Part shown: positions 1 through 45,914 of the stretch, piece by piece
Layout of the letters: every line of letters begins with the position of its first letter
Position numbering within the stretch: the stretch's first letter is position 1
DNA from: an uncultured Hyphomicrobiaceae bacterium
GTDB taxonomy: Bacteria > Pseudomonadota > Alphaproteobacteria > Rhizobiales > CALHAX01
NCBI GenBank assembly: GCA_937931785.1
Contig: CALHAX010000003.1
Location: 1-45,914 of the forward strand
Direction: 5' to 3'
Length of the DNA stretch: 45,914 bases
The notes under the pieces: model-generated
Told to the model about the DNA's origin: nothing
Seen by the model: only the letters and a program-made list of their open reading frames with translations
Databases searched by the model: none
Translations under genes and position numbers: made by a program

Positions 1-1912
1 CTGGGCGATCAAACTTGTTCCAGTAGGCGAGCCATGCGCGTGGATTGAACCATTGCGGCACAAGATAGTGATTGTGCAGAAGCACACGATCCAGTGCACG
101 CGTTGCTGCGACGAGTTCAGTACGATCCTTCGCGTAGATGATGCGCTCGATGAGTTTGTCGACCGCCTTGTTCTTGATGCCAATCAGATTGCGGCCACCG
201 GGATTGTCTGCAGAAGCGCTGCCCCAAAAATCTCGTTGTTCATTGCCGGGTGAATCCGATTGCGCGAATGTGCCAACAACGATGTCGAAGTCGTAGTTCT
301 GGAGGCGACGTGTGTATTGCGCGCTGTCCACAACACGTGCGGAGGCTTCGATGCCAAGCTTCTTGAGATTGCCGATGTAGGGAAGAACAATGCGCTCAAA
401 GAGTGGAGACACCAACAGGATTTCTGCTTTGACAGGTTTGCCTGCCGGATCACGCAAGACGCGACGTGTCTTTTTCGATTGGAGTCCAATGGACTGCATC
501 AGACCACAGAAAAATCCGCAATTGGGATCTTCGACTGCCACGTTGTCGGTATTGTAGCCTGCAGCCTGCAGGAGTTCGGTTGCCGTTTTCAGGTTGCCCC
601 GAATTGATTTGCCGTCCGGGTTGGCCGGATTTGTGTACGGCTCTGTGAAGACAGAGGCGGGTATGTCGGCGCGAACCGTCTCCAGAATCTCCTTTTCCAG
701 ACCTTCAGGAAGCCCTGTTGATTTGAGTTCCGAGTTTTCAAAGTAGCTGCCGACGCGCTTGTAGAGACCGGAGAACAGGTTCTTGTTCGACCATTCGAAG
801 TCGAAGGCCATGTTAAACGCACGTCGTACGCGAACGTCCGTGAACTGTGAACGCCGTGTGTTCAAGACGAAGCCCTGCATCGGTGCCGGGTTCTGAAGTG
901 TGACTTCATCCTGTTTGATCCAGCCTTTCTGGATGGCAGGAAAACTCTTGTACTCCGTTGCCCAACGTTTCGAACTGTTCTCACGTTTGTAATCGATCTT
1001 GCCAGCTTTGAATGCTTCGAAGGCCACATTGGTATCGCGAAAATATTCGTCCGTTATGGTGTTGAAGTTCCATTGACCAACGTAGACCGGCAGATCTTTC
1101 GCCCAGTAGTCCTTGACGCGGGAGAAGGTCACGGATCTACCGGGCTTCACGTCAGTGATTTTGTAAGGTCCAGACCCCAGAGGAACCTCAAGACTGGTCT
1201 TCGTAAGATCACGCTGGTTGCCGCTTGCGTCTTTTGCAGTCCAGAAGTGTTTTGGAACCACGTCGAGTTGTCCCATGATGTGTGGGAGTTCGCGGTTTCC
1301 CTTGATGTCGAAGTAGAACGTGACTTCGCGTTCTGCTGTTTTCTCCGCTCGAGCCACGTTTTTATAGTATGCGTTAAAAAATGGGTGTGCTTTTTTCTGT
1401 TGCTCCAGACTGAATATGACGTCTTCCGGTTTGATGGGCTCCCCGTCGTGGAACCGTGCTTCCGGTCGCAAACGGAACGTTGCGGAGGAAAAATCGTCTG
1501 GATAGGATACGGCTTCTGCAATCAAGCCATACTCCGTGGACGATTCATCCGGGCTGCTCGCCATAAGTGAGTCGTACAATAATCCCAGACTTCCCGCGGC
1601 CTGACCCTTGAATGAAAACCTGTTGAGGCTGTCGAACGTTCCAATCGCGTCGAGGCGGATGTCGCCGCCTTTCGGTGCATCGGGATTCACCCATTTGAAG
1701 TTCTTGAAGCCCTCCGGGTATTCGAGTTTACCCGTCAGCGACATGCCGTGATGCCAGACGCGGGTGTCGGCAGGAGTTTCGGGCGCTGCGGCCTGTTCCT
1801 GGGCTGTGAGAGAACCGGGTGCAGAAATGAGTGCGGCGCAAGCCAGTGGGATCACTGATTTCAGGAACGGTGTTGCTTTGCGATTGTGATCCTGGGTCTT
1901 GTGACTCGTCAT
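1..1912 (-). CDS. yejA: YejA-like oligopeptide ABC transporter substrate-binding protein (C-terminus cut by window edge)
   Basis: Periplasmic family 5 solute-binding protein of the YejA/microcin C branch, which delivers oligopeptides to an inner-membrane ABC importer. The ATG at 1912 gives MTSHKTQDHNRK, then a hydrophobic segment at about residues 15-35 and a likely signal cleavage after LTA (residue 37). Downstream are the family's GGDIRLDAIGTFDSLNRF stretch and a mid-protein DVRVRRAFNMAFDFEW segment. The frame is still open at base 1, ending in the typical C-terminal WNKFDRP region, so probably only some tens of residues are missing. The permease and ATPase genes would be expected beyond the left edge. 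Specificity for peptides is inferred from family resemblance. Distinct from the longer solute-binding protein at 25-27 kb. Confidence 0.88.
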   Translation of the reverse strand, partial: MTSHKTQDHNRKATPFLKSVIPLACAALISAPGSLTAQEQAAAPETPADTRVWHHGMSLTGKLEYPEGFKNFKWVNPDAPKGGDIRLDAIGTFDSLNRFSFKGQAAGSLGLLYDSLMASSPDESSTEYGLIAEAVSYPDDFSSATFRLRPEARFHDGEPIKPEDVIFSLEQQKKAHPFFNAYYKNVARAEKTAEREVTFYFDIKGNRELPHIMGQLDVVPKHFWTAKDASGNQRDLTKTSLEVPLGSGPYKITDVKPGRSVTFSRVKDYWAKDLPVYVGQWNFNTITDEYFRDTNVAFEAFKAGKIDYKRENSSKRWATEYKSFPAIQKGWIKQDEVTLQNPAPMQGFVLNTRRSQFTDVRVRRAFNMAFDFEWSNKNLFSGLYKRVGSYFENSELKSTGLPEGLEKEILETVRADIPASVFTEPYTNPANPDGKSIRGNLKTATELLQAAGYNTDNVAVEDPNCGFFCGLMQSIGLQSKKTRRVLRDPAGKPVKAEILLVSPLFERIVLPYIGNLKKLGIEASARVVDSAQYTRRLQNYDFDIVVGTFAQSDSPGNEQRDFWGSASADNPGGRNLIGIKNKAVDKLIERIIYAKDRTELVAATRALDRVLLHNHYLVPQWFNPRAWLAYWNKFDRP

Positions 1913-2009
1913 GTGGTGTACGATTCCCGCTTTAAGTATGCGCGCTGACCCTTTGGTCGGCATGTCTGCTCGCGTCCAGATGTACAACCGGTCGCATATG
2001 CGCGCATAC

Positions 2010-2037
2010 CTTGGCCCCGCACAGTGCAGGGGCCAAG
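2010..2037. terminator. GC-rich hairpin between cycM and the YejA-like gene
   Basis: CTTGGCCCC and GGGGCCAAG pair perfectly (9 bp), and an inner GCAC/GTGC extends the stem with one bulged A. It lies about 70 nt past the cycM stop and about 100 nt before the YejA start. No T-run follows on either strand, so it is either a weak terminator for cycM or a structured leader of the YejA-like mRNA. Confidence 0.35.
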
Positions 2038-2103
2038 TTAAAAGTCGTACAGAAAGTTGGCAGATACGTGATCAATTGCCGTGCAACAGCCACCTGCGGG
2101 GCG

Positions 2104-2622
2104 CTACTTCAGACTTTGCAGGTATTTAATCATTTCGGCACGCTGTTTCGGCTTTTTGAGGCCGGCAAATGCCATCTTCGTGCCTTTGGCGTAGGCTTTG
2201 GGGCTCTTGAGGAAGGCGTTCAGAGCTGCCACGTCCCAGTTGCCGTCTTTTTCCTGCAAGGCGGCAGAGTAGGCGAAACCGGCTGTTGAGGCGATATCGC
2301 GATCGGCGATACCGTGCAGGTTTGGTCCAACGCGGTTCGCCCCGCCTGCCTTGCTTGTGTGACAAGCCGAGCATTTCTTGAACAGTTTTTCACCGGCTCC
2401 GACGTCAGCGGACGCCAGCAGTGCGGTGATATCAGGTTCTGCTGCAGTTTCACTCCCGCCATCCGTTTTCGTCGCTTCAGCAGAGGCCACTTCAACGATG
2501 TAGCCAGGCTTTTCAGGGTGCTTTTCGTGGTTCAGCTCATGGACCAGTGTGCGTGTGCCGAAGATTGCAAGAAGCGCAGCCAGTACGGCACCAGCCAGCT
2601 TGTTGAATTCGAATGAGTCCAT
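2104..2622 (-). CDS. cycM: Membrane-anchored c-type cytochrome (CycM family)
   Basis: Electron carrier that feeds terminal oxidases from the periplasmic face of the inner membrane. It is 172 aa: an uncleaved N-terminal anchor (about residues 8-27), a flexible Ala/Glu/Thr-rich linker (about 40-70), then a class I cytochrome c domain. Heme attachment is CSACH (C84, C87, H88), followed by GPNLHG and the distal Met in GTKMAFAG (M150). The start is ATG with GAGGACGC upstream. It is divergent from kdsB with about 210 bp between them, a gene pair I associate with alphaproteobacteria. Anchor, linker and single heme domain match CycM/cytochrome c552-like proteins. Confidence 0.9.
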   Translation of the reverse strand: MDSFEFNKLAGAVLAALLAIFGTRTLVHELNHEKHPEKPGYIVEVASAEATKTDGGSETAAEPDITALLASADVGAGEKLFKKCSACHTSKAGGANRVGPNLHGIADRDIASTAGFAYSAALQEKDGNWDVAALNAFLKSPKAYAKGTKMAFAGLKKPKQRAEMIKYLQSLK

Positions 2623-2835
2623 GATATGCGTCCTCGGACAGCTGTCAGGCGGTCAGCGCATGGGCTGGTGGCCTGCCGCGCGCGACTGCACGCGGGTTTC
2701 CCCTCGTTTCGTTGGCACGATATACATTCGTTTGCGCTGGCCTTGCAACCTGCGGGTTTGAACCGTAGGAGCGTAAATTTGCCGCTGTCCACGGGCTTTT
2801 GCGCCCTGGACCGGACACAGGAGGGCTTTGCACGC

Positions 2836-3576
2836 ATGTCGCGAAATCTTATTGTTATTCCAGCGCGCCTGGCCGCGTCGCGGTTGCCGGGCAAGCCGAT
2901 GGCCGATATCTGCGGTGATCCCATGATTGTTCATGTCTGGCGCCGGGCTATGGAAGCGGACTGTGGGCCTGTGATTGTGGCGTGCGATGCGACGGAAATC
3001 GCTGATGCTATTGCGCGTGTGGGTGGGCGAGCCGTCATGACGCGCTCTGATCATCCAAGCGGCTCGGATCGGATCTGGGAGGCAGTTGAGGCGGTTTCGG
3101 GTGACTATCCAGCGGACGTGATCATCAATCTGCAGGGCGATTTGCCCACGCTGGAGCCGCAACTGGTGCGGCGGGTTGCGGAATTGCTCGATGATCCCGC
3201 TGTGGAGATCGGAACGCTTGCGGCTGAGATCGTGCGCGATGAGGAACGCGGTAATCCGGCTGTGGTAAAGGCGATTGGTACACCATTGTCAGATGGACAT
3301 CTGCGAGCGCTCTACTTCACACGTGCGACCGCACCTTCGGGCGATGGCCCGCTCTATCATCACATCGGGATTTATGCGTATCGGAAAACGGCGCTGGCGC
3401 GTTTTGTCGATATGCCGCCGTCTCCGCTTGAGACGCGTGAGCGGCTTGAGCAATTGCGAGCGTTGGAGGCTGGGATGCGTATCGATGTTGCCGTCGTTGA
3501 TACCGTGCCGCTTGGTGTGGACACGCCGCAGGACCTCGAACGTGCGCGCCTTGTGATTGGTGAAACGGCTGCGTAG
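2836..3576 (+). CDS. kdsB: 3-deoxy-manno-octulosonate cytidylyltransferase
   Basis: CMP-KDO synthetase: activates KDO with CTP for transfer to lipid A in the cytoplasm, a committed step of LPS inner-core synthesis. It is 246 aa, the usual length. The N-terminal nucleotide-binding stretch IPARLAASRLPGKPM and the DHPSGSDRIWEA segment are clear. The usual VQGDEP motif appears as LQGDLPT, and a YHHIGIYAYRK strand and the C-terminal GVDTPQDLERAR are present. The ATG at 2836 is chosen because AGGAGGG lies upstream and because the longer in-frame extension overlaps the cycM promoter region without family similarity. It ends 6 nt from the convergent nudC stop. Confidence 0.95.
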   Translation: MSRNLIVIPARLAASRLPGKPMADICGDPMIVHVWRRAMEADCGPVIVACDATEIADAIARVGGRAVMTRSDHPSGSDRIWEAVEAVSGDYPADVIINLQGDLPTLEPQLVRRVAELLDDPAVEIGTLAAEIVRDEERGNPAVVKAIGTPLSDGHLRALYFTRATAPSGDGPLYHHIGIYAYRKTALARFVDMPPSPLETRERLEQLRALEAGMRIDVAVVDTVPLGVDTPQDLERARLVIGETAA

Positions 3577-3582
3577 GCCGTC

Positions 3583-4515
3583 TTATTTCATCGCGATGAA
3601 GTGGCGCATGAGCTTGTGGGCGATGGAATATTGCATGGGAGCGGTGATCCCGTCCGGGTGCTTTCCGTCCAGAACCTGCTGCATTTCGGTGCGTGTGAAC
3701 CACTGCGCGTCTGCGATTTCCTGAGGATCCAGCGTCAGGTCTGTTGTGAGGGCTTCGCCGAGACACCCGATCATCAGTGAATGCGGGAAGGGCCATGGCT
3801 GGCTTGCGATGTAGCTGACTGGACCAATGTCCACGCCAACCTCCTCCTTGACCTCACGGCGAACGGCATCCTCAAAATCTTCACCCGGTTCCACGAAGCC
3901 TGCAAGCGTCGAATACATCATGTCGGGAAAGCGCTCTTCGTGTGCGAGGATGCACTTGTCGCCGTGGGTGACGAGCATGATTACTGCCGGGTCCATACGC
4001 GGGAAATGTTGTTGGCCGCAGGACCAGCATTTGCGTCGCCACCCACCATCGCGGATGTTCGTGGTGCCGCCACAGTGGCCGCAACACCGTGCCGTCAATT
4101 GCCACGCTGCAATAGATTTTGCCTGACCAATAAGTGACAGTTCTTCCACCTGCATCGCACCCTGGACGGCCAGCGTGCGCAGGTCGACCCAAGGCTTCAG
4201 CACGAAGGGACCGCCTGGCATAATACGTGAGCGATGCTCGTTGATGTTCAACGCAAAGTAAGGTGCGGCGTTGTCGTCAAGACCGAGAAAGATCGGGAAT
4301 TCGCGGACGAAGTCGAAGGTTTCGATATCCGCGTATTTGAACCAGCGGATTGCTGCTTCCGTGCGTTCCGCGTTTGAGACGATGGCTGGGGCCTCATCTA
4401 CCAGGATCATGTAACGCGCTTCAGGTGATTTTTGTGCAGCGGCGATAAAGTCCTTATCGCTACGTTTCTGGCTGGCGCGATCAAGATGGCGAACGGTTGT
4501 TAGAGTTTTGGGCAT
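3583..4515 (-). CDS. nudC: NAD(+) diphosphatase NudC
   Basis: Nudix hydrolase that cleaves NAD(H) to NMN(H) and AMP and can remove NAD caps from RNA. It is 310 aa. Zinc ribbon cysteines are C145/C148 and C163/C166. The Nudix box runs from G206 through REVKEEVG to about residue 229. The NudC-specific signature SQPWPFPHS (residues 238-246) separates it from other Nudix enzymes. It is the last gene of a minus-strand run PhyH-HIT-NudC, 69 nt after the HIT gene. The ribosome site before the ATG is weak, so it may be partly translated through read-through of the upstream message. Confidence 0.95.
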   Translation of the reverse strand: MPKTLTTVRHLDRASQKRSDKDFIAAAQKSPEARYMILVDEAPAIVSNAERTEAAIRWFKYADIETFDFVREFPIFLGLDDNAAPYFALNINEHRSRIMPGGPFVLKPWVDLRTLAVQGAMQVEELSLIGQAKSIAAWQLTARCCGHCGGTTNIRDGGWRRKCWSCGQQHFPRMDPAVIMLVTHGDKCILAHEERFPDMMYSTLAGFVEPGEDFEDAVRREVKEEVGVDIGPVSYIASQPWPFPHSLMIGCLGEALTTDLTLDPQEIADAQWFTRTEMQQVLDGKHPDGITAPMQYSIAHKLMRHFIAMK

Positions 4516-4584
4516 GCGGGTTCCCTGGCAGGCTGATGCGTATCGGCCATGCCGTCGCTAAGGCCTGCATAGCGTGATTTTGCG

Positions 4585-4998
4585 TCAGGCGGAAATGCCA
4601 AGTTTTTCGGTGAGCGCCTTCACCTGGACCGTTGCTTCTTCATCTGTGTACGGTGTGGCTGTGCCAACACCCCAAACAGGCGCGGGCCAGGCTGCGTCTG
4701 TCGTCTGTCGGGCAATTACGTGCACGTGCAGTTGGGGCACCATGTTGCCCAATGCTGCAACGTTTAATTTGTCCGGGTTTGCGTGTTCGCGAAGTGCGCG
4801 GGATGTTGTTCCGATTTCACCAACCAGACAAACCTGATCGTCATACGTCAAGTCGATCAGGTCGCGTGCGCCATCAATGCGCGGCACAAGGATGATCCAG
4901 GGGAAGCGGCTGTCGTTCATCAGGAGGGCCAATGTCAGAGGCAAATTGCCGACCGGAATTGTGTCGGCGGCGAGCCGTGGATCAAGTTCGAATGGCAT
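4585..4998 (-). CDS. HIT-domain protein
   Basis: Small (137 aa) histidine-triad family protein, nucleotide-binding; members hydrolyse or transfer nucleotides through a His in the H-x-H-x-H motif. Here the motif reads QLHVHVIAR: H91 and the nucleophile-position H93 are present, but the third triad position is Ile95. It is followed by the AWPAPVWG block typical of one proteobacterial HIT subgroup. The ATG at 4998 is chosen because it begins the conserved domain; the longer frame runs deep into the upstream PhyH gene. It lies 7 nt after PhyH and 69 nt before nudC, so it is co-transcribed. Substrate unknown. Confidence 0.85.
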   Translation of the reverse strand: MPFELDPRLAADTIPVGNLPLTLALLMNDSRFPWIILVPRIDGARDLIDLTYDDQVCLVGEIGTTSRALREHANPDKLNVAALGNMVPQLHVHVIARQTTDAAWPAPVWGVGTATPYTDEEATVQVKALTEKLGISA

Positions 4999-5005
4999 CT
5001 GGGTC

Positions 5006-5866
5006 CTATTGCATCGCTTGTTGTTCGAAGAAGGAGGCGCCCTTGGGTATTTCCGGCATCTCCATTTCGAATGGGATCGACCTGATCCGGCCTGGTTCTC
5101 TGCCGCGGATGATTTTTCCCATGTGAATGCTGGGCAGGGGGATTGGAGCCAGTGGGATCGCGTCAGCTGCTGCGATTGCTGATATGAACAGCGTGCGCGG
5201 CTTGTCGGAATGGTTGGCGGCAGAAGCATGTGCCAGTCGTGCATGCATCAAGCAGACGCTTCCTGCGGGGCCCGTTGCGTTGGTGGACTGCGCCTCGAGG
5301 TCGGCTGACGTTGTTGCGTCGATGGCACCTGTAAATATGCCATCCTGCCAGAGCGAGTGAAGCGGGCCCTTGTGCGTTCCGGGGACGATTTGCAGTGGGC
5401 CATTTTCTTCCGTTACATCGTCCATGAACAGCAGGGCTGTAATCAGGTCGTCGTTGGAGTGCGGATCGAACGTGAAGTCCTGATGCCATTTGACGGTTGT
5501 TGCTGTCTTGGGGAGTTTACTGTTGATTTTGGAGTGGTGGAATCGAAGATCATTACCCACAAGATCTGCAATCATTTCGGTCATTGCACTGTTGGTGACG
5601 ACATCCCAGTAGTCCTCTGCAAGTTCGGTCGGGGATGCGACACGACGGAGTGCCGGGTGATCGGCACTGTGTCCGGGTTCAACGTCGAAGCGAGGACGCT
5701 TGTCATAAGTTTCACCGTAAGCCTTCGCGTGCGCGCGGCTCTCTTCGACCCAGTTGGAGAAGGTGTTGCGCAAGCTGGAGAGCTGTTCTTGCGTTACGGC
5801 ATTCTCGGCTACAAGGCAGCCGGTTTTCTCGAATTCAGCTTTTTGAGGGCCTGTCAGGACCGGCAT
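5006..5866 (-). CDS. Phytanoyl-CoA dioxygenase family protein (PhyH)
   Basis: Fe(II)/2-oxoglutarate-dependent oxygenase, cytoplasmic, 286 aa. The iron ligands are visible: H128 and D130 in KWHQDFTFD, and distal H213 in LAHASAANHSDKPR, whose R224 should bind 2-oxoglutarate. The ATG at 5866 is preferred because AGGGA lies just upstream; a TTG at 5887 is the only longer option. It is first gene of the PhyH-HIT-NudC run and divergent from the haloacid dehalogenase. PhyH proteins hydroxylate varied substrates (fatty acyl-CoA, ectoine, halogenated or phosphonate compounds), so the substrate cannot be assigned. A betaine-like substrate is possible given the window's content, but that is speculation. 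Confidence 0.87.
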   Translation of the reverse strand: MPVLTGPQKAEFEKTGCLVAENAVTQEQLSSLRNTFSNWVEESRAHAKAYGETYDKRPRFDVEPGHSADHPALRRVASPTELAEDYWDVVTNSAMTEMIADLVGNDLRFHHSKINSKLPKTATTVKWHQDFTFDPHSNDDLITALLFMDDVTEENGPLQIVPGTHKGPLHSLWQDGIFTGAIDATTSADLEAQSTNATGPAGSVCLMHARLAHASAANHSDKPRTLFISAIAAADAIPLAPIPLPSIHMGKIIRGREPGRIRSIPFEMEMPEIPKGASFFEQQAMQ

Positions 5867-6031
5867 CGTTTCTTTTTCCCTGGGCAATGTGCGTGGTTAT
5901 CCATCTTTGGACATCACGAACGGATGCGTCCAGCACTGTTTTAATCGGTTGTGGAGTTGCGTGCAGTGTTTTGCGTACGCCATAGTCGAGATGATGCGCC
6001 ATCAGGCGTCTCTTGCGAGGAGTGCCATGCC

Positions 6032-6694
6032 ATGCCCCACAGTTCAGCTTATGTTTTTGATGCCTATGGAACCCTGTTCGATGTGCATTCCGCTGTTGGG
6101 CGCTATCGTGGCGAACTGGGTGATGTGGCCGATCAACTGTCAATGACCTGGCGTGACAAGCAACTGCAGTACACATGGGTTCGAGCCCTTGTCGGACGGC
6201 ACAAACCGTTTGATGAGGTTACAGCGGATGGGCTGGATTTTGCCATAGCGTCGGTTGGCGGTATTGCCGATGGTCTGCGCCAGAAACTTCTGGATGCCTA
6301 TATGACGCTTGATGCTTATCCAGAAGTCCGCGGTGTGCTCTCGACTCTCAAAGCCAAGGGAGCAAAGCTTGCGATCCTGTCGAACGGGGCGCCACAAATG
6401 CTGGAGGCGGCTGTGACATCGTCCGGCATTTCCGACCTGCTGGATGCGTCGCTTTCGATTGAGGATGTCGGAATCTACAAGCCGGATCCGAGGGTCTATC
6501 AGTTGGCTGTGGATCGGCTCGGCGTAGCGGTTGGTGATATTTCCTTCCAGTCCTCAAACCGGTGGGACATTGCGGGAGCCAAGGCTTTTGGATTCCGTTG
6601 TGTCTGGATCAACCGGTTCGGTCAACCAGATGAATTCGCTGATATGATACCCGATACCGTGTTGACCAGCCTGGCTCCTTTGCCGGAGGTTTAA
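6032..6694 (+). CDS. Haloacid dehalogenase, type II
   Basis: L-2-haloacid dehalogenase-like HAD hydrolase that converts (S)-2-haloalkanoates to (R)-2-hydroxyalkanoates through an aspartyl ester. The 220 aa keep every residue expected for the class: nucleophile D10 and T14 in FDAYGTLFD, R41, S117/N118 in LSNG, K150 and Y156 in YKPDPRVY, and S175/N176/D179 in SSNRWDIAGAKAFGF. The start ATG is preceded by GAGGAG; a longer upstream frame lacks family similarity. Its stop overlaps tail-to-tail with the Rieske gene stop. Class assignment is firm; dehalogenase activity in vivo is inferred. Confidence 0.92.
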   Translation: MPHSSAYVFDAYGTLFDVHSAVGRYRGELGDVADQLSMTWRDKQLQYTWVRALVGRHKPFDEVTADGLDFAIASVGGIADGLRQKLLDAYMTLDAYPEVRGVLSTLKAKGAKLAILSNGAPQMLEAAVTSSGISDLLDASLSIEDVGIYKPDPRVYQLAVDRLGVAVGDISFQSSNRWDIAGAKAFGFRCVWINRFGQPDEFADMIPDTVLTSLAPLPEV

Positions 6695-7845
6695 ACAGCT
6701 GCATTCGCGTTACGGATCTGGTCTGCGTACCAACAGGCGAAGTTGGCGACGCTGGGTTCAAGCGCTTCGCAAAAGCGTCCCTGTCTGGCGAAGGGGGACG
6801 TCAGGCCGATTTGCTGCTGCTCCAGCATGGGAATGTCTTCATCAACTGCCGCATGCATCCGCTCGATGTAGATTTTTGACTTCTCGTCGAAGCCGTCTGT
6901 TTCTGTCGTTTCCTTCGGAAATGTGACCGTCATGCCGACACGGCACCGGTTTGGGGTGACCGGCAGGGTTTCGTAGATCCACGTTCCCTCCGTTCCGGCC
7001 GCAAATGTCATGTTCGGATAGATCCACGTATAGCGTGTGCCGTACCGGTTGCGCCCTTCGAGACCGGGGTTTGTTGGCAGGGCCTGATCCTGCTGGGTTT
7101 CAAGCAGGCCGCCAGTGCCTTCGGTTTCGCCGAACTGGGTGGTGAAGTTGCCGGAGACGTCGTCCGCTGCATCCGGTCGTTTGTAGACGCTGTCGATCGA
7201 GTCCGGATGGACGTAAGGCAGGTGGTAGTACTCGTTGAAGACCTCGAGGAACGTTTTCCAGTTGCAGGCGACCTCGAATTCCGTGCGGTACGTTGAAACG
7301 TGACCTTCCAGATTCCAGGGACGGTGCATGGAAGAAAAACCTCCCAACCAGACGTCGATATCCTGCGCGTTGTCATCCATGCATATGAATGCGAAGCCAT
7401 CACGTTCTGCAGTCTGGAATGAGACGAGCGGGAAGTCGGATTTCTCGAATCCTGCAGTTTGGTCCATCGACGGTGCGCCGATCAGTTGACCATCCAGGCT
7501 GTAAGTCCAGGCGTGGAAGGGGCAAACCAACCGTTTGCAATTGCCGTCGCCAGATTTGAGCAGGGCTCCCCTGTGACGGCATGTGTTCGCGTGGGCATGC
7601 AACGCTCCGTTCGCAGCTCGCACGATGATGATGGGAACGCCTGCGATGTCGAGTGTTGCAAAGTCTCCAGGCGCCTTCACGCGATCTGCGCGACCAATAC
7701 CGATCCAATGCTTGCGAAAGATTGCGTTCGTTTCGGCGGTGGCGATATCGGTGCATCTGTAAACTTCGGGTGGTAACGTTGCTGACGACGCGACCGGAAA
7801 GCGCACACGCTCTAGGCTTGCGGCGAGGGGCTGTGACATCGGCAT
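6691..7845 (-). CDS. Rieske non-heme iron aromatic-ring-hydroxylating-type oxygenase, alpha subunit
   Basis: Catalytic subunit of a two-component Rieske oxygenase, 384 aa. The Rieske [2Fe-2S] ligands are C89-x-H91 and C108-x2-H111 (CRHRG and CPFHAW). The catalytic iron site has NEYYHLPYVH, with a later acidic residue in DEDIPML. Length and layout resemble choline-monooxygenase/betaine-demethylase-like members rather than dioxygenases with beta subunits, and no beta subunit is nearby. No ferredoxin reductase partner is in the window. The start is ATG 7845 with AGGAGC upstream; an ATG two codons later is also possible. With a carnitine-to-betaine island a few kb away, demethylation of a quaternary amine is a reasonable guess. 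Confidence 0.88.
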   Translation of the reverse strand: MPMSQPLAASLERVRFPVASSATLPPEVYRCTDIATAETNAIFRKHWIGIGRADRVKAPGDFATLDIAGVPIIIVRAANGALHAHANTCRHRGALLKSGDGNCKRLVCPFHAWTYSLDGQLIGAPSMDQTAGFEKSDFPLVSFQTAERDGFAFICMDDNAQDIDVWLGGFSSMHRPWNLEGHVSTYRTEFEVACNWKTFLEVFNEYYHLPYVHPDSIDSVYKRPDAADDVSGNFTTQFGETEGTGGLLETQQDQALPTNPGLEGRNRYGTRYTWIYPNMTFAAGTEGTWIYETLPVTPNRCRVGMTVTFPKETTETDGFDEKSKIYIERMHAAVDEDIPMLEQQQIGLTSPFARQGRFCEALEPSVANFACWYADQIRNANAAV

Positions 7846-7910
7846 GACTGCGCGCTCCTGGAAAACTGTACCTTTTTGCTCTATTTCGACTGGCCGTGTT
7901 TGTCATCAAA

Positions 7911-7946
7911 TAAAAAGCCCGCTCCGGATCTCCGGAACGGGCTTCG
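7911..7946 (-). terminator. Rho-independent terminator of the six-repeat protein gene
   Basis: Read on the minus strand, AAGCCCGTTCCGG pairs with CCGGAGCGGGCTT around an AGAT loop and is followed by a T-run. It lies 30 nt after the stop of the gene ending at 7974. This is the clearest intrinsic terminator in the window. Confidence 0.85.
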
Positions 7947-7973
7947 GTGTTTATCTTTTGTAAGTGCCGGTCA

Positions 7974-9191
7974 TCAGCAGCGACCGAGACGTGTCCGCTC
8001 AAGACGATCACCAGTGAACGGATCGATCGTGACCCTGATCTTGCGACCGCGACGACATCCTTCGATCACCATCTCCACATTCTTGAGGCCACGGTCCGCG
8101 AAGCGGTCCACGATTGTTTCAAGGCGTGGTGACTCACATGGCCCACGATCACGTTCGTTGACCACTTCGCCATACTGAGACCAGCGGGTGACCAGACGTT
8201 TGCGCTCGCGGCATGATTCCGTTTCGTAGTTTGTACCTGGAATCGTGTTGAACTTGACCTTGCGGTAACCGTTCTTGCGCATCTCAACCAGAAGATCGGC
8301 ACGCGTCAGTGGTGCCGGGCATCGACCAATATTATACTCCTGAAGGATTTTACCAAACCGACCGAGCGTTATTTCTACCCGCTTGAGATCGCGGCAGGCT
8401 TCGACAACAAACCGTGGTGGTGTTTTGTCGATGACCTCGATGCGATTGAGACCACGTTCCTGAAGCACTTCAGGAATCTTTGACGCTGACAGTGGAGGGT
8501 CGCAACGGCCGATCCGCTTGCGATCCCGGATTACGCCACGGCGGTTGATGATCAGTTCGAACTGGCGCCCGTTGCGGCATGCTTCGGCGACGTAACGCGG
8601 GAGTTGACGATCCGTGAAACGAATCCGGTCGAACCCGTCATCGCGCAATTTTGCACGAATGTCGTCTGGACGTAGAGCGCGTTCGCATTCGCCGAGGTTA
8701 CGACGACCTGTTACTTCACCGAACTTGTCGATGCGCAAGCGCACACGCTCGTTGTCGCGGCACGCAATGGCAATATAGGGAATGCTGCCTTGTTCGGTGA
8801 TGTTGATGCGTTTGTATCCCTCTTTCTCAAGCTGCCGTTCGGCTTGCTCGATCGTTATGATCTGTTTGCAACGGCCGATCTCTGTTGCGCGCCGAATGCG
8901 TCCTGAAGAACGGATCTGCAAACTGTAACGCACGCCTTCCTTGCATGCTTCAGCAGTCGCCCGCGCCAGTTGGCGGCCAGTGATCTCGATTTCCGAGTAG
9001 CCTTGCTGCCTCAAATTTCGCCGGATCTTGCTGTCCGAAGCTCCGAATTGAAGTGTAAACTGCGCTTGATGAAGCGGGCTTTCCGCACGTGTATTTGTGT
9101 CGATTTTTGGTACGATCGATGCTGCGTTGGCCGGTAGTGCCAGTCCTGCAAACAGCAGAACTGCCGCACTAAGTATGGCTCGTCTGTTCAA
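7974..9191 (-). CDS. Secreted protein of six cysteine-paired 61-residue repeats, function unknown
   Basis: I do not recognise an assigned function. The 405 aa start with a signal peptide (MNRRAILSAAVLLFAGLALPANA, cleavage near residue 23), so the mature protein is periplasmic or outside. The rest is six tandem units following a pattern of helix, GY/GF..I.., Y.AEACR, R..L.I...G, IGRC. The only cysteines are 83/108, 144/169, 205/230, 266/291, 327/352 and 379/405: each pair is 25-26 apart and the period is exactly 61 residues for the first five units, with a shortened sixth. A disulfide per repeat is likely. The helix-then-strands layout with a Gly before the last strand resembles PepSY-like units. 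The protein is very Arg-rich and ends exactly on the last Cys. It is divergent from the CapA-like gene. Confidence 0.8.
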   Translation of the reverse strand: MNRRAILSAAVLLFAGLALPANAASIVPKIDTNTRAESPLHQAQFTLQFGASDSKIRRNLRQQGYSEIEITGRQLARATAEACKEGVRYSLQIRSSGRIRRATEIGRCKQIITIEQAERQLEKEGYKRINITEQGSIPYIAIACRDNERVRLRIDKFGEVTGRRNLGECERALRPDDIRAKLRDDGFDRIRFTDRQLPRYVAEACRNGRQFELIINRRGVIRDRKRIGRCDPPLSASKIPEVLQERGLNRIEVIDKTPPRFVVEACRDLKRVEITLGRFGKILQEYNIGRCPAPLTRADLLVEMRKNGYRKVKFNTIPGTNYETESCRERKRLVTRWSQYGEVVNERDRGPCESPRLETIVDRFADRGLKNVEMVIEGCRRGRKIRVTIDPFTGDRLERTRLGRC

Positions 9192-9415
9192 GATGAATTC
9201 CTCCCATGACCTTTATTATCGAGAGTGTCTCTTTGGACCCTCTGTCTTTTACACCCGGTGGTCACTATACGACTCTTGTGACAAAAATTGAACGCAGAGT
9301 TTCATTTTGATGATCTATCAGTGATCCGATGATAGAGAATCGTGAGAATGGCCGTAATGGCATACAGATGGAATGTGCTTTCAAACCCATTCACTGCGAA
9401 CGGCGAAAAAGAATT

Positions 9416-11170
9416 GTGAACAAAAACAAAGACCAAAGACGTTTTTTGCTCGGACTCATGCTTTGCTTCAGCGGTGTGTCTGCTGTTTGCAATGTCTCTG
9501 CATTGGCAGATGAAGTATCGAACGCGCGCGAGTCTGCAATACGCGACATGGCACTTACTCATGCTTTGCCTAGGGCGCTTACCGCAATTTCGCCATCAGT
9601 TGAGATGCCACCGCAGGCCGTCATCAAGATTGATCCGGAGTTACCGCAAAGGGTGTCGTCACGGCATCCTGATACGTCAACTGTAGTGCCTACTATCGCG
9701 GCGACAGCAGACACGCCTGCGCCTGTTTTCTCAAAACGCCAGTTGCGAGCCGTTGTTACTGCAACGGCGTCAACTGCCATTCAGGTGCAGACGCCGCCTG
9801 ACCCGGCACTGTCTGACGTTCCTCTACCCAGTGTGCCTCCCGATTCTACTTCGGTTGACTCGCCAGGTGATGCTGCGTCGGGCGATGCTCCCAAGCCAGA
9901 GCTGTTCGTTCTGGTTCTCGTGGGCGATACGGGGCTCAATGCACACAACCAGAAGGTCCGGCCTGCGAAGGCGATCCGGCATGGTCGTGGTTATGACTGG
10001 GACTGGACGACGCGGAAAATCGCCCCGCTCATTGATGGGCACGTAAATTTCGCAAATGTCGAAACGGTCGTGACAGACCACAACAAACATTATCCATCCC
10101 CCAAGTCGTTCAACTTCCGGATGCACACGAACGGCGCGCGCCATCTGGTTGATGTCGGGTTCAATGTCTTTTCGCTGGCGAACAATCATTCTGCGGATTA
10201 TGGGCGCGATGGGGTGCGCGATACGCTGAAAAATGCTGAAATTCTCCGGACGGCAGGACTGCGCGCTTATGCCGGCCTGGGGTTGGACCGTGCGTCTGCG
10301 ATCAAGAGCCAGACGTTCTCCATTGGTCAGGCGCGGTTCGGGTTCGCTGCCATGGGCATCGGGGCACGCCAGCCGGGTCCATCACGTGCAGGTGTGAACA
10401 AGCCCGGTCAAGTGAACATCTACGGCAAGGAAGATTTCAATGCGGTTGTCGATGATCTCGTTGAGGTGTCGGCGGACTTTCGTATTCTTTCCATGCACTT
10501 TGGGGCGGAGAGAAATGTACGCCCTCTGCCCGGTCAGGTGAAGAAGTGGCGTGATGATGTGCAAGTCGGTCGCGGCATTGATCTGATCGTCGGGCACCAT
10601 GCCCATGTGGTTCAGGGCGTGCAGATCACGGATGGCAAGCTGATTTTCTATGGTCTTGGAAATTTTCTGCATATGGGCATGCAGGACATGAGCAAGTTTA
10701 ATGCGTGTCGGGACTATGGATTGCTGGCACGTGTGTTCGTCGTGCGTCAGCCGGACGGAACGATGGAAGCACAGGCGGTTCAGGTTGTGCCGCTGACGGA
10801 TATGCATCTTCAAGCGCGGGCGCATCCGGTGAAATCCGCTGGTCGGCGGATCGACATACTCAACATGCTGGCTGAAGAGCTGGACGATGATCTGGCAGGG
10901 TCGCGCGGCGTGCGGTTTGCGAAACAGGTCGACGGTTCCGGTCTTTATTGTCGGCCTAGCGCGGCCCAGGGGCCAGGACGGTTGGGCAAGCTGTGCGCGG
11001 ATTTCGTACCGGCACCATCGCTTACAATTACTCAGAGGCGTCGCTTGCGCGGAATGTGCAGCTACACCCCACGTGTTGCATCGCGCAAGAAAGCAGGATC
11101 ACGGCGCGCATCGAAAAGTAAAAAGCGCCGCAAGAAGTGGACGGGACGGAACGTATTCAATCGGCAGTAA
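9416..11170 (+). CDS. Secreted CapA-family (poly-gamma-glutamate synthesis-like) metallophosphoesterase-fold protein
   Basis: CapA/PgsA-type protein, probably acting at the cell surface. From the GTG at 9416 (584 aa) it begins NKNKDQRRFLLGLMLCFSG, a good signal peptide ending near ALADE. Upstream in-frame starts (TTG-type near 9329, ATG 9368) would bury this signal, so GTG is preferred but not certain. Residues about 30-160 are a Pro/Ala/Thr/Ser-rich linker. The CapA domain follows from about 162: VGDTGLN, NFANVETV, FSLANNHSADYG, SMHFGAE and VGHHAHVVQGVQ. The tail after about 555 is strikingly basic (runs of Lys/Arg with Ser), suggesting contact with an anionic polymer. No other capsule-polymerisation gene is adjacent. 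Divergent from the six-repeat protein. Confidence 0.82.
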   Translation: MNKNKDQRRFLLGLMLCFSGVSAVCNVSALADEVSNARESAIRDMALTHALPRALTAISPSVEMPPQAVIKIDPELPQRVSSRHPDTSTVVPTIAATADTPAPVFSKRQLRAVVTATASTAIQVQTPPDPALSDVPLPSVPPDSTSVDSPGDAASGDAPKPELFVLVLVGDTGLNAHNQKVRPAKAIRHGRGYDWDWTTRKIAPLIDGHVNFANVETVVTDHNKHYPSPKSFNFRMHTNGARHLVDVGFNVFSLANNHSADYGRDGVRDTLKNAEILRTAGLRAYAGLGLDRASAIKSQTFSIGQARFGFAAMGIGARQPGPSRAGVNKPGQVNIYGKEDFNAVVDDLVEVSADFRILSMHFGAERNVRPLPGQVKKWRDDVQVGRGIDLIVGHHAHVVQGVQITDGKLIFYGLGNFLHMGMQDMSKFNACRDYGLLARVFVVRQPDGTMEAQAVQVVPLTDMHLQARAHPVKSAGRRIDILNMLAEELDDDLAGSRGVRFAKQVDGSGLYCRPSAAQGPGRLGKLCADFVPAPSLTITQRRRLRGMCSYTPRVASRKKAGSRRASKSKKRRKKWTGRNVFNRQ

Positions 11171-11242
11171 CTCCTGATGTACCTGCGTGGCAGCACCGCC
11201 AGAGCATTATCCGTCAAATATTTCGATCCGGTTTAACCAATC

Positions 11243-11262
11243 GGTGACGAGAGTTTGTCACC
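11243..11262. promoter_or_regulatory. Palindrome upstream of the lipid-kinase-like gene
   Basis: GGTGAC and GTCACC are separated by 8 nt, about 45 nt before the ATG at 11308. The size and position suit a dimeric regulator, but no matching regulator is known and no second copy was noticed. Confidence 0.3.
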
Positions 11263-11307
11263 ATACGCTGCATTCACTGGATTGTTACGTTTGACGAGGC
11301 CTGCCCC

Positions 11308-12276
11308 ATGTCGACCGGCACTGAGTTGCCCTGCAACAGGACGCGGTTTCTGATCATTCATGATGATTGCGTTGCACTTGATCAGCGTGGTCCGTTTCGC
11401 GATATTTGCATGGCCTTGACGGATCGCGGCGCCGATGTGCACGTCATCGAAGCGTGCAGTGGTGCTGAGGCTTCAGAATTGGCAAGTGATGCAGCCTCAT
11501 GCAATGGATATGACGCTGTGATTGTTGCCGGTGGTGGTGCAACGCTGGGAGGCGTGCAAGCCGGTATTCCGAATGGAGCGCTCCCGATCGGTGTTTTGCC
11601 GATTGGTCCGGGTGCAATGCTTGGTCGTGTACTTGGACTGCGTGGGAAACCTCGCCAAACAGCGGCGTCGTTATGTACAGCACCTGCTGTTGGCTTTCCC
11701 GGTGTGCTGGCCAGAGGCCATGCACTTCACGTCATGGCTGGCTTTGGGACGGACAATGACGTTCTGGGGCGCCTCTCGCAGCACCTTTGCCCATCGACAC
11801 CTCATAAGGTTTCCGCAGCTTCTCTGGCACCCCAGCTTTTTCGCCAGGTTCAGCGTTTTGACGCCGTCGTTGATGGCATGAACTATCGATGCTGTGCCTT
11901 GTTTGTTGCGCGTTCGTCAGGTTTTGCGCGGTTGTCAGGTATGCCTGTCAAAACATCGGACAGGGATGGGGCACTGACGGCCATTCTCGTTGAAGCCGAT
12001 GACCGTACCGCATTATTTGATGCGATGGTGTCGGCAAAGCTTGGGCGTTTGTTCAAGGACAAGTCGATCACAGTTCGTGCCTGTCATCATGTCGAGGTGT
12101 CTGGTGAGGCACCGATCTGCGTACAGTTTGATGGGCACGCTATTGATGCAAACACCACAGCGCCCTCTCCGATGATCATGACCGCGAACCCTGCGGCGGT
12201 TTCCATGATTGCGGCGCATGAGGTTGCGGAGCAGATGTTGCGACCTGCAGCTTCGTTGATCCACGCCGCCGCCTGA
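11308..12276 (+). CDS. Degenerate diacylglycerol/lipid-kinase-like protein
   Basis: The 322 aa follow the layout of the diacylglycerol kinase catalytic family: an N-terminal half around AVIVAGGG, a PIGVLPIG turn, and a C-terminal beta-sandwich part (HHVEVSGEAPICVQFDGHAI) like the domain that ends in DG-kinase proteins. The nucleotide-binding motif, normally GGDGT, reads GGGAT (residues 75-79), and the usual LPLGTGND-like motif reads LPIGPGAML. Both changes remove key residues, so kinase activity is doubtful. A DJ-1/PfpI-like protein was considered but fits less well. It ends 5 nt from the convergent CdhR-like gene. Role unknown. Confidence 0.55.
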   Translation: MSTGTELPCNRTRFLIIHDDCVALDQRGPFRDICMALTDRGADVHVIEACSGAEASELASDAASCNGYDAVIVAGGGATLGGVQAGIPNGALPIGVLPIGPGAMLGRVLGLRGKPRQTAASLCTAPAVGFPGVLARGHALHVMAGFGTDNDVLGRLSQHLCPSTPHKVSAASLAPQLFRQVQRFDAVVDGMNYRCCALFVARSSGFARLSGMPVKTSDRDGALTAILVEADDRTALFDAMVSAKLGRLFKDKSITVRACHHVEVSGEAPICVQFDGHAIDANTTAPSPMIMTANPAAVSMIAAHEVAEQMLRPAASLIHAAA

Positions 12277-12281
12277 GAGAC

Positions 12282-13271
12282 TTATCCGATTGCGTTTTGA
12301 GCCTTTTGGCGCGCTTCCGTGGGACTTTGTCCGAAAGTGCGACGGAACGCGCGTGCGAGTGTTGCTGCAGAACTGAAGCCACTGGCATCAGCGACCACCG
12401 AAACATCCAGAGGGCTTTGCAACATCAATCGACGTGCTGCGTTTAGCCGAAGATCGAGATAGTAAGTTTGTGGTGTGAGAGCGAGTGCTGTCCTGAACTG
12501 AAGCTCAAGCATCCTGTGGGAAAGGCCTACGGCCTTTGCAATTGTCGGGATGGACTTCGGTTCCGACAAGTTTTCTTCCATTATCCGTATGGCTCTCGCG
12601 ACTCTTGGATGTGTTGCTGCGAGCCGTCCAACCGAGACTACAGGTTGTGGGTCGGTGCCTGTGCGTTGCTGATCGTAGATGAAAACGCTCGCAGCATTGA
12701 GTGCGAGGTTCATGCCGTGTTGCGCTGTGATCAACGCGAGCATCATGTCGAGGGCTGGTGTTGCGCCGCCGGTTGTAAACACGGGACCGTCAATGACGAA
12801 ACGATCCGGAACAACAGTGATGTTCGGAAAACTCTCGGCGAAGAATTCCAGATCTTCCCAGTGAGTCGTCGCGCGCCGGCCATCCAGCAGTCCCGCGGCG
12901 GCGAGTGTCCAGCTTGCGGCCTCTACGCCTCCGATTGGTACGCGACGACGTGTGAGCCGGCGCAGTGCTGAGTGCATTTTCTTCTCCGCACGGCGGTCAT
13001 CTTGTGAGGCGATCAGGATGAGGGTGTCACGCACGTCTGTATCGTCGAACGCATCTTTCACCGCGACGGAGGCTGCGCTGGTCGACACGACCGGTGTGCC
13101 ATCGAGCGAGAGCAGGCGCCATGTGTAGAGCTGTTGTCCGGACACCCGGTTGGCCGCACGTAGAGGCTCCATGGTTGCGGCCAGGGACATCAGCGAAAAC
13201 TCCGGGAAGACCAGAATATCGACTGCGAACGGATCTGTGCTTTGGCGCGGTGTGAACGGAAAATTCGACAT
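12282..13271 (-). CDS. cdhR: GlxA-family AraC-type regulator, likely carnitine catabolism regulator CdhR
   Basis: Transcription activator with an N-terminal DJ-1/PfpI-like sensor domain (about residues 15-190) and a C-terminal AraC double helix-turn-helix (about 225-325, with [19 protein letters not shown] and the conserved [24 protein letters not shown]). Length is 329 aa, as usual for GlxA proteins. It is divergent from the 3-dehydrocarnitine cleavage gene across 115 bp, the typical place for CdhR, which responds to carnitine catabolites in Pseudomonas. The start codon lies 3 nt from a repeat-rich region, so autoregulation is likely. Family is certain; CdhR identity rests on context. Confidence 0.85.
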
Positions 13272-13273
13272 TG

Positions 13274-13319
13274 CGTATTTTGCGATGAAAATTTCGTATT
13301 TTGCATCGCATGATTTTCA
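13274..13319. promoter_or_regulatory. Putative CdhR operator region with direct and inverted repeats
   Basis: CGTATTTTGC occurs at 13274 and again at 13295, a 21-bp step equal to two helical turns, typical of AraC-family half-sites. Overlapping it, TGCGATG (13281-13287) and CATCGCA (13304-13310) form an inverted repeat with 16 bp between, and TGAAAAT/ATTTTCA adds a second dyad. It lies between the divergent cdhR-like and BKACE genes, touching the former's start, so it can control both. Confidence 0.6.
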
Positions 13320-13386
13320 ATGTGTGGCTAGCGTTTTGGAGCGAATACAGCCTGCTCCCAAGGGGCAGTCTCGGGAGGATCACGAT

Positions 13387-14283
13387 ATGAACTGGGATGT
13401 CTTCATTACATGCGCCGTGACGGGCGGTGGCGATACCACGGGCAAGTCGGACAAGGTGCCGGTGACGCCGAAGGAAATCGCTGATGCCGCGATTGAGGCA
13501 GCGAAAGCGGGGGCTGCGATTGCGCACTGCCATGTGCGCGATCCTGAAACCGGCAAGGCGGCGCGGGATGTGGCGTTGTACAAGGAAGTGGTCGATCGCA
13601 TTCGTTCAGCTGATACGGATGTTGTAATCAACCTGACAGCGGGCATGGGCGGTGACCTCGTACTCGGCGGGGTTGAAACCCCCTTGCCGCTGGATGCTGC
13701 CGGAACCGATATGGCTGGTGCGACGGAGCGGACGGAACATGTTCGGACGTTGCTTCCGGAAATCTGTACGCTCGATTGCGGCACGATGAATTTCGGCGAA
13801 GGTGACTATGTCATGACCAACACGCCCGCCATGTTGCGGGCGATGGCGAAGCAGATGACGGACGCGGGTGTGCGACCGGAGATCGAAGCGTTCGACACCG
13901 GACACCTTTGGCTGGCGAAGCAGTTGGTGAAGGAAGGACTGATCGAAGATCCTGTCCTGATTCAGCTTTGCATGGGCATTCCGTGGGGCGCGCCGGATGA
14001 CATGAACACGCTGATGGCGATGGTCAACAACATGCCTGAGGGGTGGATTTATTCTGCGTTCTCGATCGGGCGGATGGAGCTGCCGTATGTGGCGGCTGCT
14101 GCACTGACCGGGGCGAACGTGCGCGTCGGGCTGGAGGATAATATTTATCTCTCTCGGGGTGTGCTTGCGACGAACGGTGCCCTGGTGGAACGAGCTGTGA
14201 CGATCCTCGAAGCCATGGGCGCGCGGGTGATTGGTCCGGATGAGGCGCGAGAGAAGCTGAAGCTGCAGAAGCGGGTGGTTTAA
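13387..14283 (+). CDS. 3-dehydrocarnitine cleavage enzyme (BKACE / 3-keto-5-aminohexanoate cleavage family)
   Basis: Zinc-dependent beta-keto acid cleavage enzyme. In carnitine degradation it condenses 3-dehydrocarnitine with acetyl-CoA to give betainyl-CoA and acetoacetate. It is 298 aa. Zinc ligands H47 and H49 are in AHCHVRD, with a catalytic/metal Glu in the VGLEDN block near the C-terminus. The ATG at 13387 has GGGAGGA upstream; the frame continues upstream through the operator region, so the longer start is rejected. Substrate is inferred from the adjacent regulator and the carnitine dehydrogenase 0.5 kb downstream, since the family covers several beta-keto acids. Confidence 0.9.
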
Positions 14284-14754
14284 TCATGGCGCGCGGAGCA
14301 CTCTGCACTGAAAGCAGTTGTTGCTCGCGCTTCGTACGTCTGCGAACGCTATGTTTGAGTCGTGAAGTAAATTCTGAACGTGGCTGGAAATTGAAGGTGT
14401 TTCAACGATATCTCCGGTCCCGTAAACAATCCTTTCTTGTTGATCGTATCCGCGGACTAGGTAACGTTCGGACCGCAAAATATCGGGTGTCGATGTTGAC
14501 GGTGTCCAAGCTTTACAATCTCGTTCACAAAGAAAGATCGGCCCTGTTTCAGCGTAAGGATTTGTTGTCGCAAACGGGCGATGGGCAAGTATTAGGTAGT
14601 TCTCACCAGGCGGCGTTTCGCCAAGACAGTGTCGACATGGCCAAGCACCATCGTTTGACAGATGAAGCTCGACAGGATTGCCGTAAGCATCTTTCCGCGT
14701 TTTTCGTATGTGAGCAACGTGAGGGGTGGGTAAACCTACAAATTGGATTTCCAT
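14284..14754 (-). CDS. DUF1203 family protein
   Basis: Protein of 156 aa from a widespread but uncharacterised bacterial family. Visible blocks are PCRHCLGETPPGENYLILAHRPF, an ETGPIFLCERDC segment with paired Cys, and RSERYLVRGYDQQERIVYGTG. The start ATG 14754 has GGAGAACGCTA upstream; longer frames run into the carnitine dehydrogenase. The stop directly abuts the BKACE stop with no base between, and the start faces the carnitine dehydrogenase 83 bp away. It is therefore an antisense insertion inside the carnitine island. Four cysteines in two clusters hint at metal binding. Role unknown. Confidence 0.85.
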   Translation of the reverse strand: MEIQFVGLPTPHVAHIRKTRKDAYGNPVELHLSNDGAWPCRHCLGETPPGENYLILAHRPFATTNPYAETGPIFLCERDCKAWTPSTSTPDILRSERYLVRGYDQQERIVYGTGDIVETPSISSHVQNLLHDSNIAFADVRSASNNCFQCRVLRAP

Positions 14755-14785
14755 TAGCGTTCTCCGTTTTGGAGGTACGTGAAGT

Positions 14786-14833
14786 ATGAAACGCACTATG
14801 GCGACCCGTTTCTTGTTCAATGTACGGAAGTGA
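14786..14833 (+). CDS. Possible 15-residue leader ORF before carnitine dehydrogenase
   Basis: ATG at 14786 preceded by GGAGG 10 nt upstream encodes MKRTMATRFLFNVRK and stops 4 nt before the carnitine dehydrogenase ATG at 14838. Such spacing allows translational coupling. It could equally be chance, since it lies in a short divergent promoter gap. Confidence 0.25.
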   Translation: MKRTMATRFLFNVRK

Positions 14834-14837
14834 ATTG

Positions 14838-16325
14838 ATGAAAAGTATTCAGAAAGCAGGCGTCGTAGGTGGTGGTGTGATCGGTGCGGCGTGGGCGGCG
14901 CGGTTTGCGGAAAACGGGATCGACACGGTTGTCTTTGATCCAGCGCCGGACGCGCAGCGCAAGCTGGACGAGGTGGTGGCGCTGGCGGATCGGGCATACG
15001 CCAAGCTGACGCTCGCACCGCGCGCGAAAAAGGGCGCGATTACTCTAACCACCGATCTGGCTGAAGCCGTGAAGGACGCTGACTTCATTCAGGAAGCCGC
15101 GCCGGAACGGCTAGAGCTCAAGCAGGACTTGTTTGCCGAGATCGAGGGGCATGCGCGTGCGGATGTGATCATCGCGTCGTCCACGTCGGGCTTCAAGCCG
15201 ACGGACTTGCAGGCGAAGATGGTTCACCCGGAACGTCTGATTGTCGGACATCCGTTCAATCCGGTTTACCTTTTGCCTCTCGTGGAGATCATTGCTGGCG
15301 AGAAGAAGTCCGATGATGTCACAGCATCCGCGAAAGCGTTTTATGCGTCGATCGGTATGCATCCGTTGCTCATTCGCAAGGAGATCGATGCGTTTGTGGC
15401 CGATCGGCTTATGGAGGCGCTGTGGCGCGAGGCGTTGTGGCTCGTGAAGGACGACATCGCGACGGCGGAGGAAATTGATGATGCGATCCGGTTTGGGTGC
15501 GGATTGCGGTGGGCGCAGATGGGCACGTTTCAGGTGTTCAACGTGGCGGGTGGAGAAGCCGGCATGCGGCACTTCATGGCGCAGTTCGGACCGGCGCTGA
15601 AATGGCCGTGGACCAAGCTCATGGACACGCCGGAGATGGACGATGCGCTGATCGAGAAGATCGCGGTGCAATGCGAAGAACAGTCAGAGGGACTCTCCAT
15701 TCGCGATCTTGAGCGCATTCGCGATAACAATCTCATTGCGATCATGCAGGCGCTCAAGACACAGAAGTGGGGCGCGGGGCAAACTTTGCTCGACTACGAG
15801 GCGCAACTCTACAAACGTTCGCATTCCGGATCTTCTGAAACGGTGCATGATTTTTCTCAACTGATCCGCATGCATGAGACGGTCGTGCAGCCGGACTGGA
15901 CGGATTACAACAACCATATGAACGAAGCGCGTTATCTGCAGGTGTTCTGCGACAGCACAGATGCGTTTCTGAATATGATTGGTGTTGACCCGGACTACGT
16001 AGCGGGTGGGCACAGCTACTACACGGTCGAGACGCATATTCAGCACTTGCAGGAAGTGGCGGCTCTGGAGCCGCTCTACGTGAAAACGCAGATGATCAGC
16101 CACGACGAGAAGCGGATTCATCTGTTCCAGTGGATTTATCACGGCAAGACGGATGAAGTATTGGCAACCGGAGAACAAATGTTCCTGCATGTTGATGCCA
16201 ATGCGTCGAAGGCGTGTCCGGCAAAACCGGAGGTTCTGGCAAGACTTGGGGAGATATGGGACGGACATCAGCATTTACCTGCGCCTGAAGCTGCGGGCCG
16301 TGCCGTGGGGCAGAGACGATCATGA
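14838..16325 (+). CDS. L-carnitine 3-dehydrogenase fused to a betainyl-CoA thioesterase domain
   Basis: Bifunctional 495-aa protein. Residues about 1-320 are a 3-hydroxyacyl-CoA-dehydrogenase-type fold that oxidises L-carnitine to 3-dehydrocarnitine with NAD+; the Rossmann loop is GGGVIGAAWA at about residue 11. Residues about 340-475 are a 4-hydroxybenzoyl-CoA-thioesterase-like hotdog domain beginning with the VQPDWTDYNNHMNEARYL signature. Fusions of this kind occur in rhizobia and relatives, where the thioesterase releases glycine betaine from the betainyl-CoA made by BKACE. ATG 14838 is chosen over 14820 because GGAAG sits at the right distance. The stop overlaps the next start (ATGA). Confidence 0.93.
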   Translation: MKSIQKAGVVGGGVIGAAWAARFAENGIDTVVFDPAPDAQRKLDEVVALADRAYAKLTLAPRAKKGAITLTTDLAEAVKDADFIQEAAPERLELKQDLFAEIEGHARADVIIASSTSGFKPTDLQAKMVHPERLIVGHPFNPVYLLPLVEIIAGEKKSDDVTASAKAFYASIGMHPLLIRKEIDAFVADRLMEALWREALWLVKDDIATAEEIDDAIRFGCGLRWAQMGTFQVFNVAGGEAGMRHFMAQFGPALKWPWTKLMDTPEMDDALIEKIAVQCEEQSEGLSIRDLERIRDNNLIAIMQALKTQKWGAGQTLLDYEAQLYKRSHSGSSETVHDFSQLIRMHETVVQPDWTDYNNHMNEARYLQVFCDSTDAFLNMIGVDPDYVAGGHSYYTVETHIQHLQEVAALEPLYVKTQMISHDEKRIHLFQWIYHGKTDEVLATGEQMFLHVDANASKACPAKPEVLARLGEIWDGHQHLPAPEAAGRAVGQRRS

Positions 16326-17086
16326 CGGCGCAGCGTGTTCTGATCACCGGTGGTGCGTCGGGCATCGGGCATGCCATGGCAATGGTGTTCGAGTCGGCTG
16401 GTGCACAGGTCTGGGTGACGGATGTCGATGCTGATGCGTTGGCGACGTGCCCTGCGGACTGGGGCAAGGCGTGCCTCGATGTGACGGATGAAGCGGCGAT
16501 GGCGACGTTGTACGCGGATATCGAGAAAGACTGGGGTGGTCTTGACGTGTTGTGCGCCAACGCCGGTACGTCCGGACCGGCTGCGAACATCGAGGATATG
16601 GATCTTGCCGATTGGCGGCGGTGCGTTTCGGTGAGCCTGGACGGAGCGTTTCTTGCGGCGAAGTATGCGGCGCCGATGATGAAGCGGCAGAAGGCCGGCG
16701 TCATGCTGGTTACGTCGTCGACGGCGGGGTTCTTTGGGTATCCTCGCCGGTTACCGTATGCGGCGGCGAAGTGGGCATTGATCGGGCTCAAGGAAACGTT
16801 GGCGATGGAGCTTGGTCCGCATGGCATTCGTGTGAATGCACTATGTCCCGGCGCTGTCGAGGGGCCACGGATGGATGGCGTGATCGAGCGGGAATCTGCG
16901 GTGACCGGCAAGTCGCCGGAGCATATTCGCAAAGCCTATGCGTCCGGGACGTCCATGCAAACGTGGGTTACCGGCAATGACATTGCCGAGATGGCCGTGT
17001 TTCTGGCGTCGCCACAGGCACGTTTCGTCTCCGGCCAGACGATTGCCGTCGACGGCCATACCTACAATCCAGACCCAGCAGTCTGA
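16322..17086 (+). CDS. Short-chain dehydrogenase/reductase
   Basis: Classical SDR of 254 aa, NAD(P)-dependent. Cofactor loop TGGASGIG (residues 9-16), NAG at 80-82, and catalytic S133, Y146 and K150 are all present. It overlaps the carnitine dehydrogenase by 4 nt and is followed 12 nt later by the acyl-CoA dehydrogenase, so it belongs to the same operon. The acidic residues at the end of strand beta-2 (TDVDAD) favour NAD over NADP. A plausible role is oxidation of a carnitine-related hydroxy compound such as the D-isomer, but the sequence alone does not show this. Confidence 0.88.
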   Translation: MTAQRVLITGGASGIGHAMAMVFESAGAQVWVTDVDADALATCPADWGKACLDVTDEAAMATLYADIEKDWGGLDVLCANAGTSGPAANIEDMDLADWRRCVSVSLDGAFLAAKYAAPMMKRQKAGVMLVTSSTAGFFGYPRRLPYAAAKWALIGLKETLAMELGPHGIRVNALCPGAVEGPRMDGVIERESAVTGKSPEHIRKAYASGTSMQTWVTGNDIAEMAVFLASPQARFVSGQTIAVDGHTYNPDPAV

Positions 17087-17098
17087 GGAGATTATTCC

Positions 17099-18262
17099 AT
17101 GCACTTTGCCCTGACTGAAGAACAGCAGATGATCGTTGACACGACGCGGGCGTTTGTCGCGAACGAGCTCTATCCGCACGAAGACGAGATCGAGCGGACC
17201 GGAAAGTTGCGTCCCGAGTTACGGGATGAACTGAAGGCCAAGGCGATGGAGGCTGGGCTTTACGCGGCGAACATGCCGGAAGAGGTCGGCGGCGCTGGAC
17301 TCGATACATTGACGTGGATTCTTTACGAGAAAGAACTGGGGCGTGCGAACTATGCGTTACACTGGACCTGTGTCGGGCGACCGTCAAACATCCTCATGGC
17401 GTGCGAAGACGATCAGCGAGAGACCTATCTGTTGCCTGCAGTTCGTGGGGAGCGGGCTGATTGCCTGGCAATGACCGAGCCGGATTATGGGTCTGATTTA
17501 CGCGGCATGAAGACGTTTGCGAAGACTGATGGCGATGATTTCGTGATCAACGGAGTGAAACATTTTATCTCTCATGCAGAAGAGGCGGATTTTGTTGTTC
17601 TGTTCGCTGCGACGGGGGAGGAGGAAACGTCTCGTGGTCCGAAGAAACTGATCACAGCGTTTCTGGTTGATGTCGGACATCCGGGTTTTACCGTTCGTGA
17701 TGGTTACGCCAACGTCTCGCACCGGGGTTACAACAACTCCATTCTGGAATTCGATAATTGTCGTGTTCCGAAGACCGCAATTCTTGGAGAACTGCACAAG
17801 GGCTTCGATGTTGCGAACGAGTGGTTGGGTGCGACGCGTTTACAGGTGGCAGCCACATCGATCGCGCGGGCTGAGCGGGCACTGGAGCACGCTGTGCAAT
17901 GGGCGGTGGATCGCAAGCAGTTCGGACAGCAGATCGGAAAGTTTCAGGGTGTGTCCTTCAAGCTCGCTGATATGGCGATGGAGCTGAAGGCGGCAGAGCT
18001 GCTTACGCTGGAGGCTGCCTGGAAATTCGATCAGGGCACGGTTACGGATGGTGATATGGCGATGGCCAAACTCAAGGCGACGGAGATGCTGGCGATGGTC
18101 GCGGACGAGGCGATCCAGATTCACGGGGGTATGGGGTTGATGTCCGAGTTGCCGCTGGAACGGATCTGGCGGGATGCTCGTGTGGAACGAATCTGGGAAG
18201 GCACAAGCGAGATCCAGCGGCATATTATCTCCCGTGGGCTGTTGCGCCCCTTAGGTGGTTAA
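17099..18262 (+). CDS. Acyl-CoA dehydrogenase, likely gamma-butyrobetainyl-CoA dehydrogenase
   Basis: FAD-dependent acyl-CoA dehydrogenase of 387 aa. Family landmarks are the N-terminal LTEEQQMIVDTTRAFV, the central CLAMTEPDYGSDLRGM FAD/substrate block, RKQFGQQIGKFQG, and the C-terminal IWEGTSEIQ with the likely catalytic base region. Next to an acyl-CoA ligase and CaiD, it most likely introduces the double bond that turns gamma-butyrobetainyl-CoA into crotonobetainyl-CoA. That substrate is inferred from neighbours. It uses GAGGAG before ATG 17099, and its stop sits right at the start of the ligase gene. Confidence 0.88.
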   Translation: MHFALTEEQQMIVDTTRAFVANELYPHEDEIERTGKLRPELRDELKAKAMEAGLYAANMPEEVGGAGLDTLTWILYEKELGRANYALHWTCVGRPSNILMACEDDQRETYLLPAVRGERADCLAMTEPDYGSDLRGMKTFAKTDGDDFVINGVKHFISHAEEADFVVLFAATGEEETSRGPKKLITAFLVDVGHPGFTVRDGYANVSHRGYNNSILEFDNCRVPKTAILGELHKGFDVANEWLGATRLQVAATSIARAERALEHAVQWAVDRKQFGQQIGKFQGVSFKLADMAMELKAAELLTLEAAWKFDQGTVTDGDMAMAKLKATEMLAMVADEAIQIHGGMGLMSELPLERIWRDARVERIWEGTSEIQRHIISRGLLRPLGG

Positions 18263-18263
18263 G

Positions 18264-20324
18264 GTGACCTACGATCTCTCTCGCCTCTTGCGACCGAAAT
18301 CTATCGCGGTGCTGGGTGGATACTGGGCGGAGCGGGTTGTCGAACAGTGCACGAAGATGGGATTTTCTGGCGAGGTCTGGCCGGTGTCGCCGTCGCGGGA
18401 TGTGCTAGCTGGCGTGCGCTGTGTGCCAACAGTTGAAGACCTGCCATCCGCGCCGGACGCTGCGTTTATCGCGGTGAACCGACATGCGGCGCTTGATACA
18501 ATTGGCAAGCTGCAGGCGATGGGTGGGGGAGGCGGTGTCTGTTTTGCCTCCGGGTTTTCAGAAGTCGGGGAAGAAGGCGTCGCGCTTCAGAAGCAGTTCG
18601 TTGAAATTGCTGGTGAGATGCCGGTACTTGGGCCCAACTGCTACGGTCTGATAAACTATCTTGACGGGGCATTGCTCTGGCCGGACCAGCATGGTGGCAA
18701 ACGGCTTGATCCTGCAACAGGGCGCGGCGTGGCGCTGCTTTCGCAATCTGGCAACATCGGTCTTAATCTGACGATGAACCGGCGCGGTGTTCCCATCGCC
18801 TACATGGGAGCGCTTGGCAATCAGGCGCAAACCGGGTTGGCGGAGCTGACGGCAGCACTGGCGCAAGATGCGCGTGTATCAGCGATTGGTATTTATCTCG
18901 AAGGTCTAACGGATGCGCCGGCATTTGCGGACGCGGTTTCTGTGGCGCATGATCATGGCGTGCCAGTTGCGGTGCTGAAGGCTGGTCGGTCTGCAAAGGG
19001 TGCGGAACTTGCGCTCAGTCATACGGGGTCGCTGGCCGGATCCGATATGGTGATGGATGCTTTCTTTGAGCGGATTGGAGCCATCTCTGTTCCCTCGATC
19101 ACGACGTTGCTGGAAGCCATGAAAATCCTTCATGTCTACGGTCGTTTACCTGGAAAGACCATGATCTCGATGAGTTGTTCTGGTGGTGAGGCGCTCATGA
19201 TCTCCGACATAGCAGAACACACCCATCTTGATTTTCGTGCATTGTCGACAGAAGAAAAATCACGAATAAAGTCGACGACGCATGATCTTGTTACGGTCGA
19301 TAATCCGTTTGATTACCATACGTTTGATTGGGGCAAATGGGATAGGGCCGGTAAGACGTACAAGGAAGTGCTGTCGTGCGACTTCGATATGACTGCGCTT
19401 GTGCTGGATTTTCCGCGTGATGATCGATGCGACCCGGAAGACTGGATCAATGCGGCGGAAGCACTGCGGAAGGCTCAAGTCGTGACTAACGCACGTGCTG
19501 CTATCATTGCCAGCATGCCGGATTTGTTGCCCGAAGCTCTCGCCGATAAGCTTGTGGTGGATGGTATTGTTCCACTTCTGGGTCTGGAAGATGCGCTGCA
19601 TGCGATCGATGCCTGCTCGACGCCGGTGCCAACCGAACCTGCTCCGACATTTCCTTCGCAAAGTCCCAGCACGACGGGTTCTGTTAAAAATCTCACGGAA
19701 TGGGATGCCAAACGCAAGCTCGCTGGTCATGGATTGATTGTGCCTGATGGTGCGTTATGCCAATCTTCGGCGGACGTATTGGCTGCCTTTAGCCATATCG
19801 GTGAGCCGGTTGTGGCAAAAGCCGTTGGACGTGACCTGTTGCACAAGACCGAGCTCGGTGCCGTCAGATTGAACCTGGCGAACGCCGAGGCCGTCATTGA
19901 GGCTTACGACATACTGGCGCCGATGGGTGAGGCCGTGTTGGTGGAGGCCATGGCGGCGAGGCCCGTCGCGGAACTCATCGTTGGTGTCCGGCGTGACCCG
20001 ATCGTTGGGCTTTATATGCTGTTGGGTTCCGGTGGAATTGCTGCTGAACTGGTGCGCGATACAAAGGTATTGCTCTTGCCTGTTTCAGAAGATGCTGTGC
20101 GCCGTGCGTTATCGGGATTGCAACTCGCGCCGTTGTTGACCGGCTTCCGCGGGCGGGCCAAAGGCGATCTGGATGCTGTCATACGAGCTGTGATGGCCGT
20201 TCAGGCTTGCGTGCTTTCGATGACTGATGAACTTGAAGAGCTTGAAATCAATCCACTGCTTGTCCACGCTGAGGGACAGGGTGCGACAGCGGTTGATGCG
20301 TTGATACGCGTGAGGGAGCGATAG
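18264..20324 (+). CDS. ADP-forming-type acyl-CoA ligase (acetate-CoA ligase family), likely betaine-CoA ligase
   Basis: Two-part enzyme of about 686 aa: an N-terminal CoA-binding/succinyl-CoA-ligase-like region (about 5-450) with SIAVLGGYW and the phosphohistidine-type motif LSHTGSLAGS, and a C-terminal ATP-grasp part (about 480-686) with VVAKAVGRDLLHKTELGAV. Such enzymes form acyl-CoA from an acid, CoA and ATP, giving ADP. In this operon the expected substrates are gamma-butyrobetaine, crotonobetaine or carnitine, in place of an AMP-forming CaiC. GTG 18264 is preferred because TAGGTGG lies 6 nt before it; GTG 18255 overlaps the preceding gene and lacks a site. Followed 2 nt later by caiD. 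Confidence 0.88.
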   Translation: MTYDLSRLLRPKSIAVLGGYWAERVVEQCTKMGFSGEVWPVSPSRDVLAGVRCVPTVEDLPSAPDAAFIAVNRHAALDTIGKLQAMGGGGGVCFASGFSEVGEEGVALQKQFVEIAGEMPVLGPNCYGLINYLDGALLWPDQHGGKRLDPATGRGVALLSQSGNIGLNLTMNRRGVPIAYMGALGNQAQTGLAELTAALAQDARVSAIGIYLEGLTDAPAFADAVSVAHDHGVPVAVLKAGRSAKGAELALSHTGSLAGSDMVMDAFFERIGAISVPSITTLLEAMKILHVYGRLPGKTMISMSCSGGEALMISDIAEHTHLDFRALSTEEKSRIKSTTHDLVTVDNPFDYHTFDWGKWDRAGKTYKEVLSCDFDMTALVLDFPRDDRCDPEDWINAAEALRKAQVVTNARAAIIASMPDLLPEALADKLVVDGIVPLLGLEDALHAIDACSTPVPTEPAPTFPSQSPSTTGSVKNLTEWDAKRKLAGHGLIVPDGALCQSSADVLAAFSHIGEPVVAKAVGRDLLHKTELGAVRLNLANAEAVIEAYDILAPMGEAVLVEAMAARPVAELIVGVRRDPIVGLYMLLGSGGIAAELVRDTKVLLLPVSEDAVRRALSGLQLAPLLTGFRGRAKGDLDAVIRAVMAVQACVLSMTDELEELEINPLLVHAEGQGATAVDALIRVRER

Positions 20325-20326
20325 AT

Positions 20327-21112
20327 ATGAGCGACACACCATTTCACATTGAGCGCCGCGGAGCTGTGTATGAGTTCACGCTTGATCGACCGAAAGCCAA
20401 TGCGATCGATGCGGCAACAAGCAAGATGATGGGGGACGCGTTTGCCGAATTCCGTGATGATCCGGAGATGCGCGTTGCGATCATCACTGGCGCAGGAGAA
20501 AAATTCTTCTGCCCGGGGTGGGATTTGAAAGCTGCTGCTGACGGAGAAGAGGCCGATAGTGATTATGGCGTTGGTGGTTTTGGGGGGCTGCAGGAGCTTC
20601 CAAACCTGAACAAACCTGTAATCGCTGCCGTGAACGGAATTTGTTGTGGTGGCGGGTTCGAGTGGGCGCTTTCAGCCGACATTATCCTGGCGTCTGAGAC
20701 AGCATCGTTCGCGTTGCCGGAAATTCGTTCGGGTACGATTGCAGATGCTGCGACAGCGAAACTGCCGAAGCGGATTCCCTATCATGTTGCGATGGAGTTA
20801 CTGCTGACCGGTCGCTGGTTCGAGCCTGAGGAAGCGCATCGGTTGGGACTTGTGAACGAGATCGTGCCAGCGGGTGAACTCATGGCGAGGGCGCGGGAAC
20901 TTGCCGACCTTTTGGCGAGTGGGCCTCCTCTCGTTTACGCGGCGATCAAAGAAGTGGCGCGCGCTGCTGAGACAATGAGTTTTCAGGAGACGATGGACGG
21001 GATGAATAACCGCACGTTTCCAACCATTGCGACGCTTTATGCGAGTGAAGATCAATTGGAGGGTGCGCGGGCGTTCGCTGAAAAACGCGATCCGGTGTGG
21101 CAGGGGAAGTAG
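20327..21112 (+). CDS. caiD: Crotonobetainyl-CoA hydratase CaiD
   Basis: Crotonase-fold enzyme that hydrates crotonobetainyl-CoA to L-carnitinyl-CoA. It is 261 aa, the same length as E. coli CaiD, which it resembles closely from LDRPKANAIDA through RVAIITGAGEKFF, GWDLKAAA and NKPVIAAVNG to the C-terminal AFAEKRDPVW. Catalytic acids E112 (GGGFEWALSAD) and E132 (ALPEIRSG) correspond to E. coli E111 and E131. It is last in the plus-strand operon 14838-21112. The ATG has GGGAGCGA upstream. With the ligase and dehydrogenase it closes a route from gamma-butyrobetaine to carnitine. Confidence 0.93.
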   Translation: MSDTPFHIERRGAVYEFTLDRPKANAIDAATSKMMGDAFAEFRDDPEMRVAIITGAGEKFFCPGWDLKAAADGEEADSDYGVGGFGGLQELPNLNKPVIAAVNGICCGGGFEWALSADIILASETASFALPEIRSGTIADAATAKLPKRIPYHVAMELLLTGRWFEPEEAHRLGLVNEIVPAGELMARARELADLLASGPPLVYAAIKEVARAAETMSFQETMDGMNNRTFPTIATLYASEDQLEGARAFAEKRDPVWQGK

Positions 21113-21304
21113 TGGCGGATGGTTGTTTTCTGATAGCGAACGTGGTCGACTTTTGTTTGTAATTTTCAGAGTGAACCTGGAAAGGACATTTAAATTGCAA
21201 TTGTATCTGTTGGGGATAACCTGGTGGGTGATCTGCTTCAGTGTTGCACTGGCCTCTGGGTCCACCTCCATAAAAAAGGGGATACATTGACACAGAGGTG
21301 AGCC

Positions 21305-22342
21305 GTGACCAAAGAAAATAGGTCCCTAAGCCCTTCAGAAGCTGCACAGAAGCTTGGCGTCTCAGTTAAGGCGCTACGGCTATACGAGCAGCGTGCTCTA
21401 ATCTCGCCAACGCGAACAGAGGCGGGCTGGAGGATCTACAGACCAGAAGACCTGGCGACTGCCAAACAGGTCGTGTCGCTTCGGAAATTGGGACTGAGCC
21501 TCGCCCAAGTCGGGCAAGTTCTGAGTGGCGATCTCAAGAGCTTTGCCGAAGCCTTATCGGCGCACGAGCGTGATTTGGTAAATAAGGTCGTGGATTTACA
21601 GGCAATGGCGGCACGAGTACGCGACTTGCGAACCAGAGTGTTGGACGGTGAGTTTCAAGGCACTGATGACTTGGCAACGCTGCTGCCCTCTGCTCCTACG
21701 ATTGTCGCCAGCTTTGAACTCCCATGGCCATGGGATGGTGAAACCTTTGACGTTCGGCCTCCTGGATCACTCAATTTCATCATTGGTCCGCTTGCGAGTG
21801 GTAAGACGAGATTTGCAAAGCGGTTGGCAGAAGCGCTTCCAGACGGTGATTTTCTAGGAATAGACCGCCTTGGAAATTGTTGTGCCGATGCCTATGCCAA
21901 ATTGACCTATGACAAAGACCTGCGAGTACGTGTCGATAAGGCGCTCAACTGGCTGGTCGGTGAAGGAGCAGAAGCCAATGATGCCATTATTGCTTTGCTT
22001 GTTGCCTTGGAAGCCGATAGGCGAACGATACTCGTCATCGATTACATCGAGCAAGATTTAACGACTTCCACTCAGGAGGCTTTTGGTTCTTATCTCCGCA
22101 TGAGCAGCAGCGACAAGCGTCCTTTGTTCGTGATGACCCGGTCGACTGCAATCCTCGATTTGGAACAAATGGGGCCAGACGAGCGCATCATTCTGTGCCC
22201 ACCCAATCAAAACTTACCGATGTATGTCGAGCCCTACGATGGTGCGCCAGGATACGAAACCGTAAATCTTTGCCTCGCCACACCTGAAGCTCGCAAACGG
22301 ATGGAGGGGGTCGTAGCCGTTCGTCAAACTGCAATTGGCTGA
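21305..22342 (+). CDS. MerR-family regulator fused to a P-loop NTPase-like domain
   Basis: Protein of 345 aa. Residues about 8-76 are a MerR winged helix (SPSEAAQKLGVSVKALRLYEQ...GWRIYRPEDLA) followed by a dimerisation helix to about 115. Instead of a small effector domain, residues about 130-345 form an ATPase-like module: Walker A GPLASGKT (161-168), a Walker B-like strand TILVIDYIEQ (241-250), and a later FVMTRS strand. No ABC signature is visible. GTG start with AGAGGTGA upstream. It lies 192 bp after caiD in the same direction, with its own probable promoter. It may regulate the carnitine operon or the convergent cluster; the target is unknown. Confidence 0.85.
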   Translation: MTKENRSLSPSEAAQKLGVSVKALRLYEQRALISPTRTEAGWRIYRPEDLATAKQVVSLRKLGLSLAQVGQVLSGDLKSFAEALSAHERDLVNKVVDLQAMAARVRDLRTRVLDGEFQGTDDLATLLPSAPTIVASFELPWPWDGETFDVRPPGSLNFIIGPLASGKTRFAKRLAEALPDGDFLGIDRLGNCCADAYAKLTYDKDLRVRVDKALNWLVGEGAEANDAIIALLVALEADRRTILVIDYIEQDLTTSTQEAFGSYLRMSSSDKRPLFVMTRSTAILDLEQMGPDERIILCPPNQNLPMYVEPYDGAPGYETVNLCLATPEARKRMEGVVAVRQTAIG

Positions 22343-22426
22343 GACTATCTTCAGGTTAACTTGTCACTTGTTCATGTTGATACAAACGCTTCCGGTTATC
22401 TGCGAGAAGCAGTCGTGAGGCGTGAT

Positions 22427-22918
22427 TTACGACGCTCTGCGCACGGCGTAGTAACGCCCGGCCTGGATGCCGTCAGCCAGGGGCAGGGGCTCGCAGCCGG
22501 GGATGGTAATGCCCAAGTCACTGAGAACGATGGCGCCGGGGCTGAGGGCGGGACCGATCTGAGTGTTGAGCATTTCTGTCATGCGTGCACAGTGATCGGC
22601 TTCTGGCCCGCCAATATCGGCGTGAACCAATGCAACGTTGCCTGCATGCGCTTCGACGGCGCTGCCCAGAGTTTCGAGTAATTCTCCGAAGTAGAGGTGA
22701 TCATCGTCCGGTATGCAGGTTGGATGTGCCGCGATCTTGCGTTCGAAGACGAAGATTTCGCGATCTGCCATGGTTTCACGGAGATGGTCGTAGGTGCGAC
22801 CGTTGCCGAGACCCAGTTCGAAGACAACACCGGGGACGTTGGTGAGTTCGTCGCGGGCGAGGTCGAGCATTGCGCGTTGCGCTTGCAGGCGGCGGATCAT
22901 GGAATCAAGGCGTGACAC
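22427..22918 (-). CDS. Small class I SAM-dependent methyltransferase-like protein (paralogue of 33415-33906)
   Basis: Protein of 163 aa resembling the short Methyltransf_17-type family. The SAM-binding loop is VVFELGLGNGRTYDHLRE (about residues 31-48), followed by a strand with acidic end (EIFVFERK) and a VALVHADIGG block. GTG start with GGAGC upstream. It is the last gene of the minus-strand ABC/glycosyltransferase run, 31 nt after the OppC-type permease. It aligns without gaps to the protein at 33415-33906, with roughly half the residues identical by eye. Substrate unknown; a small glycan or peptide made or imported by the cluster is a reasonable hypothesis. Confidence 0.82.
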   Translation of the reverse strand: MSRLDSMIRRLQAQRAMLDLARDELTNVPGVVFELGLGNGRTYDHLRETMADREIFVFERKIAAHPTCIPDDDHLYFGELLETLGSAVEAHAGNVALVHADIGGPEADHCARMTEMLNTQIGPALSPGAIVLSDLGITIPGCEPLPLADGIQAGRYYAVRRAS

Positions 22919-22949
22919 GCGTTGGTGCTCCGTTCAGGTAAGAGAAAAA

Positions 22950-24119
22950 TCAGCGATAGGGATCGGCTGCATCGCGCAGACCGTCACCCAGGAAGTTGAA
23001 CGCAAGAACCACAATGATGACCGGGACCATCGGAATCATCAACCATGGAAAGAGCGCGACGGCATTGATGTTTTGAGCTTCTGCAAGCAATACGCCCCAA
23101 CTTGTGACGGGGGGGCGCAAACCAAGGCCGAGGAAACTCAAGGCCGTTTCTCCAAGGATCATGGAAGGAATGGAGAGCGTGGCAGACGCGATCAGGTGGC
23201 TCATGAAATTTGGTAGCAAGTGGCGACCAATGATATGTTTCGGCGGTGCGCCCATCAAACGGGCTGCGACAGCAAAGTCTTCTTCACGCAAAGCCAGCAG
23301 CTTGGAGCGAACGGCACGCGCCAAACCTGGCCAGTCCAGCAGTCCGAGAATCACGGTGATGCCGAAATAGACAAGGATTGGACTCCAGTTTGCAGGGAGT
23401 GCGGCCGAGAGTGCCATCCAGAGAGGGAGTTCCGGGAGTGATCGCAGAATCTCGATGACACGTTGGACAGACTTGTCGACCCAACCCCCGAAGTATCCTG
23501 CGGCCCCACCGATCGAGATGCCCAGCAGGAAACTGATCGTTATGCCGATCAATCCAACAGTCAATGAGATGCGAGTACCGTAAAGAACACGCGAAAGCAT
23601 GTCGCGACCGAGACTGTCAGACCCGAGCAAGTACATCGTCGATTTCTCTGGTGGGCATATGATATGGAAACTACCTTTGATCAGGCCCCAAAACCTGTAT
23701 TTGTCACCCCAGCAGAAAAACCGGATTTGCGATGGTTTGGTTGTGTCGGGCGTGAAAACGCGCGTCATGGTTTCGAGATTGCGTGTCACCTTGTAGGGAT
23801 AGACGAAGGGACCATAAAAACTTCCCTCATGGAACAGATGAACTGCTTGAGGCGGCGCGTATTTGAAACGTACGTTTTTTGTTTCGAGGCCGTAGGGTGC
23901 AACGACCTCGACCAGCGCGGCCACGAGGTAGAAAACAAGCAGGATCGCACCTGCCCAGACGGCAATACGGTGTTTCTTGAAGCGCCACCACATCATCTTC
24001 CACTGGGACGCCATGTAGTAGCGTTCCTGCTCTGGCGTCAGTGCGTCTTCGTCATCAAAGACGAAGGGCTTCTCTGACACCCGATGCGGCAATCGATCTG
24101 GATCAGTTGGATGCGTCAT
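22950..24119 (-). CDS. ABC transporter permease, OppC type
   Basis: Inner-membrane subunit of a family 5 (oligopeptide/oligosaccharide type) importer, 389 aa. A cytoplasmic N-terminus (about 1-45) precedes TM1 (WAGAILLVFYLVAALVEVV). A long extracytoplasmic insert (about 75-160) follows, then LLGSDSLGRDMLSRVLYGTRISLTVG and the EAA-loop that contacts the ATPase (VRSKLLALREEDFAVAARLMGA). The insert is longer than in standard dipeptide permeases and matches a subgroup common in alphaproteobacteria. The start overlaps the OppB-type gene by 4 nt (ATGA). Confidence 0.92.
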   Translation of the reverse strand: MTHPTDPDRLPHRVSEKPFVFDDEDALTPEQERYYMASQWKMMWWRFKKHRIAVWAGAILLVFYLVAALVEVVAPYGLETKNVRFKYAPPQAVHLFHEGSFYGPFVYPYKVTRNLETMTRVFTPDTTKPSQIRFFCWGDKYRFWGLIKGSFHIICPPEKSTMYLLGSDSLGRDMLSRVLYGTRISLTVGLIGITISFLLGISIGGAAGYFGGWVDKSVQRVIEILRSLPELPLWMALSAALPANWSPILVYFGITVILGLLDWPGLARAVRSKLLALREEDFAVAARLMGAPPKHIIGRHLLPNFMSHLIASATLSIPSMILGETALSFLGLGLRPPVTSWGVLLAEAQNINAVALFPWLMIPMVPVIIVVLAFNFLGDGLRDAADPYR

Positions 24120-25114
24120 TGACCGACCGTTCCTTCGAGGCGAATGCGCGGATCGAGGATTGCAAGAAGGATATCCGAAAGAAACATGCCAACAACGACA
24201 AGCAAAGCAAGGAACATCAGAAACGAGCCTGCGAGATACATGTCCTGACTTTGTAACGCATCAAGCAGCATCGGACCGGTGGTGGGGAGTGACATCACGA
24301 AAGATACAATGACGGAGCCTGAAATAATCTGTGGCAAAAGGCTTCCGATGTCTGCAATGAACGGATTGAGGGCCATACGGAGAGGATATTTACGTAGAAG
24401 CCTGCCTTCGGGAAGTCCTTTAGCCCGTCCAGTATCAACGTATTGCTTCTGAAGTTCGTCGAGCAGGTTGGCGCGCAGCCGGCGGATCATGCCTGCCGTG
24501 CCGCTGGTTCCAATGACCAGCACCGGAACCCAAAGATGGGCGAGGACTGATCCGAACTTTGCAAACGACCAGGGCTGGTTCTGGTAGATCGGGTCCATTA
24601 GTCCGCCGATGGATGTGCCGAACCAGACATTTGCGAAGTACATCAAGATGAGTGCGAGGAGAAAATTCGGAGTTGCGAGCCCGAGCAAGCCGAGAAAGGT
24701 GATGCCGTGATCGTTCCAGCTGTACTGGTGCGTTGCTGAATAGGCGCCAATCGGAAATGAGACGGCGTAGATGAAAATGACGGTTGCAACGTTCAGAACC
24801 ATTGTGAAGAACAAGCGGTCGCCGACAACGTCAGCTACCGGCAGATTGTGCTCAAACGAATATCCCAGGTCGCCGTGTACCAAACCCCAAACCCACGTTG
24901 CATACTGGTAGATGAAAGGTTGATTCAAACCGTATTCTTCGCGCAGGAATTCGGCACGTTTGGCATCAATCGCGGTTCCTTGTGCGATCATTTCCTCGAT
25001 TTGCGTTGTGACATAATCTCCTGGTGGAAGCTGGATAATTACGAACACGAGGAAGCTGATCGCGAGAAGCGTCAGTGCCATCGTAACCAGTCGCCGTATC
25101 ATATAGGCAAACAT
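24116..25114 (-). CDS. ABC transporter permease, OppB type
   Basis: Partner permease of 332 aa. TM1 is in MIRRLVTMALTLLAISFLVFVIIQLPPGDYV, the family-typical N-terminal segment, followed by LREEYGLNQPFIYQYATWVWGLVHGDLGYSFEHNLPV. The coupling loop RLRANLLDELQKQYVDTGRAKGLPEGRLLRKYPL is present. It starts 12 nt after the solute-binding protein stop and overlaps the OppC-type gene, so the four transporter genes are translated together. Specificity is set by the binding protein, discussed there. Confidence 0.93.
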   Translation of the reverse strand: MFAYMIRRLVTMALTLLAISFLVFVIIQLPPGDYVTTQIEEMIAQGTAIDAKRAEFLREEYGLNQPFIYQYATWVWGLVHGDLGYSFEHNLPVADVVGDRLFFTMVLNVATVIFIYAVSFPIGAYSATHQYSWNDHGITFLGLLGLATPNFLLALILMYFANVWFGTSIGGLMDPIYQNQPWSFAKFGSVLAHLWVPVLVIGTSGTAGMIRRLRANLLDELQKQYVDTGRAKGLPEGRLLRKYPLRMALNPFIADIGSLLPQIISGSVIVSFVMSLPTTGPMLLDALQSQDMYLAGSFLMFLALLVVVGMFLSDILLAILDPRIRLEGTVGQ

Positions 25115-25126
25115 CAGCCTGTGATC

Positions 25127-27076
25127 CTACTGTGTCTTGATCCAGAAGGTATCAGGATGGTGGATTCCGAATTGTGCGCCTGGATCCCAATTGTACAAGC
25201 CAACCTTCGGGACGTTTTGAATTGTATTACGTGCGACGACCGGTTGCGGGACAGCGGCGACGATACCGATCGAAAAAACATTGTCGGCGTGAATTTTTAA
25301 AATTTCATGCCAGATTTTTGACCGACCATCTTTGTCACTCGCCTGCGTCCAGGATTTGTAGAGTTCCAACAAACGTTTCACAGGCGCCAAATCAGGCAGT
25401 TCACCAGATTGACCACTGCTCATTTCGTGCGCCCCCCATTTAGGCCACTGCAGGTCGGTGTCGTCACTTGGAACCATTTCGTTTGGTGGTGTCGCAGGTG
25501 TAGCGAGTCCATTATCGATGCCAAAGAAGACCGACATAATTGTTTCGCCAGTCAGAACACGTTGGCGCATTGTCTCACGACGAGTTGGTTTCGTGAAGAG
25601 TTTGATGCCGACCTTCTTCCACGTGTCTGTAATCAATTGAAGCACGTCGGCGCGCTCACTGTCTTCGCCTGCCGTTTCAACAATAATCTCCATAATGCGA
25701 CCATCTGGCATAATCCGGAAGCCATCGTTATTGCGTTTCTGCAGTCCTGCTGAGTCGAGAAGCTCATTCGCCTTATCGAGATCGAAGCCAGCCCATTTCT
25801 GACGGTATTCATCGCGATAAAGCGGGCTGTCCGGCAACACGGTATTGTTACCCTCCAAGCCGAAACCGAAGAAGATTGCCTCGTTGATTTCCGCACGATC
25901 AATTGCAAGGGAAAGTGCACGGCGCACATTTGGGTCATGCAATAACTTTCGCCAAACCGGGTCTTTGACGTTCAGGTTCGGGTAAAGCGCCAGTTGGGAA
26001 CCCTTGCCCGTTTTCCAGAGCAAGACCTTGTAGTTGTTTCGCTTCTCGCCTGCCTTCAGAAACGTGAAGTTCTTGAACTCCAGAGAGCGCGCTTGCACGT
26101 CCGCTTCTCCGGTTCCCACTTTTGCCGGAATGAGAGATGTTGATGTGATCTGGGCGACAACGTTGTCGATGTATGGCAGTTGTCGGCCTTGATTGTCGAC
26201 CCGGTGAAAAAACGGGTTGCGCTTGAATATGAAACGTTCTGCAGGTGGTTTGGTGCTGTTGACCCAAGGTTGCAGTGTCGGGAGATCTATATTGTCTGCG
26301 CGATACAGTCTGTCTTTTGCAAAGTGAAGTGCTCGCCAGTCCCGGCGCTTTTCGGCTTTGACCATCGCATCGAGTTTGATCTTGTCCTGATGACTGGCGT
26401 GGAACTGTTTGAGGTAGTGAGCAGGGCGATAGATATATAGCGGACGCGCCCCTGCAAGGGCAGGGAGGAAATAGGGGTTTGGGTTATCCCAATTATAGCG
26501 GATCGTATAGGCGTCGATAACGTCAACCTTTGGTGGCTTGCCATTGACGAGCATGGTTGTAGGCGGTCCGAGGGGGGACATGACCTTGTTCTTGGCAATG
26601 TCTTCCCAGTAATATCGAAAGTCCTCCGTCGTGAACGGGTGACCGTCGGACCATTTATGTCCCTTGCGCAGATGGAAGGTAAAGATGCGGCCCTCTTCCT
26701 GCTCGATCTTCTCGAGCAAGTCAGGGCGGAGGTTCAGAGATTTGTCGTAACCGATCAAGCGGGCGTAACCGTATACGGACAACATTCGAATGTCCTTGGC
26801 ACGACCAAGCAGCATATTCCATGATCCGCCGTATTTTCCGGGCGTCAGGCCAAGTTGTTTGAGATCTACAACATATGGGTTTTCTGGCAGGCGTTTCGCC
26901 ATGGCCGGGAGTGCGCCGCTTCTCACCAGTGCCTGGAGAGCAGGAATTTCTTTCGTTGTGTCCGCGTGCGTTGATGCCCCTGTCACGAAGCTGGCCGCGA
27001 TGAAGATCAATGTGAGCGTTATCATTTTCGACGCTCGTTCTCGCGACTTGTATAAATTCCGGTCTTGTCGCAGCAC
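25127..27076 (-). CDS. ABC transporter substrate-binding protein, family 5 (long form)
   Basis: Periplasmic binding protein of about 649 aa, longer than dipeptide-binding proteins (about 530). The GTG at 27076 is chosen because GGGAGGA lies just upstream; a TTG at 27112 is weaker. Signal peptide: basic n-region, hydrophobic core ITLTLIFIAASFVTGAS, cleavage near THAD. Domain landmarks include FHLRKGHKWSDGHPFTTEDF, DAYTIRYNW and NVRRALSLAIDRAEIN. Long members of this family bind peptides, opines or oligosaccharides. With glycosyltransferases and a deacetylase in the same run, a sugar-containing ligand is plausible but unproven. A 124-nt gap separates it from the upstream ATPase gene. Confidence 0.92.
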   Translation of the reverse strand: MLRQDRNLYKSRERASKMITLTLIFIAASFVTGASTHADTTKEIPALQALVRSGALPAMAKRLPENPYVVDLKQLGLTPGKYGGSWNMLLGRAKDIRMLSVYGYARLIGYDKSLNLRPDLLEKIEQEEGRIFTFHLRKGHKWSDGHPFTTEDFRYYWEDIAKNKVMSPLGPPTTMLVNGKPPKVDVIDAYTIRYNWDNPNPYFLPALAGARPLYIYRPAHYLKQFHASHQDKIKLDAMVKAEKRRDWRALHFAKDRLYRADNIDLPTLQPWVNSTKPPAERFIFKRNPFFHRVDNQGRQLPYIDNVVAQITSTSLIPAKVGTGEADVQARSLEFKNFTFLKAGEKRNNYKVLLWKTGKGSQLALYPNLNVKDPVWRKLLHDPNVRRALSLAIDRAEINEAIFFGFGLEGNNTVLPDSPLYRDEYRQKWAGFDLDKANELLDSAGLQKRNNDGFRIMPDGRIMEIIVETAGEDSERADVLQLITDTWKKVGIKLFTKPTRRETMRQRVLTGETIMSVFFGIDNGLATPATPPNEMVPSDDTDLQWPKWGAHEMSSGQSGELPDLAPVKRLLELYKSWTQASDKDGRSKIWHEILKIHADNVFSIGIVAAVPQPVVARNTIQNVPKVGLYNWDPGAQFGIHHPDTFWIKTQ

Positions 27077-27200
27077 GGTTCGTCCTCCCTTGTTCCGGTG
27101 TTCATTCGTCAATGCTCACCGTGATCCCCGCATTCAAATACCATACGGCACTTGAAATTCGTCTTTTTTACCGATTGCAGACAACCGGCGTGTTGTCACG

Positions 27201-29087
27201 TCAACTGTTCTGATACATGCGTACGAAATGTTTCGTTCCATTGTCGATCAGCTTCGGGTGGGTTCCATTTTGTGGTGCATATGGAGGCCCCCAATTCTCT
27301 GGTGATGTCGCGAGACCGGATCGTATGGCTTCAAAATCCAGCGGATGCTCAAGATCCACAGTCGGTACGGATGCTAGCAACGATTTGGTGTAGGGATGTT
27401 TTGGGTCGTTGAAGATCGCGTCCCGTGGACCAATCTCAACCAACTGTCCACGACACATCACGGCGATGCGATCAGCAATGTAGTTTACCACCGCCAGGTC
27501 GTGAGAGATGAAGAGATATGTCAGTCCCAGCTTGTCACGTAGATCATTCAGGAGGTTGAGAACCTGCGCTTGTGTTGAGACATCCAGTGCGGACACGGGT
27601 TCGTCGCAAATCAGAAGATCCGGCTTCAGGACCAGAGAGCGGGCGATACCGATGCGCTGACGCTGGCCACCGGAAAAGCTGTGCGGGTAGCGGTTGAGCG
27701 CGCGGACGTCGAGACCGACGAGGCCCATAATTTCCCGGACCATTTCATCGCGATATGTTTTGTCACCTATCCCATGGATGTTCAGCGGTTCTGACAGCAC
27801 ATCATATACGGTCATGCGCGGATTCAGGGAGCCAAACGGGTCTTGGAAGATGTACTGCATGCGTCGGCGGTAAGGGACGAGTTCCTTGTCCGAGCGGCCG
27901 TCCAACTGCACCTGTTCCGGGCCGTCGTTCAGCGTAATGTGACCATCATCTGTGCTGATTGCACCCATAATCAGTTTTGAGACAGTCGTCTTTCCGCATC
28001 CACTTTCCCCGACCAGCCCGAGGCATTCGCCACGCTGGATTTCGAAACTGACGTTGTCGACCGCTGTCAGTATGGTGTCTGAACCTTTCGAGAAGCTCAA
28101 AGCATTCTTGCGAATGGTGAACCGTTTCGTGAGGTTCTCGACTTTGAGAAGCACAGGGTCCTGAACCTGTTCTACTTCGTCGTCTGCGGTCAGCAAGTGG
28201 CCAATGACCGGTTCGATGTCACGGAGTGGTTTGAGCCTGCCACGTTTGTTGCCATCGATGCGCGGAACTGCACCAAGAAGTGCCTTGAGGTAAGGGTGTT
28301 TCGGGTCGCTGAGTACGTCATCGACCATGCCACTTTCCATGACCTCGCCGCGATAAACCACCACGACCTCTTCAGCGACGTTTGCAACGACCCCCATGTC
28401 GTGTGTGATCATCAGGGTCGCCATGTTCAGCTCCTTACGCAGATCGCTCATCAGCGCGAGGATCTGGGCTTGGACGGTAACATCAAGTGCGGTGGTCGGT
28501 TCGTCTGCGATAAGGAGTGCCGGTCCGCAAACCAGAGCCATGGCGATCATGGCACGTTGGCGAAGCCCCCCGGACAATTCGAACGGGTAGCTCCTGTAAG
28601 CCCGTTGCGGATCGGGAAACTTTACCAGACTGAGCATCTCGATGCAGCGGGCTTCTGCCTGCGCGGCTGTTACGTCTGCATGGAGGGCAAGCGCTTCGGT
28701 GATCTGGTTGCCAACCGTATGGAGTGGCGAAAGTGCCGTCATCGGCTCCTGGAAAATGATGGAGATGCGTCCACCGCGAATGTCGCGGTATTCCTCGCTG
28801 CGTGGATCAAGTGCCGCGAGATCAAGCGGTGCTGCTTCAGGTGGGGCCTTCGGATCGCGAAACAGGATTTCCCCGCTGTCGATCGAGGCTGTCCTCGGCA
28901 GAATACCCATAATGGCGCGTGCCGACACGCTTTTGCCAGATCCGCTTTCGCCGACGATCGCGACACACGAGCCTTGGCGTATGCGGAACGATACATCGCG
29001 AACCGCATTGATCCTGCCCGCCGGACTGTCAAAACTGACCGCGAGATTGCGAACTTCTATCAGGTTGTTTGAGGATGTGATGGACAC
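27201..29087 (-). CDS. Dual-domain ABC transporter ATP-binding protein
   Basis: Fused OppD-OppF type ATPase, 628 aa, driving the importer encoded just downstream. First nucleotide-binding domain: Walker A GESGSGKS, signature LSGGLRQRA, Walker B LLIADEP. Second domain (from about residue 310): Walker A GESGCGKT, signature FSGGQRQRI, Walker B LLICDEP. Each is followed by the C-terminal oligopeptide-ABC motif ([13 protein letters not shown] and [13 protein letters not shown]). The first signature carries Leu in place of the usual Gln, a common tolerated change. GTG start 6 nt after the deacetylase-like gene, with a poor ribosome site, so coupling is likely. Confidence 0.94.
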
Positions 29088-29093
29088 AAATTT

Positions 29094-29858
29094 TCAATCA
29101 GTGGGCTTGTTATGAAAGATTTCGTGAGCGGATAACCATTGTACGGCCGGATGGTTTCGCGTGAGCGTAAAGAGATCGTCAAGGAATTGCCAACACTCAT
29201 CATCATGTATGAGATGATGCGTGAGAATGCCTGTGGGTTCGACAGGATCAACCGTTTTCTTGCGCCGTGCACTGAGATGCAAAATCATCTGTGTGAGTGT
29301 CGCCGCAACGCCAGTAAAGCCTCGAGTCCCACGCCAATTGACGATGTCGACATGTGTATTGGCAACAATCAAAGCGGATGGGCTTTCTTCTCTGGGTTGA
29401 AACGTCGAAAGGCCCTGAATTCCTATTGTGCTGAGCTGACAGGTGACACTCGCTGCAATCCGGTTCCACGGAGGCACAAGCACAGGCAGCGCTTGCGGCA
29501 TGACGGATGCCAGCAGGCGAGCGCCTTCGGTGATATCTTGCAACACCTCTCTTGTAGGACGATGGTCCGCGAGTTCTGCTTTCTTGTGTGAAGGGGGCTC
29601 ATGATTCGTGTGCGTGAGGCCGTGCTGCAGCACTGTTGTCAGCGCTTGGCGCCGGGTCAGTTTTGCGAGTTCCGGGCTTGCGTATGCCGGGATAACGGCA
29701 AGTGCGACCGGAATGTCATAGGACGTTGCTCTTGCTGTCATCGCTTCCAGTGCAGGAGTGACATCAACGGCATCGTCGTCGCGCCACCAGAGCGTTGCAA
29801 CTCGATCGATTTCCAACCAGGTGTCGAGCTCTGTTTGCAGATCATGCCACGTCGTCAT
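29094..29858 (-). CDS. Polysaccharide-deacetylase-like protein
   Basis: Cytoplasmic-looking 254-aa protein (no signal peptide) with a divergent NodB/CE4-like pattern. WWRDDDA carries the acidic metal/catalytic pair (D27-D29), HGLTHTNHE has three His (79, 83, 86), PPWNRI is the usual substrate-loop position, and THHLIHDDECW is near the C-terminus. These fit a metal-dependent N-deacetylase acting on an N-acetyl sugar. It starts 1 nt after the MurG-like glycosyltransferase and ends 6 nt before the ABC ATPase. The lack of an export signal suggests it works on a cytoplasmic precursor. Confidence 0.8.
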   Translation of the reverse strand: MTTWHDLQTELDTWLEIDRVATLWWRDDDAVDVTPALEAMTARATSYDIPVALAVIPAYASPELAKLTRRQALTTVLQHGLTHTNHEPPSHKKAELADHRPTREVLQDITEGARLLASVMPQALPVLVPPWNRIAASVTCQLSTIGIQGLSTFQPREESPSALIVANTHVDIVNWRGTRGFTGVAATLTQMILHLSARRKKTVDPVEPTGILTHHLIHDDECWQFLDDLFTLTRNHPAVQWLSAHEIFHNKPTD

Positions 29859-29859
29859 C

Positions 29860-31002
29860 CTAGTTCATCATCTCCGCAACAATCCGACCAGTGGCAGACT
29901 GCCCATTCAAGTCTATTTCCGCGGGCGTCGTAACGGATTTCTCCTCAAGGACACAAGTCGCGTATTGTTCCAGACTTATAGCCGTCAGATCTTGTTCCGC
30001 CAAAAGTTTCACCAGACCTGCTTGCGCAAATTTTTCTGCTCGGAATGTCTGCTCGGTTTCACCGCCAGTAGCGAATGGCACCACAATGGCGGGGCATTGT
30101 GCAACGAGCAAATCCATCATGGTATTGTAACCGCCTTGCGAAATGGACAGGGCAGCGCGGTGCAGCAGTGCGGGGAAATCTGGACGCGCATGTTCGACAA
30201 TGACGTTTTTAGGTGCCCGGGCTTTCAGGTTTGCGATGACATCGGTGTGGAGATTTCCACCTGCAAGAAACCTCCAGGTTCTGTCGGCCAGGCATCCGGC
30301 AATGCATGCGTCCATCGCAGTGTGGAACAGGTTCGCGCCAACAGCGCCACCGCCTGCAGACACGATCACTTCGTTATGGCCGTCCAGATTATCTGGATGG
30401 TTGATATGTTGTTCAACGATGTAGCCTGTGTACGTGAGTTTTTGTGAAATCTGATAGGCCGCCGGGAGTGTATCCTCCAGCCTGATTACCGTGGGGTCGC
30501 TGTGCACAAGGATTGTGTCAAACCATTCCCGGGCCAGCGCAATCATCTCGTTGGTTTTTCTTTCATCTGATGGTGCGATGAGTATATCGCGCACGGAGCC
30601 TACGATCTGGCATGACGGATTCTTGCGTGCTTGTTCAAACATGGGGACGAGTTCGCGACGAAATTTTCTCCGCCCGAATGGAAAATGTTCAATGAGAACA
30701 AGGTCGGGACTGAGCGTGTTTTGGAGATCCAGGAGCGCCTTTTCGCGCTTCTTCCACCAGTCTTCCGAGACGATATTGTCACTGGAGTCGAGCAGGTTTG
30801 AAAACGAGGCATCTGCGGTGCGAACGGGAGGAAGTTGCACAACGTGTGCGCCTGGAAATGTAATGCCCGGAACAGGCATGCCACCAAATGCGACGGTGAC
30901 ATTCAAACCAGCTTCTATCAGTCCATCACTGATCGCTGCCGCACGTTTGACATGTCCGACGCCGAGAAGGTGTTGCACATAAAGAAGGATGCGGCGGTTC
31001 AT
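29860..31002 (-). CDS. Glycosyltransferase, GT28/MurG-like (COG4671 type)
   Basis: Protein of 380 aa with a GT-B fold pattern. The N-terminal YVQHLLGVGHVKRAAAIS is the Gly-rich acceptor/His loop. The C-terminal nucleotide-sugar half has VIVSAGGGAVG and SISQGGYNTMMDLL followed by VPFATGGETEQ. It is related to the glycosyltransferase at 33942-35144, sharing the G-x-GH and GGYNT signatures. It overlaps the preceding GT4 gene by 4 nt and lies 1 nt from the deacetylase-like gene, indicating coordinated synthesis of one product. Donor and acceptor cannot be read from the sequence. Confidence 0.85.
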   Translation of the reverse strand: MNRRILLYVQHLLGVGHVKRAAAISDGLIEAGLNVTVAFGGMPVPGITFPGAHVVQLPPVRTADASFSNLLDSSDNIVSEDWWKKREKALLDLQNTLSPDLVLIEHFPFGRRKFRRELVPMFEQARKNPSCQIVGSVRDILIAPSDERKTNEMIALAREWFDTILVHSDPTVIRLEDTLPAAYQISQKLTYTGYIVEQHINHPDNLDGHNEVIVSAGGGAVGANLFHTAMDACIAGCLADRTWRFLAGGNLHTDVIANLKARAPKNVIVEHARPDFPALLHRAALSISQGGYNTMMDLLVAQCPAIVVPFATGGETEQTFRAEKFAQAGLVKLLAEQDLTAISLEQYATCVLEEKSVTTPAEIDLNGQSATGRIVAEMMN

Positions 31003-32147
31003 GAGATATGGACTGGTTCAAAGCGCGACAGAGATGCTCTAAGCGTTTCGGTTGCTGCGTACATGCTGTGGTTTTGATTGATATGAACTTGAGCATTTTG
31101 TCCAAGCGCGCGGCGCCGAGCATTGCTTGTAATCAACAGGTGCAGATTGCTGGCGAAGCCTTCAGTGTCCTGTGCAGGGGATAGCAACCCTGTTTTTCCG
31201 TCTTCAATGATACTGGCTACGCCGTCCGTGTATCCTGCCACGCAGGGAAGGCCGGAGACGCCGGCTTCCAGGAACACCATACCCAAGGCTTCATTGATTG
31301 CAGGCCAGGCGAAAATGTCAGATGTGGCGTAGAGACTTGGCAATACTTCTGGCGAGAGCGCGCCGAGCCATGTCGTGCGTGACTTGTGTTGAGAAAAAAG
31401 ACCTTTGACCTTTGCATGGGCTGGACCGTCGCCAACGCAGACAAGATGCCAAGGTGAATCGTGAATATGATCCAGAGATTTGCTTAGCATTTCATATGAT
31501 TGGTATTTATCTCCGTTTCGCATCATGCCAACAGTTAGGATCCAGACTATTTCTGAGTCGATGTCATGCGTTCTGGAAAAAGTGTAGCGATGCTGCTCGC
31601 GCGCTGAACGCGACGCGTGAAACGGAGACGGATCAATGAATGGTGCGATAAGTTGGTAGGTTGCGGATGGTTTCATATTGACCCTTACGCAATGGGTGTC
31701 GCGCGGGTTCAGGCCCAGTATGAGGTCGGCGGCGCCAATCGCATCTTGCGCAGCAGCGTAGCCAGACTGCCAGTTTCCTTTTGATGCCTTGGGTGAAATC
31801 GACGCTTCCACAATGACGTAGGGGATGCCGAGTGCAGATGTGATGGCGCGACCAATCCAATCTGGAGCCTTGTGATAGACATGATATGTTATCCAAATGT
31901 CGGGCGTATTTCCGGGGCTGTTGCGCCAGGTCGTGAGCAAGGTTTCTACTTCCGCCAGCGCGCGCGACTTGAGGTCAGTCTGGCGTTTTGGGTTACCGCT
32001 CCCCTCGAATGTGCGCAGATTGCTTGCCAGTTCTACCGTGTGTCCGGCATGTTCCAGAGCGATCATGAGGTTGCGTGCGATCTGGCGATCACCGGACGGT
32101 GTCGGATCGTTTGGTGACTTCAGTGGCGCGTAGAAGGCGATCTTCAT
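30999..32147 (-). CDS. Glycosyltransferase, GT4-like
   Basis: Protein of 382 aa. ATG 32147 begins MKIAFYAPLKSPNDPTPSGDR, a standard GT4 N-terminus, and overlaps the upstream stop by 4 nt (ATGA). The longer frame into the upstream gene is rejected. The C-terminal retaining-GT motif is present: WPAINEALGMVFLEAGVSGLPCVA (E-x7-E type), then GKTGLLSP. An HVYHKAPDWIGR segment lies in the acceptor half. Second gene of the minus-strand run. No membrane segments, so it probably acts at the cytoplasmic face on a lipid- or protein-linked acceptor. Confidence 0.87.
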   Translation of the reverse strand: MKIAFYAPLKSPNDPTPSGDRQIARNLMIALEHAGHTVELASNLRTFEGSGNPKRQTDLKSRALAEVETLLTTWRNSPGNTPDIWITYHVYHKAPDWIGRAITSALGIPYVIVEASISPKASKGNWQSGYAAAQDAIGAADLILGLNPRDTHCVRVNMKPSATYQLIAPFIDPSPFHASRSAREQHRYTFSRTHDIDSEIVWILTVGMMRNGDKYQSYEMLSKSLDHIHDSPWHLVCVGDGPAHAKVKGLFSQHKSRTTWLGALSPEVLPSLYATSDIFAWPAINEALGMVFLEAGVSGLPCVAGYTDGVASIIEDGKTGLLSPAQDTEGFASNLHLLITSNARRRALGQNAQVHINQNHSMYAATETLRASLSRFEPVHIS

Positions 32148-33379
32148 GCAGCGTCCTGTGTGCTCGTCTCGACAGCAAGTCCAAAACGCTTTGCAAGATC
32201 GCGGATGCCAGCTTCGTGGCTGAAGTGCGTACGTACACGCCTGCCGCCTGCGGTGCCGAGTTCGATTCGTTGTTGTGGGTTGTGGGCCAATGTCTCGATT
32301 GCCTGCGCCAAACCTACCGGATCGTTCGGTTCGACCAGCCATCCTGTTTTCTGGTCTTCAATGAGTTCGGGAATGGCCGATACGCGTGTGGCAACACAGG
32401 CGATGTTCTGGCTCTGCGCTTCCATCAAGACGTTGGGAAGGCCGTCCCGATCGCCGTCATCGGCAATGCGGCTCGCTAGGATGAAAATGTCAGCTTCACG
32501 ATATGCTGCAATCACAGCTTCCTGGGGCTGGGCACCTCGCCATTTTATGTGTTTCGAGATTCCAAGTTCGTTCGCGCGTGTCTTGAGATGGTCCAGATCA
32601 TCACCGCCACCAATGTGTTCAAACGTCCAATCCAAATCCTTTGGCAAGGCTGCCAGTGCATTCAGAACGTCGGGATACCCCTTCTTGGCGACGGCGCGAC
32701 CGACGGAGAGAATTTTCAAGCAACCTTCGCATTCTGATGGAGCCGGTGCCGGGAATCGCTCAAGATCCAGGCCGTGATAGAGGAGTTCGATCTTGTCATG
32801 GTTCTCTGGGGCCACGTTGCGGAGGAAATCTACATTGGCTGCGGTACACGTTACGAGCCATTGTAGGTCGGCAATCTTCTCGCGCTTGTCCCAATCTGCC
32901 GTGGTGTAAATGTCCTTGGCGTGCGCAGAACAGCTCCATGGCAAATCGCGCAGGCAGGCCGTGTAGCGGGTGACAGACGCCGGCGTGTGCAGGAAATGGA
33001 CGTATATCCACTTTGTCTCGTTCGGAAGGTCCGAAGCCAGCACAAACGCTTGCCCCAGCCGTCTGATACGATTGCGTGTGAAGTCGCGACGCAGATCACG
33101 CCAGAACAAGCCCCAAACCTTGCGAAACCCAGGCATGCGGCGGCAGATCCATATGGATTTGACGATTCTCCACGGGGCGTCGTGAATATATTCCGGTAGG
33201 TAATGGACGGGAGCTGTGATTGCACGATGGACGGGGTGCGTTGCATCGTCGTGAGGTTCGCGGAGCGCATAGATTGAAAAATCGAGACCTGCTTCCTGTA
33301 AACCCAGAAGCTCCTGCGCGATAAATGTCTCAGACAGACGCGGATAGCCTTTCATGACGATGGCGAATTTGTTAGCCAT
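32144..33379 (-). CDS. Glycosyltransferase, GT4 family (WcaL-like)
   Basis: Protein of 411 aa. From ATG 33379 (AAAGGACAG upstream) it reads MANKFAIVMKGYPRLSETFI, the start typical of colanic-acid WcaL-like GT4 enzymes. SAHAKDIY precedes the nucleotide-sugar half, where SVGRAVAKKGY and DGDRDGLPNVLMEAQSQ give the E-x7-E-like active site. It is the first gene of the nine-gene minus-strand run. Its start is 35 bp from the divergent methyltransferase paralogue at 33415, so the promoters of the two must overlap. Confidence 0.89.
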   Translation of the reverse strand: MANKFAIVMKGYPRLSETFIAQELLGLQEAGLDFSIYALREPHDDATHPVHRAITAPVHYLPEYIHDAPWRIVKSIWICRRMPGFRKVWGLFWRDLRRDFTRNRIRRLGQAFVLASDLPNETKWIYVHFLHTPASVTRYTACLRDLPWSCSAHAKDIYTTADWDKREKIADLQWLVTCTAANVDFLRNVAPENHDKIELLYHGLDLERFPAPAPSECEGCLKILSVGRAVAKKGYPDVLNALAALPKDLDWTFEHIGGGDDLDHLKTRANELGISKHIKWRGAQPQEAVIAAYREADIFILASRIADDGDRDGLPNVLMEAQSQNIACVATRVSAIPELIEDQKTGWLVEPNDPVGLAQAIETLAHNPQQRIELGTAGGRRVRTHFSHEAGIRDLAKRFGLAVETSTQDAA

Positions 33380-33414
33380 GCGCGATCTGTCCTTTATCTG
33401 TTTCTGGAGTCTGC

Positions 33415-33906
33415 ATGTCGCGCCTTGACGCATTTGTCCAGCGGGTGACCGCCCAGCGAGCCCTGATCAACGCCGCAGCACTTCATCTTGAAGGCATCGA
33501 AGGTGTCGTTTTCGAGGTTGGATTGGGGAACGGGCGCACCTTTGATCATCTCCGTGATGTTTTTTCGGACCGTGAGATTTATGTGTTTGATCGCAAGGCG
33601 CGGGCGCATGATGATTCTACGCCTGCGCCGGAGTTCATGATCGAAGGACAACTGACAGAAACGTTGCCGAATTTGGTAGCGCGTTTTGCTGGTCGAGTGG
33701 CGCTGGTGCATAGCGATATCGGCAATCAGTCGCCCGTGCATTGTGACAACATGCGGCGATTGTTGCACGAGACGATTACGCCCGCACTGTGCCCGGGCGG
33801 TGTTCTGTTGAGTGACTTGAAACTGGATATGCCGCACTTGGAAGTTTTTCCTCGGCCCGATGGCATTGGTGCTGATTGGTACAACGCTTATCGGGCGCCT
33901 GCGTAA
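33415..33906 (+). CDS. Small class I SAM-dependent methyltransferase-like protein (paralogue of 22427-22918)
   Basis: Protein of 163 aa, the same length as its paralogue at the far end of the run, and alignable to it end to end (both begin MSRLD and share GVVFE.GLGNGRT.DHLR, VALVH.DIG and G..LSDL). SAM loop at about residues 31-48. ATG with TGGAG upstream. It is the only plus-strand gene between the glycosyltransferases and ends 35 nt before the convergent glycosyltransferase stop. Divergence argues for an old duplication, with both copies kept beside the same cluster. Confidence 0.82.
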   Translation: MSRLDAFVQRVTAQRALINAAALHLEGIEGVVFEVGLGNGRTFDHLRDVFSDREIYVFDRKARAHDDSTPAPEFMIEGQLTETLPNLVARFAGRVALVHSDIGNQSPVHCDNMRRLLHETITPALCPGGVLLSDLKLDMPHLEVFPRPDGIGADWYNAYRAPA

Positions 33907-33941
33907 GTGCTCGATTGACGGCATGGTTTGAGCGTTCTTCT

Positions 33942-35144
33942 TTAGGAGCTTGAGACGAGCCGCACTTCGGGTTGTACGAGTTCGATCTCTTCCATTGCGC
34001 TTTGGATCTCCTGATTGATCGTACCCAATCCGTCCAGAAACCCCGGTGGCATGCTCTGCGATGGTTTGGCTTGATCCGGCAGTTCACGAATGGCACGTGC
34101 CATAGCACGCGGGCCGTCTGGACGATCGTCGCGTTGCATACGAATAAGACCCATCTCTTCCATGCGTGAAGCGCGAATGAATTGCTCCAGGCGCGGCACG
34201 GTTCTTGGCACGATGATACTCGGTTTGTCGAACGATAGAATTTCGCAAAAGGTATTGTAGCCGCCCATGGCGACAACACCTTGCGAGCGGATCATGAGAT
34301 GTTCCAGGTTGGACGAGAACGGCAGTGTCTGGACTTGAGGCAGGCGATCAGCGCGTTGTTTGAAGTCGAACTGCGCGTCTCGGTGCATGAATGGGCCGGT
34401 TACGATCAGTGCACGCTGTGGAATGTCAGCGTCCAGCTCGTAGGCCTGAAGCACGAGGTCGACGAGGGCAGCGCCATCGCCGCCGCCGCCGGTTGTCACC
34501 AGTATATAGGGTTCCTGTACCTGTTCTTCTTCTGTCAGATCAGCAACACGTGCGCTGCTTCGGCGCAAATAGCCTGTGTATTTGAGTTTGTCTCGCACGC
34601 TTCGTGGTGCGTCAAGACCCGACAGAGGATCGCAAACTTCAGGCCGACCATAGACCCAGATATCGTCGTAGTATTCATCGAGCGCTGTCATTGCGCCTTT
34701 GCGGTCCCATTCTTCGCGCAACATCTCTTCATCGTCCAGAATGTCGCGAAGCCCAAGTACCAGTCTTGTGCCTTTACCCTTAAGGTATTTGAGTGTTGGT
34801 TCAACCTCGCCGCGCAATCCAAGAGGTTCCTTGTCGACGATGAACATATGCGGATTGAACGTTGCGGCGGCGGAACGAATGATGGTCTCGCGCATGGCGA
34901 TGGCATCTTCGATGCTGATGTCCAGCCCTTGAGAGGTGTAGCCTCCGTTGCGCAGCTTCACGACACCTGGAAACCGGACATAGTCAACACGTGTTCGAAA
35001 TCCGAAGCTCCCGATGATCGGTGATCCGGACAAGATCAGCACCGAGATATCCTGACGTCTTTCGACGAGGGAGTGTGCGATTGCGCGGCAGCGCCGGAGA
35101 TGCCCCAGGCCGAACGTGTCGTGGCTGTAGATGAGGAGCCGCAT
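33942..35144 (-). CDS. Glycosyltransferase family protein, GT28/MurG-like (COG4671 type)
   Basis: Protein of 400 aa with N-terminal YSHDTFGLGHLRRCRAIAHSL (Gly-His acceptor loop) and C-terminal VTTGGGGDG and AMGGYNTFCEIL, then VPRTVPRLEQ. It is related to the enzyme at 29860-31002 but longer by about 20 residues. It is transcribed alone on the minus strand, separated from the main run by the oppositely oriented methyltransferase. The tail after about 365 is acidic and probably disordered. Shares a 183-bp divergent region with the tup operon. Confidence 0.86.
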   Translation of the reverse strand: MRLLIYSHDTFGLGHLRRCRAIAHSLVERRQDISVLILSGSPIIGSFGFRTRVDYVRFPGVVKLRNGGYTSQGLDISIEDAIAMRETIIRSAAATFNPHMFIVDKEPLGLRGEVEPTLKYLKGKGTRLVLGLRDILDDEEMLREEWDRKGAMTALDEYYDDIWVYGRPEVCDPLSGLDAPRSVRDKLKYTGYLRRSSARVADLTEEEQVQEPYILVTTGGGGDGAALVDLVLQAYELDADIPQRALIVTGPFMHRDAQFDFKQRADRLPQVQTLPFSSNLEHLMIRSQGVVAMGGYNTFCEILSFDKPSIIVPRTVPRLEQFIRASRMEEMGLIRMQRDDRPDGPRAMARAIRELPDQAKPSQSMPPGFLDGLGTINQEIQSAMEEIELVQPEVRLVSSS

Positions 35145-35327
35145 TGCTGATTAACCCTGTTCTGCACCCACCGAGGCTGGACTCGCACGCCTGCGGTGTT
35201 TGCGTAAAGTCATTTTTTTATGAGCGTGCCTGTATCGTCCTGCCGACTTGCGTGACACGGGGTGACGCTCCATAGTTAGCCGCAATGTGGCGCTGTGGTG
35301 CCTTTCATGGTGTGAGTTTGGTTCGAC

Positions 35328-36026
35328 ATGTTGGAAGCCTTTGGTCTGGCATTCAGGCTTGTCGTTTCATTTGATCCTGATCTCTATGAAATCATTGGAC
35401 TTTCGCTTCGGGTTAGCCTGATGGCACTTTTGTGTGCCTCGCTGATCGGTTTACCGATTGGTGCGCTTGTTGGTTTTACGCGGTTTCCGGGACGCGGGAT
35501 CATTATCGTTTTCATGAATGCGCTGATGGGAATGCCGCCAGTTGTCATCGGGTTGCTGTTATACTTGATGATCTCTCGGTCTGGTCCGCTTGGGGCCTTG
35601 GCGCTACTTTACACGCCGACGGCGATGATTATTGCGCAGACGCTGCTCATTCTCCCGATTGTTGCGGCGCTCACGCGACAGATCATCGAGGACCTGCACG
35701 CGGAATATGATGAGCAGTTTCGATCGCTATCTGTTTCGCGTGGTTTTGCCCTTGTTACACTCCTGGCTGATGCGCGTTACAGTTTGGTGACCGTGGTTCT
35801 AGCAGGGTTCGGGCGGGCCATTGCCGAGGTTGGCGCGGTGATTATCGTTGGAGGGAACATCAATCATTTCACCCGGGTTATGACGACAGCCATCGCGCTT
35901 GAGACCTCGAAGGGGCAACTTGCGCTTGCCGTTGCCCTCGGCATTGTTCTGCTGGTTATTGCACTGCTGGTGAACGTAGCGGCTGCAGTTCTTCGGTCTG
36001 CAGCATTGCGGCGTGCCTATGTCTGA
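35328..36026 (+). CDS. tupB: Tungstate ABC transporter permease
   Basis: Inner-membrane permease of 232 aa with about five or six hydrophobic segments (for example VSLMALLCASLIGLPIGALVGF and ALMGMPPVVIGLLLYLMI). The cytoplasmic loop SVSRGFALVTLLADARYSLVTVVLAGFGRAIAEVGAV corresponds to the ATPase-contact region of TupB-type oxyanion permeases. It is first in a three-gene operon with ATPase and TupA-like binding protein; the TupA identity drives the naming. Overlaps the ATPase start by 8 nt. Confidence 0.9.
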   Translation: MLEAFGLAFRLVVSFDPDLYEIIGLSLRVSLMALLCASLIGLPIGALVGFTRFPGRGIIIVFMNALMGMPPVVIGLLLYLMISRSGPLGALALLYTPTAMIIAQTLLILPIVAALTRQIIEDLHAEYDEQFRSLSVSRGFALVTLLADARYSLVTVVLAGFGRAIAEVGAVIIVGGNINHFTRVMTTAIALETSKGQLALAVALGIVLLVIALLVNVAAAVLRSAALRRAYV

Positions 36027-36750
36027 CGTTCAACACAAAAGCGCGTTACTACCATTGAAAGTGGATGGTTTGCATCTGACGCTTGGTGGGCAGTCCCTGC
36101 TATGCGGTATCGATCTGATGATAGCGGCTCGCGGAGTTACCGTAATCATGGGGCCAAACGGGGCTGGCAAGAGCCTCTTGCTTCGATGCCTGCACGGGTT
36201 GCTCGTTCCAGATGTCGGCCAAATCCAATGGAATGGAATGGCCATGTCGGGTCGTGTTCGTCGGTGTCAGGCCATGGTGTTTCAGCGGCCTGTGCTGCTT
36301 CGGCGCAGTGTTCTTGCGAACGTCCGCTTTGCGCAGAAGGCACACCAGCTTGTCGATGAGGAATCGGCGCTCGCGTTCCTGGAGGACATGCGTCTTGCGG
36401 ATATTGCCGATCGGCCGGCACGAAAGTTATCCGGTGGTGAGCAACAACGCCTTGCCCTGGCACGTGCGCTGGCAACCCGGCCCGATATCCTGTTTCTTGA
36501 TGAACCGACAGCGAGCCTCGATCCCGCTTCAACGCGCATTATAGAAGACACGGTTGGCTTTGTGTCGCAACGCGGCACCAAGGTCATTCTGGTGACACAT
36601 GATTTGAATCAAGCGCGTCGTCTTGCTGACGACATAACGTTTCTCGCAGGTGGCAAGGTTTGTGAGCAACAGTCTGCAGAAGCGTTTTTTTCTGCCCCGC
36701 AATCGCCGCAAGCAGATGACTACTTGATGGGCCGTCTGCCGGAAATCTGA
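36019..36750 (+). CDS. tupC: Tungstate ABC transporter ATP-binding protein
   Basis: ATPase of 243 aa. Walker A is GPNGAGKS, signature LSGGEQQRL, Walker B ILFLDEP, and switch His is in VTHDL. The ATG at 36019 is used; a GTG two codons earlier is also possible. The overlap with the permease stop means coupled translation. No C-terminal oxyanion-sensing domain is present, unlike long ModC proteins, which fits TupC. Energises uptake of tungstate or molybdate delivered by TupA. Confidence 0.9.
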   Translation: MSDVQHKSALLPLKVDGLHLTLGGQSLLCGIDLMIAARGVTVIMGPNGAGKSLLLRCLHGLLVPDVGQIQWNGMAMSGRVRRCQAMVFQRPVLLRRSVLANVRFAQKAHQLVDEESALAFLEDMRLADIADRPARKLSGGEQQRLALARALATRPDILFLDEPTASLDPASTRIIEDTVGFVSQRGTKVILVTHDLNQARRLADDITFLAGGKVCEQQSAEAFFSAPQSPQADDYLMGRLPEI

Positions 36751-36791
36751 TCTCGAATATTACATGTGTTGCAAAGCAAGGGAGAGTTTTG

Positions 36792-37628
36792 ATGTTGAAC
36801 AGCCTGTCGCGTCGAGGTGCGATTGCAGCACTGATTTCTGCCATGCTGCTCGGGGTGTCGGGTGGTTCTTATGCGGCTGGTGAAAAAGTGATTGTTGTTC
36901 AGTCGACAACGTCCACGCAAAACTCTGGCCTTTATGACTATCTGTTGCCGAAGTTTAAAGCAGCGACGGGGATTACCGTTCGGGTTGTTGCTGTTGGAAC
37001 GGGGCAAGCGCTCAAGAATGCTGAGAATGGCGACGGTGATGTTCTGATTGTTCATGCGAAGAGTTCGGAAGAAAAATTTGTTGCGGATGGCTTTGGTCTG
37101 TCACGACAGAACCTCATGTATAATGACTTCGTCGTTGTTGGCCCTTCCGACGACCCTACCGAGTTGTCGGGTAGCGGGACCGCCGTGGACGCATTCACAA
37201 GAGCATCTCAAGGTTCTGCTGCCTTTACATCGCGCGGCGACAACTCCGGAACACACAAGAAGGAGATGTCGATCTGGAAGGCGGCCGGCATTGATCCGAC
37301 GACTGCCAGTGGGTCGTGGTATCGTGAACTTGGTGCCGGCATGGGGGCCACATTGAACACGACAGCGCTCATGGGGGCCTACACGTTAACGGATCGCGCG
37401 ACCTGGATCAGTTTCAAGAACAAGCAGAACCTTGGCATTGTCGTGCAGGGTGACCCGTCGTTGTTCAATCAGTATGGGATCATAATGGTTAATCCGGCAC
37501 GACACGCGCACGTCAAGCAAGAGCTTGCGCAAACGTTTATCGACTGGATGACCGGTGCGGAGGGGCAGGCTGCCATCGCTGCATATACGCTTGAGGGCAA
37601 GCAACTGTTTACACCGAACGCGGAATAA
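36792..37628 (+). CDS. tupA: Tungstate-binding periplasmic protein TupA
   Basis: Binding protein of 278 aa with a signal peptide (SLSRRGAIAALISAMLLGVSGGSYAA). TupA hallmarks are QSTTSTQNSGLYDYLLPKF (the TTST oxyanion site), VGTGQAL, DGDVLIVHA, YNDFVVVGPSDDP and SRGDNSGTHKKE. These distinguish it from ModA and phosphate-binding proteins. GGGAG precedes ATG 36792. It lies 41 nt after tupC and ends 31 nt from the convergent zinc peptidase. High-affinity tungstate uptake would supply tungsten or molybdenum enzymes, none of which is in this window. Confidence 0.93.
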   Translation: MLNSLSRRGAIAALISAMLLGVSGGSYAAGEKVIVVQSTTSTQNSGLYDYLLPKFKAATGITVRVVAVGTGQALKNAENGDGDVLIVHAKSSEEKFVADGFGLSRQNLMYNDFVVVGPSDDPTELSGSGTAVDAFTRASQGSAAFTSRGDNSGTHKKEMSIWKAAGIDPTTASGSWYRELGAGMGATLNTTALMGAYTLTDRATWISFKNKQNLGIVVQGDPSLFNQYGIIMVNPARHAHVKQELAQTFIDWMTGAEGQAAIAAYTLEGKQLFTPNAE

Positions 37629-37659
37629 CCGGTGGTGTCGGATGATGTATCCCCGCGCG

Positions 37660-38346
37660 TCACCGCACGAGAATGCGTATCCAGCGGGTAATGTCCAGCA
37701 ATGTCATTGCGGCGGCAGCGACGTAGGTGTAGGCGGCGGCTTTCAGTATTTTTCGGGCGGCTGGGCGATCGTTTTCGGAAATATAGTTCCCGGCTTCCAG
37801 AACTGGCATTGCCCGCTTGAAGCTTGCGTCAAATTCCACCGGCAGGGTTACTGCGTGCATGATGACACTGGTTAGCAGGATGACAAGACCGGCTCCGAGT
37901 TCTGCAAAAAGAGCGACCGGTGAACGTGTGACGATCATCAGGATTGGCGCACCGAACATGACAATGCTTCCGATTTTCTGAATGAAGTTTGCTGATACAG
38001 CCATGCGCGACCGAGCCTTGAGAGGTGGGTAGTCTGTTGCATCCTGCATTGCATGCCCAACTTCGTGGGCTGCGATGACAACGGCGGAGAGTGACTTGCC
38101 GTGATAATGTGGTGCGCTTAACCGAACGACCTTTTCTCCAGGATCGTAGTGATCGCCATCCTCTGTTTCCTCAACGGTCACGTGCGTGAGTTTCATTTCA
38201 TCCAGAATGTGACGGGCAAAGTCTGCGCCGGTACCTGGAAAGTCCATGCGATCTTCTCCATGGCGGCGAATGACGCGTTTCACCCACCACCCCGGAATGA
38301 AGGCGACGGCTGCAATAATCACGATGATGATGAGGGCGAGACGCAT
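37660..38346 (-). CDS. Membrane zinc metallopeptidase (Zn_peptidase_2 / YugP family)
   Basis: Neutral zinc peptidase-like membrane protein of 228 aa. An N-terminal TM (about 3-20) and two more hydrophobic segments (about 120-165) flank the zinc site AAHEVGHAMQ (H94, E95, H98); the downstream LPVEFDASFKRA probably supplies the third ligand. Length and layout match the YugP-type family, whose substrate is not established. It is convergent with tupA, and its start faces the DMSP-lyase-like stop 67 bp away. Confidence 0.9.
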   Translation of the reverse strand: MRLALIIIVIIAAVAFIPGWWVKRVIRRHGEDRMDFPGTGADFARHILDEMKLTHVTVEETEDGDHYDPGEKVVRLSAPHYHGKSLSAVVIAAHEVGHAMQDATDYPPLKARSRMAVSANFIQKIGSIVMFGAPILMIVTRSPVALFAELGAGLVILLTSVIMHAVTLPVEFDASFKRAMPVLEAGNYISENDRPAARKILKAAAYTYVAAAAMTLLDITRWIRILVR

Positions 38347-38413
38347 GGAAACGATATGGGAGCTGACTGACTTGTTTGCAAAAGGTTATTCGATTGTACA
38401 GCGTTGGACCTGC

Positions 38414-39028
38414 TCACCCAAACGTTGATTTTTGCCTCAGATCACCAGCTTGCCACCCATAGAAGACGACAAACGGGCTTGAAGTGGTCCGGAATCCGTG
38501 TCGCTGGTTTGATGGAACGTGGATGATATCGCCTGCGCTGCGGGTTCGATAAGGGCTGCCATCGAGCGTAAAATCTGCGTTTCCAGCCAGCGGGACATAA
38601 ACTTCCTCGGCCATGTGATTGTGAACGGGATAGTTGATATCGGATCCCCAAACACCGATGCCACAGCGAACAGACCTGCTTACGAATGGCCCGTTCTTGC
38701 CGATGACTTCAACGAAACCATAGCCGTTCAACATATCTTGTCCGACGAGCTTGTCGTCCATTGTGTAGCTTTGTTCCCAGTTCAGTTCGTTGCGATATTT
38801 ATGGAAGACTGCAGCCAGGGCGTGCGTTTCTGGCATCGTGGTCTTCATGGCCTGGTCGAGAAATTCTGCAGCAGCCAAGTGTACCTGGGTCGCATCACGC
38901 CATTGCGTGCCAACTTGAGCAACGTTGGTCTTGAACCGTTCCATTGCAGTGTTTGGATGTTCTGCAACAAAATCCATGATTGCCTTGCGGAGTATAGCGT
39001 ACGTTGGCTGGAGCACTTTGGCCGTCAT
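38414..39028 (-). CDS. DMSP-lyase-family cupin
   Basis: Metal-dependent cupin of 204 aa resembling the DddL/DddQ/DddW group, which cleaves dimethylsulfoniopropionate to dimethyl sulfide and acrylate. Family features: an N-terminal helical part, WEQSYTMDD, GYGFVEVIGKNGPF, the metal motif YPVHNHMAEEVYVPLAG (H136, H138, E142, plus Y144), distal H177 in SNQRHGF, and the C-terminal GDLRQKST. The ATG at 39028 has GGAGG upstream and is preferred over the longer frame. It is divergent from a homocysteine S-methyltransferase. Family is firm; DMSP as true substrate is likely but not shown, since members without lyase activity exist. Confidence 0.82.
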   Translation of the reverse strand: MTAKVLQPTYAILRKAIMDFVAEHPNTAMERFKTNVAQVGTQWRDATQVHLAAAEFLDQAMKTTMPETHALAAVFHKYRNELNWEQSYTMDDKLVGQDMLNGYGFVEVIGKNGPFVSRSVRCGIGVWGSDINYPVHNHMAEEVYVPLAGNADFTLDGSPYRTRSAGDIIHVPSNQRHGFRTTSSPFVVFYGWQAGDLRQKSTFG

Positions 39029-39158
39029 TATAACCTCCGTGTTGCTATCTGCTACGCCTGATGCCAGCATATCCAGTGAATCATCAAAGGCAACGGCTCA
39101 CGATGTGCGCCCTGGGTGTGGGTGCTTTCCGATTATCTGGCAGTGCGAGGGGCGAAGA

Positions 39159-40061
39159 ATGACGATAGGCCGGTATGAAGCCCTGGTTACGCACCTGAAT
39201 GCAGGTCAACATGTGCTGATTGATGGAGCGACCGGCACCGAGGTTGAACGCCGTGGCGTTCCGCAGTTGGAGAATGCGTGGAACGGCGGTGGCGCGCTCA
39301 GTCACCCTGAAATCGTGCGAACGGTTCATGAGGACTATATCGGGGTCGGTGCCAAGATCATTATTTCCAACACGTTTGCCACTTCGCTGCATGCGTTGCG
39401 TGATGCTGGTGTGGCGCATGATTTTGCAGCATATAACCAACGGGCCGTGGAACTCGCTGTTGAAGCACGTGACCGAATGGCAGTTGCTGACGTTCTGGTG
39501 GCCGGTGGGATTTCATATTGGTCGTGGACTGGTGATCATCCCCCACTCGATGAGTTGCAGGACAACGTTGCCAAGCAAGCTGCTATCATGCGTGATGCCG
39601 GTGCCGATCTGTTGATGCTCGAGATGATGATTGGAATTGATCGCATGTTGTCGACACTAGAGGGAGCGCAGTCGTCTGGGTTGCCCGTTTGGGTGGGCCT
39701 AACATGCAATCCCGCTGATGATGGTACAATTGTTCTCCGAAACGGCGAGCCCCTGGCTGATGCGCTTGCCGCGCTTTCAGGCAAGAATGTTGCCTTGATC
39801 AACATCATGCACACGGAGGTCATGCACATTGATGACGCACTGGATGTGGTTGATGCGCATTGGGATGGACTGAAAGGTGTTTATGCGCACACGGGACGAC
39901 ATGCCAATCACAAGTGGACGTTTGATGACACGATCTCACCGTCCGACTATGCGGATGCTGCGGAATGCTGGTTGGCGCGGGGCGTGCGGATCATTGGTGG
40001 ATGTTGTGGCATTCGTGTGGACCATATCGATGCGTTGCGACGCAGGTTCGCTGACATATGA
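39159..40061 (+). CDS. Homocysteine S-methyltransferase family protein
   Basis: Zinc-dependent methyltransferase of 300 aa (MmuM/BHMT-like) that moves a methyl group from a sulfonium or betaine donor to homocysteine, giving methionine. N-terminal LIDGATGTEVERRGV, central VGLTCNPADDG, and the C-terminal zinc pair in IIGGCCGIRVDHI are all present. GAGGGG precedes ATG 39159; the longer upstream frame overlaps the DMSP-lyase-like gene and is rejected. Opposite a DMSP-lyase-like gene and within reach of a betaine-producing pathway, the donor could be DMSP, S-methylmethionine or glycine betaine. Confidence 0.9.
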   Translation: MTIGRYEALVTHLNAGQHVLIDGATGTEVERRGVPQLENAWNGGGALSHPEIVRTVHEDYIGVGAKIIISNTFATSLHALRDAGVAHDFAAYNQRAVELAVEARDRMAVADVLVAGGISYWSWTGDHPPLDELQDNVAKQAAIMRDAGADLLMLEMMIGIDRMLSTLEGAQSSGLPVWVGLTCNPADDGTIVLRNGEPLADALAALSGKNVALINIMHTEVMHIDDALDVVDAHWDGLKGVYAHTGRHANHKWTFDDTISPSDYADAAECWLARGVRIIGGCCGIRVDHIDALRRRFADI

Positions 40062-40316
40062 AATATCAGTGCGCCGGGTTAGCAGCACTGTTCTCATGCC
40101 CCTGGAATGAAGCGGCCTGGTATGCAGGCTGTGCCAGATTTAGAGAGCCACAATGCTATATTGAGAACACGCTCGCGGCGAGAACGTTCGGAATTCGAAC
40201 TTATGCTTCCCAAGAGGAAAACTGAACGGTAGTTCTTAATTGATGCTGTTGCCAAGGCTGTGTCGCGTTGATCAAGCTGAGCTGTACTTAAATAGTTTTG
40301 AGGAGCGCCGGAAACG
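40062..40316. other. Intergenic region before the DMT transporter operon
   Basis: About 255 bp without a recognisable gene. It holds the palindrome at 40186-40200 and AT-rich stretches that could serve as promoter. No terminator with a T-run is visible after the homocysteine methyltransferase. Confidence 0.5.
40186..40200. promoter_or_regulatory. GTTCG-N5-CGAAC palindrome
   Basis: Perfect 5-bp arms around GAATT, 117 nt before the leader ORF at 40317 and upstream of an operon that ends with a TetR regulator. A TetR operator is possible; the arms are short and no second copy was noticed. Confidence 0.3.
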
Positions 40317-40391
40317 ATGGCCCAAGTCTTGTTGTCTGCTGCACTCTATATTCTGCCTAAGCGTGTTGTCGTTTGGTATTTTGCGCTTTGA
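40317..40391 (+). CDS. Possible 24-residue coupled leader ORF
   Basis: ATG 40317 follows GAGGAGCGCCGGAAACG, the best ribosome site in this area. It encodes MAQVLLSAALYILPKRVVVW and four more residues, then stops at a TGA that overlaps a TTG start of the DMT transporter (TTGA). The transporter has no good ribosome site of its own, so coupled re-initiation is a reasonable explanation. It may also be an accidental frame. Confidence 0.4.
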   Translation: MAQVLLSAALYILPKRVVVWYFAL

Positions 40392-41311
40392 ACGAGATAC
40401 TTCAGTTTCAGGGCAAACAGGGGATTGGCTCTCTTCTGATTGTACTGGTTGGTGCTCTGCTCTGGGGTGTGTACTGGGTTCCGATCCGTTTTCTTGAAGC
40501 ACAGGGTCTGCCTGGTATCTGGGCTGGTTTCGTTCTGACATCTGCAGCTTTCGTTGTAGCGCTCATTGCCAGCTGCGTCATGAGGAGCGCCCCGCTCAGA
40601 GGGCTGCAGATTGTTGCGGCTTTGCTCGTTGGTGTTGCGTTCGGTCTGTACGGAGCTGCGATTTCATATACGGATGTCGTGCGTGCCATTCTGCTGTTTT
40701 ATTTGACGCCCATCTGGAGCATGCTGATCGAGTGCGCATTTCTTGGAAGGCGCTGGAGTTGGCAATCCACGTGCGCAATTATAGCTGTATTTCTTGGCAT
40801 CGGTTTTATTTTCCGTGGTGAACTACCTCTTGAGGGATTTGGGGCGCTCGGTGACTGGATGGCAATCATTGCGGGGATCTCCTGGTCGATTGCATCGGCT
40901 CTGGTGTTTACGCGCGGGCAGGTAAATATTCTTTCGCTCTCCACATGGTCGATTGGTTCGGGGGCTGTCGTCTCTGGGATATGTGTGCTTTTGGTGGGTG
41001 CGCAGACGTCATCAGTCTGGTTTGCGCCGACGTTTGATATAGAGCATGTCTTGTTGATTGCCGCAGCGTTTGGCCTGACATATGTGGTGCCGGTCATGCT
41101 GTTGACGCTTTGGGGGACGTCACAGTTCTCTGCTGTGACCATGGGATTTCTCATGACAGGTGAAATTGTGTCCGGTGTGGCGACGAGTGCAGTGTTTCTT
41201 GGTGAACCGTTTGGGATACCGGAGATTTTTGGTACGATTCTGATCGTTCTTGGAGCCCTGATCGAGATACTCTGGCCTCGGTCTACCGCGCATGGACATG
41301 CCTCCACATGA
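40388..41311 (+). CDS. DMT-superfamily (EamA) transporter
   Basis: Inner-membrane drug/metabolite transporter of about 307 aa with two EamA halves and about ten hydrophobic segments, the first being SLLIVLVGALLWGVYWVPIRF. A mid-protein WMAIIAGISWSIASALVFTRG starts the second half. The start is uncertain: TTG 40388 overlaps the leader ORF stop, and TTG 40373 is the other in-frame option. The stop overlaps the TetR gene (ATGA), so regulator and transporter form one unit. Substrate unknown; members move amino acids, metabolites or quaternary amines. Confidence 0.87.
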   Translation: MNEILQFQGKQGIGSLLIVLVGALLWGVYWVPIRFLEAQGLPGIWAGFVLTSAAFVVALIASCVMRSAPLRGLQIVAALLVGVAFGLYGAAISYTDVVRAILLFYLTPIWSMLIECAFLGRRWSWQSTCAIIAVFLGIGFIFRGELPLEGFGALGDWMAIIAGISWSIASALVFTRGQVNILSLSTWSIGSGAVVSGICVLLVGAQTSSVWFAPTFDIEHVLLIAAAFGLTYVVPVMLLTLWGTSQFSAVTMGFLMTGEIVSGVATSAVFLGEPFGIPEIFGTILIVLGALIEILWPRSTAHGHAST

Positions 41312-41946
41312 CAAAACGCAAAAGTGAACGATCCAGCTATCACCATGGTAATCTCAAGGAAGCACTGCTGCAGGCCGCACGCGAGTTGATCAACGACAAG
41401 GGTACCCACGGGTTCACATTAGCTGAGGCGGCACGCCATGCAGGCGTCAGTCCTGCGGCACCTTATCGTCATTTCAAGGATCGTAATGAAATTCTTGGTG
41501 CTTTGGCGATTGAGGGGTTCGAACGGTTTGCAGTTGCGCTAGAGGTTGCCTGGGAAGGTGGGCGCCCAGACGCGATCACAGCATTTACACGTGTTGGCCG
41601 GGCCTATCTCGTTTTTGCGCGCGATGATCCGGCGGCCTACAAGGCCATGTTCGAGGCTGGTATCACGCTTGATGAAGCTCCTGGTTTGAGGCTGGTCAGT
41701 GGTCGCGCGTTTGATGTGTTGCGTACGAGTGCATCCGCGATTGTCGAGCGTATCCCTGTTGTACAGCGTCCGCCGGTAGATCTGATGGGGTTTCATATCT
41801 GGGCATTGAGTCATGGTACAGCGACACTCTTTGCAGAGCGAAGTCTCGGGCGTGGGCGTGTTCCGATTAGTGCGGACGATGTACTTGAATCTGGGGTTCT
41901 GATTTATCTCCGTGGCCTTGGTGTCTTGCCGCTCCTGGATGAATAG
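41308..41946 (+). CDS. TetR/AcrR-family regulator (WHG-type C-terminal domain)
   Basis: Repressor-type protein of 212 aa. The N-terminal helix-turn-helix (YHHGNLKEALLQAARELINDKGTHGFTLAEAARHAGVSPAAPYRHFKDR, about residues 11-60) is unusually clear. The C-terminal ligand domain contains FARDDPAAYKAMFEAG and DLMGFHIWALSHGTATLF, typical of the TetR_C_33/WHG group. It overlaps the transporter by 4 nt, implying control of its own operon in response to the transported compound. Confidence 0.92.
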   Translation: MTKRKSERSSYHHGNLKEALLQAARELINDKGTHGFTLAEAARHAGVSPAAPYRHFKDRNEILGALAIEGFERFAVALEVAWEGGRPDAITAFTRVGRAYLVFARDDPAAYKAMFEAGITLDEAPGLRLVSGRAFDVLRTSASAIVERIPVVQRPPVDLMGFHIWALSHGTATLFAERSLGRGRVPISADDVLESGVLIYLRGLGVLPLLDE

Positions 41947-42097
41947 AGCGGTGACCGATGCAGGCCCGACTCATGTGGACTGTCTGGATAGTACTCTTCG
42001 CAAATTCTAACTCCTTGCCTTGACATTGCCTTATCTGGTAGCCATTTATGTGAATGTAAGCAACATTTACATTGGCCATCTGAAAAAGGAACAAACA

Positions 42098-42502
42098 ATG
42101 AGCACGGCAACAATTGATGGTTGGGTGGGCACCGTCGATCAATACGGCAAGGCCGGATGGATCGCATTGATGGTGCTTGGTTTTATCCTTTTCTGGCCGA
42201 TTGGTCTGACGGTTTTGGCCTATCTAATATGGAGTGGACGCATGGGATGTAAGGATCAATCTAAGCGTGGATGGGGACGTAACAAATGGAGGCGTCATAC
42301 CGTTCAATACTCCTCCGGTAATTCCGCATTCGATGATTATCGTGAAGAAACATTGAGACGTCTGGAAGAGGAGCAAAACGCGTTCTCCAGCTTCCTGGAC
42401 AACCTTCGTAAAGCCAAGGATGCGGCTGAGTTTGAACAATTCATGAAGGAACGGCAGGTACATCCTTCGTCTACAAAGACGGAATCGCCAGCTGCAAGTT
42501 AA
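42098..42502 (+). CDS. DUF2852 family membrane protein
   Basis: Protein of 134 aa, typical of alphaproteobacteria. One or two membrane passes (GWIALMVLGFILFWPIGLTVLAYLIW, about residues 20-46) are followed by a basic stretch, then a charged helical region (DDYREETLRRLEEEQNAFSSFLDNLRKAKDAAEFEQFMKER) predicted as a coiled coil or amphipathic helix. The ATG at 42098 has AAAAAGGA upstream. Function unknown. It stands alone between the TetR gene and the two-component system. Confidence 0.85.
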   Translation: MSTATIDGWVGTVDQYGKAGWIALMVLGFILFWPIGLTVLAYLIWSGRMGCKDQSKRGWGRNKWRRHTVQYSSGNSAFDDYREETLRRLEEEQNAFSSFLDNLRKAKDAAEFEQFMKERQVHPSSTKTESPAAS

Positions 42503-42927
42503 ACGTTGTCCTTAGCAATGCAAGAAAAGGTCGGGGAAACCTGTCCTTTTGTTGCTGCTTCTGCAAGTAATCTGCACAAAATCTCATGGTATCATTGCAG
42601 GCCCTCAGCGCCTGCTGCACGTCATGCCTCTACTGGTTTGATAATGAGAGTGAGATTGAGACAAAAAATGCAACCTACGTCCATACCCTGCAGCGTGCGT
42701 TATCAGGGCTGGTGGTTGAGTGATGCGTCATTGGCTTTGCCTTGTTCTTGGCCAGGGCAGTCTAGCCAATCATCGGAGGCCTGTGGGGGCGCAGAAGACC
42801 GAGATGGTGTGATCTGTGAATGATCTTGGCCTGTTTGTCGATCCATTTGGCGAGCATGTGTCTCATTGTTTCTCTACCTGTCTGCGACCTTCGTGGTGTA
42901 TTCTGAATCAGGGAAACGGAGGGTAGA
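42503..42927. other. 425-bp intergenic region, nothing recognisable
   Basis: No convincing gene. A plus-strand frame of about 105 codons covers most of it but is Cys/Ser/Trp-rich with no family resemblance. A promoter for the response regulator presumably lies near the right end, where GGAAACGGAGGG precedes the ATG at 42928. Confidence 0.5.
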
Positions 42928-43629
42928 ATGCAGCACATCCTTGTCGTTGATGACGATCCACATATACGCGACGTGGTGTGCTTTGCTCTCGAAAAGGCAA
43001 ACTACAGATGCTCCACCGCTTCGGACGGGAGTCTTGCTGTTCAAGAATTCGAATCCCAATGTCCGGATCTCATAGTCCTCGATGTGGGTTTGCCAGAGCT
43101 TGACGGGCTTGAAGTCTGCCGACGCATTCGAAAAGTTTCCGAAACACCTATTCTTTTTCTATCTGCACGTGATGACGAAATTGATCGTATTCTTGGTCTT
43201 GAGATCGGTGGAGATGATTATGTCACCAAACCATTCAGCCCACGAGAAGTCGTCGCTCGTATTGGTGTGATCCTGAAGCGCATTGGTTCTCAATCCGGCT
43301 TTCCCCGGGACGAAAATGAGATCCTGACGCATGGTATGCTGCATCTTGATGTGTCCCATCGATCCTTGTTGCTTGATGGGCATGATGTCGAATTGACTTC
43401 AATCGAGTTCGATATTCTACGCACACTTCTTGCACGTCCACGCCAGACCTTTACGCGAGAACAGATCATGATCACTGCTTATCCTCCCAACATTCATGTG
43501 TCCGATCGCACGATCGACAGCCATATTCGCAATATTCGCTCAAAACTAAGTGCTGCGAGTTGCAACACTGTCATAGAAACCGTGCATGGTTTCGGATTTC
43601 GCCTTGGCCGGTGTCAGGTGGAGACGTGA
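42928..43629 (+). CDS. OmpR-family response regulator
   Basis: Response regulator of 233 aa: receiver domain (about 1-118) with acidic pocket D8/D9, phospho-acceptor D52 (LIVLDVGLPELDG) and KPF, and a winged-helix DNA-binding domain (about 130-228) with VELTSIEFDILRTLLARPRQTFTREQIM and the DRTIDSHIRNIRSKL recognition helix. CreB-like in overall look. GGAGGG precedes the ATG. It overlaps the kinase gene by 4 nt (GTGA), so the two are made in step. Confidence 0.94.
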   Translation: MQHILVVDDDPHIRDVVCFALEKANYRCSTASDGSLAVQEFESQCPDLIVLDVGLPELDGLEVCRRIRKVSETPILFLSARDDEIDRILGLEIGGDDYVTKPFSPREVVARIGVILKRIGSQSGFPRDENEILTHGMLHLDVSHRSLLLDGHDVELTSIEFDILRTLLARPRQTFTREQIMITAYPPNIHVSDRTIDSHIRNIRSKLSAASCNTVIETVHGFGFRLGRCQVET

Positions 43630-44678
43630 CACCGTTTAAGCCGCTGAATAAATGGCGGCCTCGGTTGTCTTTTGTTGTTGGAGCCGTGTTACTCACGGTT
43701 CTTGCACTTCCGGTCGCCGCGCTTGTGCTTGTTGGCCCGGGGGCAGGCACAGCTGATTTTTCCATCTGGTCGCTGTTGCCGACATTCTTCGTGATTACCA
43801 GCGTCACGACACTGGTTGGGTACGTCTTCGTACGCGTCATAACGGGACCAGTTCAGGAGCTTACAAACCGTACGGCGCGTCTCAGTGCGGGGGACAGATC
43901 TGCGATCCACCCCCTGAACAGGCATGGCAGTCGGGAGATTGCAGATCTGTCGAGTGGGTTGTTCGGAATGGCGTGTACGTTATTTGACAGGACGGACTAT
44001 ATCTCGAATTTCGCTACCCATGTAACGCATGAAGTCAAAACACCTTTGACCTCGATTCGTGGCGCTGTTGAACTGATCCTCGATCAGGGAGACGGAATGT
44101 CTGGCGAGGATCGTCAAAGGTTTTTGGAGAATATTCTTGATGATACGCAGAGAATTACGTCACTTCTGGATCGATTGCGAGAACTTGCATATGCCGATAA
44201 TCCTCATATGGGGAGGGCGGCAATGTTGAATGCGGTTCTGCGTAACTTGGTGCCGCGGTATCCTGATCTTTCGATCGTTTGTGACAATTCTTGTGATAGC
44301 GCGATCCCCATGACAGAGGAGAACGCATTTGTAGTCCTCTCCAATCTGTTGGATAACGCTGTCCAGCACAAGGCTCGTACTGTTGTTGTGAAGGCGACAG
44401 TTGTTGATGAGCTTCTTGTCGTCGATGTAACTGATGATGGCATTGGTGTTTCCAGGGGCAATCAGGAACGTATATTTGAGCTTTTTTTTACAACGCAGAG
44501 AGAAGCGGGTGGAACTGGAATTGGACTTGGTATTGTGCGCTCTATGCTCGCGGCGCACGGCGGACGCATTGAATTGCTGGACGAGAGGCAGGCTGTACCC
44601 CTTCAAGGCGCGGCATTTCGGCTGAGTATTCCTACGATTCATCGTGATTTGTGCGGAAGCGCGTTTCAAATGAATTAA
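43626..44678 (+). CDS. Sensor histidine kinase
   Basis: Membrane kinase of 350 aa from GTG 43626. TM1 (about 14-36) and TM2 (about 46-72) enclose only about 10 periplasmic residues, so sensing is probably intramembrane or through a partner. A HAMP domain (about 73-125) is followed by the H-box VTHEVKTPLTSIRG (H135), N-box LSNLLDNAVQ, and G-boxes DVTDDGIGVS and GGTGIGLGIV. The H-box reads HEVKTP rather than HELRTP, a conservative change seen in CreC-like kinases. Partner of the overlapping response regulator. Confidence 0.93.
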   Translation: MTPFKPLNKWRPRLSFVVGAVLLTVLALPVAALVLVGPGAGTADFSIWSLLPTFFVITSVTTLVGYVFVRVITGPVQELTNRTARLSAGDRSAIHPLNRHGSREIADLSSGLFGMACTLFDRTDYISNFATHVTHEVKTPLTSIRGAVELILDQGDGMSGEDRQRFLENILDDTQRITSLLDRLRELAYADNPHMGRAAMLNAVLRNLVPRYPDLSIVCDNSCDSAIPMTEENAFVVLSNLLDNAVQHKARTVVVKATVVDELLVVDVTDDGIGVSRGNQERIFELFFTTQREAGGTGIGLGIVRSMLAAHGGRIELLDERQAVPLQGAAFRLSIPTIHRDLCGSAFQMN

Positions 44679-45437
44679 AATCTTACCAAAGCATTCTGCG
44701 CGCCTCGAAAATCTCCTGATGAAGCCTTCGGTGCAGATTGCTTTTGTGTGCATGCGTGTCGCCATGTGGGAGAGTTTTTTTGCTAATCCCAGTCTTCAAA
44801 TGCGTTATTTTTAGGTTGAATTGATTCGCGAGGCGTGGCTGCTCGCCACCCACTTCAAGCCAAAAGTTATGGAATATAATCCTTTCTAGGTGGTTTCCAC
44901 GCCTTTTTGTTGCGCGAATGCCTCACCTCCAAGCGCGCTCATTCGTAAACAGAAGATTATTATCCCATTTTTCTTTTTTTAGGCATTATGAACAGGATGT
45001 TAATTCGGCGAGCTCCCTGTCCTGTGTTTTTTCTGCGAAGCGCGCCGCTTCAGTTGACTGAGCGGGACAATTTTGACGCGTTGCGGTTTGGTGGGGTTAC
45101 ACTGCGCTACGCTCTTGGGGGCAGCCTTGTTACAGATTTTCTGGCGCGCATTTGGCGGACATTCAGATGGTTGGAAATGCGATGGTGCTCGTGGTGGCGT
45201 GCCTGCACATGCGAACGCTCTAGGCGTGACTTGCAGACTATGCATGTCTTTTCGCTGTCTTTTGGCGCAGTGCGTCCTCTCTCAAGCAAGGAATGATGGT
45301 TATTTCCTCCGCTTTGCAATGCGGCGCAGTGCACATGTTCATTCGCATTCACCCGTTGAGACGTTTGAGATGGGATATTCGGTGAGTGCAGCGAAAGACA
45401 CCATTCCGTCTGTTCAAATCGATGCGGAAGTCCTGCT
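44679..45437. other. 759-bp intergenic region upstream of the DUF11 protein
   Basis: No recognisable gene. It contains T-rich runs near 44960-44980 and a short GAAGCG/CGCTTC hairpin at 45038-45052 without a T-run. One plus-strand frame from about 45073 ends at 45441 and overlaps the DUF11 start as ATGA, but its residues (Cys/His/Arg-rich, no start site) do not look like a protein. The region is more AT-rich than its neighbours and may hold a long promoter or untranslated leader. Confidence 0.45.
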
Positions 45438-45914
45438 ATGAACCGTAATTCTTCACAATTCAGGTTCTGGCCCAGCCTCGCAACAGATCTACGCTGGCGG
45501 AGTGTTGTGTCTGCATTTTTAACGTTGTGTGTTCTGCTTGTAATGCAAACGGCGGTTCGCGCTGACATTGTAAATACGGCGACGGCAACGGGAATGCCGG
45601 TAGCAGGATTTCTTGCTGATCCGTCGGTTGAAGAACGCGTGACTGTGGAAACAGCAGCGCCAACCTACACGGTTGGCAAGACACAGACGCTGGGTCCGAA
45701 CCCGGTGACGGCGGCGGGTCAGACGCTGACCTACGAGATCGTGGTCGAGAACACGGGGAATATTACGCTCAACGGTGTTGTTGCGACGGATACCTTGCCG
45801 GACGGCACGGTGATCACGCTTGCGGGCCAGACGGAAAGTGCGTCGGCGAACAGCATCCTGAACGTGGGTGAGACGTGGACGTACACGACGACGTACACGA
45901 CGAGCCAGGCGGAT
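45438..45914 (+). CDS. DUF11-repeat surface protein, 5' end only
   Basis: N-terminal 159 codons of a probably large exported protein; the right edge cuts it. ATG 45438 with GCGGAAG upstream. A signal-like segment (SVVSAFLTLCVLLVMQTAVRA, about residues 22-42) is followed by DIVNTATATG. A DUF11-type beta domain starts near residue 75: YTVGKTQTLGPNPVTAAGQ, then LTYEIVVENTGNITLNGVVATDTLPDG. In complete family members such domains repeat many times and form adhesin-like stalks. The coding sequence becomes visibly more GC-rich after about 45680, consistent with homogenised repeat units. Confidence 0.82.
   Translation, partial: MNRNSSQFRFWPSLATDLRWRSVVSAFLTLCVLLVMQTAVRADIVNTATATGMPVAGFLADPSVEERVTVETAAPTYTVGKTQTLGPNPVTAAGQTLTYEIVVENTGNITLNGVVATDTLPDGTVITLAGQTESASANSILNVGETWTYTTTYTTSQAD

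Follow-up and report, generated by a model that had tools for sequence, protein, structure and literature searches.

PepSY propeptides are inhibitors or chaperones of M4 peptidases. The PepSY/BLIP-like proteins as a whole are described as poorly understood in the available parts of one report (PMC10653890), which nevertheless place some of them in envelope integrity and some PepSY proteins, namely, CopD, TseB, and YpeB, in wall synthesis or spore germination. In those same parts, the PepSY domains of CopD show no interaction with transpeptidase domains, and those of YpeB seem to make no contact with SleB (PMC10653890). An inhibitory role has been proposed for the BLIP-like superfamily in the portion available of a second report (PMC2954215).

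The window, by which we mean the whole stretch of 45,914 nucleotides that was analyzed from an uncultured Hyphomicrobiaceae bacterium, encodes a six-unit protein with a signal-peptide-like start (Table 1). Its twelve cysteines fall to the residue where the preliminary description had placed them (83/108, 144/169, 205/230, 266/291, 327/352, and 379/405), with none elsewhere, and the proposed period of 61 residues is found in 8 of the 10 spacings between each cysteine and the next but one. When 12 cysteines were placed at random in 200,000 trials, the maximum number of equal spacings was 5; none of the placements matched the observed 8, and chance periodicity was rejected. Unit 6 follows a gap of 27 residues, compared with 36 between the other units. 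The spacing of 26 in the last pair is peculiar to the source genome, the value being 25 in all of the 17 other six-unit proteins, in which the first pair is spaced by 24 to 26. The units had been described as strongly diverged, and their average identity within the window protein is 27% (16 to 42%). A motif located between the first two strands, D-R-x-L-P-x-Y, marks canonical units; it is wholly or partly retained in units 3 and 4, and for that reason these two are the leading candidates to contain a binding site. The gene had also been credited with its own terminator, and a hairpin with a T tail does lie 3' of the stop codon, but terminator-like sites are at chance level in the region (3 against 2.3 expected), and so their count is itself no evidence.

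Table 1. Features of the six-unit gene and of neighboring genes, in window positions (residue numbers refer to the encoded protein)
Feature	Position	Strand	Basis
Gene of six-unit secreted protein, 405 aa, TTG start	7974..9191	-	ORF and Cys positions
Ribosome-binding-site-like GGGAGG, 8 bases ahead of TTG	9200..9205	-	Read in sequence
Signal-peptide-like N terminus, about residues 1-23	9123..9191	-	By eye
Unit 1, residues 49-108, Cys 83/108	8868..9047	-	Cys positions, full-length model, unit mapping
Unit 2, residues 109-169, Cys 144/169	8685..8867	-	Cys positions, full-length model, unit mapping
Unit 3, residues 170-230, Cys 205/230, family motif DRQLPRY retained	8502..8684	-	Modeled singly, pLDDT 90
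Unit 4, residues 231-291, Cys 266/291, best conserved among 18 six-unit proteins	8319..8501	-	Cys positions, model, unit comparison
Unit 5, residues 292-352, Cys 327/352	8136..8318	-	Cys positions, full-length model, unit mapping
Unit 6, residues 353-405, shorter, Cys 379/405, helix and three strands in model	7977..8135	-	Cys positions, model, unit comparison
Terminator-like hairpin, 14 pairs, T tail, after stop	7945-7914	-	Terminator scan
CapA/PGA_cap protein, Lys/Arg-rich C-terminal tail	9329-11170	+	PGA_cap/CapA match (PF09587), 157.5 bits
Gene cluster, presumably of carnitine or betaine breakdown	12282-21112		

Searches of Pfam and NCBIfam returned no family match for the window protein, the sole Pfam line at E<=10 being Spb1_C (0.23), and no line for PepSY_2 (PF13670) appeared at E values up to 10. 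Three matches to proteins of solved structure (FliG twice and an RNase P subunit; E 0.2 to 0.51) were chance-like and were not accepted as relatives, and the unit profile had no match among the sequences of solved structures. In PHROGs the best line was a family of unknown function at an E value of 0.0066. Neither plasmids nor phages gave a match to the window protein, nor did plasmids give one to a two-unit relative.

The spacing within the cysteine pair was assessed over 161 units from 31 multi-unit proteins and was 25 in 152, 26 in 6, 24 in 2, and 27 in 1. These counts accept only spacings of 24 to 27, exclude the OmpA pair, retain near-copies such as L081/L082, and derive from proteins picked by hand from 47 unit-bearing open reading frames; every mapped unit of the 31 proteins was paired except for one weak fragment at L095. 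The 130 gaps between units in the same proteins range from 27 to 67. Mapping to the profile covered 217 unit regions: 188 contain the two cysteines, 28 contain neither, and a single region contains one, and this lone apparent half-pair reflects a two-residue insertion in the unit that shows the spacing of 27. With near-copies removed, the corresponding counts were 143, 18, and 1. Exactly the 25-spaced pair is also carried by single-unit proteins (e.g., L024, L025, L026, and L046). Because the spacing of 25 is kept while the gaps vary, because single-unit proteins have the pair, and because there is no true half-pair, the cysteines belong to the unit, and disulfides are very likely formed within units. 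Bonds between neighboring units (Cys108-144, Cys169-205, and so on) would instead staple the array head to tail, in a register that roughly resembles that of the pair in PepSY_2, with one cysteine ahead of the helix and the other at strand 2. However, such bonds would leave Cys83 and Cys405 to pair with each other, they would account neither for gaps that vary from 27 to 67 under a fixed spacing of 25 nor for the pair in single-unit proteins, and we regard this arrangement as very unlikely.

The both-or-neither pattern may itself rest on one or two events, since a tree of the units requires just two changes between the states "pair" and "none" (8 of the 217 regions were dropped as gappy, 162 of the remaining 209 were kept under 72% identity, and 16 of the 159 inner branches are starred). 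The pair was thus probably gained once or twice, and the strong point is that it has persisted in units of low sequence identity, not that both cysteines were repeatedly lost together. The preliminary description held that the disulfide framework is what is selected. The pair is indeed strongly kept despite drift, but it is not alone in this: in 48 aligned units, a glycine that follows the helix equals both cysteines in invariance, and a leucine of the helix and a glycine two residues before the last cysteine are each conserved in at least 90%. Departures from the usual complement are found in L097, with one cysteine in total, and L098, with one in its mature part, both located near the end of the second unit, where truncated alignments left them unplaced. 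L111, the fourth and a weak relative (E 8e-6) in the source genome, on contig C101, has the 25-residue pair with a third cysteine between, and L143 has further Cys outside its units.

An AlphaFold2 model of unit 3, built on an alignment of 48 rows taken from the window and from named loci, consists of one helix (residues 7-16) and four strands (20-26, 31-38, 41-48, and 53-61), with a pLDDT of 90.1 and a pTM of 0.73. The first cysteine, Cys 37, is located close to where strand 2 ends, and the second, Cys 62, immediately past strand 4; in the model a bond between the two would fasten the end of strand 4 to the hairpin formed by strands 2 and 3. A full-length model made from four aligned rows (pLDDT 77.8) gives units 1 to 5 the same layout as unit 3; at its pTM of 0.36 the relative orientation of the units is not fixed. 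The top two rows of a Foldseek search with the unit were periplasmic proteins of the DUF2874 type (E 0.18 and 0.22), and the third was a Mediator subunit. In VIA-align the top row was YpmB (Z 6.9, rmsd 2.5, 59 residues), followed by a Clostridioides difficile lipoprotein and YpeB, with a designed protein and phosphotransferases also at Z 5 to 6. Structural scores of this size (Z at most 6.9) could, by themselves, mirror a common arrangement. A Foldseek search with the whole array returned 161 matches at E<=0.001, and these were rejected, the rows shown (propellers and others) having TM scores of 0.08 to 0.12 on the query and an rmsd above 20 A.

DsbC chains were also among the structural matches (Z 5.2 to 5.5, rmsd 4.5 to 5.5), and the N-terminal domain of DsbC belongs to the same fold class. 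This raises a reading in which the cysteines are redox active, as part of a thiol-disulfide sensor or an isomerase accessory. DsbC_N has been suggested as a possible relative of DUF2874 in the portion available of PMC2954215, and a gene for the methionine sulfoxide reductase SelR adjoins two six-unit genes in related genomes. CxxC is absent, however, and cysteines placed 25 residues apart at strand ends fit structural bonds, which makes a redox function highly improbable.

Firmer evidence than these structural matches comes from profile comparison with PepSY_2. Using hhalign, the units scored 38.6 (probability, 94.2%) against the PepSY_2 domains of related genomes, whereas the best of 100 column shuffles scored 16.1 and the reversed profile 9.0; the score was 37.5 with cysteines changed to alanine and signal columns removed. 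Against PepSY (PF03413) the units reached 15.3, not above the top shuffle (15.5), and only the Cys-less units scored higher, at 38.8. When 18 Cys-less unit sequences served as a bridge, hhalign probabilities were 99.0% to the units, 97.4% to PepSY_2, and 94.6% to PepSY. The Cys-less two-unit relative L098 scores 30.2 bits with PepSY_2, above the Pfam cutoff of 24.3, and the orthologue L008 scores 17.6 bits, below it. By this comparison the units share common descent with PepSY_2. Together, the fold model, the profile homology with PepSY_2, and the single-unit proteins bear out the earlier proposal of a PepSY-like repeated unit with its own cysteine pair. PepSY_2 is present in 29 of 41 genomes of the order; in the source genome itself, neither PepSY_2 nor PepSY was matched at the thresholds applied.

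PepSY units had been said to lack such cysteines. This stands for the position of the pair in the window units, where strands 2 and 4 end, but not for the presence of a pair as such: 17 of 28 PepSY_2 rows have two cysteines, the first preceding the helix and the second at strand 2, a criterion that is our own reading rather than a published definition. The other 11 rows have neither, one of them with a cysteine elsewhere (loci L152-L181; 28 of 30 were compared, the partial L173 and L174 being excluded). The window units do not carry this PepSY_2-type pair. Relatives with yet other spacings include four unit regions with cysteines 20 rather than 25 apart (L123, L131, and L133 twice) and three weaker relatives with cysteines 47 apart (on L035, L046, and L056). 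Given these placements, the PepSY-type fold seems to have carried a cysteine pair at several places across its relatives.

The distribution of the module was assessed by profile searches with a single unit, as the preliminary description had recommended, and 55 of 397 genomes of the order matched (source genome included, E<=1e-5). The window protein matched 21 of 121 whole genomes (E<=1e-3), namely, its own and 20 others of the same order. Class-wide and phylum-wide draws, both of which contain many same-order genomes, gave unit-profile matches in 3 of 387 genomes (its own and two of another order) and in 4 of 299 (its own and three of the same order), respectively. A scan of named genomes, made with the window protein only, found no relative. 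In the genomes sampled, the module thus appears to be nearly confined to the Hyphomicrobiales.

The spread of repeat number, also recommended for study, runs from one to six copies. Six units alone make up the window protein and 17 others, and six units joined to an OmpA domain, which is a peptidoglycan-binding domain, are found at L040-L043. Four units with OmpA occur on contig C60 of the source genome and in G038, and three with OmpA on contig C13 of the source genome and in G009 and G008, so that two OmpA-joined sister proteins are encoded in the source genome; L037, truncated at the edge of its contig, shows five units together with OmpA. Forms with three, two, or one unit and no OmpA also exist. 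All 10 OmpA-looking sister proteins scanned exceed the Pfam cutoff for PF00691, at 52 to 82 bits (L002, 82.1; L017, 81.6; L022, 80.1; L092, 71.3; L037, 68.3; L043, 66.8; L041, 65.2; L018, the same protein as L040, 63.5; L042, 55.2; L094, 52.2). Among the single- and two-unit relatives, proteins from several genomes end in a tail, (V/I)RAPF(V/A)D(L/V), that is often duplicated (L026/L075, L115, L119, L120, L129, L137, L138, L139, and L140). In L024, L025, L046, L048, and L056, the single unit is preceded or followed by segments rich in His, Gly, Tyr, and Lys that resemble surface or metal-binding sequences.

The 18 six-unit proteins were compared unit by unit, the last 12 cysteines of each being taken as six pairs. 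In 306 comparisons per unit, units 1, 4, and 6 matched their own position 282, 262, and 302 times and units 2, 3, and 5 did so 170, 169, and 120 times, with the rest falling mostly on other middle units. Mean pairwise identity was 0.47 for unit 4 and 0.32 to 0.40 for the others. This pattern would suit a six-unit array that arose by a single assembly and has since been inherited, its middle units being alike.

Net charge is positive in 18 of 18 six-unit open frames, at +11 to +57, as it is in three forms with one or two units, at +29 to +39. Such proteins could act as a basic sponge, whose positive surface would bind anionic envelope polymers (lipopolysaccharide, capsule, peptidoglycan stems, or extracellular DNA) and stiffen or link the envelope without regulating any enzyme. 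The charge does not extend to all forms, however, as an OmpA-joined four-unit protein has only +4 and two single-unit forms have -1 and 0, and the most conserved positions are cysteine, glycine, and leucine; we consider this explanation rather unlikely.

The gene divergent to the six-unit gene had been called CapA-like, and its product does match that family (Table 1). The two genes share an intergenic region in the window, and the two proteins might on this basis work jointly in capsule or polymer synthesis. However, a CapA-like relative was detected by tblastn (E<=1e-4) at none of the 17 other six-unit loci, nor were any of the five window neighbors tried, the CapA-like gene included; the flanks searched span 21 bases to 8.2 kb per side, with two loci ending within 140 bases, so that this absence is incomplete. 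As the neighbor is not conserved at other six-unit loci, the partnership was rejected and appears extremely unlikely.

Neighborhoods were compared using open reading frames of at least 120 amino acids, longest first, a procedure that at L079 picked a false reversed frame. In four loci the six-unit genes stand beside what we take to be clpB and a MOSC-like gene, and in three of these four (three genomes, one family) a gene for an M23 peptidase is close by. A gene for a YkuD L,D-transpeptidase adjoins the six-unit gene at L038 and at L095 is one gene removed from a three-unit gene. One further gene family is found near the six-unit gene in three loci (L036, 1140-2003; L077, 9479-10081; L083, 4964-5614) and is its immediate neighbor at L036. 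On contig C60 of the source genome, some 2.4 kb separate the four-unit gene with the OmpA domain from presumed rsmH-, ftsL-, and ftsI-like genes of the division and cell-wall cluster (L091, 460-3480 and 5904-7331). Recurring neighbors are limited to few genomes. Since neighborhoods vary by family and there is no conserved partner gene, the wall-enzyme neighbors may be due to chance. The M23 genes, together with the PepSY_2-like ancestry of the units, could point to a protein that inhibits or chaperones a single secreted peptidase, after the manner of the PepSY propeptides, but in the six-unit loci compared no peptidase gene recurs in any other family, and six differing units suggest several sites or a scaffold rather than a single target; this role seems to us quite unlikely.

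We hypothesize, at a probability of roughly 0.4, that the window protein is a disulfide-stapled array of PepSY-type units serving as a multivalent scaffold that acts on the cell-wall machinery. The protein would be exported to the periplasm, judging from its signal-peptide-like start, and would fold as six helix-plus-strands modules originating from a PepSY_2-like domain, each with a disulfide that, as conservation suggests, would staple strands 2 and 4 together at their ends. The family deploys the module singly, in short arrays, or as arrays with an OmpA domain; the array of the window protein is free, and its OmpA-joined sisters would be held on the wall via peptidoglycan. Such an array could form a rigid multivalent binding scaffold for envelope proteins, and its likeliest ligands may be enzymes that build or cut peptidoglycan. 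The role in relation to wall enzymes is proposed by analogy with the PepSY proteins CopD, TseB, and YpeB and with the inhibitory role suggested for BLIP-like proteins. Against this reading, the PepSY domains of CopD and YpeB are, in the parts of the literature available, possibly not the contact surface, and the window protein has no OmpA domain. A bolder version, which we consider doubtful, would make these proteins a distinct class of wall regulators found almost solely in the Hyphomicrobiales, i.e., disulfide-hardened PepSY arrays, free or pinned by OmpA, that hold several wall enzymes and in which the position of the disulfide differs between sister families.

Six-unit arrays or the joining of PepSY units to OmpA in this order were not reported among the literature matches listed, which were mostly open full text. 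The family adds a branch that has no model of its own among the libraries searched and that occurs in six-copy, OmpA-joined, and single-unit forms within one order. These forms provide a natural series for testing what copy number and wall anchoring contribute, and close relatives that carry a cysteine pair at differing places on one fold offer a case for disulfide movement.

Among described systems, PepSY_2 (PF13670) resembles the units in its helix and strand layout, in being secreted and common in the same order, and in its significant profile-profile similarity. It differs in that the 28 domains compared are mostly in short proteins and in that those domains with a cysteine pair have it ahead of the helix and at strand 2. 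The BLIP-like superfamily (BLIP, DUF2874/PF11396, SmpA_OmlA, and PepSY) has, in the portion available of PMC2954215, a helix on a four-stranded antiparallel sheet and comprises periplasmic or secreted proteins with tandem copies. The copies number one in SmpA_OmlA, two in BLIP, DUF2874, and CopD, and three in YpeB in the available parts of PMC10653890 and PMC2954215. The H-E-E-E-E layout predicted for unit 3 may correspond to this arrangement, and superfamily members lead its structural matches, but at Z values of no more than 6.9 and a best Foldseek E value of 0.18. YpmB/TseB, CopD, and YpeB are similar in having tandem extracytoplasmic PepSY domains, and YpmB is the top VIA-align row. CopD differs in being a membrane protein of a Gram-positive organism (PMC10653890, in the parts available), and the window protein has no anchor beyond its signal-peptide-like start as judged by eye. 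The C-terminal domain of OmpA (PF00691) was not found by Pfam in the window protein, its orthologue L008, or L089, and it terminates sister proteins of three, four, and six units. The family is best placed as a branch of the PepSY/BLIP-like kind rather than as a new fold.
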